A stretch of DNA of 64,000 nt from Methanotorris igneus Kol 5. Its GTDB lineage: Archaea > AGJL01 > Methanococci > Methanococcales > Methanococcaceae. Position numbers and translations under genes: made by a program. Position 1 is the stretch's first letter. The number at the start of each line of letters is the position of its first letter. Under the pieces are notes generated by a model that was not told the DNA's origin, did no database searches, and was given only the letters and a program-made list of their open reading frames with translations. The stretch spans positions 1,178,001 to 1,242,000 of the forward strand of contig NC_015562.1 of NCBI RefSeq assembly GCF_000214415.1, written 5' to 3'. This document shows positions 1 to 64,000 of the stretch, piece by piece.

Positions 1-113
1 TTTGATATATTACCTAAAGGATCAATTTCATGACTATTACTCACTTCAAAAGTAAATATTATTAATAAAACCAATATAACTGCTGAAAAAATAAAATAAA
101 GTAATTTTCCCAT
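1..113 (-). CDS. N-terminal part of an unidentified membrane or secreted protein
   Basis: An open reading frame starts at ATG 113 after a GGGGG ribosome site and runs off the left edge, giving 37 residues. The first ~24 residues are a hydrophobic segment (MGKLLYFIFSAVILVLLI onward), then polar residues ending HEIDPLGNIS. It therefore begins with a signal anchor or signal peptide. I do not recognise the family; too little is visible to name a function. Confidence 0.6.
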   Translation of the reverse strand, partial: MGKLLYFIFSAVILVLLIIFTFEVSNSHEIDPLGNIS

Positions 114-177
114 AAAATCCCCCCTTTGAAGTAAAATAAACAATAATAAAATAAACAATAACTATGCATTCTATTTT

Positions 178-945
178 TTATACATTCTCACACAGATATT
201 TTAATGCCTCTTCTTCCATAAAGTGCAATTTTCCAGGGATGATTATGCAATGTAATGGCTTTCCAAAGTCATAATTAATCAAATCCTTTATTTTACCATA
301 AACCAACTTTGGCTTTAAACTTCCCGCCCTTGCGACTACAACAACCTTTGTATTCTCAGTTATTACATTTTCCTTTCTTCTTTTTTCCAATTCTAAGAGA
401 ATTTTTAATCCCTCATTTGCCGTCATGAATTTATTTTTATCTGCATGGATATCTAAGAGGCACAATGTATGATACCCCATCTTTAAATTTTCCTTTATAA
501 CATCATAAGGCGTCTCTGGGAAATAGTTTGGTTCTGGGAAGACAATTGATGTTGTTTTACCAAATTTATACAATTGCAAACCAGTTATCCCAACTGCTGA
601 GTAGATAGATGGGGCATTTATAATAATAACATCAATTCCTCTCTTTTTTGCCTCAACTGCTAAATCAACATGGGTTGTTGCAACCATTGGGTCTCCAGCA
701 GTTAGAAACATGATATCTTTTTCTTTTGCCTCTTCAATCAATTTTTCTGTTTCATATTCAACTTTTTCCCTGCTTAATACCTCAATTTTTCTTCCAAGGG
801 TTTCTTCTATTTTTTCAATGGTTGTTCCTGTCAAAACTGCAGTGTAAAATTCTGCATAAATTTTATCCACTTTTTTAGCAAATTCTAAGGTTTTTAATGG
901 CATATCCTTTTCATCATATAATCCCAACCCTGCCAAAATGAGCAT
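178..945 (-). CDS. dphB: Diphthine synthase
   Basis: 255 residues, full length for the archaeal enzyme. It transfers methyl groups from S-adenosylmethionine to the modified histidine of elongation factor 2 on the way to diphthamide, in the cytoplasm. The fold is the tetrapyrrole (CbiF-like) methylase type: an N-terminal LILAGLGLYDEKDMPLK segment, and the SAM-binding loop FLTAGDPMVATTH near residues 80-92. NAPSIYSAVGITGLQLYKFG is characteristic of DphB rather than of cobalamin methylases. It is a single gene, convergent to nothing on its 3' side and divergent from the antiporter to its right. Confidence 0.95.
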   Translation of the reverse strand: MLILAGLGLYDEKDMPLKTLEFAKKVDKIYAEFYTAVLTGTTIEKIEETLGRKIEVLSREKVEYETEKLIEEAKEKDIMFLTAGDPMVATTHVDLAVEAKKRGIDVIIINAPSIYSAVGITGLQLYKFGKTTSIVFPEPNYFPETPYDVIKENLKMGYHTLCLLDIHADKNKFMTANEGLKILLELEKRRKENVITENTKVVVVARAGSLKPKLVYGKIKDLINYDFGKPLHCIIIPGKLHFMEEEALKYLCENV

Positions 946-1355
946 AATCTCACCAAAACTTGAAGTTTGACATTTTTAAAAGTCATATTATTTTTCGCCA
1001 CAAATTCTAAAACAAACCCCATAATCTCCCAAATAGTTAATAATAAATATAGGGTAGATAAAGATGCATTCAAAACCATTATTATCGGAACCATCAATAT
1101 ATTTAAAACTTTTGGCAAATTTATAGTCATTCTGCGAGAGTGAGTGTCATAATATTATCTTGAATTTCCAATTTGCAATGTTTAGCAGACATTTAATTAA
1201 AATTTAAAGTTGGACAAGTGTCATCTACAGTCGTTTGCGTTATAAATGGTTGAAAATTTAATTAAAATTAAAGAATGTCTTTCATCCCCTATCAAAATTC
1301 CATTATGTCAAAATACATGCAAAAAACCGTATATACAATGGTACACGGTGAAATT
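946..1355. other. Intergenic region between dphB and the antiporter gene
   Basis: About 410 bases of AT-rich sequence. No convincing gene is seen. At 1226-1239 is TACAGTCGTTTGCG, which resembles the left terminal repeat TATAGTTGTGTGCG of the palindromic elements elsewhere in the window (11 of 14 bases). A reading frame that continues upstream of the antiporter start (from ATG 1275) is probably not translated, because a better ribosome site lies at 1347. Confidence 0.4.
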
Positions 1356-2531
1356 GTGGATGAGTATTTACTGTTCTTTATAATTATTGCCACAGTGTTT
1401 ATTGTCCCTAATTTATTGAGGAAGTTTAACGTTCCTGCTATAACGTCAATTATGTTGGCGGGTATTTTGATAGGGCCCCATGGTTTAAATATTCTTCAAG
1501 TTGATGGAACTTTAAAGATATTTTCTTCATTTGGAGCGATATTTTTGATGTTTTTGGCTGGCTTGGAAGTTGATAATGAAACTTTGAGGGAAGAGTTTAA
1601 AAACTCTATGGTAGTCAGTTTATTTTCCCTCCTAATACCCGGTGTTGGTGGATACTTGGTTGGGCAATATTTAGGGCTTGGATTTGCTGGGAGTTTGTTG
1701 TATTCAGTTATATTCGCTTCCCATTCCGTTGGAATTGTCTATGCATTAATGGATGAGCTTAAAATGGTTAAAACAAAGTTGGGAACGATGATGTTGAGTG
1801 CAACTATATTGATTGATTTGATTACGTTAATATTATTGTCTATTGTCATTAAGTTGAGTGAAACAAATGCAATAACATCAGATATCTGGATGTTTTTAAT
1901 ATATGCTGGGTTATACATTGGGGGGTTGTTATTAACAATCCCATATCTATCAAAAATCATCTTTAAAAACCTTGAAAAACTCCATATCCAAAGGATTCAT
2001 TTTGTATTGTTTATTATACTAATCTCCATACTAATTGGTGAGCATTTGGGGCTACACCCAATCGTTGGGGCATTTATAACAGGTGTTGCCGTTAGTGAAG
2101 CATTGACTAAAGAGGAATACGATGAACTACTAAACAAAAATTTAAATGCCATTGGTTATGGATTTTTTATACCAATATTCTTCTTAGTTTTGGGTATGGA
2201 GACAAATGTAGGAGTTATATTTAACTTAAACAATTTAGAACTTGTGCTAATAACTATTGTTAGTGCTGTATTGTTAAAATTAACCTCTGGGTTAATATCA
2301 TTGAGGATTTTGGGGTATGATAAGTTAAAGAGTTTTGTCGGTTCTCTCTTAACAGTTCCAAAAATCTCCGCTTCATTGGTTGCGGCATCAGTTGGTAGAG
2401 AGTTGGGAATTATATCAGATGATGTCTTTGTTGCGATAGTTGCCCTTTCCATTGTAACGGCTATGATAACACCAATAGGGGTTAAGAGCATTGTTGTCAA
2501 GCATCTTGATAGGTTTTTGGGGGATGATTAG
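1356..2531 (+). CDS. Sodium (or potassium)/proton antiporter, CPA2 family
   Basis: Integral membrane transporter exchanging a monovalent cation for protons, about 390 residues with some 11-13 hydrophobic segments. Family features are an early FNVPAITSIMLAGILIGPHGLN segment, FLMFLAGLEVD, and GAFITGVAVSE later in the protein. There is no C-terminal TrkA-N domain; the protein ends shortly after the last membrane segment. I chose GTG 1356 because GGTGA lies at 1347-1351 with the spacing used by other genes here. ATG 1275 or 1338 would add a polar N-terminus with no ribosome site. Substrate specificity cannot be told from the sequence. Confidence 0.85.
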   Translation: MDEYLLFFIIIATVFIVPNLLRKFNVPAITSIMLAGILIGPHGLNILQVDGTLKIFSSFGAIFLMFLAGLEVDNETLREEFKNSMVVSLFSLLIPGVGGYLVGQYLGLGFAGSLLYSVIFASHSVGIVYALMDELKMVKTKLGTMMLSATILIDLITLILLSIVIKLSETNAITSDIWMFLIYAGLYIGGLLLTIPYLSKIIFKNLEKLHIQRIHFVLFIILISILIGEHLGLHPIVGAFITGVAVSEALTKEEYDELLNKNLNAIGYGFFIPIFFLVLGMETNVGVIFNLNNLELVLITIVSAVLLKLTSGLISLRILGYDKLKSFVGSLLTVPKISASLVAASVGRELGIISDDVFVAIVALSIVTAMITPIGVKSIVVKHLDRFLGDD

Positions 2532-2573
2532 ATTTTTATGGCAAACAATATTTTGTCGTATAAATTAAAAATT

Positions 2574-2695
2574 CGCACACAACTATGCTCGCTTCGCTTA
2601 GCAAACCTCTAATTGAAACCTCTAAATGAAACCTTTAAAAAAGGTTTCATCCAAATCGGATGCACTACCTCGCTTCGCTCGGTAGTGCCTCTTAG
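2574..2695. repeat. Right-end inverted repeat plus hairpin cluster
   Basis: CGCACACAACTATG at 2574-2587 matches the right terminal repeat of the palindromic elements at 13.4, 51.1 and 55.0 kb (13 of 14 bases versus CGCACACAACTATA). It is followed by short palindromes: GCTCGCTTCGCTTAGC-type sequence, GAAACC..GGTTTC, and CACTACC..GGTAGTG around TCGCTTCGCTC. The rest of the gap to the IS element (to 3013) is AT-rich. It contains a further inverted repeat TTGTGCAT (2922-2929) / ATGCACAA (2945-2952) and no gene I can support. Confidence 0.6.
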
Positions 2696-3013
2696 TTTTT
2701 AATAGCATATATTAAATTTCCTAATTAACTTTTCTTGCTTTTATATACCCCCTGTTGAATTTTGGTACTAGAAAATTGGGAAAAAGTATTACTGATTTTT
2801 TCAAAGGAAAATGGATATTTTTGGAATATTTATTTTATTTGAGTTTATTTTATTGTTTTAATTTTGATTTGGTTTTAAATAGAATAAAATAAGTTCTAAT
2901 TATCGAGATTTATTAGCGTGGTTGTGCATTTAATTTAAAAATAACATGCACAATCTTTCTTAGCTTTATAAAGGTTTCAATAATTGGGCAGTAAGAAAAA
3001 TGACCTAAAAAAA

Positions 3014-4035
3014 GAGGTTGTCGAAAAATTATTTCATCAATGAATTTAAATATTACTCTCTAATACTAATAACTCTCATTAGTGTTAAAATATTATGAAC
3101 GATTGCTACTGCTAAAGTAGCTCTACATCTACTTTCAGGTAGTTTTTCATTTAGAGTTAATCTAAATTTAGTTTTTAGCCCTCCAAATATCGCTTCTATT
3201 ACCCCTCTAATTTTATACAGTTTCTTATCAAACAATTTTTTAACTTTCTTTCTGATTTTAGAAATACCGTAATCCCATTTAAACTCTTTTGTTTTAACTA
3301 TTGGAATGAGGTCTATAGATAACAACTCTCTAAGTAAATCTTCATCATCGTAACCACCATCCAACAATATTATCGCACCTTTCACAAAATCTAAAGATTT
3401 TATCATTTTTAGTAAGTTTTTACTGTCTGAACTATATCCATTATCCCATTTTACCATAACAATCGAAATTAATCCATAATCTTTATAATAGCAAGCTAAT
3501 ACGTGCATTTTGTCAAAAACCCGATACTTTACCTTTTTTATTTCATTATTCACAACTCTGATTCTTTCACAATACACTCTTAATAAATGGACTCCAGTGG
3601 AATCAGCTATGTAAATTATAACCGATGATTTTAACGAATTAGCAATAATTAAGTGTAATCCAACGATTATTTTAGTTAAATCGCTTATTTTAATCCTCTG
3701 AAAAGCTTTTCCGTATGTGGAGCTATCTATATGCTTTTTATGTAAATAATCGGAAAGAGTTTCTAAATCTCTTAAACTAATTCTAAAAATGTGTTTTATT
3801 ATTAGAGTAGCTATATATTCATTGTAACTTATAGCTAAAGGCCTTCCTACTTTGCGTTTTTCTTTATATGGAAGTAAAATATTTATAATAAATGAAACAA
3901 AATCATAAGTGTACTTAATATTGAATATCTTAAACCTCTTATCGTAGGCTTTCCAGTATCCTTTTCTTTTGGTTTTTCTGCCGCTCATAATTATTATTAC
4001 TATTATTTATAGTATTCGTATTTTTCGACAACCTC
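3014..4035 (-). mobile_element. Complete IS5-type insertion sequence, 1022 bp
   Basis: The ends are a perfect 16-bp inverted repeat: GAGGTTGTCGAAAAAT at 3014-3029 and its complement at 4020-4035. A 9-bp target duplication CTAAAAAAA flanks it exactly (3005-3013 and 4036-4044). It contains one transposase gene, intact. Both ends and the duplication are unmutated, so insertion is recent. It landed about 50 bp upstream of the first CRISPR repeat, just outside the TATA box of the leader. Confidence 0.95.
3053..3988 (-). CDS. DDE transposase of the IS5 group
   Basis: 311 residues, uninterrupted, filling most of the insertion sequence. The catalytic triad is visible: Asp in YIADSTGVH (~residue 128), Asp in ILLDGGYDDED (~212), and Glu in YKIRGVIEAIFGGLK near the C-terminus. 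That last segment fits the Y-(2)-R-(3)-E-(6)-K signature of IS4/IS5 transposases exactly. It probably binds and cleaves the 16-bp ends of its own element. A 9-bp target duplication is seen in the IS903-like branch of IS5. The gene looks functional. Confidence 0.93.
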   Translation of the reverse strand: MSGRKTKRKGYWKAYDKRFKIFNIKYTYDFVSFIINILLPYKEKRKVGRPLAISYNEYIATLIIKHIFRISLRDLETLSDYLHKKHIDSSTYGKAFQRIKISDLTKIIVGLHLIIANSLKSSVIIYIADSTGVHLLRVYCERIRVVNNEIKKVKYRVFDKMHVLACYYKDYGLISIVMVKWDNGYSSDSKNLLKMIKSLDFVKGAIILLDGGYDDEDLLRELLSIDLIPIVKTKEFKWDYGISKIRKKVKKLFDKKLYKIRGVIEAIFGGLKTKFRLTLNEKLPESRCRATLAVAIVHNILTLMRVISIRE

Positions 4036-4044
4036 CTAAAAAAA

Positions 4045-4093
4045 GAAACATTTATATAGGAGTTCGGGCATAAAATAAGGACAGAAGTTAAGG
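4045..4093 (+). promoter_or_regulatory. CRISPR leader, promoter-proximal remainder
   Basis: Between the insertion sequence and the first repeat lies GAAACATTTATATAGG with a TATA box TTTATATA at about 4051-4058, then a 35-base stretch leading into repeat 1. Archaeal transcription would start roughly 25 bases downstream of the box, close to the array. Removing the IS and one copy of its target duplication restores a continuous leader with the sequence before 3005. Confidence 0.6.
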
Positions 4094-4647
4094 GTTTGAA
4101 TACTCAGTCCATTAAAACAAGGATGGAAACACTAAGCAAAATAAAGAGTTTATGAAGTTACTACAAGAAAGTTTGAATACTCAGTCCATTAAAACAAGGA
4201 TGGAAACATTACAATAACATCTTCATCATCAACTAAAACATACCTTCTAAGTTTGAATACTCAGTCCATTAAAACAAGGATGGAAACCGGTTGGCATGAT
4301 GTTGAGTATTTAGTGGCAACGTTTGAATTACTCATCCATTAAAACAAGGATGGAAACTTTCTATTATTATTGTTTTGTAATCATGTTCAAGTTTGAATTA
4401 CTCATCCATTAAAACAAGGATGGAAACCGTGGTCTAAATCTTCTATGTGTTATTCTTCTATAGTGTTTGAATTACTCATCCATTAAAACAAGGATGGAAA
4501 CTAATAACCTCAGCCTGTCCCTTTGTAAAACCAACAGTTTGAATTGCTCATCCATTAAAACAAGGATGGAAACATTTTGACCGGGCATACTCCAATAACA
4601 ATTATATCTGGTTTGAATATCTCATCCATTAAAACAAGGATTGAAAC
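4094..4647 (+). CRISPR. CRISPR array: 8 repeats of 37 bp, 7 spacers
   Basis: Repeats start at 4094, 4171, 4251, 4321, 4391, 4465, 4537 and 4611; spacers are 33-43 bp. All repeats share a 3' part CCATTAAAACAAGGATGGAAAC, except the last, which has ATTG for ATGG. The 5' part is GTTTGAATACTCAGT in repeats 1-3, GTTTGAATTACTCAT in 4-6, GTTTGAATTGCTCAT in 7 and GTTTGAATATCTCAT in 8. The degenerate last repeat and the TATA-containing leader on the left both put the leader side at 4094. No cas genes lie in this window, so the effector type cannot be assigned. Confidence 0.97.
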
Positions 4648-4737
4648 AAAATAAGGATTCAACACACTAAAATTTTACAACCCAAAATCCATTAATTTAA
4701 ATTAATAAATAATAATTAAGATGAAAAAGTAATAAAT

Positions 4738-5373
4738 TTACTTTTTTTCTATGAAATCTCTTATCCTATACAGCATCTCAAAGGCATCTTTCCTTTTTAT
4801 ATCTTCCTCATTTTTAAAAAATTCTAATAGTTTTTCTTTTTTCTCTCCACTAAAATCTGTCCTATCAAGAACGTTTTTAAATGTTCTTAATGGATAGTAT
4901 AGGGACTTTGCTATTTTTATTAATAAATCTCCTTCTTCTTTGCTGATTAGTCCTTTTTCAACAGCATTTTTCACCATAAACCTAAAGCTTACAAGAGAGA
5001 AAGATATTTGGTTAAAGTTATCATCAAACGTAACTGCAACCTCATCATCATCAACAATAACCCCTTCTTTGTAAAGTTTATAAACTTTCCCTACTCCAAT
5101 CATCCCATGGACATCTAACTCAGATGCTCTTAAAGCCCCCATTGACCCAGCCCCAAATATAACTTTGCCTTCCTTTAACCTATGCAGAATTTCCCTATGC
5201 CCTACGGCAGTGTTCTGCAAAAATACACCATCAATTATGCCAATAACCTCATACTTATCTATGATTGGATTTAGTAGGTCCCCTCTTTTTATGGGTGGGA
5301 AAACATCAGCATCAATAACTGCCTTAATCTCATCTTCCTTTAATGTAAGTTTTGAAAATATTGCTATCTTCAT
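4738..5373 (-). CDS. tfuA: TfuA-domain protein, probable partner of YcaO in thioamidation
   Basis: 211 residues. The TfuA core is recognisable from PPIKRGD (26-32), IIDGVF (46-51) and GAGSMGALRASEL (74-86). In methanogens TfuA proteins act with YcaO to put sulfur into the backbone of McrA, giving thioglycine; this is known for the family, not shown here. The target residue is present in the McrA encoded in this window (G448). No ycaO gene is in the window. The start has GGTGA four bases upstream. It is followed closely on its 5' side by the PLD-type gene on the same strand (27 bases), which may be co-transcribed. Confidence 0.85.
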   Translation of the reverse strand: MKIAIFSKLTLKEDEIKAVIDADVFPPIKRGDLLNPIIDKYEVIGIIDGVFLQNTAVGHREILHRLKEGKVIFGAGSMGALRASELDVHGMIGVGKVYKLYKEGVIVDDDEVAVTFDDNFNQISFSLVSFRFMVKNAVEKGLISKEEGDLLIKIAKSLYYPLRTFKNVLDRTDFSGEKKEKLLEFFKNEEDIKRKDAFEMLYRIRDFIEKK

Positions 5374-5400
5374 AATTTCACCAATAAATTTTGTTTAAAC

Positions 5401-5967
5401 CTATAACCTCTCCCACAATGCCTCAAAATATTCCTTCTCTTTCTTTAAAACATTTTTATCCCTAATAGCAATGCTTGATTCTCTATTTTCAAACAACCCG
5501 CTATCTGTCCAATTGTGGCTACCAACAACAACAGTATCATCAACAATAACCAACTTATTATGCACACGTGTTTTGGAATATTTCACAGAGATTCTCTCAC
5601 TTGCTAAGTAGTTTTTTACTTCTTTGTTTGATTCTACTTCTTTATTTAAAATTATTCTAACCATAACTCCCCTTTTTCTCGCTTCAATTAGGGCATTTAG
5701 TAGTTCTTCCGTTTGTTTGCATCTAAACATGGAAAACATTATAATATCAATCTCTTTTTTTGCAGATTTTATGAGGTTTAAAACATAATAAAAATATTTT
5801 TCATCATTTAGAACAACAATATCCTTATCTTCATCTATAATTTCTTCTGTGGTATCTTCTAATTTCTGTATTAGGATTTTTATTTTTTTATTTATTATTA
5901 TTGTCATGAATGTTAGCGTTATTGATATTACTAACAACATAACCAACAAAAATGTATTAAAATTCAT
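5401..5967 (-). CDS. Membrane-anchored phospholipase D-type (Nuc-like) nuclease
   Basis: 188 residues. Residues 4-26 form a membrane anchor; the rest is one PLD domain. The single HKD motif is H136-x-K138-x4-D143 followed by GSHNWTDSGLFENRESS, typical of the small Nuc endonucleases that dimerise to build one active site. A phosphodiesterase acting on DNA is more likely than a lipase. The natural substrate is unknown. The anchor suggests the domain sits on one face of the cytoplasmic membrane. Confidence 0.85.
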   Translation of the reverse strand: MNFNTFLLVMLLVISITLTFMTIIINKKIKILIQKLEDTTEEIIDEDKDIVVLNDEKYFYYVLNLIKSAKKEIDIIMFSMFRCKQTEELLNALIEARKRGVMVRIILNKEVESNKEVKNYLASERISVKYSKTRVHNKLVIVDDTVVVGSHNWTDSGLFENRESSIAIRDKNVLKKEKEYFEALWERL

Positions 5968-6116
5968 AGTATCCCCCTCTATTTATTTGAGCTTAAATTA
6001 TTTAAGTTTAATAAGTTTAAATTTTCAAATTATTTTCAACCCCTTTCAAAAACCTAAAAATTATAAATTACTTTTTTTATATTTTTTTATATTGTCATTT
6101 ATGTGGGGGATAAATT

Positions 6117-6737
6117 ATGTCCATATTTTTCTTCAAAAGAAAACCAGAAAAAGAAGTTATGGAGCTTATAAAATACCACATAAACTTATCAAAAAAAGCT
6201 ATAGAAATACTAAAAGAATTTTTGGATGATAAAGATAAAGAGCATTTAAATAAAATTACGTCTATCGAAAAAGAAGGGGATGAAATAAGAAAAAAAGCAA
6301 TATTTAAGCTTTATGAGGCATTTCTTCCAAGTATGAGGAGGGAGTTAAATTACTCAATAGAAATTTTGGATGAGGTGTTAGATAGTGTCAATCATGGAGC
6401 AAAGATCTATGATTTGATGACTTTTGAGTTAGATAACAACATAAAAGAAAAATGCAAATTGGTTCTTGACATGTCCATTGAGATGCTTGATTGTTTGGTA
6501 AATGCAGTTAATGCTTTTGAAGAGGGGGGAAACTTTAGCGAGCATATAAGAATAATAAAGCAGAGAGAAGAGGAAATTGATGACATTCGTCATGAGATCT
6601 ATAGATATATGGTTAGTATGGAGATCAATAATTTTTGGGAAGGGAAGTTGATGAGTGATTTCGTTGATATGATAACCAATATAAGTGATTTAATTGAAGA
6701 TGTGGCAAATGAGTTCCAAGTAATATACTCAAGTTAA
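6117..6737 (+). CDS. PhoU-like regulator of phosphate permease (DUF47)
   Basis: 206 residues, largely helical, with the DUF47 pattern: an N-terminal KRKPEKEVMELIKYHINLS segment, paired acidic and metal-binding-type helices (EKEGDEIRKKA, KQREEEIDDIRHEIYR) and a C-terminal SDLIEDVANEF helix. Members of the family accompany Pit-type phosphate permeases and modulate them. The next gene on the same strand is such a permease, about 240 bases away across a GC-rich hairpin element. ATG 6117 follows a GGGGGA ribosome site. Confidence 0.88.
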   Translation: MSIFFFKRKPEKEVMELIKYHINLSKKAIEILKEFLDDKDKEHLNKITSIEKEGDEIRKKAIFKLYEAFLPSMRRELNYSIEILDEVLDSVNHGAKIYDLMTFELDNNIKEKCKLVLDMSIEMLDCLVNAVNAFEEGGNFSEHIRIIKQREEEIDDIRHEIYRYMVSMEINNFWEGKLMSDFVDMITNISDLIEDVANEFQVIYSS

Positions 6738-6740
6738 AAA

Positions 6741-6970
6741 GCTGACCTCCTCTCCGCCCTAAAGGGCGGAGGTTCCCATGGGAAACACCCTCTCATCCTC
6801 GTCGCCGAGGCGTCATTGGGCAGGTTATGTTCATCAGGCTGGGTCAGGCAGCCTTCGAAGAATATAATGGCAAAATCCTTTGGATTTTGCCGTATAATTT
6901 ATGGAATACTTGTATATAAATTCATCGATATCAAATCTCCTCCGCTCTAAAGAGCGGAACTTCCTTGACA
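6741..6970. mobile_element. Probable remnant of an IS200/IS605-type element (or derived MITE) with GC-rich hairpins
   Basis: The stretch is far richer in GC than its surroundings. It begins with hairpin CTCCGCCC-TAAA-GGGCGGAG (about 6754-6773) and ends with a related hairpin TCCGCTC-TAAA-GAGCGGA (about 6947-6964). Between them are AGGCTG..CAGCCT (6835-6855) and GGCAAAATCC..GGATTTTGCC (6871-6893). Short CTCCGCCCTAAAGGGCGGAG palindromes followed by TTCC are typical of the ends of archaeal IS200/IS605 elements; I rely on memory for that. No transposase or TnpB remains. A structured RNA is the alternative explanation. Confidence 0.5.
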
Positions 6971-6978
6971 ACAAAATA

Positions 6979-7866
6979 ATGGTGATTAAAATAATCGAGA
7001 TACTTATTGGGTTGTATATAGCTTTTGTAATAGGGGCAAATGATGCTGCAAACGCTCTTGGCACAACTGTTGGGGCAAAGTTGATGAGCTATAAGAGGGC
7101 AGTCCTTTTATTTGGAATTTTTGTTCTTATTGGGTGTTTAAATGCCCACAATGTTGGACACACGATGAGTTCTATTGTAAGTGGGGATGTAACACTGCCC
7201 TTAATAATAGCAGGGATAATAATAACTTTCCTAACATTTAAAAAAATTCCTATCTCTACACATCAAGTAATCGTTTCTGCATTAGTTGGTTTAAACTTGA
7301 ATTCTGCTGATTTAAATCTTTTTGTTAAAATTGTTGGTAGTTGGATTGTATCCCCAATCCTTGCAGGAATTTTGGCATACATAATTTACAAGATTTTTGA
7401 AAAATTGGAGATTCCAATATTAAAGAGAGAGAACTTTTTAAAATATGGGTTGATATTTAGTGGGGGTTTAATTGCGTATAACTTAGGGGCTAATGATTTG
7501 CCAACAGTCCTCGGAACAGTATCTAGTGAACTATCAATCTTTGTTGTTGGGGCTATTGCCTTATGGATGGGGGCGTTGTTTTTTGGGAAGGGAGTTTCAG
7601 AAACCGTTGGGATGAAACTTGTTGAGTTAAACCCACTTCCAGCATTTATTGCCCAGTTATCAGCAGGGCTGGCGGTATTTGTGTTTACTCAATTCGGAAT
7701 GCCTGTCTCCACAACCCAAGCAATTATTGGAGGGGTTGTTGGAGTAGGATTAACAAAGGGTATTAAGACGGTAAGTTGGAGAACGTTGAGAAATGTTGTG
7801 TTAGGATGGATTTCAGCCCCCACATTTGCATTGGTTATAGGCTATTTAATACAACCTCATTTTTAA
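6979..7866 (+). CDS. Inorganic phosphate transporter, Pit family
   Basis: 295 residues with about eight to ten membrane segments. The two family signatures are present: GANDAANALGTTVGAKLM near the N-terminus and NLGANDLPTVLGTVSSEL in the second half, the duplicated GAND motifs of PiT sodium- or proton-driven phosphate carriers. Also typical are KIPISTHQVIVSALVG and GMPVSTTQAIIGGVVG. I start it at ATG 6979: the frame is open from 6901, but those extra residues come from the repeat element. The usual ribosome site is missing here, probably because the element replaced the natural leader. Confidence 0.9.
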   Translation: MVIKIIEILIGLYIAFVIGANDAANALGTTVGAKLMSYKRAVLLFGIFVLIGCLNAHNVGHTMSSIVSGDVTLPLIIAGIIITFLTFKKIPISTHQVIVSALVGLNLNSADLNLFVKIVGSWIVSPILAGILAYIIYKIFEKLEIPILKRENFLKYGLIFSGGLIAYNLGANDLPTVLGTVSSELSIFVVGAIALWMGALFFGKGVSETVGMKLVELNPLPAFIAQLSAGLAVFVFTQFGMPVSTTQAIIGGVVGVGLTKGIKTVSWRTLRNVVLGWISAPTFALVIGYLIQPHF

Positions 7867-7921
7867 AAAATTATAAAAATACCTAACATAACATTTTTAT
7901 AATCAAAATGTGGGTGGTTTA

Positions 7922-9118
7922 ATGCAAGAGATGGAGAAGTATATAGAAGAGGAAAAGAAGTACCATCTCCAAACTTATGGAAGATTACCTGTTGTTTTGG
8001 TTAAAGGAGAAGGAATGTATGTTTATGATGTTAATGGAAAAAAATATGTTGATTTCCTCGCTGGAATTGGAGTTAATAATGTGGGGCATTGTCATCCAAA
8101 AGTCGTTGAGGCAATAAAGAAACAGGCAGAGACACTTATCCACACATCAAACATCTACTACACAATCCCACAAATAGAACTTGCAAAAAAACTTGTTAAT
8201 TTGAGTGGACTAAATAGAGCATTCTTCTGCAACAGCGGGGCCGAGGCAAATGAAGCAGCAATAAAATTGGCAAGAAAATACGCAAAGGAAATTTTAGGCA
8301 AAGATGGTGGAGAAATTATAACGATGGAAAATGCCTTCCATGGAAGAACGATAACAACAATAACTGCAACACCAAAACCAAAATATCAAAAGGGCTATGA
8401 GCCATTAACTCCAGGGTTTAAATATGTCCCATTTAATGACATTGAGGCGTTGAAGGAGAGTATAACAGATAAAACAGTTGCCATAATGCTTGAGCCAGTT
8501 CAAGGAGAGGGAGGAATACACGTCGCAGATAAAGAATACTTAAGAGCTGTTAGAGATTTGTGTGATGATAAAAATTTGGTTTTAATATTTGATGAGGTTC
8601 AATGTGGAATGGGGAGAACTGGGAAAATGTTTGCCTTTGAGCATTATGGTGTTAAGCCAGATATCTTAACTCTTGCAAAAGCATTAGGAGGAGGAGTGCC
8701 AATAGGTGCAATGCTCGCTAAGGAGGAAATAGCAAAAGCAATGGGTTATGGAGACCATGGAACAACCTTTGGAGGAAATCCACTGGCATGTTCTGCTGCA
8801 TTGGCTACAATTGAAGTTATTGAGGGTATTTTGGGGCATGTTGAAGAGATGGGAAAATACTTCATGGATAAATTGGAAACATTAAATAAAAAATATCCAT
8901 TTATAAAAGAGGTTAGAGGTTTAGGATTGATGCTTGGGATGGAATTGGAATTTAACGGAGGAGAAATCGTTAAGAAGATGCTTGAAAAGGGCTATTTAAT
9001 AAATTGTACATCTGATGTTGTTTTGAGATTTTTACCACCTTTAATTGTTGAAAAGGAGCATATAGATGGATTAATTAAGGCGTTAGATGAAGTATTTAGT
9101 GAAATGAATAACAAATAA
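7922..9118 (+). CDS. argD: Acetylornithine aminotransferase
   Basis: 398 residues, PLP-dependent class III aminotransferase of arginine biosynthesis, cytoplasmic. Seen in order: the phosphate-binding CNSGAEANEAAIKLARKY (103-120), D224 in LIFDEVQCGMGRTGK that pairs with the pyridine nitrogen, and the Schiff-base lysine K253 in LAKALGGGVPIGAM. The enzyme may also serve lysine or cysteine-related pathways in methanogens. ATG 7922 is preferred over an in-frame GTG at 7910 because GGTGG sits between them as the ribosome site. Confidence 0.92.
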   Translation: MQEMEKYIEEEKKYHLQTYGRLPVVLVKGEGMYVYDVNGKKYVDFLAGIGVNNVGHCHPKVVEAIKKQAETLIHTSNIYYTIPQIELAKKLVNLSGLNRAFFCNSGAEANEAAIKLARKYAKEILGKDGGEIITMENAFHGRTITTITATPKPKYQKGYEPLTPGFKYVPFNDIEALKESITDKTVAIMLEPVQGEGGIHVADKEYLRAVRDLCDDKNLVLIFDEVQCGMGRTGKMFAFEHYGVKPDILTLAKALGGGVPIGAMLAKEEIAKAMGYGDHGTTFGGNPLACSAALATIEVIEGILGHVEEMGKYFMDKLETLNKKYPFIKEVRGLGLMLGMELEFNGGEIVKKMLEKGYLINCTSDVVLRFLPPLIVEKEHIDGLIKALDEVFSEMNNK

Positions 9119-9157
9119 GGAAAATTTTAGTTGAATTTTTATTTTTTGGTGGAGAAG

Positions 9158-9904
9158 ATGATTAGAGAAAAGAGAAAAGTGGAGGTTATTGGGCTCGAAC
9201 TACCAATTTTTAAAGGAAATGAACATGTAAATTTGGCAGAGTTGATTGCCCAATACCCATTGGAAGATGGAGATGTTATTGTTATTGCTGAAACACTAAT
9301 ATCAAAAGTTGAAGGCAATATTTTAAAGAAAGAGGATATAAAACCATCAAAAGAGGCAATAGAACTTGCTAAAAAACTTGGAAAAGAACCAGAAGTTATG
9401 CATGTTATTTTAGATGAGGCGAAGGAGATTGTGAAAATTGGGAAGAACTTTATAATAACCGAGACAAAGCATGGTTTTGTTTGTGCCAATAGTGGAGTAG
9501 ATGAGAGTAATGTGGATGGCATAAAACCACTTCCAAAAAACCCAGACGAAAGTGCTGAAAAAATAAGGAAGGAAATTGAAAAAATAACTAAAAAGAAAGT
9601 TGGGGTTATAATATCTGATAGTGTTGGAAGGCCCTTTAGAAAAGGAGCAGTAGGAGTAGCGATTGGAGTTAGTGGAATTTTGGCATTATGGGACAGGAAG
9701 GGAGAGAAGGATTTATTTGGGAGGGAGTTGAGGACAACAGAAGTGGCTATTGCTGATGAATTGGCGAGTATGGCTAATGTTGTTATGGGAGAAGCAAATG
9801 AAGGTATCCCAGTTGTTATTATTAGAAATGCACCAGTTCCTTTTGGGAATGGGAAAGGGAAGGATTTAATTAGAAAGAAGGAAGAGGATGTTTTTAGAAA
9901 TTAA
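9158..9904 (+). CDS. cofE: Coenzyme F420:L-glutamate ligase
   Basis: 248 residues. It adds L-glutamate residues to F420-0 with GTP, making the F420 used by the Frc hydrogenase, FdhB and Fno in this window. Diagnostic segments are DGDVIVIAETLISKVEG, CANSGVDESNVDG, ISDSVGRPFRKGAVGVAIGVSGI and DELASMANVVMGEANEGIPVVIIR. ATG 9158 has GGTGGAG four bases upstream; an upstream in-frame ATG at 9131 lacks one. It follows argD by 39 bases. Confidence 0.95.
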   Translation: MIREKRKVEVIGLELPIFKGNEHVNLAELIAQYPLEDGDVIVIAETLISKVEGNILKKEDIKPSKEAIELAKKLGKEPEVMHVILDEAKEIVKIGKNFIITETKHGFVCANSGVDESNVDGIKPLPKNPDESAEKIRKEIEKITKKKVGVIISDSVGRPFRKGAVGVAIGVSGILALWDRKGEKDLFGRELRTTEVAIADELASMANVVMGEANEGIPVVIIRNAPVPFGNGKGKDLIRKKEEDVFRN

Positions 9905-9915
9905 AGGTGGCAATT

Positions 9916-10944
9916 ATGCAAAAATTTAAATTTTATGATAGAGAAAAAGAACTGAATTATTTAAAAACTTATTGCCAATTACTTCCGAACTCTATTTTAT
10001 TTGTCTATGGCCCTAAATCTTCAGGAAAATCAACAGTAATGAAAAAAGTTATTAAAGATTTAGAAAATAGAGGAGATTTAGTTTTCTTTTACTATAACCT
10101 TAGAGAGTATGCAACACCAACCAAAGAAGAATTTTTAAATATCTTCTTTGAAAAAGGGGATAAAAAATACATTCAAAATTCGTTGGTAATTGATATTAAG
10201 GTATTCAAATTTGGAATTGAAGAAAATTTTGATTTTAACAATGTTAGCTTAAACGATGTTTTTAGAAGGATTAAAGAAGATATAAATACAGTTGTTAAAG
10301 AAAAAAAGATACCAATCTTAATAATAGACGAATTGCAAAAGTTAAAAAACATTTATTTCAATGGTGGAAAGTCCTTATTAAATGAATTATTTAATTTATT
10401 TGTATCTTTAACAAAAATGGAACATCTATGTCATGTTATATGTTTAACATCGGACAGTTTGTTTATTAATGAGATTTATACTAACTCTTCATTGGCAGAA
10501 ACGTCAGAGTATTATCTAATTGATTGGCTAAAGAAGGAGGATATTAAAAGAATATTAAAAGAAGAAGGATTTAATGAAAAGGAGGTAAATTTTGCAGTTA
10601 ATTATGTTTCTCTACCTTATGAAATTACCCAACTAATAAACAATAGAAAATTGGGCGTATCAGTTGAAGACACAATAAGAAATTGGATAAATGTTGAAAG
10701 AGACCGATTGAAGTATCTAATAGACACATCAGATATTGAAGAAGAAAGAATATTAAATGCATTAAAAAAATTCAAAGATAAAATAAAAATTTCTTATGTA
10801 AAAGACGTTAAAAAAGAAGAGTTTTCAGTATTTAAGTATTTGATTGAGAATGAGATTTTGTTTTATGATGTTGTTAATGGAATAATAAAGCCACATTCTT
10901 TAAAAAAGATTTATGCTATTAGACGTATTTTGGAAGAGCGATGA
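9916..10944 (+). CDS. Archaeal-type P-loop ATPase, unknown role
   Basis: 342 residues. Walker A is GPKSSGKST (32-40), Walker B is ILIIDELQ (134-141), and a DREKEL motif near the N-terminus is typical of the archaeal ATPase (STAND-related) families abundant in Methanococcales. The C-terminal part is a winged-helix-like region ending in KPHSLKKIYAIRRILEER. ATG 9916 follows AAAGGTGG. It lies 11 bases after cofE, so co-transcription is likely, but a functional link is not evident. Its substrate is not known. Confidence 0.75.
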   Translation: MQKFKFYDREKELNYLKTYCQLLPNSILFVYGPKSSGKSTVMKKVIKDLENRGDLVFFYYNLREYATPTKEEFLNIFFEKGDKKYIQNSLVIDIKVFKFGIEENFDFNNVSLNDVFRRIKEDINTVVKEKKIPILIIDELQKLKNIYFNGGKSLLNELFNLFVSLTKMEHLCHVICLTSDSLFINEIYTNSSLAETSEYYLIDWLKKEDIKRILKEEGFNEKEVNFAVNYVSLPYEITQLINNRKLGVSVEDTIRNWINVERDRLKYLIDTSDIEEERILNALKKFKDKIKISYVKDVKKEEFSVFKYLIENEILFYDVVNGIIKPHSLKKIYAIRRILEER

Positions 10945-10989
10945 ATAATAATAAATTTTGAGAATATAATGTAAAAAGGTGTGAGAAAT

Positions 10990-11062
10990 TACCGCAGTTA
11001 TGTTCCAAATTATACGGCAAAACTTTTAGTTTTGCCAAATATTTCTAACGTACACGACTATA
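10990..11062. repeat. Partial palindromic element with GGCAAAAC hairpin
   Basis: Hairpin GGCAAAAC (11016-11023) / GTTTTGCC (11029-11036) is followed by the right-end sequence CGTACACGACTATA at 11049-11062, 13 of 14 bases matching the end at 13627. I found no matching left end nearby. ACCGCAGTTATG at about 10991 recalls ATAACCGCAGTA at 49224, in reverse orientation. It lies directly upstream of the protease gene. Confidence 0.6.
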
Positions 11063-11110
11063 ATTTTTGTTGAAATTACTCTTTAATTATAGCAGATGGG
11101 GGAGGTGGGC

Positions 11111-12688
11111 ATGAAATATATGGCATTTCTGCTGTTTTTATTTGTCTTACTCCCACAAACATTTGGAGTTAATATGACCGTTGATTTGGGAGATTATGCT
11201 TATTTAAAAGTAGTTTCTGATAAGAATATTAGTTCTTACTTAGAGAAAAACTTAAAGGATTATGAAAATATCCATTCAAGATTTGAGGATGGAAAATACA
11301 GAACATTTATAAGAATTAATTGGAATAGGAAGGAGTTTATTTACAACATCTCCTCTATTAAAAAACTTGGAAATTTTTCCTACAAAATTGAAAGTGATGC
11401 TTATTTGTCTGTTGTTGAATCAAAAGTAAATAACAATACATTAATTGTTAAAGTTGAGCCAAATTATAAAATAATCCTCTTAGGTCTTTGTTTGTTTATT
11501 GTGATTCCATTAATTAGTGGTTTGTTGGTAGTTGGTTATATAAGAAAACTAACGAAAAATCTTCCCTCATCAATAAGGGAAAGAGCGGAGTTAAATAAAA
11601 AGATTAGCATTTTTACAATATTGCACATGCTTTTATGTTCCGCACTTTTTATTCTTGCGCTGTTTATTTGTGATTTGCCAGCGTTAGTGGTTTATCTTCT
11701 TAATTGGGGAGATTTTGGAAGTGCAATGACAATTATAATTGGGATATGCGCAATAATGGTATTCTTTCCTACGATATTTGGGGTTAAGTATCTTCTAAAA
11801 ATCCACGATGTAAAGAATAGAAGAGGAGCATCCTTGGAAGTTGTTGGGGTTTTGATATTGCCAATGGTTGTTGGATTTTTTGTTATATTCCAACTACCTT
11901 CATATTTACCAGATGAGTTCTATAATGCTTTAGAAAGCCTTCCAATACCAATGAGGATTGTATTTTGGATGGTTGTTGGATTTATTGCCTTTTACATTCC
12001 TGGAAGGTTAGTAGGGAATATTATAATGAAAAAGAAAGATAAAAGTGAATTATATTATGAAAAAATTTCAAAACTTGTGGATGAATTAATAGAAAAACTA
12101 AATGCAAAGAAATTTAAGGAAATTAAAATCATTGAAGGTGATATGGCAAACTCCATGGTTGTTGGACTTCTTAATGAAAAACTAATTTTAACTACAAAAT
12201 TAATCGATATCCTTAATGAGGATGAATTAAAGACAATCCTTGCACATGAGATAGCACATAAAAAGAAAAAGCATATAAAAATTGGATTGTTTTTGTGGCT
12301 TATTTTAGGAGTTTTTATATTTAGCAGTATAGACTACATCTTTGATGTAATTAAAAATGCTTTTGGAGATTATTGGATGGTTGGGATTTCAATATTTACA
12401 ATTGGTTATTTTTTACTATTTGCTATTGATATGTATTTGAGTAGAAAGAGGGAGAATGAAGCAGACATCATTGCATCACAAATAACGAGCCCAAAAACAT
12501 ATATCAAAGCACTTGCAAAACTTCATTATGCAAACTACATGCCAGAGAAAGGATTTTTAAACATCCTCTCAACACATCCTTCCATGCTAAAAAGGGCTGA
12601 ATTTGTTGGGGAAAAATTTGGAATACCAAAAGAAGAAATTAAAAAAATTATTGATGAAGCATATAATGAAATTGAAAAGGTGAGTTAA
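11111..12688 (+). CDS. Membrane-bound M48 (HtpX-type) metalloprotease
   Basis: 525 residues. A signal peptide (MKYMAFLLFLFVLLPQTFG) leads into a ~100-residue outside domain; several membrane segments follow from about residue 115 to 310. The zinc site is HEIAH (379-383) with a downstream glutamate in RENEADIIA. The layout is that of M48 integral membrane proteases that act in envelope protein quality control; the extra N-terminal domain is not in HtpX. ATG 11111 with GGAGGTG at 11101 is chosen over ATG 11096. The stop overlaps the start of cbiL. Confidence 0.88.
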   Translation: MKYMAFLLFLFVLLPQTFGVNMTVDLGDYAYLKVVSDKNISSYLEKNLKDYENIHSRFEDGKYRTFIRINWNRKEFIYNISSIKKLGNFSYKIESDAYLSVVESKVNNNTLIVKVEPNYKIILLGLCLFIVIPLISGLLVVGYIRKLTKNLPSSIRERAELNKKISIFTILHMLLCSALFILALFICDLPALVVYLLNWGDFGSAMTIIIGICAIMVFFPTIFGVKYLLKIHDVKNRRGASLEVVGVLILPMVVGFFVIFQLPSYLPDEFYNALESLPIPMRIVFWMVVGFIAFYIPGRLVGNIIMKKKDKSELYYEKISKLVDELIEKLNAKKFKEIKIIEGDMANSMVVGLLNEKLILTTKLIDILNEDELKTILAHEIAHKKKKHIKIGLFLWLILGVFIFSSIDYIFDVIKNAFGDYWMVGISIFTIGYFLLFAIDMYLSRKRENEADIIASQITSPKTYIKALAKLHYANYMPEKGFLNILSTHPSMLKRAEFVGEKFGIPKEEIKKIIDEAYNEIEKVS

Positions 12689-13371
12689 TGGTAAAAAAGG
12701 TATATGGTATAGGAGTTGGGGTTGGAGATAAGGAATTATTAACCTTAAAGGCAATGAATGTTTTGGAGAAAGTAAATACTGTCTTTGTCCCAATATCAAA
12801 GGAAGGAAAAAAATCCATTGCATTGGAGATTGTGAAGGATTATATAAATGGTAAAAAAATAATTGAGTTGCTTTTCCCAATGACAAAAGACAAAGAAATA
12901 TTAAAAAAATACTGGAATGAGGCGACAGAGAAAATAATGAATGAGGATGGAGAAGTTGCAGTCCTTACTTTGGGAGATCCGACATTGTACAGCACATTTT
13001 CCTATGTTTGGAATCTTTTAAAGGACAATGGTGTAGAAGTTGAGATAATAAATGGCATCTCTTCCCCATTTGCTGCTGCAGGGAGGTTGAATATTCCTTT
13101 GGTTGAAGGTGACGAAAAACTCTGCATTCTTCCGCAGGGAAAGGACTTGGAGAGGTATTTGGATGAGTTTGATACGATTGTTGTAATGAAAACAACAAAT
13201 TTAGAGGAGAAACTAAAAGAACTTAACGACAAAAAGGACAAATATCTTATTGGAATTGTTAAAAAAGCAACATTTGAAGATGAAAAAATTGCATTTGGGA
13301 AGATAGATGAGATTGATTTTGATGAGTTTAGGGATTATTTGTCAATTGCAATAATAAAGAAGGTTAAATGA
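12688..13371 (+). CDS. cbiL: Cobalt-precorrin-2 C20-methyltransferase
   Basis: 227 residues, tetrapyrrole methylase fold. It methylates C20 of cobalt-factor II using SAM in anaerobic cobamide synthesis. Evidence: VYGIGVGVGDKELLTLKAMNVL at the N-terminus (the GxGxGD type of CbiL), SAM-binding LTLGDPTLYSTFSYV, and GISSPFAAAGRLNIPL. Cobamide is needed by the Mtr complex whose genes start at the right edge. The ATG overlaps the protease stop as TAATG, suggesting translational coupling. Confidence 0.88.
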   Translation: MVKKVYGIGVGVGDKELLTLKAMNVLEKVNTVFVPISKEGKKSIALEIVKDYINGKKIIELLFPMTKDKEILKKYWNEATEKIMNEDGEVAVLTLGDPTLYSTFSYVWNLLKDNGVEVEIINGISSPFAAAGRLNIPLVEGDEKLCILPQGKDLERYLDEFDTIVVMKTTNLEEKLKELNDKKDKYLIGIVKKATFEDEKIAFGKIDEIDFDEFRDYLSIAIIKKVK

Positions 13372-13422
13372 ATTTCAAATTTATAAATTAAATATTTTGG
13401 TAATTCTCAATCAAAACTAAAA

Positions 13423-13640
13423 TATAGTTGTGTGCGTTAGAGATATTTGGCAAAACCCTTTTGGGTTTTGCCGTATAATTTGGAGATATACTATTAGTAA
13501 ATTTTTAAGGATTGCATAACCATTTTAAATTTTAATGTATGGATAATAATTATTTAGAAATTCATTAACATATAAATAAGTTTAAAAATTAATGGCAAAA
13601 CCTTTAGGTTTTGCCGTAATATATTTCGCACACGACTATA
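13423..13640. repeat. Complete palindromic element C (218 bp)
   Basis: Left end TATAGTTGTGTGCG (13423-13436) and right end CGCACACGACTATA (13627-13640) are inverted repeats matching at 13 of 14 bases. Inside are two hairpins, GGCAAAACCC-TTTT-GGGTTTTGCC (from 13452) and GGCAAAACC-TTTA-GGTTTTGCC (from 13593). The core includes TTAGAAATTCATTAACATATAAATAAG, cut here into two parts: TTAGAAATTCATTA and ACATATAAATAAG. The same core occurs in the element at 54823-55091. No coding frame. Confidence 0.85.
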
Positions 13641-13690
13641 AATAACAAACAATTAAAATAACTTAAGTAATAATCACAAACAGTGAAAGC

Positions 13691-13855
13691 ATGAGGATAT
13701 TGGATAGGTGTGTAGGTTGTGGAGAATGTGTTCCATTTTGTCCATTTGAAGCAATAAAAACCTATGGAAAAGCAATAATAGACAAAGAAAAATGCACAAA
13801 CTGCGGAATTTGCATTAAATATTGCCCAATAAGTGCTATTGAAGAAGACAATTAA
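13691..13855 (+). CDS. Small 2[4Fe-4S] ferredoxin
   Basis: 54 residues. Two complete cluster motifs are seen: CVGCGECVPFCP (7-18) and CTNCGICIKYCP (35-46), with the usual two-fold repeat (FEAIKTYGKAIIDKEK between them). It would carry low-potential electrons in the cytoplasm, for example between hydrogenases and formylmethanofuran dehydrogenase; the partner is not shown by context. ATG 13691 is preceded by GTGAAAG. It stands alone between a palindromic element and purO. Confidence 0.93.
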   Translation: MRILDRCVGCGECVPFCPFEAIKTYGKAIIDKEKCTNCGICIKYCPISAIEEDN

Positions 13856-13904
13856 TTATTATTTTTTTAGTTTGTTATTTTTCAAAAATTAAATAGGTGA
13901 TTTA

Positions 13905-14513
13905 ATGTATATTGGAAGATTTTTGGTTGTTGGGAAAACCAAAGAAGGAAAGCCATTTGTATGCTACAGAGTCTCAAGCAGAAGTTTTCCAAATAGGGTA
14001 GCGAAGATTATTGATGAAAACACCGTTGCAATAATTCCAAAAGATCCAAATGAGGTCTTTAAAAACCCCTACATTGCCTACAATTGCATAAAAATTGTAA
14101 ATAACACTGTTGTGGCAACTAATGGTTCTCACACTGATTTTATTGCTGAAAAATTGGCATTCAATTATCCAAAAAGAGATGCATTAATCTATCCATTGGC
14201 AACTTTGGATTATGAAAAAGATGCATACAATACTCCAAGAATAGCGGCTATTTTGGATAGAGAAGAGTGCTATATGGGATATGTTAGAGATGACGAATTG
14301 AGAGTTAAAAAAGTTGAACTTAAAGAAGGAAAAGGATATTATTTAAGTACCTACGAGTGCTGTGCAATCTCAGAAGAGCAAGTTATAGACATAGAGGGAG
14401 AAACGCCAGAAGAAATTTGTGAATATATCTTAAACTACAAAGAATTTGAACATCCAGTAACTTGTGCAACTGCTGTTATTGATAAGGATAAAATAAAGAT
14501 AGCTATCTTATAA
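13905..14513 (+). CDS. purO: IMP cyclohydrolase, archaeal type
   Basis: 202 residues. It closes FAICAR to IMP, the last step of purine synthesis, and replaces the bacterial PurH domain in archaea. Diagnostic segments are [12 protein letters not shown] at the start, [23 protein letters not shown], and TPRIAAIL in the middle. The length is normal for PurO. ATG 13905 follows AGGTGA. Confidence 0.95.
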
Positions 14514-14574
14514 AATAAAAAAATAAAAATATAAAAATCATTATAAATAAAAAATATTATAATAGTAAATCTTT

Positions 14575-15645
14575 TCACAAAAATCTTCTCTTCAACTCAA
14601 TCGCATCGTAAGGGCACATCTCATGACAACAGTAACAATTTATGCATTTTTTTCTGTCTATTTTTAGATTTTTTATTGCATTAACTGGGCAAACCTTTTC
14701 ACAAATCCTGCATTTTATGCATCTGCTTTTGTTTATTTTAGGTTTTAGAGTCATAAGGTGGAATATTATCCTTACTATTTGGGGAGGCAAAAATGAATTC
14801 AAATAAACCGTATCTGGTTTTTTAAATTTAAGAGGTTTTATTTCGTTGAGGGATTTTTTCTCGTTTTTATCCGCATCTATTATCTCAAAATCAACTTTAA
14901 GCAATTTATTTGTTAAAATATCATCCATTTTATAACCAATATAATAAGATGCGAATAAATCAACAGCAACTGGATTTTTTGAGCCTATAACTATCTTTGA
15001 ATGCTTTGGCTTCCCATTACTCGGTCCATTTCCTTCCATTCCCCAAATTCCGTCCATGATGGTTATTATTTCCTTATCTTTGGTTATAAACCTATAAAGT
15101 TCAACCAACAACCTTGCAAAATCATCTTCCTTTGGAAAATGTCCATGGAGCTTTGGCTTTAAACCTCCAGGAATACAACCATATAAATTCTTAACTGCCC
15201 CAGTAAATTTCATCAAAACGTGTGTTTTTAGTTTTGGGAGGTTTATTATCAAATCACTCTCAACAACGGTTTTTGGAATTGGGATTTCTCTATCGAGAAT
15301 TTTTGTTTTTATATGTTCATCCTTCTCAAATGCAATATATTTTATGTCATATTTTCTGCAGATATCCTCAATTCCAGAGACACTAAAGGATTTTCTCGTT
15401 GAGTATCCAGAGGATTCTCCAACAATAATCTTCCCATTGAAGTTATCCTGCAAATATTTTATAACCCACTCTAAGAACTTTGGATGGGTTGTAACTGCTC
15501 TCTCTGGTGGATATGGGCCAAGGATGTTGGGCTTTATGAGTATTTTATCAAATTTCTCAAAATTGCATGATTCAAATGTTAAATCCAAAATGTTATTATC
15601 TAATGAATCGTAATCCTCCCTTATTGAATAAAACACTTTCTCCAT
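14575..15645 (-). CDS. DUF362 iron-sulfur protein
   Basis: 356 residues. The first ~290 form the DUF362 domain (ILIKPNILGPYPPERAVTTHP, DLIINLPKLKTHVLMKFTGAVKN, KNPVAVDLFASYY). The C-terminus has two [4Fe-4S] motifs, CIKCRICEKVCPVNAI and CINCYCCHEMCPYDAI. The family is common in anaerobes and has no established reaction; a redox role is inferred from the clusters. It is divergent from tatD, 75 bases apart. Confidence 0.88.
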   Translation of the reverse strand: MEKVFYSIREDYDSLDNNILDLTFESCNFEKFDKILIKPNILGPYPPERAVTTHPKFLEWVIKYLQDNFNGKIIVGESSGYSTRKSFSVSGIEDICRKYDIKYIAFEKDEHIKTKILDREIPIPKTVVESDLIINLPKLKTHVLMKFTGAVKNLYGCIPGGLKPKLHGHFPKEDDFARLLVELYRFITKDKEIITIMDGIWGMEGNGPSNGKPKHSKIVIGSKNPVAVDLFASYYIGYKMDDILTNKLLKVDFEIIDADKNEKKSLNEIKPLKFKKPDTVYLNSFLPPQIVRIIFHLMTLKPKINKSRCIKCRICEKVCPVNAIKNLKIDRKKCINCYCCHEMCPYDAIELKRRFL

Positions 15646-15720
15646 AATATCTCCTCAAAATAAATCATAACATAAAGATATAATAAAAGTAACTCCGATA
15701 TCATATTTAAAGGTGATTTC

Positions 15721-16461
15721 ATGCGTTATATTGATGCTCATTGCCATATTGAGGATAAGGCATTTAACAAAAATAGAGATGAGATAGTAAAAAATGCAAA
15801 AGAGAACGGCGTAGAGATTGTTACAAGTGGTGCAAGTTTAGGAGGATGTAGGAGAGCATTAGAATGCAAGAAAAAATATAACATCTACATTACCTTAGGT
15901 TTTCATCCAAGCAATGTTAGGAGTGATGATAAAGTCGTTGATGAGGCCTATAAATTAATAGAGGAAAATGAAAAAGAGATATTGGCGGTTGGAGAAATAG
16001 GGTTGGATATAAGAGTTGAAAATAAAGAAAAACAAGAAGAAAGGTTTAGAAGATTTATAAATTTGGCGGAAGAGTTGAATAAACCAATAGTTATCCATGC
16101 AAAGGGTATGGAGAGGGAATGTTTTGATATCGTAAATAATAAGGTTATTTCCATGTATCACTGCTATAGCGGAGATTTGGACTTGGCAAAAGAAATCATA
16201 AATAATGGGCACTACATTTCCATCTCAACGTTAATCTGCTTTTCAGAGCATCACCAAAATTTAGTAAAAAACCTAAATTTGGAGAATATCGTTGTTGAGA
16301 CAGACAGCCCATATTTATCCCCAATAAAAGGAGAAAAAAATGAACCAAAAAATGTTATAAAAGTTATAGATAAAATTTGGGAACTTAAAAAAGATGAGTA
16401 TTCAAAAGAAGAAATTATAAAAATAATCTATGAAAATACAAAGAGATTATATGGAATTTAA
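15721..16461 (+). CDS. TatD-family metal-dependent hydrolase
   Basis: 246 residues. TIM-barrel amidohydrolase with metal ligands in DAHCH (5-9), the VGEIGLD segment, PIVIHAKG, MYHCYSGDL and VVETDSPYLSP near the C-terminus, all in the TatD order. Members act as DNases or quality-control exonucleases; the archaeal substrate is unproven. ATG 15721 follows AAGGTGA. Confidence 0.9.
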   Translation: MRYIDAHCHIEDKAFNKNRDEIVKNAKENGVEIVTSGASLGGCRRALECKKKYNIYITLGFHPSNVRSDDKVVDEAYKLIEENEKEILAVGEIGLDIRVENKEKQEERFRRFINLAEELNKPIVIHAKGMERECFDIVNNKVISMYHCYSGDLDLAKEIINNGHYISISTLICFSEHHQNLVKNLNLENIVVETDSPYLSPIKGEKNEPKNVIKVIDKIWELKKDEYSKEEIIKIIYENTKRLYGI

Positions 16462-16564
16462 TTTATTTGGTTTTTTATTTTGGTTTTTCTATTACTTATT
16501 TGCTTAATATTTTGCCCAAAATGTGTCTATACTCTAAACTCTAAAAAATAAATTTATAATGTCT

Positions 16565-17704
16565 TTATTCAAAATCAAACAATGGTGGTGTTTTGTCATC
16601 GACTCCTGGTATATAGCCAAAGGTGTCTCTGAATTTTAGTTGCATTCTGTGGTAGATGTATGCGAGTGGTATGTCCATTGGGCAAACATCCTCACATTGT
16701 CCACAGTTTATACAACTTTGGGAGACGTGAGATAATCTAATACCTTGGAACATTAGTGGGTTTGGTGGGATTTTGCCTTTCTCATCAACATAATCTTTCT
16801 CTAACTTACATTCAATACAGAAACAGATTGGACATGCGTCTCTACATCCATAGCATTTAATGCATCTGTTCCAATACTTTTGCCATTCTTTAATGCTTGG
16901 GTAATTCTCTTCAAGATGTTTCTTTTGGAAATTTTTAGCGAGTTTGATCATACTATTCTCTATCTTTGCCCTAATCTCAATGCCTTTCTCAGATGGTTTT
17001 TTAGTTTTTATATAACCCTCTTTTTCAGCGTTTTCAATGAGTTCTCTTCCTTTCTCTGAACAAATCTCAACGAACGTCCATCCTGGCTCTGCTCCCCAAT
17101 TCCCACATGCCAAATCCGCATTTCTCGGAATTTTTAATTCACATCTCTGACAATTCCTCCTCCTTCCGAAACTCTTCACCTCCAACTCATGAATTTTTAC
17201 TGCCTTATGTTCCCCATTCTTCAACTTGATAATAAACTTCCCTTTATCAATTTCCTCCTTCACAACATCTTTTGGATCAACCTTATAAAACAACTCTATC
17301 ATCCTCATTGCCGTAATTGGACTTATAGTCCCCCCACAGTTTAGGCCAATCATATAAACATTATCTAAGTTAATTTGGTTTAACTTTGCTAATTCCCTTA
17401 TCGCCATTGCATCACACGGTTTAACGGAAACTGCAATCCTCTTATCTGCCAAATAATTTTTTACCAACTTCCCAAAATTCGTTGGAGCACAGTGCAGAGA
17501 ACCGGCAGTTTCAATTAGTTCCTCTGAATCTGTTATGAACGCTGGGATTCCATCGTAAATATCCTCTCCTTTCTTTAATGCTAAGATGCCATCAACAAGT
17601 TTTTTATCCAAAAGATATTTGAACAATGCTGTAACTGCCCCACCACATTCCGCCTTTTTTAAAATTTCTTCATCAGTTGCCTGAACTAACACATATTTAT
17701 CCAT
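16565..17704 (-). CDS. fdhB: F420-dependent formate dehydrogenase, beta subunit
   Basis: 379 residues. FdhB-type flavoprotein passing electrons between formate and F420. It has the FrhB/FdhB domain (ATDEEILKKAECGGAVTALFKYLL, SLHCAPTNFG, VSVKPCDAMAIRELAK), then two C-terminal [4Fe-4S] motifs, CIKCYGCRDACPIC and CINCGQCEDVCP. I start it at ATG 17704 with GGTGGT upstream. Thirteen further in-frame residues upstream would be encoded by the palindromic element at 17717-17840. It is the last gene of a minus-strand run that begins at vhcD. Confidence 0.9.
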   Translation of the reverse strand: MDKYVLVQATDEEILKKAECGGAVTALFKYLLDKKLVDGILALKKGEDIYDGIPAFITDSEELIETAGSLHCAPTNFGKLVKNYLADKRIAVSVKPCDAMAIRELAKLNQINLDNVYMIGLNCGGTISPITAMRMIELFYKVDPKDVVKEEIDKGKFIIKLKNGEHKAVKIHELEVKSFGRRRNCQRCELKIPRNADLACGNWGAEPGWTFVEICSEKGRELIENAEKEGYIKTKKPSEKGIEIRAKIENSMIKLAKNFQKKHLEENYPSIKEWQKYWNRCIKCYGCRDACPICFCIECKLEKDYVDEKGKIPPNPLMFQGIRLSHVSQSCINCGQCEDVCPMDIPLAYIYHRMQLKFRDTFGYIPGVDDKTPPLFDFE

Positions 17705-17716
17705 GATACCACCTTT

Positions 17717-17840
17717 TATAGTCGTTCTACAAAATACAGCCACTATTTACAACTTAAAATTTCAATTTTAAGTAAATTTAACGAAACTCCAATTTAAATT
17801 AGAGTTATGTTAACCATCATTTAATTGTAGAACGACTATA
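17717..17840. repeat. Palindromic element G (124 bp) between fdhA-like gene and fdhB
   Basis: The ends are a perfect 16-bp inverted repeat, TATAGTCGTTCTACAA (17717-17732) and its complement (17825-17840). Inside are two hairpins: ACTTAAAATT..AATTTTAAGT (about 17751-17772) and AACTCCAATT..AATTAGAGTT (about 17785-17806). The TATAGTCGT start is shared with the other elements, but the following bases differ (TCTACAA instead of GTGCG). It ends 13 bases before the fdhB start codon and overlaps the last codons of the fdhA-like gene. Confidence 0.85.
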
Positions 17841-19013
17841 ACTGACTTGTTTAAATTTTACATAATTCTTTTGGATGTCTTCAACTGAACTAAATCCCAA
17901 ATCAATTCCCATTTTTTCAGCGAGATTCTTTATTATTCTCCAATCTTCCAATGCCTCTCCTGGTGGATTTACTGCCTTATTTATTTTTTGTGTTCTCCTT
18001 TCTGTATTGGTGAATGTTCCCTCTTTTTCTGCCCAACATGCAGAAGGCAACACTACATCAGCAAGTTCTGCGGTTTCGCTCATTATAATATCCTGAACAA
18101 CCAAAAATTCAACATTTTTTAATGCTTCATCATCAATTAATGCTGGATTTTCACCCATAATATAGAGGCATTTGACACTTTTTATCAAATTGATAATCTC
18201 ATCCTTATTTAAAGCAGAAATGCCAACCATTGTAGCTCCAACGGTGTTGCAATGTTTTGCAATTGGCAATATTTTGCTATTTGTTTTTTCTGCCAATTTA
18301 TATGCTAAATCACATTCTTCCTCTGTTGTTAGAGCATTAAATATTATAATTGAGTTCTTTTCACTGAGTTTCTTTACTATTTCATCATTGGGATTGCTTA
18401 AAAATTCCACAAAGTCATTAACCTTTATGAACTCATCTGAATTTAATTTGGTTATTTCTTTCTCTATTCTATCAATAACAATGACATCAGCCCCTTTTTC
18501 TTTTGCTTTAATTACTTTCCTTCCAATTAGGGCATTCTGTCCAAATACATCTCCAAATATTAAAATAACTTCTGCATTCTCAATGTCATCAATTGACGCA
18601 GTCTCTTTATCCAAACCAACTTTTGGGGAGTTGCATATACAATGCCCTATATTTTTAACTCCGAGAGTTTCTGCAAACTTTTTTAGTGCATAGTTATCTT
18701 CATTTGTGCATTTTCCAGAAGCAATAAAGCCAATATCTTCTGGATTGTAACTTTTTAATTTATTTGCTATTAACTCCAAAGCCTCATCCCAACTAACTTC
18801 AACAAACTTCCCATTTTTCTTAATTAATGGTTTTTTTAATCTCTTCTCATGGTAAATTATTTTGTAGCAGTTTTTTCCAGTTAAACAGTTTTTTCCTTCA
18901 TTTATTGTATGTTTTTTGTATGGATAAGTCCCTACAACCTTGTCATTCTCAACAATTAAATCTATTCCACATCCAACGCTACAACTTGGGCATATTGTGT
19001 GTATAATTTTCAT
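17817..19013 (-). CDS. Short formate dehydrogenase alpha-like molybdopterin oxidoreductase
   Basis: 398 residues. N-terminal [4Fe-4S] site CPSCSVGC (8-15) plus C43, then the molybdopterin domains ([60 protein letters not shown]). Standard FdhA is about 670-700 residues; this one lacks the C-terminal cofactor-binding domain. Around the metal-binding position it reads [10 protein letters not shown] (124-133). The CH pair of FdhA and FwdB is replaced by CN, and the loop is about two residues short. Its last residues (SYSRSTIK) are encoded by the palindromic element. ATG 19013 follows GGTGGT. Formate activity is uncertain. Confidence 0.75.
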
Positions 19014-19026
19014 TCTACCACCTTGT

Positions 19027-19383
19027 TTATGATGCAACCTTTTGAGCGGGAATTTCTGCGAGTGGGAAATCTTTAACTTCAATATGTATTTCTTTTGTTA
19101 TGGTTATCATATTTACTAAAATTTGAAATAAACTATCTAATATTGATTGCGAGATATCATCTGGAATGTGGTTAATACTTTCTTCAAACTCCACAGCACC
19201 CTCAATAACAAATAATGTTGGAAATTCCCCCTCCATTTTTAAATTGCATATATAACCAAATGAATTGTTACTTATTTTTTTGTATGTTATGTCCCAATTT
19301 ACATCCAATTTTAAATTTGCATTTTTTGGATTTTCCTTTGGTCTTACTAATTTTAACTTTTCGATGCTTATTTTTATATTCAT
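19027..19383 (-). CDS. Small uncharacterised protein, possibly SecB-like
   Basis: 118 residues, no cysteines grouped as a cluster motif and no membrane segment. The pattern of alternating strands ([42 protein letters not shown]) followed by an amphipathic helix is what SecB-like proteins show, but I cannot confirm that by eye. ATG 19383 has GGTGA upstream. It sits between fwdB and the fdhA-like gene, 13 bases before the latter, so it may help assemble or handle that protein; this is inference from position. Confidence 0.6.
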
Positions 19384-19534
19384 AATTATCACCGTATTAC
19401 TCTACTTATGTTAATATCACCTTTGGTTGTTGTATATAAAATTTACTACTTAATTTAAATTTTTGTTATTATAATAATATAAATTTTAAAAAAGTATTAC
19501 TAAATAACGAAAAAAATATAAGAAAATGTTATGA

Positions 19535-20839
19535 TTACAAAAGTTCTTTGACTTTGCGGATAATTTTTTTCATGATTTCTCTGTCTGATAAAACGCCTTC
19601 TGGGGGCTCTATGACTTTTTTTAATTCAATAGGAACTCCATCCATTCTATAAGCAGTTCCTTCACATTCTACACCTGCAATTGCTGGGGGTAGAATAATG
19701 TTTGCCAATTCTGTCGTTGGGGTTCTGTGGGGCTCTATTGCTATTAGTGGGATTTCTGCCATTCCCTCCACAGCCTTATTTGGGAAGTGTGCTCCTGGAT
19801 CAGAGGCAATGTTGAGCATAGCATCTGCCTCTTTCCTTATTAGTAAATCAGTTACACTCGTATCTCCCGGGTTGAATCTTGGGTATCCTCTTGAGTAATC
19901 TACACATAATGGAAAGCCAGAGACCCATGTACAGACCTGGTTGAATCCGTTTACGTTGTAGTGTCCTCTCATTGGAATGAGTGAGAATTTTGTGTAAGCA
20001 TTTAAGTCAACAACCAATTGGATAGCATTGTCTATGTTTCTATGTTTGCTTTTTGATTGGGTAACTCCCATACCAAAGAATAGGATTCCAAATTGGGCGT
20101 TTTTAAGAATATCGACTGCCTCATAAATTAACTCAACTGGAATCCCTGCAACTTTGTCAACTTGCAACTCAAAATCTTTCAATACTGCCCTCATTGCACT
20201 TATTAACTCATAGTCCTTATGTTGCTCAACCTGTAAGTGGATATCAGCTAACTTTGCAGTATCTGTCTTTCTTGGATCAACAACTATTAAGGTTCTGTCA
20301 CTTCTTCCTCTCTCTCTGAAAAATCCTCTCGCAAACACTCCATACCTACCCATGTGTCTTGGGTGTGCATGCATTGGGTTGCATCCCCAGTATATTACAA
20401 CATCTGCTCTGTTCTTTACTTCCCCTAATGTGCAGATTGGATAGCCAACATCTTGCAGTGCCCAAACACTTGGCCCATGACAAACCTCTGCTGTATTGCT
20501 TACAACCCCTCCAACCATTTCGGCCAATTTCATTCCATACGCATGTGCGTGGCATTCAGTTGCTGAGAATCCATATAATATTGGTCTTTTAGCATTTACC
20601 AATATCTCTGCTGTTTTTTCTATTGCTGTGTCCCAATCCACTTTTTTGAAATCATCTTTTTTATTTTCCCTCATTAACGGCTCTGTATATCTAACTGCCC
20701 CATCTCTATGGGTAAATTTGCTGTGTCCAATTCTACATGCGTTTTTTGTTCCAACTATGTGGTTATTTTCAACATAGCATATTATGTCATCACACAACGT
20801 CCCACAAAATGGACACACCACGTCCTTTACTATCTCCAT
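19535..20839 (-). CDS. fwdB: Formylmethanofuran dehydrogenase subunit B, cysteine form
   Basis: 434 residues. Catalytic molybdenum or tungsten subunit of the enzyme that fixes CO2 onto methanofuran. Cluster cysteines C9, C12, C16 and C35 bind the [4Fe-4S]; the metal ligand is C120 in AEVCHGPSVWAL, followed by H121. Relatives with selenium have selenocysteine at that cysteine. Other fwd subunits are not here, so this is either a separate copy or the partner of subunits encoded elsewhere. It lies 106 bases downstream of hdrA on the same strand. Confidence 0.93.
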   Translation of the reverse strand: MEIVKDVVCPFCGTLCDDIICYVENNHIVGTKNACRIGHSKFTHRDGAVRYTEPLMRENKKDDFKKVDWDTAIEKTAEILVNAKRPILYGFSATECHAHAYGMKLAEMVGGVVSNTAEVCHGPSVWALQDVGYPICTLGEVKNRADVVIYWGCNPMHAHPRHMGRYGVFARGFFRERGRSDRTLIVVDPRKTDTAKLADIHLQVEQHKDYELISAMRAVLKDFELQVDKVAGIPVELIYEAVDILKNAQFGILFFGMGVTQSKSKHRNIDNAIQLVVDLNAYTKFSLIPMRGHYNVNGFNQVCTWVSGFPLCVDYSRGYPRFNPGDTSVTDLLIRKEADAMLNIASDPGAHFPNKAVEGMAEIPLIAIEPHRTPTTELANIILPPAIAGVECEGTAYRMDGVPIELKKVIEPPEGVLSDREIMKKIIRKVKELL

Positions 20840-20945
20840 AGAACCACCTTAAATAATCTTTGTGCAATTTAACTGATTGAATAGAGAAATTTGAAAATTT
20901 GGAATAAAATTTGGAATTTAGGACTTTTAGGCATATACTATAGAT

Positions 20946-22910
20946 TTATGCAGGGTCTTTGAATGCTCCTTCAATTTGCTTGAATAATTGAATAGTTTTG
21001 AAGTGTTTCTGTTCTAATGCTCCACTTGGACATCCAGCAGCACATGTTCCGCATCCTTTACACAACGCAGCAATAACCTCTGCAACCTTTCTACCATCTT
21101 TTTCAACTAACCTTGGGGCTCCATAAGGGCATTGTTTTACACAGACTCCACATCCACCGCAAATTTCTTCATTTACTGTTGCAACAATTGGTTCGACTTC
21201 AACTTCTCCCTTAGCCAATGGAATTGCAGCCCTTGCTGCCGCTGCGGAACCTTGTGCTACTGAAGCAGGAATATCTTTTGGTCCTTGACATGCCCCTGCT
21301 AAATAAACCCCATCTGTTGCTGTATCGACGGGTCTTAATTTTGGGTGTGCCTCCATGAAGAATTGGTCTGGTGTTCTTGAGATACCTAAGATTTTTTGGA
21401 TCTCATCAGCTGATTTTGTTGGCACCATACCAACTGAAAGAACAACCAAATCATACTCCTTTTCGATTATTTCTCCCAATAAGGTATCTTCTGCTCTAAC
21501 AATTAAGTTCTTGGTTTTTGGATCCTCTAAAATCTGAGCAGGTCTACCCCTTATGAATGTAATGCCATATTGTTTTGCACTTCTTTCGTAGAATTCCTCA
21601 TATCCTTTGCTAAATGCCCTAATATCCATGTAGTAAATGTCTATCTCCGTATCTGGGGATTTTTCTTTGATTAATTGTGAGTTTTTCATTGCATACATAC
21701 AACAGACATTGGAACAGTATTTGTTGCCAACTTTTGCATCCCTTGAACCAACACATTGAATGAATGCAATTCTCTTTGGTTTTTTACCATCGCTCAACCT
21801 AATTACTTTTCCTCCTGTTGGACCTGAGGCATTAATCATCCTCTCCAATTCAAGAGCAGTTATAACGTTGTCATAAACTCCATATCCATACTCTTCCCTA
21901 ACTGTTGGGTCAAATACATCATAACCAATAGCACAAATTATTGTTCCAACCTCAACCTCAATGAACTCTGGTTTTTGGGAAAAGTCGATGGCATTAGGAC
22001 CACAAACCTTAGCACATAATCCACATTCTATACAGTGTTCCTTGTCAATAGTGTATTTTGCTGGAACTGCTTGTGGGAATGGTTTGTAGATTGCTTTTCT
22101 CATTCCAAGACCCATATCAAATTCATTTGGCACATCTATTGGACAAACTTCTGCACACTGTCCACATCCAGTACATTTTGTTTCATCAATGTATCTTGGC
22201 TTTTTCATTATTGTAACCTTAAAGTTCCCAATGTATCCTTGGACATCTACAACCTCTGAATATGCGTAGAGTTTAACATTTGGATGTTTTGCAACATCAA
22301 CCATCTTTGGAGCCAATATACAGATAGAACAGTCGTTTGTTGGGAATGTTTTGTCTAATTGTGCCATTCTTCCTCCAACAGAAGGGGATTTTTCAACCAG
22401 TATGGTCTCAAATCCCATATCTCCTAAATCTAATGCAGTCTGAATTCCAGCAACTCCCCCTCCAATAACCAATGCCCTTCTTGTAACTCCAACTTTGATG
22501 AATTCTAATGGCTCCAACAACCTTGCCTTTGCTACTGCCATTCTTACTAAATCTTTTGCCTTTTCTGTTGCTTTTTCCTTTTCATGCATGTGAACCCATG
22601 AACAGTGTTCCCTTATGTTTGCAAACTCGAATAAGAATGGGTTTAATCCTGCTTCAGCAACACATCTTCTAAATGTTGGCTCGTGTAACCTTGGAGAACA
22701 GGCAGCAACAACAACTCTGTTTAAATTGTATTCCTCAATATCCTTCTTAATCATCTCTTGCCCTGGGTCGGCACACATATATTTGTAATCTCTTGCAACA
22801 ACAACATTTTTTAATGTCTTAGCAAATTCAGCAACTTCTGGACAATCAACGACTCCTCCAATGTTAACTCCACAATGACAGACATATACTCCGATTCTTG
22901 GCTCTTCCAT
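20946..22910 (-). CDS. hdrA: Heterodisulfide reductase subunit A, cysteine form
   Basis: 654 residues. Flavin-based bifurcating subunit linking hydrogenase to CoM-S-S-CoB reduction and ferredoxin. FAD site [22 protein letters not shown] (146-167); the [16 protein letters not shown] segment has C194 where selenium-using relatives carry selenocysteine. Four [4Fe-4S] motifs are visible: [36 protein letters not shown] and [13 protein letters not shown]-terminal cysteines ([22 protein letters not shown]) match the HdrA N-terminal domain. hdrB and hdrC are not in the window. It is 96 bases after vhcB on the same strand. Confidence 0.95.
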
Positions 22911-23005
22911 GTTATCACCAAATGTTATTGGTAATTTAGTATATTTTGTTGATATTTGATTTATTAATTTGGTGATTGGTTTTTCTAATAAGAATGTGTA
23001 AAAAA

Positions 23006-24199
23006 TTATTTCAATGCCAATGCATTTCTTTTAATCTTCTCACATGCTTCAACACACTTCAAGCACATTACACAGAATCCTTTTAATGGCATTTCGTTGT
23101 TGTCAGTTAACTCCAACACGTTATATGGGCAGATTTCAACACACTTGCCACATTTGTTACATAGATGTGGTTTGAATTCGATCCTGTTGTATTCTTTTCC
23201 GTTGTGGGTTATTTTACCTAACTTCAATGCACCTGTTGGACATGCCACTGTACATGCTCCGCATCTTACACACATTCTGAACTTTTCTTTTTCCTCCGTC
23301 TTCCTCTTTGTTGGAAGCTCCATTCCCCTCTTGTTAATTACTCTTATAGCTCTTGTTGGACACTTCATTGCACATGAACCGCAATAGTTACAGTTTTCCT
23401 CAACCCACACAAGCCCTTCTTCACTTACAGGTTTTGGTGGCTCATACTCAACTTCCAAAGTTATTGCATTTACTGGACATGCATTAACACATAAGCCACA
23501 CGCTGGACATCCTACTGGTGGAATTGCTACCATGTTTTCTATTTTTATGAGATTTCTTGGGCAAACCTCTACACAAACTCCACATCCAATGCAAAGTTCC
23601 TCATCAACTTCAAACTTCTTAATTGTTTTGTCTCTTTTTGGAACTTTTCTACCTGCAACAAATATTGCATTCCATGGACATGTTTGGGCACATATACTGC
23701 AGTAAATACATTTGCTCTCATCAACAACCGCTTTATTATCTTTAATCTCTATGGCATTTACTGGACATTCATTAGCACAAATTCCACATCCAATACAGTC
23801 ATCTGTAACAACAATTGGTTCTTTTGGAAGTATGATTTCTTTTTTGTTTGGTTCAACAACTCCTTCCATTCCAACGAACCCATCTGGACAGGCATCGATA
23901 CACTTCATGCATCCAACACAAAATCCTTTTAATTTATTTTCTTCAATTTTCAGGTTATTTGGGCAGACTTTTACACATTCCCCGCATAAATCGCATTTGC
24001 TTGGGTTATAACCTATTTGCTTAATTTTTTTACCATCTATGTTGATTTCTCTCAAACTTAACGCATCATTTGGGCATGCATTGACACAGTTTCCACATAA
24101 CATACAAACCTTAAGGGGATTAAGCTTTAGCGCTTCATTAGGACATGCCCTTTCACACGCTTTGCATAAGTAACAATCCTCCGTATTTATCACTATCAT
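23006..24199 (-). CDS. vhcB: Polyferredoxin of the F420-non-reducing hydrogenase
   Basis: 397 residues carrying twelve cysteine clusters. The first is [12 protein letters not shown] and the last [13 protein letters not shown], which has CEK in place of CP. With up to 48 cysteines it can hold about twelve [4Fe-4S] centres. The protein is encoded with Vhu/Vhc hydrogenases in all methanococci; it probably distributes electrons, though its exact place in the complex is unsettled. It starts one base after the vhcA stop. Confidence 0.93.
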
Positions 24200-24200
24200 T

Positions 24201-25622
24201 TTATCCCCTTATGACTTTGACTAATTCATTTTTCTTGTAAACCTCTAATGAAAGGCCATTCTCAGAGTTTCCAATTACGTGGGTTGCACATGATAAGCAT
24301 GGATCATAGGCCCTAATTACCATTTCCATGTAGTTTAGGACTTGTGGATTTGCATCGTCTGGGCTTTTTAAGTATTTTTCAGCAACCTTTCTAACTCCAA
24401 TATCCATAGCAGGGTTGTTTTGGACTGTTGCAACAATTAAATTTGCATCGGTTATGATTCCTTCCTCATTTGTTTTGAAGTGGTGGATTAGTGTTCCCCT
24501 TGGTGCCTCAACGCATCCAACTCCTTCTCCAACAATATCTTCTGGTTCTGCTCTTATATCTTCTCCAACGATTTTATCATTCTCTAAAAGTTCTTTTACC
24601 TTTTCAGCACTTGAGAGGAGCTCAATTAACCTTGCATAGTGGAAGAGCATTGGGTAGTGGCATGGTTTTCCAAATTCTTTAACGAATTCTTCATAGTATT
24701 TTTGTGCTAATGGTGTTGCCATTTTATCTGCGACATTTAACCTTGATAACGTATTTACCCTATAAACTCCTCCTTCTTCCCCTTTATCTTTTAAGTATGG
24801 GAATTTTAAGTAAGAATATGGCCTAACTCCCTCAGCAATGTAGTTCATGTATTCTGATGGATCAAATTCATACTCAACTTTCCCCTCTGCATTAACTACT
24901 CTAATTTTTCCATCATAGAGTTCATGAACTCCATCATTTACCATACCCATGTGGTAGGATTCAAAATAGCCAATATCTAATAAATCTTTTTCTTTTATGT
25001 TCTCAATGAGTTTTTTTCCAATTTCAATGGACTTTTCAGAAAGTTCAATTGCCCTTTCAGACAATTTTAATAATTCTTCCCTTTCTTCTTCTTTCAATGG
25101 TTTTGACTGCCCCCCAACTACACATGTAACCGGGTGGATTGCCCTACCCCCAACAACTTTAACAATTGTCTGCCCTATTTTTCTCAACTCTATTGCATCT
25201 TTAACGATTTCTGGGTGTTCTTTTGCAATGCCAATTAAATTTCTCTTTAAAACATCGTCTGTTGTAGGGAACATCAAATCTGGTGCAGCGAGCATGTAAA
25301 AGTGGAGTGCATGGCTGTGGATTGTTGACCCTTGGTGCATTAAATTTCTCAAGAGATTGGCAGTTTCTGGGATTTTTACACCAAATACTGCATCTACTGC
25401 CTTAGCACTTGCCAAATGGTGGGCAACTTGACATATCCCACAAATCCTTGGGGTGTATATTGGGGCGTCCTCTATGTATCTCCCTTCTAAAAACTTCTCA
25501 AATCCTCTAACCTCAACAACGTGGAAATGGACCTTATCTAAGTTCCCATTCTCGTCAAAGGATACTGTTATTTTTCCATGTCCTTCAACCCTCGTAACTG
25601 GTTCAATTGACAATTTTACCAT
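24201..25622 (-). CDS. vhcA: F420-non-reducing [NiFe] hydrogenase large subunit
   Basis: 473 residues. Nickel ligands are C61 and C64 (RICGIC) and C442 and C445 (DPCLSC). The Vhu enzyme of relatives has selenocysteine on a detached VhuU peptide; here the motif is in the large subunit with two cysteines, so this is the Vhc form. About 25 residues follow the terminal CATH and would be removed by a maturation protease. It oxidises H2 and feeds electrons to Hdr. ATG 25622 with GGTGA upstream. Confidence 0.95.
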   Translation of the reverse strand: MVKLSIEPVTRVEGHGKITVSFDENGNLDKVHFHVVEVRGFEKFLEGRYIEDAPIYTPRICGICQVAHHLASAKAVDAVFGVKIPETANLLRNLMHQGSTIHSHALHFYMLAAPDLMFPTTDDVLKRNLIGIAKEHPEIVKDAIELRKIGQTIVKVVGGRAIHPVTCVVGGQSKPLKEEEREELLKLSERAIELSEKSIEIGKKLIENIKEKDLLDIGYFESYHMGMVNDGVHELYDGKIRVVNAEGKVEYEFDPSEYMNYIAEGVRPYSYLKFPYLKDKGEEGGVYRVNTLSRLNVADKMATPLAQKYYEEFVKEFGKPCHYPMLFHYARLIELLSSAEKVKELLENDKIVGEDIRAEPEDIVGEGVGCVEAPRGTLIHHFKTNEEGIITDANLIVATVQNNPAMDIGVRKVAEKYLKSPDDANPQVLNYMEMVIRAYDPCLSCATHVIGNSENGLSLEVYKKNELVKVIRG

Positions 25623-25704
25623 TTTATCACCGTAATTTCAAATTTTATGGTGTTTTCGTGTTTTTTATTATATGCTAAAAATACTAATAACATTACAAAA
25701 AATT

Positions 25705-26616
25705 CTAATCATGACTATGTTTTATCCTAATAGGGATTAAGGCACTTGGAAGGGTGAACTTGTAGAAACAGCCAATTTTGTCTTTTATTGATTTTGGCAA
25801 TATTGTTGGGTCTACTTCTCTATCCTTATCAATTCCAAAGTCGGAACATAAAGCAGATATCATCTTAGCTCCTTGGTCAACAATAGCGTCTGTTGGTCCA
25901 TTACAACCGCTACATGGAACTCCCACACTTGGACATGCTGCTCCACAACCTTCCCTTGTTGCAGGACCTAAGCAGAGATAACCTTGCTCTAATAGACATT
26001 TTTCTGGATCTGGATTTCCTTCATATTTTCTTTTTATTGTTTCAATTGCAACACCATCATCGCTTTTTTTCCTTGGACATTCATCACACATATTTTTCTT
26101 TGGTAATTCTGGTTCTTTTCCTTCTAACAATGCTTTTATTATGTTGGCTATTATTTCTGGGTTTGGTGGACATCCTGGGATGAAGTAATCGACATCTATG
26201 ACCTCAGATAGTGGTTTAACTCTTGAAGTTAATGGAGGAACTTCTTCGTTTGGAATAATGCCGTTATCGTTCTTTGTTGTTAATGTTGTTTTGTAAACCT
26301 TCTCCAATATCTCATCATTTGAATAGAGGTTGCCTAATCCTGGAACTCCTCCAAATGTGGCACATGTTCCAAAGGCAATAACTATCTTTGCCTTTTTTCT
26401 CATTTCTTTGGCAATTTCTAAGTTCTCTTCGTTTCTTATTCCACCTTCAATTAAAGCAACATCAATCTCATCTGGAATTTCCTTAACATCCATTAATACT
26501 GGACAATGAACAAGCTCAACATTTTCTAACAAGTTCAAAAGCTCTTCATGCAAATCTAACAAACTTATATGGCACCCAGAACAGCAGCATAGCCATGTTG
26601 TTGCTATTTTTACCAT
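25705..26616 (-). CDS. vhcG: F420-non-reducing hydrogenase small subunit
   Basis: 303 residues. Contains the small-subunit start [36 protein letters not shown] and a cysteine-rich C-terminal third ([39 protein letters not shown]) that holds the electron-relay clusters. It pairs with VhcA. The start has AAGGTGA. It is followed by vhcA after 82 bases. Confidence 0.94.
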
Positions 26617-26625
26617 TTAATCACC

Positions 26626-27048
26626 TTATTCGTTTAATTTTTCTTTTAATTTGCAAGGTCCGAGAGATTTTATTGTGTTGTAGAATTCAATCATCGTTTG
26701 TTGGAATTTTTCTCCTTCTGATGCGGAAATCCATTCGTGCCTTAACCTTTCTCTTTCAATGCCCAGTTCTTCTAACAAATCATACAACATCATGACTCTT
26801 CTTTGCCATTTGTAGTTTCCAGAATCGTAGTGGCAATCCCCTAAGTGACAGCCCCCAACAAAAACACCATCTGCACCTTCCCTGAACGCCTTCAAAACAA
26901 GAGATGGTTCAATTCTTCCGGAACACATAACTCTAATTATCCTTATGCTTGGAGGATATTGCATCCTTCCTACTCCTGCGGTATCTGCTCCACCATAGGT
27001 GCACCAGTTGCAACAAAATCCGATAATTTTTGGCTCCCATTCAGACAT
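26626..27048 (-). CDS. vhcD: F420-non-reducing hydrogenase iron-sulfur subunit D
   Basis: 140 residues, MvhD family. It carries a [2Fe-2S] centre and connects the hydrogenase to HdrA. Seen: [16 protein letters not shown] near the start, CSGRIEP, and [17 protein letters not shown]. The second cysteine of that last motif is selenocysteine in the VhuD of some relatives; here it is cysteine. The frame is open 32 codons further upstream, but MSEWEPK at ATG 27048 has GGTGAT before it. First gene of the minus-strand run. Confidence 0.93.
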
Positions 27049-27517
27049 TAGATCACCATTAAATATTTTGATATCCATATTACGAAAACTAATCAAACAT
27101 ACCATAACAATTTTTAATATATATAACAATTCATTTAGAACCAAATAGAAAATTTTATATAGATATTAAGATTTTAAATTACTATATTCTTTAAGTTGAA
27201 TTTTTGGATATCAAAAAACAAGAAAAGAATGTTAAAATTGATTTTGGGGAATTCTACAGTAAAATAAGGCAAAAATCAAAAAATAATTTTTATTTTCAAT
27301 TTTGTCATACTTTATGTTGATATTATATCCTCAGTTTATTTAATTTTTAAAAATAGATACATATTTTGTAATATTATTTTCTAATTTTTGTTATTTTTTA
27401 ATAAAAATTCAAAATTTTATTTTAACATATATAATTTTTCATTTTAACTAAACAATAAATTTTAATAGATATCACTTTTAATAATATCTACATCAATTTT
27501 TCAAATAAGGTGGTATT
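27049..27517. promoter_or_regulatory. Divergent vhc/frc control region
   Basis: About 470 bases of very AT-rich DNA separate the divergent starts of vhcD and frcA. A TATA-like ATATATATTAA on the minus strand (about 27110-27125) can serve vhc, and ACATATATAAT (about 27424-27434) can serve frc. In Methanococcus voltae the homologous intergenic region, of similar size, controls both operons in response to selenium; this is published for that species, not shown here. No gene is seen in it. Confidence 0.75.
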
Positions 27518-28750
27518 ATGGGTAAGGTCGTGGAGATTCATCCTACAACGCGACATGAAGGGCATGCAAAGTTGGTTTTAAAGGTTGATGACGAAGGAAT
27601 TGTTGAGAAAGGATATTATTTAAGTGTAACTCCAGTTAGAGGATTTGAGAAGTTTTTGGTTGGTAAACCAGCAGAATTTGCACCTATTGCAGTTATGAGG
27701 TTTTGTGGAGTTTGCCCAGTGGCTCATGCAATTTCATCAGTTGAGGCTATAGAAGACGCATGCAACATAACACCTCCAAAAGATGGTTTATTGTTGAGAG
27801 AGTTAATAGGAATTGCAAATAAAATGCACTCTCACCCGTTGCATCAGTTTTTAATATCGCCTGACTTTGTTCCAGAGAAGGATAGGGTAGAATTTATAAA
27901 AAGAGTCCAAAAAATGAGAAAAATTGCCCAGTATATTGTTGATGTTGTTGGAGGGGAGGGAATTCATCCACCAAACATTAGAATTGGAGGAATGGCAAAG
28001 AACATAACAGAATCTGCGAAGACAAAAATATACTACAAATGCAAAGAATATGAAAAACTTGCAAAAGAGCAAATAGAATATTTAGTTCCAATATTTGAGA
28101 GTAGAACATTAACTAATGGAACAGAACTGCCAGAAAAACTTGGATATCATGACTTTGGTTATATAGCAACGCACCCAACCTATGGAGATAGAACAGCAAT
28201 TGACCAAAGTAAAGTTGTGGAATATACTCCTTTCGAGTTTTATGAAAAAGACGTTGCATTACAGGCATCAACAACAATCCCAACATACAATGGAAGATTG
28301 GCAGAAGTTGGACCAAGAGCAAGATTTAGAAAATTCTTTGATTTTAAAGAAAAAGGAGCCATGGCGATAAATATAGCAAGAGCTTATGAATTGGAGGTTT
28401 TAGTTAAGAGAGCAATGGAAATTCTTGATGAACTAAACGTAAACGGAAAAACATTATCTGATGAACCAATAATTGGAGATGGTGAAAAAGCAGGTTTAGG
28501 TGTTCATGAGGCAGCAAGGGGACATAACACACACCAAGCAGCAATAGACAAGAGAGGAAATATAGTTTATTACAATGCGATTGTTGCAACAACATGGAAC
28601 ATTCCAGTTATTAGTAAGGCAATTGAAGGGAGTCATTATAAGTTTGCAGAATATGTTGTTAGGGCTTATGATCCATGTATTTCATGTGCAACCCACATGA
28701 TTGTTAAGGATTATGATGGTAGAGTGGTTGATGAGAAAATACTAAAATAA
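27518..28750 (+). CDS. frcA: Coenzyme F420-reducing [NiFe] hydrogenase, alpha subunit, cysteine form
   Basis: 410 residues. Nickel ligands C63 and C66 (RFCGVC) and C387 and C390 (DPCISC). In selenium-dependent FruA the first cysteine of the last motif is selenocysteine, so this is the Frc form. It splits H2 and sends electrons through FrcG to FrcB and F420. Seventeen residues follow the terminal CATH and would be cleaved by the protease encoded next (frcD). ATG 27518 after GGTGGT. Confidence 0.95.
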
Positions 28751-28761
28751 ACGGGATAAAC

Positions 28762-29262
28762 ATGCCAGAATATTTGAATAAAGAAATTTTAATCCTTGGA
28801 TGTGGAAATGTTCTGTTTGGTGATGATGGGTTTGGATATGCGGTTGTAAACAAGTTAAATGCATTAAAAGAAAAAATTCCCGCCCTAAATTCTAATAAAA
28901 TAGGAATTATCGATGCTGGAACTGGAGCATCTCACTATATACTTTCTTTAATTGATGAAGATACGCCAATAAAAAAGATTATAATCATAGATGCAATTGA
29001 TTTTGGATTAAAACCGGGAGAATTGATAAAATTATATCCAAATGATTTACCAAAGATAAAAAAATACTACATAGATGCTCATGACATGCCCCTTGCAGGA
29101 CTGATAAAGGAGATTAATGAAAAATATGGCATAGAGGTTGTAGTTATTGGATGCCAATCAAAAAATATGACTGCCCCAGATATATGCCTTGAATTGTCAG
29201 AAGAGGTTAAAAATGCAGTAGATAGGGCTGTTGAGATGGTTTTAGATGAGTTATTAAAATAA
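28762..29262 (+). CDS. frcD: F420 hydrogenase maturation endopeptidase
   Basis: 166 residues, HycI/HoxM family. Removes the C-terminal tail of the large subunit once nickel is inserted. Nickel-sensing residues are in CGNVLFGDDGFGYAV (the GNxLxxDDGxG signature), IIDAGTGA, and DAHDMPL, with a conserved C-terminal segment VVVIGCQ. Lies 11 bases after frcA, the standard frcADGB order. Confidence 0.93.
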   Translation: MPEYLNKEILILGCGNVLFGDDGFGYAVVNKLNALKEKIPALNSNKIGIIDAGTGASHYILSLIDEDTPIKKIIIIDAIDFGLKPGELIKLYPNDLPKIKKYYIDAHDMPLAGLIKEINEKYGIEVVVIGCQSKNMTAPDICLELSEEVKNAVDRAVEMVLDELLK

Positions 29263-29284
29263 ATAAATTTGTGGGGGGGAAACT

Positions 29285-30010
29285 ATGGTAAAAATAGCAC
29301 ACATACACATGTGTGGATGTACAGGATGTTTGATATCTCTTGCAGATACCTATGAGCAACTTTTGGATATTTTAAATAAGGTGGAATTGGTCTATGCATT
29401 AACTCTGGTGGATGAAAAGACAGAGATAAAAGAAATAGATGATAAGATAATTATTGAAAGAAAAATTCCTGATGATATCGATATTGCGCTTGTGGAGGGT
29501 AGTGTTTGCTTAGATGATGAGCACTCACTAAAAGAAATTCTTGAAGTTAGGGAAAAATCAAAGATTGTTGTTGCTTTGGGGGCTTGTGCTGCGACTGGTG
29601 GAGTTACAAGATTCTGCAGAGGAAACCAAATGTCAAAACCAGTTCATAGTTCATTTGTTCCAATAGGGGAAGTAATAAAGGTTGATTTGGCACTTCCAGG
29701 ATGTCCTCCATCAACTGAATCTATTGTAAAATTGATAGGGGCAGCATTAAATGGGGATACCGTATATTTGGAGCCATATGCTGAATTAGCAAATAAAACA
29801 GAAGTGTGTGGTTGTGATTTGCTATACAAAGTTGTTAATAAATCCCTCTGTATGGGTTGTGGGACTTGTGCAGCAGCATGTCCAACGAGGGCAATTGAAA
29901 TGCTCGATGGGAGACCAAACGTGTTGAAAGAACTCTGTATTAAGTGTGGAGCATGTTCAGTCCAATGTCCAAGAATCAGATTCCCAAAATTAATTGAAGA
30001 GATCGAATAA
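29285..30010 (+). CDS. frcG: F420 hydrogenase gamma (small) subunit
   Basis: 241 residues. Starts with the proximal-cluster motif [35 protein letters not shown] and [10 protein letters not shown] follow as in hydrogenase small subunits. The C-terminus carries two [4Fe-4S] motifs, [12 protein letters not shown] and [12 protein letters not shown]. It relays electrons from FrcA to the flavin of FrcB. Start follows a run of GGGGGG. Confidence 0.94.
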
Positions 30011-30042
30011 ATTGAGCTATAGTAGTTAGAGAGGTGGTATTT

Positions 30043-30891
30043 GTGGATGCTTTTGGAAAGTATAAAACTGTCGTCTCTGCGAGGGCGACTGATAAGAAAA
30101 TATTAAAAAAGTCTCAAGATGGGGGAATCGTTTCAGCAGCATTCATCTATGGTTTAGAGAATGGATTATTAGATGGGGTTATTGTTGCAGATAATGCAGG
30201 AGAATTTAAAGCAGTTCCGAAAGTTGCTACAACTCCAGAGGAAGTTTTAGAAGCGGCAGGAACTAAATACACAGTCTGCCCAAACATAAGCGTTTTAAAA
30301 AGTGCAGTTAGAGAATATGCATTAGAAAAAGTTGGTATCGTCGGAACTCCATGCCAAATAAGAGCCGTTAGAAAGTTAATGAAGTATCCAGTAGGATTTA
30401 GACACACTGACAGCAAAATCGCTTTAACAATCGGTATCTTTTGTATGGAAAACTTCCCATACATGGGGTTGAAGACGATTGTTGAAGAACACTGTGGAGT
30501 TAAGATGGAGGACGTTGTTAAGATGGATATTGGGAAGGGTAAGTTTTGGGTTTATACAAAATGGGGTGAGACAAAGGCTATCAAGTTGAAAGAGACCCAT
30601 CCTTACGAGCAAATTGCATGCCACGTTTGTACTGACTACACTGCTGAGTTGGCAGACATTTCAACCGGTTCTGTTGGTAGTCCAGATGGTTGGAGCACCG
30701 TATTCGTAAGAACTATAAGAGGGGAAGAATTCTTCAACAAAATGGTTGAAGATGGCTACTTAGAAATTAAACCAATAGAAGAAGTCAAACCAGGTTTAGG
30801 ATTAGTCGAAAAATTAGCCCTAACTAAAAAAGAGAAAAATACAAAAGAAATCGAACATAGAAAAGAGTTAGGATTACCCGTTCCTTACTAA
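30043..30891 (+). CDS. frcB: F420 hydrogenase beta subunit (F420-reducing flavoprotein)
   Basis: 282 residues. Binds FAD and F420: [50 protein letters not shown], and [18 protein letters not shown] chose GTG 30043, with GAGGTGG at 30031-30037, over GTG 30034, which is inside that ribosome site. From about 30250 onward it uses more C-ending codons than frcA and frcG, like highly expressed genes. A near-identical second copy of its last 27 bases lies downstream at 31143, across a hairpin-rich insertion. Confidence 0.93.
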
Positions 30892-31142
30892 GAGGCATTG
30901 CTGAGCGAAGCGAAGCAATGCATCCCTTTGATGAAACTTTTTTAAAAGTTTCAGGTCAGTGCATCCCTTTTGATGAAATCGAAGCGAAGCTTCGAGCAGC
31001 GTCCACTGCAACCTTCGGTTGCAGGGAAGTTGAATAACGTAGTTATTCAACTAAATCTTTGATTTCGCCTAATCGAACCGTAAGGTTCGAGCTGCAAAAC
31101 CGACAGGTTTTGCTTAACTTTTTTTAAAAGTTTCAAAGAGAG
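30892..31142. repeat. Hairpin-rich block downstream of frcB
   Basis: About 250 bases packed with perfect palindromes: GCATTGCT..AGCAATGC, TCGAAGC-GAA-GCTTCGA, CTGCAACC-TTC-GGTTGCAG, GTTGAATAAC-GTA-GTTATTCAAC, TCGAACC-GTAA-GGTTCGA and GCAAAACC-GACA-GGTTTTGC. The CTGCAACC plus GTTGAATAA pair recurs at about 51148-51180 with changed but still pairing bases. The block lies between frcB and a second copy of the frcB end. No coding frame. Confidence 0.8.
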
Positions 31143-31169
31143 GAGTTAGGACTACCAGTTCCTTACTAA
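31143..31169 (+). pseudogene. Orphan second copy of the frcB 3' end
   Basis: GAGTTAGGACTACCAGTTCC and the next seven bases match frcB 30865-30891 at 25 of 27 positions, including the stop codon. Both copies encode ELGLPVPY; the two differences are synonymous (TTA/CTA, CCC/CCA). Upstream codons read CAA AGA GAG, against CAT AGA AAA in frcB. It looks like the original end of the gene, now cut off by the hairpin block. The remaining 260 bases up to nop5 are AT-rich with a TATA-like TTTATTTATACC near 31308. Confidence 0.75.
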
Positions 31170-31430
31170 ATAACTTCTGTTTAACTTTTTTAAGGGCTAG
31201 GCTTTAATATTAATTAAGCATTAAAATATAGGGGCTCTTAAATTGCTTTTTTAGATCCAGTTAATTTGGGGATTTGTTTTTTTTGTTTTATTGCTATTTT
31301 TAAATTTATTTATACCCACAAATTTTCTGAATTTTTAAATTTGATAAAATTAACTTTAAAGATACATACAAAGAAATATAAAGTAGGTTGATGAACAATA
31401 AAATAAGATTTTCATTTAAGGGGTGATGAG

Positions 31431-32687
31431 ATGTTATTTATTGCCTTTTCACCATTTGGAGCATTTGCTTTAAAAGAAAAAGAGAGTTACACTTACACTA
31501 TTGATGATATTGAGTATTACAAGATTTTTAATGAAGAAGAAATCCCAAAAATACTATATGATTTGAAGAGAGGGAATGTGCAGGGCATAATTGAAGATTT
31601 AAAGAAAGAGTGGAATGTTGATGATGAAGTTGATGTGGAGGTTTTTGGTAAACCTAACGTCGCTGGAGAAATCGTTAGAGCTAATTTATATGAGTTAGGA
31701 AGAAAGTTTGGGGTTTTTGAAGATTATAATGACTTTATAAATAAGATGAATTTTTGGGCTTTGGAGTTGACAAAGTTATCTATGAAATCCTTTTCCCAAC
31801 AAAAGGATAAATTGATTATTCAGACAGTTGAGGCACTGGATGATTTAGACAAAACTTTAAACTTACTCTCTGAGAGAATTAGAGAGTGGTATTCCTTATA
31901 TTTCCCTGAAATGGACAAAATTATCAAAAAGCATGAACTTTATGTAAATTTGATTACTCAATTTGGAGAGAGGGAGAAATTTACAAAATCCCAACTTAAA
32001 AAGATACTTCCATCAAATATAGCAAAGGAGCTTGCAGAATCTGCAAAGTCATCTATGGGTGGGGATATATCAGAGGAGGACTTGAGAATTTTAAGGGACA
32101 TGGCTGAGGAGATAAAAAGGTTGTATGAAAGAAGGAAAGAGTTACAAAGTTATTTAGAGGATCTTATGGAGGAATTTGCCCCAAATTTAACGAAAGTTGC
32201 TGGAGCATCTTTAGGAGCAAGATTGATAAGTTTGGCTGGAGGATTAGAGAAACTTGCAAAATTCCCAGCATCTACAGTTCAGGTTTTAGGGGCGGAGAAA
32301 GCGTTATTCGCTCATTTAAGGGAAGGGGCAGAACCTCCAAAGCATGGAGTAATTTATCAGCATCCGTTCATTCAAAGTTCACCAAAATATTTGCGTGGGA
32401 AGATAGCAAGAGCTTTAGCGTGTAAGATTTCAATTGCTGCAAGGGCAGACATGTTTGGGAATTACATTGGAGATATGCTTTTAGAGCAATTGGAGAAGAA
32501 AGTTGAAGAAATTAGAAAGAGATATCCAAAACCACCAAAGAAGAAAAAGAAAGAAAAAGCAAAAAAAGGTAAGAAAAAAGAAAAGAAACCAAAAAAAGAA
32601 AAACCAAAGAAAAAGAAAGAGAAGAAAAAAGGAAAAAAAGGAAAAATTGAGAGAAAAGTTATAGGAAAAACAAAGAGTAGAGAATAA
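31431..32687 (+). CDS. Nop5 (Nop56/58), C/D box RNP scaffold protein
   Basis: 418 residues. It bridges L7Ae-bound C/D guide RNAs and fibrillarin for 2'-O-methylation of rRNA and tRNA. N-terminal fibrillarin-binding domain, central coiled coil (~120-240), and the Nop domain with LTKVAGASLGARLISLAGGLEKL and PASTVQVLGAEKALFAHL. The last ~50 residues are almost all lysine, glutamate and proline, a charged tail that would bind RNA. ATG 31431 after GGGGTGATGAG. Fibrillarin lies 1.15 kb downstream rather than adjacent as in most archaea. Confidence 0.95.
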   Translation: MLFIAFSPFGAFALKEKESYTYTIDDIEYYKIFNEEEIPKILYDLKRGNVQGIIEDLKKEWNVDDEVDVEVFGKPNVAGEIVRANLYELGRKFGVFEDYNDFINKMNFWALELTKLSMKSFSQQKDKLIIQTVEALDDLDKTLNLLSERIREWYSLYFPEMDKIIKKHELYVNLITQFGEREKFTKSQLKKILPSNIAKELAESAKSSMGGDISEEDLRILRDMAEEIKRLYERRKELQSYLEDLMEEFAPNLTKVAGASLGARLISLAGGLEKLAKFPASTVQVLGAEKALFAHLREGAEPPKHGVIYQHPFIQSSPKYLRGKIARALACKISIAARADMFGNYIGDMLLEQLEKKVEEIRKRYPKPPKKKKKEKAKKGKKKEKKPKKEKPKKKKEKKKGKKGKIERKVIGKTKSRE

Positions 32688-32817
32688 TTTATTTAATCTA
32701 AAATGCCGTTCAAAACTGTTTAGTTTTTTGTGAGTATTTGTGAGGATATGTGTGTTTATGAGTTTTCGATATATTTATGTAGAACTTTATAAAGATAAAA
32801 AGATAGATGGGTGGAGC

Positions 32818-32967
32818 TTGGGGTCATCTCGGAGCGAAGCGACGAGAACTTAAAAACCGTTAGGTTTTTATGTCCACGACAGGGGCAGAGACACTCTTGT
32901 GTGGCTGATGACGCCCAAGTCCAATATGGGTATTTACTCACCAATACTCATATTGGACAGACCCCAA
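32818..32967. ncRNA. Candidate structured RNA or palindromic element, 150 nt
   Basis: The region is closed by TTGGGGTC (32818-32825) pairing with GACCCCAA (32960-32967). Inside are CTCG..CGAG, AAAAACC-GTTA-GGTTTTT, ACAC-TCTT-GTGT, and a long stem GTCCAATATGGGTATT / AATACTCATATTGGAC that leaves one G-T pair. It is GC-rich relative to its flanks and has a TATA-like ATATATTTAT about 45 bases upstream. I do not recognise a known RNA. Relation to the intergenic hairpin family is possible (GAGCGAAGCGA). Confidence 0.45.
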
Positions 32968-33068
32968 AATACTCTTTTTTATTTTATAAGATGTTTTTAT
33001 GTTTTGATTTTATTATTGAAACAAATAATAAAATAGTTATAACATCATCTAAAATATTGAATTCCATG

Positions 33069-33607
33069 TTATCTTCCAATTTCTTTCAAATAAATTTTTA
33101 CTATGTCTTCAATATCATCCTTTAAATAAATTTTCATTGGTGTTGATAATATTTGAATAAACTTTGAGTTTATCTTTCTTTTTAAAATAAGATATCCATC
33201 TTTTTTTATATATCCATCAAAATCTTCCCATTTTACAAATAAATTTCCATATCTTATTCCATCTTTGCAAATATAAACATCTTCATCCCTATTTATGGAT
33301 TTCCAAAAAATTACTAAGGATAATATTATTAAAATTTCAGAGGTTATTGCAGTAATTAATTTATAAATATTAATGTTTAAATTGTAGATAAATATATCTA
33401 ATAAAAATATAAAATTATAAAAATTCCAATTAAAATTGGTAATAAAATCTTATCATACTTTGCTTTTTTCCCATACATGAGGTAGAGATGGTTCATTTTT
33501 ATTTTTCCAACAACATTCTTAAATTTTTTGTTTGTGCGGTTTTTTGATACAGAATATATTACCATATTTATAAAAAAGCTCAATGAAATAAATAACAAGG
33601 CGTCCAT
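33069..33607 (-). pseudogene. Small membrane protein gene broken by one frameshift
   Basis: The first frame, from ATG 33607, gives 69 residues with two hydrophobic segments and stops at 33398. The -1 frame continues at that point without a start codon for about 110 residues, with clear protein character (DEDVYICKDGIRYGNLFVKWEDFDGYIKKD, given here as DEDVYICKDGIRYGNL then FVKWEDFDGYIKKD). It ends at TAA 33069-33071. One extra T in the run ATATTTTTATT would join them into a protein of about 175 residues. The C-terminal part resembles small methanogen proteins of unknown function. Real mutation or a sequencing slip cannot be told apart. Confidence 0.65.
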
Positions 33608-33841
33608 TTTCCCCCTTAATAACTTTTTAAGTATTTTCTGATAAGATATTCAAGTTCTTTATTATTATTTAAAAATTATTTTTTGGGAGGTTAAACTATT
33701 AAGTTGTTTGCGTTATAATGGCTAAAAACTTCAATGAAATTAAGAAGTTAATTGGAATTTTACAGTTGATTTATTGTCCTTAACAAATTAATATATAGCA
33801 CCTCATTTTTATTTAATTTTAATTATAATTTTGGTGATAAA

Positions 33842-34528
33842 ATGGAAGATATAAAGATAAAAGAAATCTTTGAAAATATATATGAAGTTGATTTAGGTGA
33901 TGGCTTAAGAAGAATAGCGACAAAATCCCTCGTTGAAGGAAAAAGAGTCTATGGAGAAAAACTCATAAAAGTTAATGGAGTTGAGTATAGAATATGGAAT
34001 CCAAACAAAAGTAAATTGGCAGCGGCAATAATAAACGGGTTAAAAGTAATGCCCATAAAAAAAGGTACAAAAGTTCTTTATTTGGGGGCATCAGCAGGAA
34101 CAACACCATCTCATGTTGCCGATATTGTTGAAAAATCCCCAATTTATTCAGTTGAATACTCCCCAAGAATTATGAGGGAGTTTTTAGAGGTTTGTGAGGA
34201 TAGAAAAAATCTAATTCCCATACTTGGAGATGCAAATAAACCCCAAGAATATGCGTTTATTGTGGAGAAGGTTGATGTTATCTATGAGGACGTTGCCCAA
34301 CCAAATCAGGCAGAGATTTTAATTAAAAATGCAAAGTGGTTTTTGAAAAAAGGCGGTTATGGAATGATCTCTATAAAAGCAAGGAGTATAGATGTTACAA
34401 AAGATCCAAAAGAAATATTTAAAGAACAAAAGGAAATTTTGGAAAATGGAGGTTTTAAGATTGTTGATAAAGTAAATATTGAGCCGTTCGAAAAAGACCA
34501 CGTTATGTTTGTTGGGATTTGGGAGTAA
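33842..34528 (+). CDS. flpA: Fibrillarin, rRNA/tRNA 2'-O-methyltransferase
   Basis: 228 residues. SAM-dependent methyltransferase of C/D box RNPs, partner of Nop5 encoded upstream. SAM site VLYLGASAGTTPSHVADIV, then YSVEYSPR, ILGDANKPQEY and VDVIYEDVAQPNQAEIL, and ISIKARSID near the end. Length is normal. Sequences resembling the terminal repeats of the intergenic elements lie on both sides (33709-33722 and 34640-34653). Confidence 0.96.
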   Translation: MEDIKIKEIFENIYEVDLGDGLRRIATKSLVEGKRVYGEKLIKVNGVEYRIWNPNKSKLAAAIINGLKVMPIKKGTKVLYLGASAGTTPSHVADIVEKSPIYSVEYSPRIMREFLEVCEDRKNLIPILGDANKPQEYAFIVEKVDVIYEDVAQPNQAEILIKNAKWFLKKGGYGMISIKARSIDVTKDPKEIFKEQKEILENGGFKIVDKVNIEPFEKDHVMFVGIWE

Positions 34529-34757
34529 TCGTTTCTTATTTAGTTGTTTATGATATGAAATATATAAATAAATTTAAATAACTTCTATTTTCTCTAATAC
34601 TCATAACTTTATAAAAAATTTCTTTATATCTAATGTCAGCGTAAACGACTAATTTTTATTTTTAAACGGGTGGTAAATTTTTGAGTTAATCACAAACTTA
34701 CATCTGGAATTTTTACTGTGCTGTTATTTTATTGATTAAATAAAAAAGGGTGAAATG

Positions 34758-35624
34758 ATGAAGCAAATAGCATTTTATGGGAAAGGAGGAATTGGAAAAT
34801 CAACAACTGTCTGTAATATAGCGGCGGCATTGGCAGATGAAGGGAAAAGGGTTATGGTTGTTGGTTGCGACCCGAAGCATGATTGTACATCGAATTTAAG
34901 GGGAGGAGAAGAGATTCCAACGGTTTTAGATACGTTGAGAGAGAAAGGTATGGAGAAAATGAGTTTAAGTGATATAGAAAAGAGAATAGACATAGATGAG
35001 ATTGTTTATAAGGGATATAAGGGCATTTATTGTATTGAGGCGGGGGGTCCTAAGCCGGGTTATGGGTGTGCTGGGAGGGGTGTTATTGTTGCTATTGATT
35101 TGTTAAAGAAGATGAATGTTTTTGAAGAGTTGGGAGTTGATGTTGTTTTATATGATGTCCTTGGGGATGTTGTTTGTGGGGGGTTTGCCATGCCTTTGAG
35201 GATGGGGTTGGCTGAGCAAATTTATATTGTTACTTCTTCCGATTACATGGCTATGTATGCTGCAAACAATATTTGCAGAGGGATGAAAGAATTTGCAAAA
35301 AGAGGTGGAAGTAGGTTAGGTGGTTTAATTTATAACGTTAGGGGTTCTTTGGATGCGGAGGATATTGTTACTGAGTTTGCTAAAAAATTGGGAACTGAGA
35401 TTATTGGTAAAATTCCAAATTCTTTGTTAATTGCTGAGGCGGAGATTGAGGGTAAGACGGTTATTGAATATGCCCCAGACAGTGAGATTGCATCAATTTA
35501 TAGAGAACTTGCTAAGAAGATTTACAAAAATAAAAATGGAGTTATCCCAAATCCATTGGAAAATGAAGAGATTATGCAGATTGGAAAGAGAGTTAAGGAG
35601 AGAATTAGGAGTTTAAGGTCTTAA
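34758..35624 (+). CDS. cfbC: Ni-sirohydrochlorin a,c-diamide reductive cyclase, NifH-like component
   Basis: 288 residues. Nitrogenase-iron-protein homologue that drives the six-electron reduction during coenzyme F430 synthesis. Walker [14 protein letters not shown], cluster cysteines in GCAGRGV and [12 protein letters not shown], and [15 protein letters not shown]. The [32 protein letters not shown] and [12 protein letters not shown] segments fit CfbC rather than NifH. No nifD-like or cfbD gene is next to it. ATG 34758 is preferred to ATG 34755 because of the spacing from GGGTGA. Confidence 0.85.
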
Positions 35625-35679
35625 ATTTTATTTTTTTGATTATAGAATATAAAGCATGAACATATAATCGGGTGAAAGG

Positions 35680-36414
35680 ATGATTTTGGGCATAGATGTT
35701 GGTTCAACCACCACAAAAATGGTTCTAATGGAAAATAACAAAATAGTCGATTACAAAATAAAAAATATCGGCGTTGTTGTTGAGGAAGAGGATATTTTAA
35801 AGATGGTTAATGAGTTTGAGAAAGAATACAGTGTAGATAAAGTAGTTGCGACTGGTTATGGAAGGCACAAAATAACTTTTGCGGATAGGGTTGTTCCGGA
35901 GGTTATTGCATTAGGAAGAGGAGCAAATTATTTTTTCAAGGAGGCGGATGGAGTTGTTGATATTGGAGGACAGGATAGCAAGGTTATAAAGATAGATAAA
36001 GATGGAAATGTTGTGGATTTTATCCTATCTGATAAATGTGCAGCGGGAACAGGGAAGTTTTTGGAGAAATGCATAGAGATTTTGAAGATTGAGGATGATA
36101 TAAATAAATACAAATCAAATAACATTGCTAAAATCTCATCTATGTGTGCTGTCTTTGCAGAGAGTGAAATTATTTCCTTATTGGCTAAAAAAACACCAAA
36201 AGAGAATATTTTAATGGGGGTTTATGAGAGTATCTGTAATAGAATTATACCAATGGTAAATAAATTGGGGATAAATAATATTGTCTTCAGTGGAGGGGTT
36301 GCAAAGAATAGGGTTTTAGCAGAGGTGTTAGAGGAAAAGTTAAATAAAAGTATCTTAATTCCAAAAGAACCGCAAATTGTTTGCTGTGTTGGTGCTATAT
36401 TGAAGGGCTTTTAA
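35680..36414 (+). CDS. ATP-dependent activase (BadF/BcrA/HgdC family) for the double-cubane reductase
   Basis: 244 residues, ASKHA ATPase fold. GIDVGSTTTKMV binds phosphate, VVDIGGQDSKVI is the second phosphate motif, and cysteines in DKCAAGTGKF and SSMCAVFAESE would hold one [4Fe-4S] between two subunits. Such proteins inject an electron into 2-hydroxyacyl-CoA dehydratases or double-cubane proteins. The likely target is the protein at 37101-38219. ATG after GGGTGAAAGG. Confidence 0.9.
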   Translation: MILGIDVGSTTTKMVLMENNKIVDYKIKNIGVVVEEEDILKMVNEFEKEYSVDKVVATGYGRHKITFADRVVPEVIALGRGANYFFKEADGVVDIGGQDSKVIKIDKDGNVVDFILSDKCAAGTGKFLEKCIEILKIEDDINKYKSNNIAKISSMCAVFAESEIISLLAKKTPKENILMGVYESICNRIIPMVNKLGINNIVFSGGVAKNRVLAEVLEEKLNKSILIPKEPQIVCCVGAILKGF

Positions 36415-36446
36415 AATCTTTAATTTTTTAGAATCTTGGTGGGAAG

Positions 36447-36944
36447 ATGAAAGGAAAGAAAATTGCAATTGTGGCTCACTGCATATTAAATCAAAATAGT
36501 GTTGTTAATGGCTTAGAGAGGGCAGAAGGGGCGTTTAATGATGTTGTTGAATTGCTTTTAAAGAAAAATTATGCTATAATTCAACTCCCATGTCCAGAGA
36601 TGCTATATTTGGGGATAGATAGGGTAGGAAAAACAAAGGAGGAATATGATACTGAGGAATATAGGGAGCTTTGTAGGGAAATTTTAAAACCAATAGTCAA
36701 ATATCTGGGAGAGTATAGTAAAGAAGGATTTAGATTTATTTTAATCGGGATAGAAGGTTCTCCGACATGTGGGATTTTTAAAACTGTAACAAAAGAGGGA
36801 TTAATAGATGGAAGAGGTATTTTAATGGAGGAATTTTTAAAAATGTTAGAGAATGAGCATATAGATTTGAAGAAAATTGATTTTCCAGTAAATATGAATG
36901 AATACAACGAATTTTTAAAAGAATTAGAAAGATTGTTGATGTAG
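36447..36944 (+). CDS. TudS-related (DUF523-like) putative iron-sulfur desulfidase
   Basis: 165 residues. Three cysteines in conserved settings, AHCILNQNSVVNG, LPCPEMLYLG and GIEGSPTCGIF, match the TudS family, in which three cysteines hold a [4Fe-4S] cluster that takes sulfur from thiouracil-like substrates. The substrate here is unknown. It lies between the activase and the double-cubane-type protein on the same strand, so a sulfur-transfer function in that pathway is inferred. Confidence 0.75.
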   Translation: MKGKKIAIVAHCILNQNSVVNGLERAEGAFNDVVELLLKKNYAIIQLPCPEMLYLGIDRVGKTKEEYDTEEYRELCREILKPIVKYLGEYSKEGFRFILIGIEGSPTCGIFKTVTKEGLIDGRGILMEEFLKMLENEHIDLKKIDFPVNMNEYNEFLKELERLLM

Positions 36945-37100
36945 AATTTTCTTTTTTGTATTTGACACCATTAGGAATTCTAATTATCCAAATAGCTATT
37001 AAAATTTTAAATAAAAATGTTTTTATACTCTTACATTTCAAAGAAATTTGATGATTTTTGAAGATATGTTATTAAAAAATCTAATAACTAAGGTGATATG

Positions 37101-38219
37101 ATGGAGCTAAATGCAATAAAAAAACTCATGGAAAAATTCGCAAATAGGAAAGAACAACTCTACAAACAAAAAGAAGAAGGAAAAAAAGTATTTGGTATGT
37201 TCTGTGCGTTTGTTCCAATTGAATTAATATTGGCAGCAGATGCTATTCCAGTTGGTTTGTGTGGAGGTAAAAATGACACAGTTCCAATTGCAGAGGAGGA
37301 TTTACCAAGAAATCTCTGTCCATTGATAAAATCATCTTATGGATTTAAAAAGGCAAAATCATGCCCATACTTTGAGGCAGCAGATGTAGTTATTGGAGAG
37401 ACAACGTGTGATGGTAAGAAAAAGATGTTTGAGTTATTGGAAAGAATGGTTAAAATGCACGTAATGCAACTTCCATACATGAAAACAGAAAAAGCAAAGG
37501 AATTATGGGTTGAAGAGGTTAAAAAATTAAAGGAAATGATTGAGAAAGAGACTGGCAATAAAATTGATGAAGAAAAATTGAAAGAGAGTGTTGAGAAAGT
37601 AAACAAAATGAGAAAACTCTTCTACAAGTTGTATGAGTTGAGGGCAAACAAACCAACACCAATAAAAGGTATTGATGCTTTAAAATTGTTCCAATTTGCT
37701 TATTTGTTGGATATTGATGATACAATAGAAATTTTGGAAGAGTTAGTTAAAGAGTTAGAAGAGAAAGTCAAAAAAGGAGAGGGTTATGAAGGTAAAAGAA
37801 TCTTAGTTAGCGGTTGCCCAATGGTTGCTGGAAACACAAAAATCGTTGAGTTAATTGAGGAAGTTGGTGGGGTTGTTGTTGGTGAGGAAAGTTGTACTGG
37901 AACAAGATTCTTTGAGAATTTAGTTGAAGAACCAACTATTGAGGGCATAGCAGAGAGATACTTAAAAATCCCATGCGCATGCATGTTCCACAACGATGAG
38001 AGGATAGAGAACATCAAAAGATTGGTTAAAGAGTTGAATGCTGATGGAGTTGTTTACTACACATTGCAGTATTGCCACACTTTCAATGTAGAGGGAGCAA
38101 GAGTTGAGGAAGAACTTAAAAAAGAAGGCATTCCAGTTATTAGGATTGAGACAGATTACTCTGAAAGCGATAAAGAGCAATTAAAAACAAGATTGGAGGC
38201 ATTTATTGAGATGATTTAA
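37101..38219 (+). CDS. Double-cubane-cluster-type anaerobic reductase (HgdB family)
   Basis: 372 residues of the 2-hydroxyacyl-CoA dehydratase fold, but a single subunit with its own activase nearby. That fits the double-cubane proteins, which reduce small molecules such as acetylene or azide in vitro. Cysteines in [61 protein letters not shown] and QYCHTF could bind the cluster. The physiological substrate is not known. ATG 37101 is chosen over 37098 because GGTGAT lies directly before 37098. Confidence 0.82.
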
Positions 38220-38435
38220 ATTTTTAGTTTTTTTCTTTTTTCTTTTTGTTATGTTATTATTTGTTTTTATTTTCCTTTTTTATTTCCTTTTTTAATTTTC
38301 TAATTACTATTAATTTTTTTAATGATTTAGTGTTGATTAAATTTCTTAAACAACAAATTATATATATCATTTTTTGGAAGAAAATAAATTGATTTAGCCA
38401 AAAATGCTATTAAAAATTCTAATAGGTGAGGGCGT

Positions 38436-38894
38436 ATGAGAATTTCTCCATTAGTTGCTGGTCTTATAGGAGGTTTCTCCGCTGCGCTGTTGCAGGCGTT
38501 TTTTAAGGTATCTCCACCACCAGCGTATGGGATTTGTATCGCCTGCCACACAAGAGATTTGGTCAACTGGATTGTAAATGCAATTAGTGGAAGTACATTG
38601 TTTGTAGCTCCAGTTTCAAAGGTTTTTCCAGTTTTAACTGTTGTTGGTATTTTTGTTGGAGCATTTATCGCAGCTAATGTTCATAAGGAGTTTAAGATAA
38701 AGCAAACACACAATCCAATAGTTGGTTTTGTTTTGGGAGTTTTGGTTGTGATATTTGCATTGTTGATGGGAGGATGTCCATTGAGGGAAACAATAAGAAC
38801 AGCTTATGGAGACGTTATTGCATTGATAAGTTTAATAGCAATGTTTGCTGGTGTAATTGTGGCAAGTGAAGTCTATTTAAAAAGAAATGCTTAA
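38436..38894 (+). CDS. YeeE/YedE-type sulfur transporter, N-terminal half
   Basis: 152 residues, about four or five membrane segments. It has cysteines in GICIACHTRDL and in the family motif MGGCPLRE. The YeeE/YedE proteins of bacteria are one chain twice this size that brings in thiosulfate or is linked to selenium use. Here each half is its own gene with its own ribosome site (GGTGAGGG for this one) and proper stop, so the split is genuine, not a broken gene. Confidence 0.85.
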   Translation: MRISPLVAGLIGGFSAALLQAFFKVSPPPAYGICIACHTRDLVNWIVNAISGSTLFVAPVSKVFPVLTVVGIFVGAFIAANVHKEFKIKQTHNPIVGFVLGVLVVIFALLMGGCPLRETIRTAYGDVIALISLIAMFAGVIVASEVYLKRNA

Positions 38895-38905
38895 GGTGGT
38901 AATAG

Positions 38906-39379
38906 ATGGAATACTTGCACGCAATTGGAACATTTGCATTTGGAATCCTTTTAGGATATTTATTCCAAAGGTCAAGAATGTGTTTTGTTGGAGGAATGAG
39001 GGACTTTTATTTGATAAGGGATACATGGTTAATTAAAGGTCTCTTTGGGTTTTTTGGTGGAGCATTATTAGGTTATATAATATTTAGTGCTATGGGTAAA
39101 ATTCCATTCTTCCCATGGATTGCTGTAAAAGGCTTCACCCCAATCCCAGGAGACCCATTAGGTAAAGCAGGAAGTTTAGTTGGACATTTAATAGTTGCTA
39201 TTATTGGTGGATTTGGAGTTGGATTTTTCTCAGTTATCCAAGGGGGTTGTCCATTGAGGAACTATGTCATGGCAGCAGAGGGGAATAAGACGGCGATTGC
39301 CTATGTTTTAGGGCTTGCTGTTGGAGCAGTATTGTTCCACACCGTTGTAGTTCCTATCGTTAAGGCAATACTGTTATAA
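38906..39379 (+). CDS. YeeE/YedE-type sulfur transporter, C-terminal half
   Basis: 157 residues, membrane protein. Contains RSRMCFVGGMRD near the start and IQGGCPLRN, equivalent to MGGCPLRE of the preceding gene. The two genes are 11 bases apart with AAGGTGG before this start, and the products probably pair into one channel. The conserved cysteines can take part in passing sulfur (or selenium) across the membrane, by analogy with the thiosulfate channel TsuA. Confidence 0.85.
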   Translation: MEYLHAIGTFAFGILLGYLFQRSRMCFVGGMRDFYLIRDTWLIKGLFGFFGGALLGYIIFSAMGKIPFFPWIAVKGFTPIPGDPLGKAGSLVGHLIVAIIGGFGVGFFSVIQGGCPLRNYVMAAEGNKTAIAYVLGLAVGAVLFHTVVVPIVKAILL

Positions 39380-39485
39380 ATTAAATTTTTCTTTTTTATT
39401 TAATTATAGTTTTTTAGTTATGTTTTTATGCTCTTAGCATAAGTTTTTATTATGTACTGCTATTTTGTTATTGGGTTAATGTATA

Positions 39486-40055
39486 ATGAGAGGGGAGATT
39501 GTGATTTTAAAGAAGATAAAAAGTTTGTTGGAAAAGGGGGATAAAAAAGAAGAAAAAGAATTTGAAGGTAAGGGATTGATAATTTTTAAGAGTGTTAAAG
39601 ATGCGATGAAGGCGGAGAATATTTTGAGGGGCTATAACATTAAAGTTGTAGCTCCCCCACATGAGATAAGGGAAGGTTGCGACTTGGCAATAGAGTATGA
39701 TTTGATAGATGAATTGGGAATTAAGAGGGAATTAGAAAAAAATAATATTGAGCCATTAAAATTCATCTCTTTAAATGATTATTCCTTAAAGCCACTCGAA
39801 TTGATAAAAATTAAGGAAGTTGATGGCTTTGTTATGGTGAGATGTGGAAATATGAAGATAACAATTGATAAAGAAGGGAATATTGTAAATATCTCTGGCG
39901 GTGGATGTCCAGATGTGCCATATTTGGCATTAAAATTAAAGGGAAGAAATATTAAAGATATTAAAGAGGATGAGACTCCAAAAAGTTTGGGATATACATT
40001 ATGTGCCTATACTTTAAATAAGGCATTTGAAAAGGCAAGAGAATTAGTGAGGTGA
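39486..40055 (+). CDS. DUF3343-domain protein
   Basis: 189 residues. The segment GLIIFKSVKDAMKAENILRGYNIKVVAPPHEIREGCDLAIEY, quoted here as GLIIFKSVKDAMKAEN and VVAPPHEIREGCDLAIEY, is the DUF3343 core with its cysteine. The C-terminal half has NISGGGCPDVPYL, a second cysteine motif. In genome comparisons DUF3343 occurs with YedE and selenium use; I know that as an association, not a mechanism. The start could instead be GTG 39501, which has GGGGAGA upstream. Follows the transporter halves after about 106 bases. Confidence 0.7.
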   Translation: MRGEIVILKKIKSLLEKGDKKEEKEFEGKGLIIFKSVKDAMKAENILRGYNIKVVAPPHEIREGCDLAIEYDLIDELGIKRELEKNNIEPLKFISLNDYSLKPLELIKIKEVDGFVMVRCGNMKITIDKEGNIVNISGGGCPDVPYLALKLKGRNIKDIKEDETPKSLGYTLCAYTLNKAFEKARELVR

Positions 40056-40060
40056 GGAGA

Positions 40061-40432
40061 ATGAAAATTAAAATTAAAGTTAAAGATTTTGAAGTTGAGG
40101 CAGAACTCTATGAAGATCTTGCTCCAAAAACTGTAAGTGCAATAGCTAAAGCACTTCCAATAAAAGGAGTTGTGAATAGATGGGGAGATGAGATATACTT
40201 TGAGACAGATGTTGTTGTTAATGAGGAAGAGAACTCAAAGGAATACGTGGAGTTGGGAGATATTGCCTATTGGATTCCAGGGAGAGCAATATGCATCTTC
40301 TTTGGAAAGACGTCAATAAGTGATGGTGATAAAATAAAACCAGCAAGTGCTGTGAATGTTATAGGGAAGGTCAAGGACTGGGAGAAATTTAAAGATGTCT
40401 GGGATGGAGAGGTAATTGAAATAACAAAATAA
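40061..40432 (+). CDS. Cyclophilin-like-fold protein (DUF369)
   Basis: 123 residues. MKIKIKVKDFEVEAELYEDLAPKTVSAIAKALP and WGDEIYFET, with GDIAYWIPGRAICIFFGKTSIS, are the features of the Cyclophil_like2 family, quoted in parts. Residues needed for prolyl isomerase activity are not obvious; function is unknown. ATG 40061 follows GAGGTGAGGAG. It is five bases after the DUF3343 gene and ends the sulfur-related run. Confidence 0.8.
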   Translation: MKIKIKVKDFEVEAELYEDLAPKTVSAIAKALPIKGVVNRWGDEIYFETDVVVNEEENSKEYVELGDIAYWIPGRAICIFFGKTSISDGDKIKPASAVNVIGKVKDWEKFKDVWDGEVIEITK

Positions 40433-40489
40433 CGTTTAAATATCTCAACATTTAAAATTAACTAAAACAAAAAAATAGTTGTGAGAGTT

Positions 40490-41632
40490 ATGGAAAAATT
40501 AAAATGGATTAAAATAGAAAATTTTAGGGCATTCAAAAAAGCAGAAATATCAGATTTTGGAGATATTAATGTATTTATTGGAAAAAACAATACTGGAAAA
40601 AGTACACTTCTTGAAAGTATTTATTTGAATTTGGCTCAAAATAATAAAGATTTGTTAGGCATCTATCCTTTTAGAGCAATATTTTCAAGAAGGGGAATTT
40701 CTGGAATTGGTAGGGTAAGATATTCAGAAATAGACGATAGTGAAGATGTTATTACCTCTATTGTTTATTATTTGTTTCATTCAATTAATATAGACAAGGA
40801 GGAACTTAATAAACTTATGTCAAGTATCAACTCTAATTTAAATGAGTTTGAATTAAATGCATATTTTGGAGAATTTCCAGAAGATATTTTAAAAATCTTT
40901 TTTAGAGAATACGTTGGATACTATTCTGGAGATAGAGATGATATCCAGCCACAAATAATTATAAGTGATGGAAATAACGACATATTATTTTCAGTAGTTG
41001 AAAAATTGCCCAGAAATGAGATTATTTACCGTATCCATTCAAAAAGCTTTCTTAGATTTCATATAAAACGTCAAAATGTTTTAATGGTTGATGAGTATAT
41101 TATGAGATTAAGAACCCTCCATTCATCACCGATGTTCTCATTTATAAAAAGAATTGAGAGGTATTCAAAAATAGACAAAGAACATTTATCAAAATTTTTA
41201 TCAGACCAATTAAACACAGAAATCGTTGATATTATTCCAAAAATATTTGATATATTTTTATTATTAAAAGATAATAAGCAAATGCCTGTATCATTATTGG
41301 GGGATGGAACAAAAATGGCTTTGTCGTATTATTATGCATTATCTCTTGAAGACACTTACGTTTTATTGGAAGAACCAGAAAACCACTTACATCCTAAATT
41401 GATGGATAAGATTATTGATTTAATAATTAACTCATCCCAAAAAAACCAAATTTTTATAACAACTCATAACTTAGAGTTTCTTCAAAAAATTTTAGAGAAA
41501 TCTTATGAAAAAAATATAAATCTGAAAGTTTTTGCCTTTGAGAATTTAGTGGATGGTATTCCAAATATTGAAGTTTATGAATGTGATGAAGCAAATGCCG
41601 CATTAAATAAAATTGGGGTGGATTTGAGATGA
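40490..41632 (+). CDS. AAA/ABC-type ATPase of a two-gene ATPase-TOPRIM module
   Basis: 380 residues. OLD/RecF-like: N-terminal LKWIKIENFRAFKKAEISDFGDINVFIGKNNTGKST holds Walker A (FIGKNNTGKST). The Walker B and D-loop segment YVLLEEPENHLHPKLMDKII and the switch histidine in IFITTHNLEFL lie near the C-terminus. The middle 180 residues are an insertion. It overlaps the next gene by four bases (ATGA), so the two are coupled. Similar pairs, such as PARIS (AriA-AriB), defend against phages; family membership is inferred. Confidence 0.85.
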   Translation: MEKLKWIKIENFRAFKKAEISDFGDINVFIGKNNTGKSTLLESIYLNLAQNNKDLLGIYPFRAIFSRRGISGIGRVRYSEIDDSEDVITSIVYYLFHSINIDKEELNKLMSSINSNLNEFELNAYFGEFPEDILKIFFREYVGYYSGDRDDIQPQIIISDGNNDILFSVVEKLPRNEIIYRIHSKSFLRFHIKRQNVLMVDEYIMRLRTLHSSPMFSFIKRIERYSKIDKEHLSKFLSDQLNTEIVDIIPKIFDIFLLLKDNKQMPVSLLGDGTKMALSYYYALSLEDTYVLLEEPENHLHPKLMDKIIDLIINSSQKNQIFITTHNLEFLQKILEKSYEKNINLKVFAFENLVDGIPNIEVYECDEANAALNKIGVDLR

Positions 41633-42327
41633 TTATAATCTTATTTGAGGGTGTTTTGGATTTTCTATTTTTTAAAAGTTTTTTCACTAAATTTTTAAAA
41701 TTTAAAAATGTTGGTAATGAAGGAAATAAAGAATGGTTTGATAAATTATTAGACTATGGATATTTTGAAGATTTAAAGAATTTTGACACTTCAAAAATTG
41801 CTGTATTAAGGGAAAAAGGTGATAAGTTTGAAGTTATGTTAATCTCTGTTGGGGGAAAAGATAGTTTCAAAGATGCAATAAGGGCATTTATAGAAGGACA
41901 TAGAATTTTAGAAAAGAAAATATTTGGAAAAATAGAAAAAATAATAGTTGTTGTAGATGATGATGCGAAAGATAAAATTGGGGAAATTGAGAAATTAGTA
42001 GAAAATAAAAATCTTAAAGATAAATTTGAAAGTTTGGTATTAAATGGTGAGTTGGAAGATGTTGTGCTATTAATTTATGAAGTCATTAAGGATAGATTAA
42101 ATGATAACGATAAAAAAGCCATTAAAGAATTTTTTGATATTATATCAAAAAGATATGATGAAGATAAAGAAAAACATAATAAAAAACGTAAAGTTAGTGC
42201 TTTGCATACCGCAATTGGCTATAGATGCTATGGACATTTATTTGATGAATTATTTGAAAAATTTGAATTAGATGATTTAGATAATATTGAGGAATTTAAA
42301 AAATTTTATAGGATATTTAAATATTGA
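41629..42327 (+). CDS. TOPRIM-domain nuclease-like partner of the ATPase
   Basis: 232 residues. The TOPRIM pattern is present: glutamate in IIILFEGVLDFLFFKSFF at the start, then VGGKDSFKDAIRAF, and the acidic DxD in IIVVVDDDAKDKI, followed by a charged helical C-terminus (FDIISKRYDEDKEKHNKKRKVSALH, quoted in part). No catalytic residue looks lost. It would act as metal-dependent nuclease released or controlled by the ATPase. It overlaps the ATPase stop by four bases. AT-rich and with repeated acidic-lysine runs, unlike its neighbours. Confidence 0.72.
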   Translation: MIIILFEGVLDFLFFKSFFTKFLKFKNVGNEGNKEWFDKLLDYGYFEDLKNFDTSKIAVLREKGDKFEVMLISVGGKDSFKDAIRAFIEGHRILEKKIFGKIEKIIVVVDDDAKDKIGEIEKLVENKNLKDKFESLVLNGELEDVVLLIYEVIKDRLNDNDKKAIKEFFDIISKRYDEDKEKHNKKRKVSALHTAIGYRCYGHLFDELFEKFELDDLDNIEEFKKFYRIFKY

Positions 42328-42341
42328 AGAAGGTTGATAGT

Positions 42342-43163
42342 ATGATTATAGCGGGGACTATGCCAATAAAGGGGTTGGAGTTAATAAGGGGAAAGCCAAC
42401 ACTAAAAGGAAATAAAATAATAATAAATAACAAAGAGTTTCCAATATCTATGGGAACTGGTGCATTGATAGGAGCAGTTTTAAAAACATTAGAATATTTT
42501 GGAGAGGATAAACTTTATGTCATAACTGCTGGAGATATTGGAGAAGGAGATGGAAGTTTAAAGATTTATGATGCGTTGAAGGATGTTGATGATGATTTAC
42601 TTATAATACATTACATAAAACCAAAAATTTCAAAAATTAAGGAAATTGATTTCTCTCCAAAGATTATTGCAGATGCTGGGGGAATGTATGTAGCAAAAGC
42701 AGCGAACATAGGGGATAAGTTTTATCTCTTTTTACCTGATGTGGGTGAGTTAGCATTTTTGGCGGATGAAAAGGCATCCCATCCTGCCTATGTGAGGGGT
42801 TTTATATCTGAGGTAGATGATAAGGAAGTGCCTGAACTAATCAAGAGGGCCTATGAAAAATCAAAAATGCCAAAATATATGGTTGTTAAGGGAGAAAAGG
42901 ACTATGTAGTTGAGGATGGAGATATTGTTGAAACGATAGACGCTCCAAAAATAGAGGCAATGGAATGCATTGGAGGAACTGGAGATACTCTAACAGGAAT
43001 TATTTCCTCTCTGATATATTGTGGATACAAAACAAAAGACGCCTGTGTTTTGGGATGTAAAATAAATAGGATGTTGGGAGAGGTCGCTAACGCAAAGCCA
43101 AATACGCAAGTTGATGAATTAATCCATAATATACCAAAAGTTTTAAAACATTTGAATTTATAA
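42342..43163 (+). CDS. YjeF C-terminal (ADP/ATP-NAD(P)HX dehydratase) or sugar-kinase-like protein
   Basis: 273 residues, ribokinase-type fold. The start is GTMPIKGLELIRGKPTL; the C-terminal GGTGDTLTGIISSLIYCGY is the nucleotide and catalytic-aspartate motif of YjeF/ribokinase-like proteins. The nicotinamide-repair reaction is possible but not shown. ATG 42342 has AAGAAGGTTGA upstream; an upstream TTG 42324 would overlap the nuclease stop. Confidence 0.7.
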   Translation: MIIAGTMPIKGLELIRGKPTLKGNKIIINNKEFPISMGTGALIGAVLKTLEYFGEDKLYVITAGDIGEGDGSLKIYDALKDVDDDLLIIHYIKPKISKIKEIDFSPKIIADAGGMYVAKAANIGDKFYLFLPDVGELAFLADEKASHPAYVRGFISEVDDKEVPELIKRAYEKSKMPKYMVVKGEKDYVVEDGDIVETIDAPKIEAMECIGGTGDTLTGIISSLIYCGYKTKDACVLGCKINRMLGEVANAKPNTQVDELIHNIPKVLKHLNL

Positions 43164-43212
43164 ATTAACGAAAAGTTTATATATAACTTTACCTAATTTC
43201 ATTTTGCCGTGA

Positions 43213-43287
43213 AGGGCGGTGGCTCAGCCTGGTTAGAGTGCTCGGCTGATAACCGAGTGGTCCGGGGTTCGAATCCCCGCCGCCCTA
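43213..43287 (+). tRNA. tRNA-Ile (GAU)
   Basis: Acceptor AGGGCGG pairs with CCGCCCT, and the discriminator is A at 43287. The D arm is GCTC/GAGT; the anticodon stem CTCGG/CCGAG holds loop CTGATAA, giving anticodon GAT. The T stem is CGGGG/CCCCG around TTCGAAT. CCA is not encoded. A promoter CGAAAAGTTTATATATAAC lies about 35 bases upstream (43170-43188). Confidence 0.97.
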
Positions 43288-43371
43288 TCATTTTATTTTA
43301 GATAGTTTAATTTGTTAATTTGAATATATAGATAATAATTTTAAAAAAATAAAAATTATTATGGACAATCA

Positions 43372-43868
43372 TTACTTTTCGAACATCTTTCTAATTTCTT
43401 CCTTGGAATATCCTAATTCATCAAATTTTTTAGTTAGACATAATATCTTTGAATTTCCTTCTTTTTTTGATTTTATATATCCCATCTTTTCGAGTTTTTC
43501 TATATGGTTACGTGCTTTATGTCCTCTAATCTTCACTATTTGTGCCTGTTTTACTGGCTCTAAATATGCAATCAGTAGGAGTGTTTCTAAAGTATCCTCG
43601 TTTAATTCAACATTAATATAAGGTAGGACTTTTTCAGCGTATTCTTCCTTTAACTCCATCACACACTTGTTGTTAAAGATTCTGATGTTGATAGAAGTGT
43701 TTTTGTATCTCTCTTTTAATGCTTTTAATGCCTCATGCACTTCATATTGATGCAAATTAAATTTTTTGCAATGTCCTCTATATCCACTGGATTCCCATTT
43801 GCAAACAAAAATGCCTCAACAGTATTTATTATATCATCATTTATTATATTACCTACTCTTCCTTCCAT
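43372..43868 (-). CDS. scpB: Chromosome-condensation protein ScpB, interrupted by a -1 frameshift
   Basis: Frame 1, from ATG 43868, reads MEGRVGNIINDDIINTVEAF then LFANGNPVDIEDIAKN and stops soon after. The -1 frame then reads FNLHQYEVHEALKALKERY and continues to 43372 with SINIRIFNNKCVMELKEEY and EDTLETLLLIAYLEPVKQAQ, the winged-helix pattern of ScpB. Joined, the protein has about 165 residues, the normal size. ScpB works with ScpA and SMC in chromosome segregation. The shift falls on AAAAAATTTAATTT, which contains A AAT TTA in the zero frame, a textbook -1 slippery heptamer. A lost A in the run is the simple alternative. Confidence 0.75.
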
Positions 43869-44455
43869 TTTCTTAACTCCTCCCTTAATTTGAGGTTTTC
43901 AATGTAATTTACTAAATCACCATGAGTTTTTTCTAAGATACTCCTTGAAATATCTTGCTTTCTTCTTAAGTTCTCTATTACATGGTAGTGATCAAACTTC
44001 ATTATGAAGTCATAAATCTCTTCCATATAGTTGAAGTATTTTTCTGCAAGTTCTTTGTTGTCATCTTTTATAGCGTCTAATAAAGCTCTCCTTAACTCTC
44101 CAATAACATCACACAAACCTAAAACATAATTCTCTTCCTTAATGAATTCAAACTCTTTATATGTTGGGATTTTGTTATTAAATATGATATCATATAGCGC
44201 CTTTGCCTCGACGAACTCCTGTTGGGGGGTGTTAGCGTACTTCTCAAAATCCACATGTTTTTTAACTAATTCGTTCAGTTGCTTTAATTTTTCAAATATC
44301 TCTTCTAATGAAACCTCTTCTCTTTTGTGTATCTTTCTTATAGACAATGCACAGTCCTTAGTTATTTCTCTTGACAATTTTAATATTTCTTCTCTTAGCA
44401 TATCCTTTTCTTCAAAGTATTTTACAAGATAACTTACTTCATTTTCGTTAAACAT
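43853..44455 (-). CDS. Translin-family protein
   Basis: 200 residues, all helical. LSREITKDCALSIRKIHKR, LGLCDVIGELRRALLDAIKDD and FDHYHVIENLRRKQDISRSILEKTHGDL (quoted in parts) match archaeal translin, a nucleic-acid-binding octamer whose eukaryotic relatives form the C3PO RNase. The archaeal role is not established. ATG 44455 is chosen because GGTGGGGG lies upstream; the frame is open further. Its stop overlaps the start of scpB by 16 bases, so both are probably in one transcript. Confidence 0.83.
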   Translation of the reverse strand: MFNENEVSYLVKYFEEKDMLREEILKLSREITKDCALSIRKIHKREEVSLEEIFEKLKQLNELVKKHVDFEKYANTPQQEFVEAKALYDIIFNNKIPTYKEFEFIKEENYVLGLCDVIGELRRALLDAIKDDNKELAEKYFNYMEEIYDFIMKFDHYHVIENLRRKQDISRSILEKTHGDLVNYIENLKLREELRKWKEE

Positions 44456-44629
44456 GTTATCATTCCCCCACCAAAAATTATATATATTAAAATCCATTAT
44501 TGAATTATAGCATTGTTCTTTTATATAAACTACACACCGATTTTCAGTAGCATTATCGATTTTAAAATTGGGTTTTATATGGTTTTTAAAAATTTGATGG
44601 ACAATTTTTTAACTTAATATTGAGTTAAA

Positions 44630-44792
44630 TATTTATACCCCTATCCATAACAATAATAAGGCACCTGAAACCTGAAAAGGCGTAAGCCAGTGACAGGTTC
44701 ATTTTTAAGATAAGGGCAATTTTGTTAAATGAGTACTCTATTATTTGGATATTTAGTGAAACATGAAATAATGCTATAATGGAGGTTATATT
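44630..44792 (+). promoter_or_regulatory. Promoter and structured 5' leader of the ribosomal protein operon
   Basis: A TATA box ATTTATAC lies at about 44630-44638, so transcription should start near 44660, leaving a ~130-base leader. The leader begins with a hairpin: AACCTG (44669-44674) pairs with CAGGTT (44694-44699) around GGC-GTAA-GCC, with AAA and AGTGA as internal bulges. Asymmetric bulges with GA on both sides suggest a kink-turn, and therefore protein binding. Ribosome site GGAGGT at 44780. Confidence 0.5.
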
Positions 44793-45800
44793 ATGGGTAT
44801 GAAGAGGAATAGACCTCGTAGAGGTTCTCTTGCATTTAGTCCAAGAAAGAGAGCTAAAAGGCCAGTTCCAAGAATAAGATCATGGCCAGATGAAGATAAA
44901 GTAAGATTGCAAGCATTCCCAGTATATAAAGCAGGAATGAGCCACGCATTGGTTAAAGAAAACAACCCAAATAGTCCAAATGCAAACCAAGAAGTATTTA
45001 CACCAATAACCATATTAGAAGCTCCAGACATCAACGTATTTGCTATAAGAGTTTATGGAAAAGATACAAGAGGATTAAAAACCTTAACAGAAGTTTGGGC
45101 TGATGAATTGGATAAAGAATTGGCAAGAAAAATAAAAACATTGCCTAAGAAAGAAGAAAGAAAAACTGTTGATGAACTTGATAATTTAATTGATAAAATA
45201 GCAGATGTCAGAGTTTTAGTTCACACAAACCCAAAATTAACATGCTTACCAAAGAAAAAACCAGAAGTTTTAGAAATTAGAATTGGTGGAAAAGACATCC
45301 AAGAAAGATTAAACTATGCAAAAGAAATCCTTGGTAAGAAAGTTTCAATAACTGATGTATTCAGTGAAGGGGAGTTTGTAGATACCATTGCAATAACAAA
45401 AGGTAAAGGATTCCAAGGACAAGTCAAGAGATGGGGAGTCAAAATACAATTCGGAAAACACCAAAGAAAAGGAGTCGGTAGACACGTTGGTTCAATAGGT
45501 CCATGGACACCAAAGAGAGTCATGTGGACTGTTCCAATGCCAGGTCAAATGGGATACCACCAAAGAACAGAATACAACAAGAGAATATTAAAAATAGGAA
45601 ATAATGGAGAAGAAATTACACCAAAAGGTGGATTCTTGCACTATGGGGTTATAAGAAACAATTATGTTGTGGTTAAAGGTTCAGTTCCAGGGCCAGCAAA
45701 AAGATTGGTTGTATTGAGAAGTGCAATTAGACCAGTAGAAGACAGATTCGGATTACCAGAAATAACATACATCAGTACAACATCAAAACAAGGAAACTAA
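44793..45800 (+). CDS. rpl3: 50S ribosomal protein L3
   Basis: 335 residues, archaeal/eukaryal size. The basic N-terminus [29 protein letters not shown], and [17 protein letters not shown]-type sequence (here [17 protein letters not shown]), with [21 protein letters not shown], are the signatures. It sits at the peptidyl-transferase side of the large subunit. It is the first gene of an L3-L4-L23-L2-S19 operon. Confidence 0.98.
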
Positions 45801-45823
45801 ACACAATAGGTTAAGGTGTTAGT

Positions 45824-46588
45824 ATGAAGGCAGTGGTTTATAACTTAGATGGTTCTAAAAAAGGGGAAATTGAACTACCATCAATATTTGAAACCGAATA
45901 CAGACCTGATTTAATTAAAAGAGCAGTTATTTCAGCATTAACTGCAAGATTACAACCAAAGGGTTCAGACCCACTTGCTGGGAAGAGGACATCAGCAGAG
46001 TCAATAGGTAAAGGACACGGTAGAGCAAGAGTTAAAAGAACAGCACAAGGATGGGCAGCATTTGTCCCTCAAGCAGTGGGGGGTAGAAGGTGCCACCCAC
46101 CAAAAGTTGAAAAAATCTTATGGGAAAGAATAAATAAAAAGGAAAGATTAAAAGCAATAATGAGTGCTATAGCAGCATCAGCAAATCCAGAATTAGTCAA
46201 ACAAAGAGGACATATCATAGATAATGTTCCATCAATCCCATTAGTTGTTGACAATGAGTTTGAAAACCTTCAAAAAACAAAAGATGTTGTAAATGTATTC
46301 AAGGCATTAGGATTAGATAAAGATGTTGAAAGAGCTAAGAAAGGTATTAAGATTAGAGCTGGAAGAGGAAAAATGAGAGGAAGAAAATACAGAAAACCAA
46401 AAAGTGTCTTGGTTGTTGTTGGGGATAAATGCAATGCAATAAAAGCATCAAGAAACCTCCCAGGTGTAGATGTAATAACAGCCGATAACTTTGGGGTAAT
46501 ACACATTGCCCCAGGGGCGATGGCAGGAAGATTAACACTCTGGACAGAAAGTGCAATAGAAAAATTAAGTGAAAGATTCAAACTCTAA
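45824..46588 (+). CDS. rpl4: 50S ribosomal protein L4
   Basis: 254 residues, L4/L1e archaeal type. The extended loop [20 protein letters not shown] and [16 protein letters not shown] lies inside the exit tunnel. The C-terminus is [22 protein letters not shown]. Lies 23 bases after L3; start follows AAGGTG. Confidence 0.97.
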
Positions 46589-46625
46589 ATTTACACAATT
46601 TACCTTTTTAGCATGAGGTGGTTAT

Positions 46626-46886
46626 ATGGATGCCTTTGATGTCATAAAAATGCCAGTAATTAGTGAGAAGACAATGAGACTCATTGAGGAAGAGAACAAG
46701 TTGGTATTCTACGTGCACAGAAAAGCAACAAAGGAAGATATTAAGAGAGCAATGAAAGAATTGTTTAATGTTGAAGTTGAGAAGGTAAATACAATGATAA
46801 CTCCAAAAGGAGAAAAGAAAGCATACGTTAAATTGAAGGACGGCTACGATGCAAGTGAAGTAGCCGCAAACTTGGGAATCTACTAA
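46626..46886 (+). CDS. rpl23: 50S ribosomal protein L23
   Basis: 86 residues. Compact L23/L25 domain: [20 protein letters not shown] at the start and [24 protein letters not shown] later. It forms the docking site for SRP at the tunnel exit; SRP54 itself is encoded at 52532-53887. Start follows GAGGTGG. Confidence 0.97.
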
Positions 46887-46970
46887 TATAGAAACACGTA
46901 ATGAGCGGGATGCAATAGATTGGGGGAGCAAAAACAATAAAAGGCAAATTTTAAACATTTGGGTGATATA

Positions 46971-47696
46971 ATGGGTAAAAGGTTAATATCACAAAACAGA
47001 GGTAGAGGAGGACCGAATTATAGATGTCCTTCCCACAAAAGAAGAGGAGAAGTAAAATATAGAAAATTTGATGATTTAGAGAAAAAAGGAAAAATTATTG
47101 GGACAATTACAGACATCTTGCACGATCCAGGTAGAAGTGCACCAGTAGCAACAGTTAAATTTGAAAACGGGGAGGAAAAACTCTTATTAGTCCCAGAAGG
47201 CATGAAAGTTGGAGATACAATTGAGTGTGGAGTTGCTGCAGAGATAAAACCAGGAAACATCTTACCATTGGGAGAAATTCCAGAGGGTATTCCTGTCTTT
47301 AACATTGAGACCGTTCCTGGCGATGGAGGAAAATTGGTAAGAGCAGGAGGGTGCTACGCACACATCATTGCTCACGATGTAGGAAAAACAATTGTAAAAT
47401 TGCCATCAGGACAATTAAAAGCACTTCACCCAATGTGTAGGGCTACAATTGGAGTTGTTGCTGGTGGAGGAAGGAAAGAGAAACCATTTGTTAAGGCAGG
47501 TAAGAAATACCACGCAATGAAAGCTAAGGCAATCAAATGGCCAAGAGTTAGAGGAGTTGCAATGAACGCTGTTGACCACCCATTCGGTGGAGGTAGACAC
47601 CAACACACTGGTAAACCAACAACAGTTTCAAGAAGAATGCCACCAGGAAGGAAAGTTGGTCATATTGCTGCAAGAAGAACTGGGGTAAGGAAATAA
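46971..47696 (+). CDS. rpl2: 50S ribosomal protein L2
   Basis: 241 residues. [25 protein letters not shown] (quoted in part: [20 protein letters not shown]) and [21 protein letters not shown], the latter with the conserved histidine near the peptidyl-transferase centre. ATG 46971 has GGGTGATATA upstream; an upstream ATG at 46959 would include it. Confidence 0.97.
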
Positions 47697-47741
47697 TTTA
47701 TAAAATTTTTAAAACACTTTTTGGGATTATAAGGTGAAAAC

Positions 47742-48200
47742 ATGGCAAGAGGAAGAGCTGCAAGAAAAAAGAAAAAACAACAAGTTACAGTAAGAAGGGG
47801 AGAATTTAGATACAGAGGATACACATTAGAAGAACTTCAACAAATGCCTTTGAAGGAGTTTATTAAGCTGCTCCCTGCAAGACAAAGAAGAAGTATGTTG
47901 AGAGGTTTAACACCTCAACAAAGAAAATTAGCTATGAAAATTAAAAAGGCAAGAAGATTATTGAAGAAAGGTAAAGAACCAAGGATTATTAGAACACACT
48001 GCAGAGATTTCATTATAACTCCTGACATGGTTGGATTGACATTTGGAGTTTACAACGGTAAGGAATTCGTTGAAGTTAAAGTTACAGAAGAAATGATTGG
48101 ACACTACCTTGGAGAATTCTCACTCACAAGAAAACCAGTTCAACACGGAAGCCCAGGTATGGGAGCTACAAGAAGCTCCATGTTCGTTCCAATCAAATAA
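47742..48200 (+). CDS. rps19: 30S ribosomal protein S19
   Basis: 152 residues. The archaeal S19 pattern is clear: [52 protein letters not shown] (quoted here in two parts in order) and the end [29 protein letters not shown], shortened. The ribosomal cluster stops here; L22, S3 and the rest are not adjacent, as in Methanocaldococcus jannaschii. A T-rich stretch at 48222-48236 is a likely stop for transcription. Confidence 0.97.
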
Positions 48201-48297
48201 TCGGGCAGTTTTTCAATTCAATTCTTTTTTTATTTTGGAAGGTTAGATTCATATATTTTAATTTATGGATAAAATAAAAAAGAAAAAATATTTGGGG

Positions 48298-48897
48298 TTA
48301 TATTTTTTGAGATTGAACCATCATTTTTAAATTTTCAAAAACCTTCTCATTTACTTCTTCATAAATACTGTTTCCATGTGCATCCATCGCCACAATTAAA
48401 GGGCCAAAGTTCTCAACTTCCAATTCCCAAACTGCCTCAGGCATTCCTAATTCTAAAAAATAGACATTTTTAACTTCTTTTATGCAATTTGCTAAAAGTG
48501 CAGCACATCCCCCTGGAGCAGCGAGATACACAACCTTATGTTCTTTGAATGTTTTGAGTAATTCTTTCTTCATTCCACCCTTCCCAACGATTGCGGATAA
48601 ATTGGTTACCTTTATTACCTCTTCCTCAGTGTTATTCATCCTTGCAGAGGTTGTTGGGCCTATTGCGACACAAACCCATTTATCATTTTCTTTTTTCATT
48701 ATTGGTCCTGCATGATAAATTACACCATTTTCTAAATTAAAGGGCAATTCCTTTCCTTTTTTGTGGTATTTTATAATTTCCAAATGTGCCTCATCTCTTG
48801 CAGTATATATTACCCCATTCAAATAAACAACATCTCCAACTTTTAATTTGCTGATGGTTTCTTTTGAAATTGGTGTTTTTAATTCAAATGATGCCAA
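48298..48897 (-). CDS. Fumarate hydratase class I, beta subunit
   Basis: 199 residues. C-terminal domain of the oxygen-sensitive [4Fe-4S] fumarase: TPISKETISKLKVGDVVYLNGVIYTARD, GPIMKK, GPTTSARM and AAPGGCAALLANCIKEV (first segment shortened here to VGDVVYLNGVIYTARD). The alpha subunit is elsewhere. Works in the reductive branch of the incomplete TCA cycle. The start is TTG at 48897 with GGTGGT three bases upstream; no ATG or GTG is available in frame nearby. Confidence 0.93.
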   Translation of the reverse strand: MASFELKTPISKETISKLKVGDVVYLNGVIYTARDEAHLEIIKYHKKGKELPFNLENGVIYHAGPIMKKENDKWVCVAIGPTTSARMNNTEEEVIKVTNLSAIVGKGGMKKELLKTFKEHKVVYLAAPGGCAALLANCIKEVKNVYFLELGMPEAVWELEVENFGPLIVAMDAHGNSIYEEVNEKVFENLKMMVQSQKI

Positions 48898-49061
48898 ACT
48901 ACCACCCTCAAGTTTTTGCTTAAAGTTATAATTTTTTATAATGGTAATGATATAAATTGTTTAAAGCATTTTTGAGTATGATGATAAAAATGAAATTTGG
49001 AATGCAACGCTGCGTCGTTGCATCGGAGAGTAGTGGAGAGTTGCAAAATCGAAGATTTTGC

Positions 49062-49454
49062 TTATAGTCTCGGACGTTAATAAGTGGAGGATTATCATTT
49101 GGAAAATTATAGTCGTGTGCGTTGGAATTTTAGGTGAAAACTCTTGCGGAGTTTTTACTGCTCGAAGCTTCGCTTCAATTAGGTGAAACCTTCGGTTTCA
49201 CTGCTCGAAGCTTCGCTTCGATGGATATAACCGCAGTAAATTTTGTAAGATTATTAACAATTAACATTATTTCAAATTTTTAAGAAAAAATAACTACTAT
49301 TTGAAATTTATTGATTATAAATTAAGTTTAAAGATTCCGTACATGATTATATTGTGGCTTCGCATTCAAAACCAAATTTTATTGAAATAGATAGACTTTT
49401 GGGAAAAATTTAATAATGTTAATATTCCAAATATTTTTGTCCGAGATTATAATC
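49062..49454. repeat. Outer palindromic element E1, with TCTCGGAC ends
   Basis: TTATAGTCTCGGACG at 49062-49076 and TGTCCGAGATTATAA at 49439-49453 form an inverted repeat. Inside it is a second element with GTGTGCG-type ends at 49106-49352, so one was inserted in the other or both grew by nested copying. Just outside, on the left, are palindromes GCAACG..CGTTGC and GCAAAATC-GAA-GATTTTGC. No gene lies in the gap 48898-49533. Confidence 0.65.
49106..49352. repeat. Inner palindromic element E2, with GTGTGCG ends
   Basis: The left end ATTATAGTCGTGTGCG (49106-49121) corresponds to the weaker right end CCGTACATGATTATAT (49337-49352). The inside carries GTGAAAACTC-TTGCG-GAGTTTTTAC, GCTCGAAGC-TTCG-type repeats twice (CTGCTCGAAGCTTCGCTTC) and TGAAACC-TTC-GGTTTCA. 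AT-rich filler follows up to 49334. Confidence 0.6.
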
Positions 49455-49533
49455 CCGCACTGATACCTAATTGCTTCGCTTAGAGGTATAAAATAAAAAA
49501 ATTTTTTTACAATTTTCTGTTTGGTGATAAAAA

Positions 49534-50364
49534 ATGAAGTTTGGAATTTCATCATTGGTTTTTTTACCAGAGGGTTTAAAATCTACTATGGAGAAAATTG
49601 CAGAAAACCACTTTGACTGTTGGGAGATTGTTTGTGAAGGGAATCACTATCTTTCTCCAAAAAATATAAAGTATCTTATGGAGTTAAAGGATAGGTATGA
49701 GGTAGATATTGTTGTTCATGCTCCATTCTCTGATCTAAATCCTGCATCAATGAATGAGAGAGTTAGGAGATTGACAGTTGACTGTATAACTGATGCAATT
49801 GAGGGGGCTTTTGAATTGGATGCGAGTGTTGTTGTTGTACATCCTGGCTATATCCCACCATTGTGGAGTAATTATGTTGAGGATATTTTAGATAATAATT
49901 TCTCAACTTTAAGTGATATTGTTGAGGTTGCGGAGGATTATGGAATTACAATTGGCCTCGAAAACATGCCAAATTTCAAAGGAGTTTTGGGAATAACACC
50001 AGAGAGTTTGAGGGAAATTGTTAAAGATATCGACTCAAAATACCTTGGCATAACCTTTGACATTGGACATGCAAACACCATCGGAAACCCAGCGGATTTT
50101 GTTGAGGAATTGAATAGTATTGGGGAAGGTATTGTGCACGTCCACATCCATGACAACAATGGTTATGATGATGAACATTTAAAAATAGGGGAAGGGAAGA
50201 TTGATTTCCTAAGCGTCCTCAAAAAATTGAAAGAAATTAAATATGATGGAGTTTTATCAATAGAGAATAAGAATGTTAGGGATGCAGTTAAAAGTAAAGA
50301 GGTCTTAAATGAATATTTATCTATTTTGGATGATTTGAAAAAGGGTATTGAGGTGGAACTATGA
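49534..50364 (+). CDS. Sugar-phosphate isomerase/epimerase-like TIM-barrel protein
   Basis: 276 residues, AP-endonuclease-2 superfamily. Metal-ligand regions: VVVHPGYIPP, GLENMPNFKGVLG, TFDIGHANT, HVHIHDNNGYDDEHLKIGEG and SIENKN at the end. Both an isomerase and an endonuclease IV-type function are possible; the short DE spacing favours a sugar isomerase. It overlaps fno by four bases (ATGA). Confidence 0.8.
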   Translation: MKFGISSLVFLPEGLKSTMEKIAENHFDCWEIVCEGNHYLSPKNIKYLMELKDRYEVDIVVHAPFSDLNPASMNERVRRLTVDCITDAIEGAFELDASVVVVHPGYIPPLWSNYVEDILDNNFSTLSDIVEVAEDYGITIGLENMPNFKGVLGITPESLREIVKDIDSKYLGITFDIGHANTIGNPADFVEELNSIGEGIVHVHIHDNNGYDDEHLKIGEGKIDFLSVLKKLKEIKYDGVLSIENKNVRDAVKSKEVLNEYLSILDDLKKGIEVEL

Positions 50365-51026
50365 AGATAGCAATCTTAGGAGGGACCGGAGAGCAGGGTT
50401 TTGGATTGGCTTTGAGGTTTGCTAAGAACCACGAGGTTATAATAGGTTCAAGGAAAAAAGAGAGGGCAGAGGATGCAGCAGAAAAGGTAAAGTCTATATT
50501 GAAAGAGAGGGGCATTGATGCAAATGTTAGGGGTTTAGAGAATAAAGATGCAGCAAAAGAGGGAGATATTGTAATTCTCTCATTGCCTTATGAATACACC
50601 TTATCGACAATCAAGGATTTAAAAGAGCATTTGGATGGAAAAATTGTCGTCTCCATTGGTGTACCATTGGCAACTGCAATAGGAGATAAACCTACAAGAC
50701 CTTTACCACCTCCACAAGGTTCTGTTGCAGAGATGGTGCAAGAAAAACTTAAAAATTCAAAAGTTGTGAGTGCATTCCAGAATGTATGTTGTAGGGCGTT
50801 GGAGGATTTAGATAATCCTGTTGATTGTGATATATTAGTTTGTGGGGATGATGAGGAAGCAAAAAAGGTTGTTATGGAATTAGCTGAGGAAATTGAAGGG
50901 GTTAGAGCAATTGACTGTGGAGAATTGGAAATGTCAAGAATTATTGAGCAAATAACCCCATTATTGATAAAATTAAATATAAAATACAAGTTAAAAGGCA
51001 CTGGAATAAGGATTACTGGATTTTAA
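50361..51026 (+). CDS. npdG: F420H2:NADP oxidoreductase
   Basis: 221 residues. Moves hydride between reduced F420 and NADP, providing NADPH from the F420H2 made by Frc. GGTGEQGFGLALRFAKNHEVIIGSRKKERA (shown in part: GGTGEQGFGLALRFAK) is the NADP site; LSLPYEYTLSTIKDL and PLPPPQGSVAEMVQE are characteristic of Fno. The length is normal. Translationally coupled to the isomerase-like gene before it. Confidence 0.93.
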   Translation: MKIAILGGTGEQGFGLALRFAKNHEVIIGSRKKERAEDAAEKVKSILKERGIDANVRGLENKDAAKEGDIVILSLPYEYTLSTIKDLKEHLDGKIVVSIGVPLATAIGDKPTRPLPPPQGSVAEMVQEKLKNSKVVSAFQNVCCRALEDLDNPVDCDILVCGDDEEAKKVVMELAEEIEGVRAIDCGELEMSRIIEQITPLLIKLNIKYKLKGTGIRITGF

Positions 51027-51059
51027 AGTAAATAAGAGGCATTACTGAGTGAGTCGAGG

Positions 51060-51226
51060 TATAGTTGTGTGCGTTTAAAAATCTTTAATAAAATTTTTAG
51101 TTTGTGGATAAACACCATATTTAAATCCACTGTAACCCATGGTTGCAGGGAAGTTGAATAATCGTAGATTATTCAACTATTAGTTATGGTTTAAATAACC
51201 ATTAAAAAATTCCGCACACAACTATA
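51060..51226. repeat. Complete palindromic element F (167 bp), perfect ends
   Basis: TATAGTTGTGTGCG (51060-51073) and CGCACACAACTATA (51213-51226) are perfect complements over 14 bases. Inside, CTGTAACCCATGGTTGCAGG and GTTGAATAAT-CGTAG-ATTATTCAAC correspond to the same module at about 31008-31057. An extra pair (T-A here, C-G there) is preserved in the second hairpin. No coding frame. Confidence 0.85.
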
Positions 51227-51390
51227 ATGCATCTCATTTGGATGAAATCAAACCGTAAGGTTTGAGTTGCAAAAATCTTTATTTTTGCTCAATCGGAGCG
51301 AAGCGGAGAGCTGCAAAAATCGAAGAGTTTTTGCTCAATTGGAGCAAAGTGGAAAGCCGCAAAACTGATATGTTTTGCTCAACTTTTTAA
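51227..51390. repeat. Hairpin-bearing degenerate tandem repeats
   Basis: After CAAACC-GTAA-GGTTTG, a unit of about 45 bases recurs: a hairpin GCAAAAAT-CTTT-ATTTTTGC, then TCAATCGGAGCGAAGCGGAGAGC; the next copy has GCAAAAATC-GAAGA-GTTTTTGC then TCAATTGGAGCAAAGTGGAAAG. A third partial copy has GCAAAACTGATATGTTTTGC. Copy 2 looks like a decayed version of copy 1. No gene. Confidence 0.7.
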
Positions 51391-51395
51391 AAGTT

Positions 51396-52463
51396 TCATT
51401 TAAAATCGAGTATGCGGTTTAATAAATCATCTGCCATTTTCAATCCTTTTTCAAATTCTTTAATGCTTAAAAATTCATTTGGAGAATGGATAACATCTAA
51501 ACTTCCAGCCCCAAAGATTAAAACATCTGCATTTAGTATATTGCCAAAGTAAAATGCTTCACATGTTGCATTAAAAAAGTCAATTTCAAAATCTTTTGAT
51601 ATTGAATTTAGTAGTTCTTCATTTTTTAGTATATAGAAATCCGCATAAGGAACTTTTCTTTTGTTCAAATATACTTCAACATATTTTGAGTATCTTTTTT
51701 CTTTTAAATAATCTTTTATTTTTTCCATTAAATTTTCTTCTACACTCCTAACGTCCAAAATAACTTCTGCACGGTTTGGGATTATATTTGGCTGGATGCC
51801 TCCCTTTATCATGGTTGGGGTTATTGATGAATAGTATTTTTTTCCATTAACCTCTATAAAACTGCATGGAAAATTCCTTAAGTCACAAATTACATCAACT
51901 ATTATTTCTATGGCATTTATGCCGTTATTTGGGTCTGATGCATGACCAGATTTTCCATATGCCTTAACAACAACTTCAAACCTCCCCTTATGTCCAATAC
52001 ACACTTTTAAATCAGTAGGTTCTCCAACAATGCAGTAGAATTTTTTAGTTTTTGTGTTCTCTTTTAACCAATGGCAAAAATTGTATATACCACATGAGTC
52101 CCTTTCCTCATCAGGAGAAACAACTAAAACAGCATTTTCGTTGTTCAAAAAGGCATGTACTAATGAAACAAGCGGAGCTTTGGCATCACAAACACCAGTT
52201 CCATAAAAATTCTCGTCATCTTTTTCAAATTCCCTCAAAACTTTAACTGTATCTATATGTGAATTTAATAGAACTCCATTCTGCAAGTCCTCAAAATCCC
52301 TGTAAGCGACAAAACACCCCTTAATTATTCTATTCTTTATACCTAAATTGTCAAAAAAATTAGATAAATATTTAAATGCCTTTTTTACGCCTTCTTCATT
52401 ATCAGTTCTTATTTTTGATAAATCTTCCCATAATTCAATTGGATTAAACTCTTTTGGTGTCAT
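51396..52463 (-). CDS. M20-family amidohydrolase (ArgE/LysK/DapE type)
   Basis: 355 residues. Zinc ligands in LLNSHIDTVKV (histidine and aspartate), GTGVCDAKAPLV, SPDEERDSCG and VGEPTDLKVC, followed by GHKGRFEVVVKAYGKSGHAS, the dimer-domain start. The family takes acyl groups from N-acetyl-amino acids; ornithine or lysine deacetylation is most likely, and arginine synthesis (argD) is encoded in this window, but the substrate is not settled. The frame is open four codons more upstream to ATG 52475; I start it at ATG 52463. Confidence 0.8.
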   Translation of the reverse strand: MTPKEFNPIELWEDLSKIRTDNEEGVKKAFKYLSNFFDNLGIKNRIIKGCFVAYRDFEDLQNGVLLNSHIDTVKVLREFEKDDENFYGTGVCDAKAPLVSLVHAFLNNENAVLVVSPDEERDSCGIYNFCHWLKENTKTKKFYCIVGEPTDLKVCIGHKGRFEVVVKAYGKSGHASDPNNGINAIEIIVDVICDLRNFPCSFIEVNGKKYYSSITPTMIKGGIQPNIIPNRAEVILDVRSVEENLMEKIKDYLKEKRYSKYVEVYLNKRKVPYADFYILKNEELLNSISKDFEIDFFNATCEAFYFGNILNADVLIFGAGSLDVIHSPNEFLSIKEFEKGLKMADDLLNRILDFK

Positions 52464-52531
52464 GAATATCCACATTTTTGTATTTTAAAATTTTAAAAAT
52501 TAATTTAGACAAAGTTAAATTAATTAGTAGC

Positions 52532-53887
52532 TTATTTTTCTTTAAACATTAATTGCCTCATAATTTGCCCAATAGGTCCCCCCATCTTTAGCATCTTACC
52601 TCTTTTTAAATTTTCAATGGCTCGTTTGGTTGTTGCATAATATCTTAACAATTCCTTAACTTCTTCTGGCTTAACTCCCGCACCTCTCGCAATTCTTTCG
52701 ATTCTTGATGCTTTAATTATTTCTGGGTTCTCTTTTTCTTCTTTTGTCATTGAGTCCATAATAATTCTGTATTTTTTTAGTTTTTGTTCTGTTATCTGGA
52801 CTACTTCTTTTGGGAGTCCTGCACCAAATCCTGGTATCATGTTCATTATTTGCTTGATAGGCCCCATTTTGTTTATTGCCTCTAATTGAGCATAGAGCTC
52901 GTTAAGTGTAAATTTCCCCCTTAATATAGCATCTATGCTCTCCTCAGTTTTCTCATCTACTAATTCGTCTGCCTTTTCCAACAATGAATCTAAATCTCCC
53001 ATTCCCAAGAGTCTTGAGATGAATTTTTTTGGGTCAAATGGCTCTAAATCGTCAATTCCTTCTCCAGTTCCAATGAATTTTATTGGTGCTTTTATTTCAG
53101 CAACAGCACTTAATGCTCCCCCACCCTTTGCAGAACCATCCAATTTAGTAACTATAATACTTCCAATATCTCCAACTGCATCTTTAAATGCCTTTGCTTG
53201 ATTTCTTGCCTGTTGTCCAAGTGTTCCATCAATGACTAATATAATCTCGTCTGGATTTGTTATTTCCTTCATCATCTTCATTTCTTCTAACAACCCTTTC
53301 TCTTCTTTATGTCTTCCAGCAGTATCTATGATTATTACATCTGCCTTTTTGAATTTTTCAAGACCTTCTTTTGCTATGTCTATTGGTGATTTTGTTCTTG
53401 TTTCGTCTCCATACAAAGGCACATGTATTTTCTCGGCAAGTTGTTTCAACTGCTCATAAGCAGCAGGCCTATAAGTATCTGCTGCAATTAAAGCAGGCTT
53501 CAATCCTCTTTTTTGGATGTATCTTGCTAATTTTGCTGCAGTTGTTGTTTTTCCACTACCTTGAATACCAACAAGCAGTATGACTGTCTGTTTTTTTGGA
53601 TTTAACTCTAATGGTTTTGGTTCTTCTCCCAAAAGTTTTACTAATTCCTCATAGACAATTTTTATGATGTGCTCTTTCTTTGAAAATCCTTTTGGTGGGG
53701 TTTCTTCAATAGCCCTTTTTTCAATTGTCTTACTCATTTGGAGAACCAGCTTTACATTAACATCCGCTTGAATTAATGCCTTTTGGATGTCCTTAATCAC
53801 TTCTTTAACCAATTTTTTATCAACAAATGTGGCGTTTTTTATTTTATTTAATGCTTTATTGATACTTTCTCCCAATTTTTCAAGCAT
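52532..53887 (-). CDS. srp54: Signal recognition particle protein SRP54
   Basis: 451 residues, cytoplasmic GTPase that, with 7S RNA, targets signal-bearing ribosomes to the membrane. N domain up to ~90; G domain with [29 protein letters not shown] and [14 protein letters not shown] domain with [14 protein letters not shown] and [27 protein letters not shown], of which the methionines bind signal sequences. No 7S RNA gene is seen in the window. Confidence 0.97.
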
Positions 53888-53890
53888 ATT

Positions 53891-54445
53891 TTATTCCCCC
53901 CATCTTTTGAATAAATCGTTTTCAATACCTAAAATATCCAAAACTCTACCAACAACAAAATTAACTAAGTCATCAATGGTTTTTGGCTCGTTGTAAAATG
54001 CTGGAATTGGTGGCATAATAACAACGCCTAATTTTGCCAATTTAAGCATGTTCTCTAAATGTATCGCATTGAATGGCATTTCTCTCGGCATTAGGATTAG
54101 TTTTCTTTTCTCCTTTAATGCAATATCACAAACCCTAACTATTAAATTGCTACTGTATCCATTCGCTATTGAAGATAGTGTTTTCATAGAGCATGGGATT
54201 ACAATAGCGGCATCAAATTTATTTGAACCAGATGCGAGGGGAGAAAAGAAGTCATCATTTTCATAATATTTGTCTGCTAACTTTATAAAATCATTACATT
54301 TTATTTTCAATTCATGCTCAATTATCTTTTTTGCAGAATTTGAGATTATAAGAAAAGTTTCGACATTTTTCTCTTTTAGCACCTCTAACAACCTTTTTGC
54401 ATATATTGCTCCACTCGCTCCAGTTACACAAACCACAACTTTCAT
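53891..54445 (-). CDS. ubiX: Flavin prenyltransferase
   Basis: 184 residues. Makes prenylated FMN, cofactor of UbiD decarboxylases. CVTGASGAIYAKRLLEVL at the start, PLASGSNKFDAAIVIPCSMKTLSSIANGYSSNL (shown in part: AIVIPCSMKTLSSIANGY) and LMPREMPFNAIHLENMLKL are UbiX signatures. Overlaps the upstream gene by four bases. A ubiD partner is not in the window. Confidence 0.93.
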   Translation of the reverse strand: MKVVVCVTGASGAIYAKRLLEVLKEKNVETFLIISNSAKKIIEHELKIKCNDFIKLADKYYENDDFFSPLASGSNKFDAAIVIPCSMKTLSSIANGYSSNLIVRVCDIALKEKRKLILMPREMPFNAIHLENMLKLAKLGVVIMPPIPAFYNEPKTIDDLVNFVVGRVLDILGIENDLFKRWGE

Positions 54446-54774
54446 AACTCTCCTCCTTTCATTAAAAATAACTCAATACATTTTTTTGCATTATTCACTA
54501 ATATATCTATTTCTTCTTTTTTTGCGTTATCTATGTGGATGCCACAAATAACCAAAACAGGTTTTTTAATTTTTTCGTAGATGAGTTTTGCAGCATATTC
54601 TGAAATAACATAATCTTTATGGTTATCTCTATTTATTGTTTTTAGTTTACCGTCCATCAATGAGACGCTACCAATATGTTCTTTCTCTCCTCCGCCAATA
54701 ATAACGACTAAATCATCCCCTACTTTAATATGCTTTAAAAATACTCCATACCTTCCTTCCTCAACAACTATCAT
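54442..54774 (-). CDS. Small protein paired with UbiX, LpdD-like
   Basis: 110 residues, no membrane segment. GRYGVFLKHIKVGDDLVVIIGGGEKEHIGSVSL (shown in part: VGDDLVVIIGGGEKEHIGS) resembles the LpdD/prenylated-flavin chaperone domain found with UbiX-UbiD systems. Stop and next start overlap (ATGA), so it is made together with UbiX. A role in carrying prenylated flavin is inferred. Confidence 0.7.
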   Translation of the reverse strand: MIVVEEGRYGVFLKHIKVGDDLVVIIGGGEKEHIGSVSLMDGKLKTINRDNHKDYVISEYAAKLIYEKIKKPVLVICGIHIDNAKKEEIDILVNNAKKCIELFLMKGGEL

Positions 54775-54822
54775 AAAATCACCAAATATTAAATTTAAAT
54801 ATTTCGATATATGATGTAAAAA

Positions 54823-55091
54823 TATAGCCGTGTGCGTTAGAAGGGTTTTTTGGCAAAATCCAAGGGATTTTGCCGTATATCTTTTGGCAAAACTGAAAGT
54901 TTTGCCGTATGTCTTTTGGCAAAACCCAAAGGGTTTTGCCGTAATTGTTGGTAAATTTTTAATGATTGTAGAATTATTTCAATTTTTTGGCAAAACCTAA
55001 AAGGTTTTGCCGTATATTTTAAGGGAGAATAAAGATTATTTAAAAATTCATTAGCATATAAATAACTTTAAAAAATTCGCACACGACTATA
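54823..55091. repeat. Complete palindromic element D (269 bp) with four GGCAAAA hairpins
   Basis: Left end TATAGCCGTGTGCG (54823-54836) and right end CGCACACGACTATA (55078-55091) are complementary at 13 of 14 positions. Four hairpins start near 54852, 54885, 54919 and 54989: GGCAAAATCC-AAG-GGATTTTGCC; GGCAAAACT-GAA-AGTTTTGCC; GGCAAAACCC-AAA-GGGTTTTGCC; GGCAAAACCT-AAA-AGGTTTTGCC. Outside the hairpins it is homologous to element C at 13423-13640 (TTAAAAATTCATTAGCATAT and TAAATTTTTAATGATTG). Confidence 0.88.
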
Positions 55092-55153
55092 ATAAACACA
55101 AAATCACATGAACTTTAAAACAACTTTAATGTTTTAAAAATAGTGCATATTAA

Positions 55154-55241
55154 TGGTGCGGGGGCAGGGATTTGAACCCTGGAACCCCTGCGGGACTGGA
55201 CCCTCAATCCAGCGCCTTTGACCAGGCTTGGCGACCCCCGC
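55154..55241 (-). tRNA. tRNA-Leu (GAG)
   Basis: Read on the minus strand, GCGGGGG pairs with CCCCCGC, then discriminator A and encoded CCA. The anticodon stem CTGGA/TCCAG encloses TTGAGGG, giving anticodon GAG. A long variable arm (CCCGCAGGGG-type) follows, as in class II tRNAs. The T arm is CAGGG/CCCTG around TTCAAAT. Confidence 0.96.
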
Positions 55242-55267
55242 ACAGGTATTAATAGCATTTATAGTTT

Positions 55268-55312
55268 TGTACATCAATATATAAATTTTTCGCCGAAAAG
55301 TATATATATGAC
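55268..55312. promoter_or_regulatory. Back-to-back tRNA promoters
   Basis: For tRNA-Met the BRE and TATA read CGAAAAGTATATATATG (55294-55310). For tRNA-Leu, on the other strand, CGAAAAATTTATATATTG lies at about 55274-55291. The two share the central CGCCGAAAAG, so one short region drives both genes. Confidence 0.6.
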
Positions 55313-55335
55313 TTTTGAATATTACTAACATGCGT

Positions 55336-55450
55336 GCCGAGGTGGCTTAGCCTGGTTATAGCGCTCGGCTCATACGGGCCTTCCCGGGGGTAGCGCCCCG
55401 GGTCCTGAGAAACCGAGAGGTCGGGGGTTCAAATCCCCCCCTCGGCACCA
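55336..55450 (+). tRNA. tRNA-Met (CAU) with a 37-nt intron, CCA encoded
   Basis: Acceptor GCCGAGG/CCTCGGC, then discriminator A and CCA. Exon 1 ends CTCGGCTCATA (55374); an intron of about 37 bases (55375-55411) interrupts after position 37; exon 2 resumes with ACCGAG, restoring stem CTCGG/CCGAG and loop CTCATAA. The intron is very GC-rich and folds as CCCGGGG..CCCCGGG, giving the bulge-helix-bulge cut by archaeal splicing endonuclease. T arm CGGGGGTTCAAATCCCCC. Confidence 0.95.
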
Positions 55451-55640
55451 TTTTTATTTTAGATATATTCATCGATTAAATTAAATATAGAAATATATTT
55501 ATTTTGATTGAATAAATGAAAAGAATTTCACAAACAACTTTTTATGAAATCAAAAAAGGGAATAAAATCATTTTTATTGAATCATTTTTATTTTTAATTG
55601 TTTTTATTTTTGTTTATTTTTAATTAAATGGGTTTAGAGT

Positions 55641-56927
55641 CTATTTTCTAACACCAAAAAAGTTTATCATTCCAATAAGTTCATTAAACGCATTTAACTC
55701 AAACTCAATTGCTTCTTTTTTAGTGTATATACCACTAACTTCTCCGTCCAATGTTAACTGCTCAATACCCCTCAAAATCATCCTCTTTTCTCCGTCTCTT
55801 GTTAATATTTCCTCTGCCACCCTATCATGAACAAATGCCCTTGGGGGGATAAATACAGTATCAGATAACTCTTTTAAATTTATTTGCTCCAAATCCTTTG
55901 CAGTTATCAAGTCAGCAATGTCCTTATTAACTTTAACAACATTCACAGGAGTTTCATCAAATATTTTCTTTAGGAATGGATATGCTACATTACCCGTTAT
56001 AATCGTTGCCTCACACTCAATTTTATTTTTTAATTTGTTTAGTATATTTTCCTCATGAGCGATAGCAAAAGGTGTATTTGTAACAGGGTCATATAGAGGA
56101 GTTCCAGAAACCCTTACTTTATTTCCAAATGTTTCATGAATTTCTTTGACTATGCTTTTGAATTCCTCTATTGTATGGGGTTTTATCCCTTCAACTATTG
56201 GAGCATTTTCAAGAATTAATCCTTGCTCAATTTTATTTGCAAATCTCATTAATATTACTGCTTTTGCCCCCCAATCTACCAAATCACCAACTGTTTTTAT
56301 AAGTTCTTTTCCATCATTAACTCCTGGCACAACTATTATGGCACAATGAACCTCACAATTTTCGCAGAAGTACTTTAGGCATTCAAGGGAGGTTTTTGCA
56401 TTTTTGTCATTCATCCATTCCTTTCTTAATTTTTCATTTGTGGAAAATACAGAAAATGTAACTTCATCTACACCATAATCAACCAAATTTTTTGCAATAT
56501 CTAAACTTCCAAATCCCTTCCCAGATGTATATCCAAGGTGTATTTTTAATCCCATATCACTGATATATTTACACAACTCTTCTAAAAATGGATAGCAACT
56601 TATGTCTCCTCCGCCTGTGATATTTACCTTATCATATTTATTAAAAAATAGTGCACCTTGAACTTGTTGGAGAACAAATGGTAACGGTAAAAAATTTCCA
56701 TTCATTTCTCTTACAGAGTATGTGCAGTAATCACACCCAATTTGAAATGTGCAATGTTTGCATCCAAATGGAAACACGTCCTTAGAGTTTGCTTTTCTAA
56801 AATAGCAAAACCTACAAAATCCATTACAATCTTTTCCCGGCTCGCCTTTTAGATCTACAAGTAATTGGGCTTTTTTATTTTTTTTATTATCTTCAAAATC
56901 CATCCTAAGGTTCATTCCAAAATTCAT
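55641..56927 (-). CDS. mmp10: McrA arginine C-methyltransferase (methanogenesis marker 10)
   Basis: 428 residues. Radical-SAM, cobamide-using enzyme that methylates the C5 of an arginine in McrA; the target R274 is in the McrA encoded in this window. The radical-SAM cysteines are in [13 protein letters not shown], followed by the extra cysteine run [17 protein letters not shown] and [32 protein letters not shown] and the C-terminal [12 protein letters not shown] belong to the extra domain. Lies 400 bases upstream of mcrB, on the opposite strand. Confidence 0.92.
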
Positions 56928-57073
56928 AACTCTTCACTATTTTATTTTTTTAGTTTATTAGCTTGATATAAATGTATTAAAATAAAATTTATGAGTATAC
57001 TCACACATGAAAAATTGACGAAAATATTAAAATTGTAATATAGTCAAGGACAATTATTAAGGCACATTTGATT

Positions 57074-57341
57074 GCCTTCCAATAGGAAGGCAGTCATTCT
57101 TACTTTGTATTATTTTAATTTTATTTTGTCGATCTATTATATTATTATGAGATGACCATAACCAAACATAAATCATGATAAAAATTTAGGTGAGAATATT
57201 ACTTAATTAATCTTATCTTGTTTGCATAGTTCCAAAATGGAATAATATATAAAGTTTTCGGTTTGAATTTAATGGAAAATTGAATATATATAATCATCTA
57301 ATAATAACCCGTGTAATAATCAAAGTGTAGGAGTGGTTCCT
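57074..57341 (+). promoter_or_regulatory. Upstream region of the mcr operon
   Basis: A hairpin GCCTTCC-AATA-GGAAGGC is at 57074-57091. TATA-like boxes are ATATATAAAG at 57244-57253 and AATATATATAAT at 57282-57293; the second would give a leader of about 25-30 bases before ATG 57342. The ribosome site is GGAGTGG (57330-57336). The 400-base gap between mmp10 and mcrB holds no other gene that I can support. Confidence 0.5.
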
Positions 57342-58676
<1,335 letters not shown>

Positions 58677-58685
58677 GTGATTTAG

Positions 58686-59192
58686 ATGATAGAAGTTGAA
58701 GTTTTTCCTCACAGATATTTAAAAGCCACTACAACTGAAAAATTTCTAAATAAAGTTTATGCCTTAGAAACTACTGAAAGAATTATTATCCATGGGCAGC
58801 CCCTCCCAAAAACCGTTTACTATGGGCCTGCAAAAGGAACACCAGTAAATCATTCAGAAAGAAAAATAATTAGCGTTGGAGGAGTTCCTGTAGAACTTAC
58901 AGTTATGGCAGGGAGGTTTTGGATAACGCTTAAAGATGACAGCGAGTTAGACAAACTCAAAGAAATCTGTGAAGAGCTCTTCCCATTTGGATACAACATT
59001 AAAGTTGGTAAATTCTTGAAAGATAAGCCAACAGTAACTGACTATATAAAGTATGGAGAGAGATTTGTCAATGAAATAGATAAAAGATTGATTGGAATTA
59101 CCGATCCAAGAAGTAAATTTGAATCTGCCGTCAAAATAATTCCAAAAGAAGAAGAAAAAGAAGATGAGGAAAAAAGTAGTAAAGAGGAGTAA
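58686..59192 (+). CDS. mcrD: MCR operon accessory protein D
   Basis: 168 residues. [30 protein letters not shown]-like [23 protein letters not shown] and [24 protein letters not shown] (first 18 residues) are McrD features. It binds immature MCR and may help cofactor loading. The C-terminus is a lysine-glutamate run. Nine bases after mcrB. Confidence 0.95.
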
Positions 59193-59193
59193 T

Positions 59194-59790
59194 ATGCCAG
59201 TAGGTAGAAAAGAACAAATCATTGACTGTAGGGCAGTAATGGGTCTCGGTGAAGGTGGAGGACTGGCTCAGAGAGGTACTTTTGCAGAGGCATTAAGAAA
59301 TGATGTAGTAGTAGTTGCAATGTCACCAGGGAGGAGGCATATAACAAAACCAGTATGTGAAATAACCTATGGAATCAGGGAAGCAGGGATTCAGACAAGT
59401 GTTCTTGTATTAGATGCTGGAAGCGGAATTCCTCACGATGCTCCACATGGCAGTTTAGGTTCAACCTTTGGGCTTAAGCCTGAAGAGGCTGCCCAAATAA
59501 ATAGACATAAATTGTGTGTTGTGCATTTTGGAAATGTAATCAACCACGTGGTTTATAAAGCTCGATTGCTCTTGAGATACGTTGAAATACCAACAATTGT
59601 CGTTTGCCAGTGTCCAGTAGATATGGAAGATTTCGCAAAGGTTGGGGTTAAAACTCTAAATGTTATGCCTGTTGAACCACAAACAAAAGGAATGATTGTT
59701 GATATAGTGACAGGTGTAGTTAGGGGTGAATCTTGCCCACAAACTAAGATTGATGAGATAATTGAAAAAATCAAAAAGCACTTAACTTAA
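59194..59790 (+). CDS. mcrC: MCR activation-complex protein C
   Basis: 198 residues. McrC takes part in the ATP-driven activation of [51 protein letters not shown] and [20 protein letters not shown] are family signatures. ATG 59194 follows mcrD by one base with AGAGGAG ahead; the frame is open into mcrD but should not start there. Confidence 0.96.
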
Positions 59791-59802
59791 TGAGGTGATT
59801 TT

Positions 59803-60585
59803 ATGGCATACAAGCCTCAATTCTACCCAGGTGAAACAAAAATTGCACAAAACAGAAGAAACCACATGAACCCAGATGTTGAATTGGAAAAGTTAAGAGA
59901 AATTCCAGATGAAGATGTTGTAAAAATAATGGGTCACAGACAACCAGGGGAAGATTACAAAACAATTCACCCACCATTAGAAGAAATGGACTTACCAGAG
60001 GACTACGTAAGGGATTTAGTTGAGCCAATCAACGGAGCAAAAGAAGGACACAGAATTAGATACATCCAGTTCGCAGATTCAATGTACTTCGCTCCTGCTC
60101 AACCATACGACAGAGCAAGAACATACATGTGGAGATTCAGAGGGGTAGATACAGGTACCTTATCAGGAAGACAAGTTATCGAAATGAGAGAAAGCGACTT
60201 AGAGGCATTGTCCAAGAACTTCCTTATCGATACAGCATTCTTCGACCCAGCAAGATGTGGTATCAGGGGGGCAACTGTCCACGGGCACTCATTAAGATTG
60301 GATGAAAATGGTTTGATGTTCGACGCTCTCCAAAGATATGTTTACGATGAGAAAACAGGACACGTAGTATACGTAAAAGACCAAGTTGGAAGACCATTGG
60401 ATGAACCAGTAGATGTTGGAGAGCCATTACCAGAAGAAAAATTAAGAGAAATTACAACAATCTACAGAAAAGACGGAATTCCAATGAGGGAAGACAAAGA
60501 GCTCTTAACAGTAGTTAAGAGAATCCACAGAGCAAGAACCCTTGGTGGATTCTGCCCAACAGAAGATGTATTCAAAGAACTCTAA
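59803..60585 (+). CDS. mcrG: Methyl-coenzyme M reductase, gamma subunit
   Basis: 260 residues. QFYPGETKIAQNRRNHMNPD at the start; IMGHRQPGEDYKTIHPPLEE; FADSMYFAPAQPYDRARTYMWRFRG; GIRGATVHGHSLRLDENG. All match McrG, whose loops close the active site. 133 bases separate it from mcrA with no hairpin of note. Confidence 0.98.
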   Translation: MAYKPQFYPGETKIAQNRRNHMNPDVELEKLREIPDEDVVKIMGHRQPGEDYKTIHPPLEEMDLPEDYVRDLVEPINGAKEGHRIRYIQFADSMYFAPAQPYDRARTYMWRFRGVDTGTLSGRQVIEMRESDLEALSKNFLIDTAFFDPARCGIRGATVHGHSLRLDENGLMFDALQRYVYDEKTGHVVYVKDQVGRPLDEPVDVGEPLPEEKLREITTIYRKDGIPMREDKELLTVVKRIHRARTLGGFCPTEDVFKEL

Positions 60586-60718
60586 ACTAACTTATTTCTC
60601 TCTTGGCTTTAAATCAAAATCTTTAACCTTACTCATGACTAATAACTTAAATAATCAATAACCTAAAACTAAAATAGAAAAATAACAAAATTCCTCACAA
60701 ATTCCTTGAGGTGAGCCT

Positions 60719-62380
60719 ATGGAAGCAGAAAAGAAATTATTCTTAAAAGCATTGAAGGAGAAATTTGAAGAAGATCCAAAAGAAAAATACACAAAGTTCT
60801 ACGTATTTGGAGGATGGAAACAATCAGCAAGAAAAAGAGAATTCGTTGAAGCAGCAGAAAAATTACTTGAGAAAAGAGGAGGAATTCCATTCTACAATCC
60901 AGACATTGGGGTTCCATTAGGTCAAAGAAAATTAATGCCATACAAACTCTCTGGAACAGACTACATTGTTGAAGGAGATGACTTACACTTCATGAACAAC
61001 GCTGCAATGCAACAAATGTGGGATGACATTAGGAGAACTGTTATCGTTGGTATGGATACTGCGCATGCAGTTTTAGAGAAGAGGTTAGGGGTAGAAGTTA
61101 CACCAGAAACAATCAACGAATACATGGAAACCATCAACCACGCATTACCTGGTGGGGCAGTTGTCCAAGAGCACATGGTTGAGGTCCACCCAGCATTAGC
61201 ATGGGACTGTTACGCTAAGATATTCACTGGAGACGATGAATTAGCAGATGAGATTGACAAGAAGTTCTTAATTGACATCAACAAATTGTTCCCAGAAGAA
61301 CAAGCAGAACAAATCAAGAAAGCTATCGGTAAAAGAACATACCAAGTCAACAGAGTACCAACATTAGTCGGTAGAGTTTGTGATGGAGGTACAATTGCAA
61401 GATGGTCTGCAATGCAAATTGGTATGTCCTTCATTACAGCATACAAGCTCTGTGCTGGGGAGGCAGCAATTGCTGACTTCTCCTACGCTGCAAAACACGC
61501 AGACGTTATCCAAATGGGTACACTCTTACCAGCAAGAAGAGCAAGAGGTCCAAACGAACCAGGTGGAATTCCATTCGGTATCTTAGCAGATATTGTCCAA
61601 ACTTCAAGGGTAAGTGATGACCCAGTAGAACAAGCATTAGAAGTCGTTGGTGCAGGGGCAATGTTATACGACCAAATCTGGCTTGGTTCCTACATGTCTG
61701 GTGGTGTCGGATTCACACAATATGCAACCGCAGCTTACACAGATGACATCTTAGATGACTTCTCCTACTACGGATATGATTACATAACCAAGAAATATGG
61801 AGGATGTAACTCAATTAAACCAACTATGGATGTAGTTGAGGACATTGCAACAGAAGTGACCTTATACGCATTAGAGCAATATGACGAATATCCAGCGTTG
61901 TTAGAGGATCACTTTGGAGGTTCCCAAAGAGCAGCAGTTACAGCTGCAGCAGCAGGAATTACTACCGCATTAGCTACTGGTAACTCAAACGCTGGATTGA
62001 ACGGATGGTACTTAAGCCAAATCTTACACAAAGAATACCACAGCAGATTAGGATTCTACGGATACGACTTGCAAGACCAATGTGGTGCCGCTAACTCATT
62101 ATCAATTAGAAACGACGAGTCCTCACCATTAGAATTGAGAGGTCCAAACTATCCAAACTACGCAATGAACGTCGGTCACCAAGGAGAATACGCAGGTATT
62201 ACACAAGCAGCACACTCAGCAAGAGGAGATGCATTTGCTCTCAACCCATTAATTAAAGTAGCATTCGCAGATCCATCATTGATCTTCGACTTTGCACACC
62301 CAAGAAAAGAGTTTGCAAGAGGTGCTTTAAGAGAATTCGAACCAGCAGGAGAAAGAGATCCAATTATTCCAGCACACTAA
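60719..62380 (+). CDS. mcrA: Methyl-coenzyme M reductase, alpha subunit
   Basis: 553 residues, the F430-binding subunit. The five residues that are modified in known MCRs align, offset by three from Methanothermobacter: H260 (KHADVIQMG), R274 ([12 protein letters not shown]), Q403 (FGGSQRAAV), G448 and C455 ([11 protein letters not shown]). [20 protein letters not shown], and [18 protein letters not shown] in the middle, are Methanococcales-like. Mmp10 (R274) and TfuA (G448) are encoded in this window. Codon choice is strongly C- and A-ending, as in highly expressed genes. Terminator directly after the stop. Confidence 0.99.
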
Positions 62381-62412
62381 GGGCTTTTGCCCTTAATAAA
62401 TTTTTTTTTTAA
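62379..62412 (+). terminator. Hairpin plus T-run terminator after mcrA
   Basis: AAGGGC-TTTT-GCCCTT overlaps the mcrA stop codon and is followed by TAATAAA and twelve or so Ts (62400-62411). It looks like an intrinsic terminator. The next gene, mtrE, has its own promoter downstream. Confidence 0.8.
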
Positions 62413-62520
62413 TTATGTTTATATTGTTTTAGATTTAGTAACAATATGTAAAAGATACAAAAATCTTAAGTAAAAATAAAAAATTCTTTAATCTGACTTT
62501 TGCGAAATCAAATGGAAAAG

Positions 62521-62611
62521 AATATATATTATATAAGGAAAGATAAAAAATATCTTATTTTATTTGGGGTTGTGTTGTGTTAATGTTAATATTATTTTGT
62601 GAGGTGAAAAA
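62521..62611 (+). promoter_or_regulatory. Promoter and leader of the mtr operon
   Basis: AATATATATTATATAAGG (62521-62538) holds a TATA box; start of transcription is expected near 62565. Ribosome site GAGGTGA at 62601. The mcrA-mtrE gap before it is AT-rich without a gene. Confidence 0.55.
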
Positions 62612-63511
62612 ATGGATACTACATTAATAGCCCTTGGAGCGTTGGCTTTGGCAGGAGCAGCAGCAACAATTGCTGGATGTGCAGAAGACTTAGAGTCTGA
62701 CGTAGGTTCTCAGTCCAACCCTAACTCACAGGTTCAGTTAGCTCCACAAATGGGTAACATCCACAGATACTTCAACAAGGCAATTTCAGGGGAGCCAGTT
62801 TCATACGGTTTGTATGTTGCTGTTGCTGGTGCAATAGCATGGGCATTATTAAACTATGGGTTGAATCCTGTTCTTGCATTGGTAGCTGGTTCTGGTGTGG
62901 CAGCATTTGTTCATGGAGCTTATGCAGTTAGCTCATACTTAGGTAGAATTGTTGGTCAATCAAAGAACTTCGGTCAACCAGTTTACATGGATGTTGTTTT
63001 AAGCCACTTAGGGCCTATAGTAGGGCATGGATTTATAGCGGTATTCTGTATGGTTTTTGCAGCATATTTAGCAAATAATGTATTAGGAAACCCATTCCCA
63101 TTGCCATTGGTAGCATTGATATTTGGTATTACAGTTGGGGCAATTGGTTCCTCCACAGGAGACGTTCACTATGGTGCTGAAAGAGAATATCAAAAGTATC
63201 CATTTGGAGGAGGGGTTCCTGTCGCTAACCATGGAGATATTGATATTAAAGCAGAATATGGTTTAAGAAATGGTTTGGACTCATCGTACTTCTGTTCAAG
63301 ATTAGGTGGACCATTAACAGGGCTTTGCTTTGGTTTGATTATATTCTTAGATGGTTGGAGAGGCGTTTTAGGTGAAATTCTTGGAAATGATTTAATGACA
63401 AAATCAGTTATTGCGATCATTATAGGGCTTTTAATTGTTGTTGTCGCTGCAATATTAAATAGAAAAGTTGAGGTATTTGCAAGAGAGAAATACGGACCAT
63501 ACACAAAATAA
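62612..63511 (+). CDS. mtrE: Tetrahydromethanopterin S-methyltransferase subunit E
   Basis: 299 residues, six or so membrane segments. Part of the sodium-pumping methyltransferase that makes methyl-CoM for [43 protein letters not shown] (first 18 residues quoted: [18 protein letters not shown]), [32 protein letters not shown] and [16 protein letters not shown] are MtrE features. It is the first gene of the operon mtrEDCBAFGH. Confidence 0.97.
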
Positions 63512-63567
63512 GTTTGTATGACACAACAAATTCAAAATTGACTATAAACATGGAATGTGGTGATATC

Positions 63568-64000
63568 ATGGATGCTGTGAGTTTATTGATACCTCTTGCA
63601 GAAATTACAATTGCAGGGGCTATAATTAATGCAAGTGTTCATTTTGTTCCTGTCGGTGGAGCTCCAGCAGCAATGGCTACATCAACTGGGGTAGGTACAG
63701 GTACAACACAGTTAGCGGCAGGTGCAGGGTTTACTGGATTAATGGCTGCTGCAGCAATGGCTGCTCAGGCAGGAGTTGACGTATTCAATCCAGCACACTT
63801 GGCTTTAATTGCTCTTTCTGGAGCAGTAGGTTCAATGATTATGCTTGGTATTACAATGTTGATTGGGCAGTTGATTTATGTATTTGGAGTAGGGGTTGTT
63901 CCAGCAGCAGATAAGTGTGAAAAAGACCCTATAACAGGAGATGAACAAAGACCTTACATCACACCAGGTACAACTGGTCACGCAGTTCCTACAGTTTGTT
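63568..64000 (+). CDS. mtrD: Tetrahydromethanopterin S-methyltransferase subunit D, partial
   Basis: ATG 63568 with GGTGAT upstream; the frame is open to the right edge (144 codons, not ended). [51 protein letters not shown]-type [20 protein letters not shown] and [18 protein letters not shown] match MtrD, a membrane subunit. Lies 56 bases after mtrE. Confidence 0.96.

Follow-up and report, generated by a model that had tools for sequence, protein, structure and literature searches.

The GGCAAAA..TTTTGCC hairpins of the Methanotorris igneus genome are, with a probability of about two in three, copies of a ~30-bp non-autonomous mobile palindrome, (TT)AAT-GGCAAAA-(Y)1-3-loop3-(R)1-3-TTTTGCC-GTAT, which is REP-like, has multiplied recently in this archaeon and has its arms rebuilt by template switching. 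In this genome, a single contig of 1,854,197 bp, the exact GGCAAAA-N-TTTTGCC arrangement is found 223 times against 2 occurrences of the reversed control pattern, which bears out the excess expected from an earlier note on a 64-kb stretch of the contig (hereafter, the window). The window contains eight such hairpins, compared with 0.07 expected by chance and with none of 100 shuffles reaching eight. Seven had been reported in the earlier note, and all were found at their positions, with the inner pairs as listed and with the 11016-11036 copy on the minus strand, as claimed; the eighth, at 6869-6891, had been overlooked. The features of the window are given below, where TIR indicates a terminal inverted repeat and the slots are the hairpin positions within the TIR element.

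2540-2557, plus strand: decayed copy GGCAAAC-AATA-TTTTGTC-GTAT, adjoining a TIR at ~2574-2587
6869-6891, plus strand: eighth hairpin, 12 bases from the HgcC RNA gene
11016-11036, minus strand: left-slot hairpin of a truncated TIR element (single TIR, end ~11062)
13423-13640, plus strand: TIR element (MITE) with two hairpins
13449-13472, plus strand: hairpin with inner part CCC-TTTT-GGG, left slot
13594-13615, plus strand: hairpin with inner part CC(T)-TT-(A)GG, right slot
54823-55091, plus strand: TIR element (MITE) with four hairpins, TIRs TATAGCCGTGTGCG / CGCACACGACTATA
54852-54874, plus strand: hairpin GGCAAAA-TCC-AAG-GGA-TTTTGCC, left slot, first of a tandem array
54886-54906, plus strand: hairpin GGCAAAA-CT-GAA-AG-TTTTGCC, left slot, second of the array
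54918-54940, plus strand: hairpin GGCAAAA-CCC-AAA-GGG-TTTTGCC, left slot, third of the array
54989-55011, plus strand: hairpin GGCAAAA-CCT-AAA-AGG-TTTTGCC, middle slot, at an insertion point common to 13 sampled elements

The window also holds CRISPR direct repeats (CRISPR-DR7) at 4321-4647, in five Rfam-matched copies, and, at 51268-51385, a tandem of three hairpins that belong to another family (GCAAAA..TTTTGC, with linkers of the GAAGCGGAGAGC type) and also differ in their inner parts.

The palindrome is 19-24 nt long. Its 5' inner arm is nearly always made of pyrimidines (C or T) and its 3' inner arm of purines, and stem length changes pairwise, as in C/G, CC/GG, CCC/GGG and TCC/GGA. The GTA that had been said usually to follow the hairpin is found exactly 3' of it in 167 of the 181 sampled copies, a set that was partly GTA-selected, and also in 107/121 first-sample copies picked by perfect outer arms alone; for flank-nonredundant copies the frequencies at the four positions after the palindrome are G 0.92, T 1.0, A 0.88 and T 0.69.

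Most hairpins are nested in an element of ~147 bp whose terminal inverted repeats (TIR TATAGTCGTGTGCG) are imperfect; 709 kb of sequence contained 75 TIR pairs, a few of which overlap. With its TIRs, small size, many copies and no transposase gene, the element has the properties of a MITE. Alignment of 41 elements showed that the backbone is constant and that the hairpins occupy three slots, namely a left one just inside the left TIR, which is occupied by a single hairpin or by a tandem array of two or three, a middle one after TTATTTCAA, and a right one just before the right TIR. The GTAT of the hairpins is always on the same side within the element, and the left and right slots are also occupied by other palindromic modules. 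Copies of the element free of hairpins are present both here and in the same-genus genome, where, among the related elements examined, the backbone occurs without GGCAAAA hairpins (e.g. L086). One same-genus TIR element (L132:3391-3609) carries GTTGAATAA..TTATTCAAC and AACCTTCGGTT palindromes, indicating that other hairpin modules are common to both species. As for the target-site duplication of the element, alignments with the sister species show ambiguous TA/TATA junctions, and an autonomous parent transposon with the same TIRs was not found in a 60% sample of the genome. A full-length transposase gene between such TIRs at 663045-664421 was considered as the MITE parent and rejected, being part of a different IS: the hairpin-bearing MITE copy (L073) has been split by the insertion of this IS, which encodes a DDE transposase (PF01609, also ISC1217-like, PF04693) and has inverted ends of its own, AGRACTTTCGCAA.

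The hairpin is mobile on its own. A clean 30-bp in-frame insert, TTAATGGCAAAACCAAAGGTTTTGCCGTAT, is found in a polyferredoxin-like gene (G000:228333), with an empty site in the same-genus genome, and the ten extra residues are missing in 15/15 other readable orthologues of the polyferredoxin, which is the observation that establishes independent movement. A copy at the 3' end of a gene (1460058), with AATT on both sides, is insertion-like and is probably a second such event. Furthermore, for 44 of the 138 first-sample hairpins the 120 bases to each side are free of TIRs, a few of these being middle-slot copies in long elements. With these solo copies, the tandem arrays and the in-frame insertion, the earlier suggestion that the hairpin itself may multiply is well supported. 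In the empty-site comparisons with the sister species, 228333 alone is fully clean, most intergenic flanks being too diverged. The flanks of the hairpins are A/T-rich on both sides; AATT-like repeats occur at some sites, and the search for a target-site duplication gave no significant pairing with respect to permuted flanks, the best z value being 2.6 among 126 offset/length combinations.

Outside M. igneus the hairpin is rare. Of 60 relatives, 15 contain one or two matches and the others, among them the same-genus genome (G001), have 0; the single matches are mostly long, unpaired and chance-like. One genuine copy, hairpin GGCAAAATCTCTCGGGATTTTGCCGTAT within a homologous TIR element, was found in a member of another family of the order (G031). 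Among the matches listed for GTDB and viral contigs only scattered singles were found, in contexts that do not match, and the recurrent viral matches were rejected as instances of this element, as all of them have one conserved flank in common. The M. igneus genome is also generally rich in perfect palindromes, as indicated by 220 perfect hairpins per Mb with arms of at least 9 versus 54 in the same-genus genome (~4-fold) and 30 in shuffled sequence.

The claim that changes in the inner arms are compensated was evaluated on 1.109 Mb (60% of the genome), in a sample collected without conditioning on the inner bases and comprising 181 copies with 64 distinct inner sequences. Watson-Crick inner pairs were 365 of 380, as opposed to 286 (s.d. 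6.4, maximum 308 of 5000) when the right-arm letters were shuffled among copies, which confirms the claim, with counts that overstate the number of independent compensated events given that many copies occupy one slot of an amplified element. When only the 64 distinct inner sequences were taken into account, the values were 124/139 versus 103 (s.d. 3.8) on shuffling. Compensated pairs were also found at the same backbone position (TCC-CTT-GGA versus CCC-TTT-GGG, and CC-GAA-GG versus CT-GAA-AG), and differing hairpins were observed behind 75 identical upstream bases.

The loops are inverted in place. The middle slot provides 13 elements with one insertion point and near-identical flanks, of which 10 have CCTAAAAGG, one has the same minus one base, one has its exact reverse complement CCTTTTAGG, and the remaining one has CCTTTTGGG, corresponding to the flip plus one substitution. 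GTAT (once GTAC) is unmoved in these flips. Ten inner types were seen in both orientations relative to GTA, and a second, unrelated hairpin family of the same elements, GTTGAATAA..TTATTCAAC, shows CTACG in 7 and CGTAG in 5 copies, and CCGTAGG in 3 and CCTACGG in 1.

When a DNA polymerase switches template between the arms of an inverted repeat, the arms are known to become identical and the spacer to be inverted (PMC8604942); the same process has been put forward as one that generates hairpins and maintains them, with compensatory changes (PMC8794818). Of this signature, spacer inversion is observed in place, and arm homogenization is suggested by the compensated differences between copies, so that we infer template switching to be the cause of the compensation. 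This attribution is drawn from slots other than the middle one, where replacement of one hairpin by another is also possible; in the middle slot flips are present and an in-place double arm change was not seen. According to the mechanism that we propose, the palindrome would insert at A/T-rich sites, as shown for the polyferredoxin gene and likely for the second gene end, and very often at three A/T-rich positions of the ~147-bp TIR element, which would then carry the nested hairpin to new loci. As DNA is synthesized, the inverted arms would fold back on a single strand, with the polymerase switching template between them, so that one arm would be copied onto the other, with compensation of the inner changes as the outcome, and the loop would sometimes be inverted. 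Insertion itself presumably requires some enzyme.

The main rival explanation is that foldability was selected by a transposase, since lost, which copied only well-folded single-stranded hairpins, with the inner-stem subfamilies inserted separately. It is consistent with the anatomy of the unit, a short perfect palindrome with a 3-nt loop and an adjacent conserved tetranucleotide as in group 3 REPs, with mismatches that look like neutral decay after insertion, with the slightly different 3' flanks that same-slot hairpins sometimes have (753244 versus 803670), and with the presence of a Y1 gene in the same-genus genome. The requirement of a folded single strand is modelled on that of TnpA-REP, the transposase of REP sequences (PMC8266576). 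However, the search for a Y1/HUH transposase yielded 0 PF01797 matches in the M. igneus genome and one in the same-genus genome, and the hairpin that adjoins the Y1 element of the latter, CACCGCCC-TTTA-GGGCGGTG, is quite different, so that a Y1 enzyme was rejected as the present mover. Moreover, selection alone does not explain loops that flip in place. We therefore regard this explanation as unlikely, though worth keeping in mind, and template switching and selection by a transposase may both act.

Palindromes of another type were observed around the HgcC RNA (RF00062; window 6729-6856, minus strand), which is flanked on both sides by GC-rich palindromes resembling the hairpin near the IS200/IS605-type Y1 gene of the same-genus genome (CCGCCC-TTTA/TAAA-GGGCGG). 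HgcC is present here in six copies and missing at the syntenic position of the same-genus genome, in which a weak copy is located at a distance of 1.2 kb from the Y1 gene. Possibly, HgcC is an end, or an omegaRNA-like part, of Y1-type elements.

A functional RNA structure under selection, such as a terminator or a processing or regulatory stem-loop, would account for the strong covariation, the constant orientation within the element and the mostly intergenic location. A selected RNA should tolerate G·U more than A·C in its stems, an asymmetry that would blur only under equal selection on both strands, but in the 1.109-Mb sample the two mismatches are equally frequent (22 G·U versus 21 A·C), as in neutral decay after insertion, and it was on this symmetry that the RNA reading was rejected. 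The growth optimum of M. igneus is ~88°C, and near this temperature the predicted RNA fold of most hairpins is marginal or lost; DNA folding energies computed for 88°C from standard parameters were discarded as unreliable. None of the hairpins matches an Rfam family, one copy lies in frame within a coding sequence, the loop inverts freely and the hairpin is not conserved in relatives, all of which make this explanation improbable. Thus, of the two causes that the earlier note had offered for the covariation, the copying of a template that rebuilds the palindrome is retained on the basis of the in-place flips, the paired stem lengths and the unbiased mismatches, and the conserved RNA fold is not. 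Finally, that the hairpin is a mere internal part of the TIR element, which alone would move and leave solo hairpins as remnants, is very improbable, because, although most copies lie inside TIR elements and the middle-slot copy is common to the 13 sampled ones, the 30-bp in-gene insert carries no element sequence, three slots are filled singly or in tandem, and homologous elements exist without hairpins.

Among known systems, the mobile palindrome proposed here resembles group 3 REPs/REPtrons of Stenotrophomonas and Marinomonas, in which perfect palindromes of very small size, with loops of 3-4 nt and a neighbouring conserved tetranucleotide, occur in hundreds of mostly intergenic copies with tandem groupings (PMC8266576). 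It has the 20-50 nt palindrome and adjacent conserved tetranucleotide by which REPs are recognized, but the motif is ATAC/GTAT rather than GTAG, the associated TnpA-REP (Y1/HUH) gene is missing from the M. igneus genome, the host is an archaeon, and the hairpins are mostly nested in a TIR MITE and form direct tandem arrays instead of the inverted BIME pairs of REPs. The GC clusters of yeast mitochondria and the double-hairpin and repetitive hairpin elements of fungal and sponge mitochondria are also mobile short palindromes, which vary in presence between close relatives and have units that merge and shuffle (PMC4478555, PMC2800124, PMC7218506). All of these, however, belong to organelle genomes, and GC42 has a defined AG target site with conserved stems and variable loops, whereas the inner stems are hypervariable here. 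Rickettsia palindromic elements are palindromic repeats that insert in frame into protein genes (described in PMC10969869), but they are ~150 bp long and encode a conserved peptide, whereas the present unit is ~30 bp and lies mainly outside genes; the frequent in-frame insertion into coding genes, with a conserved peptide, that is typical of that group is not found, with one clear case among 44 solo copies. The LIMP/HyLIMP repeats of Lobosphaera are palindromic, with the loop in both orientations and, in HyLIMP, complementary mutations in the stems (PMC4524435); unlike the present family, they reside in a green-algal mitochondrion, their stems consist of repeated short units and mobility was not shown. 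Quasipalindrome mutation by template switching similarly homogenizes arms and inverts spacers (PMC8604942, PMC8794818), but that process is described for unrelated sites and not for an archaeal family of amplified mobile palindromes.

Covariation is normally read as proof of functional RNA structure. With more than 220 copies in one genome, strong covariation and the marks of DNA copying, the M. igneus hairpins can serve as a test case for the avoidance of spurious structured-RNA calls, and they are an example of hairpins that a MITE hosts and carries. The family is apparently undescribed so far in this lineage, no paper on this species and MITEs having been found in a search that mostly left out subscription literature. 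REP-like mobile palindromes would apparently be brought to an archaeon that lacks a known REP transposase, which raises the question of what moves them. A bolder and rather unlikely view is that these are the first archaeal REP-like palindromes to move without a Y1 enzyme, each copy being made by fold-back synthesis; if this were true, one arm would always be a fresh copy of the other and the palindrome would be regenerated during its own propagation.
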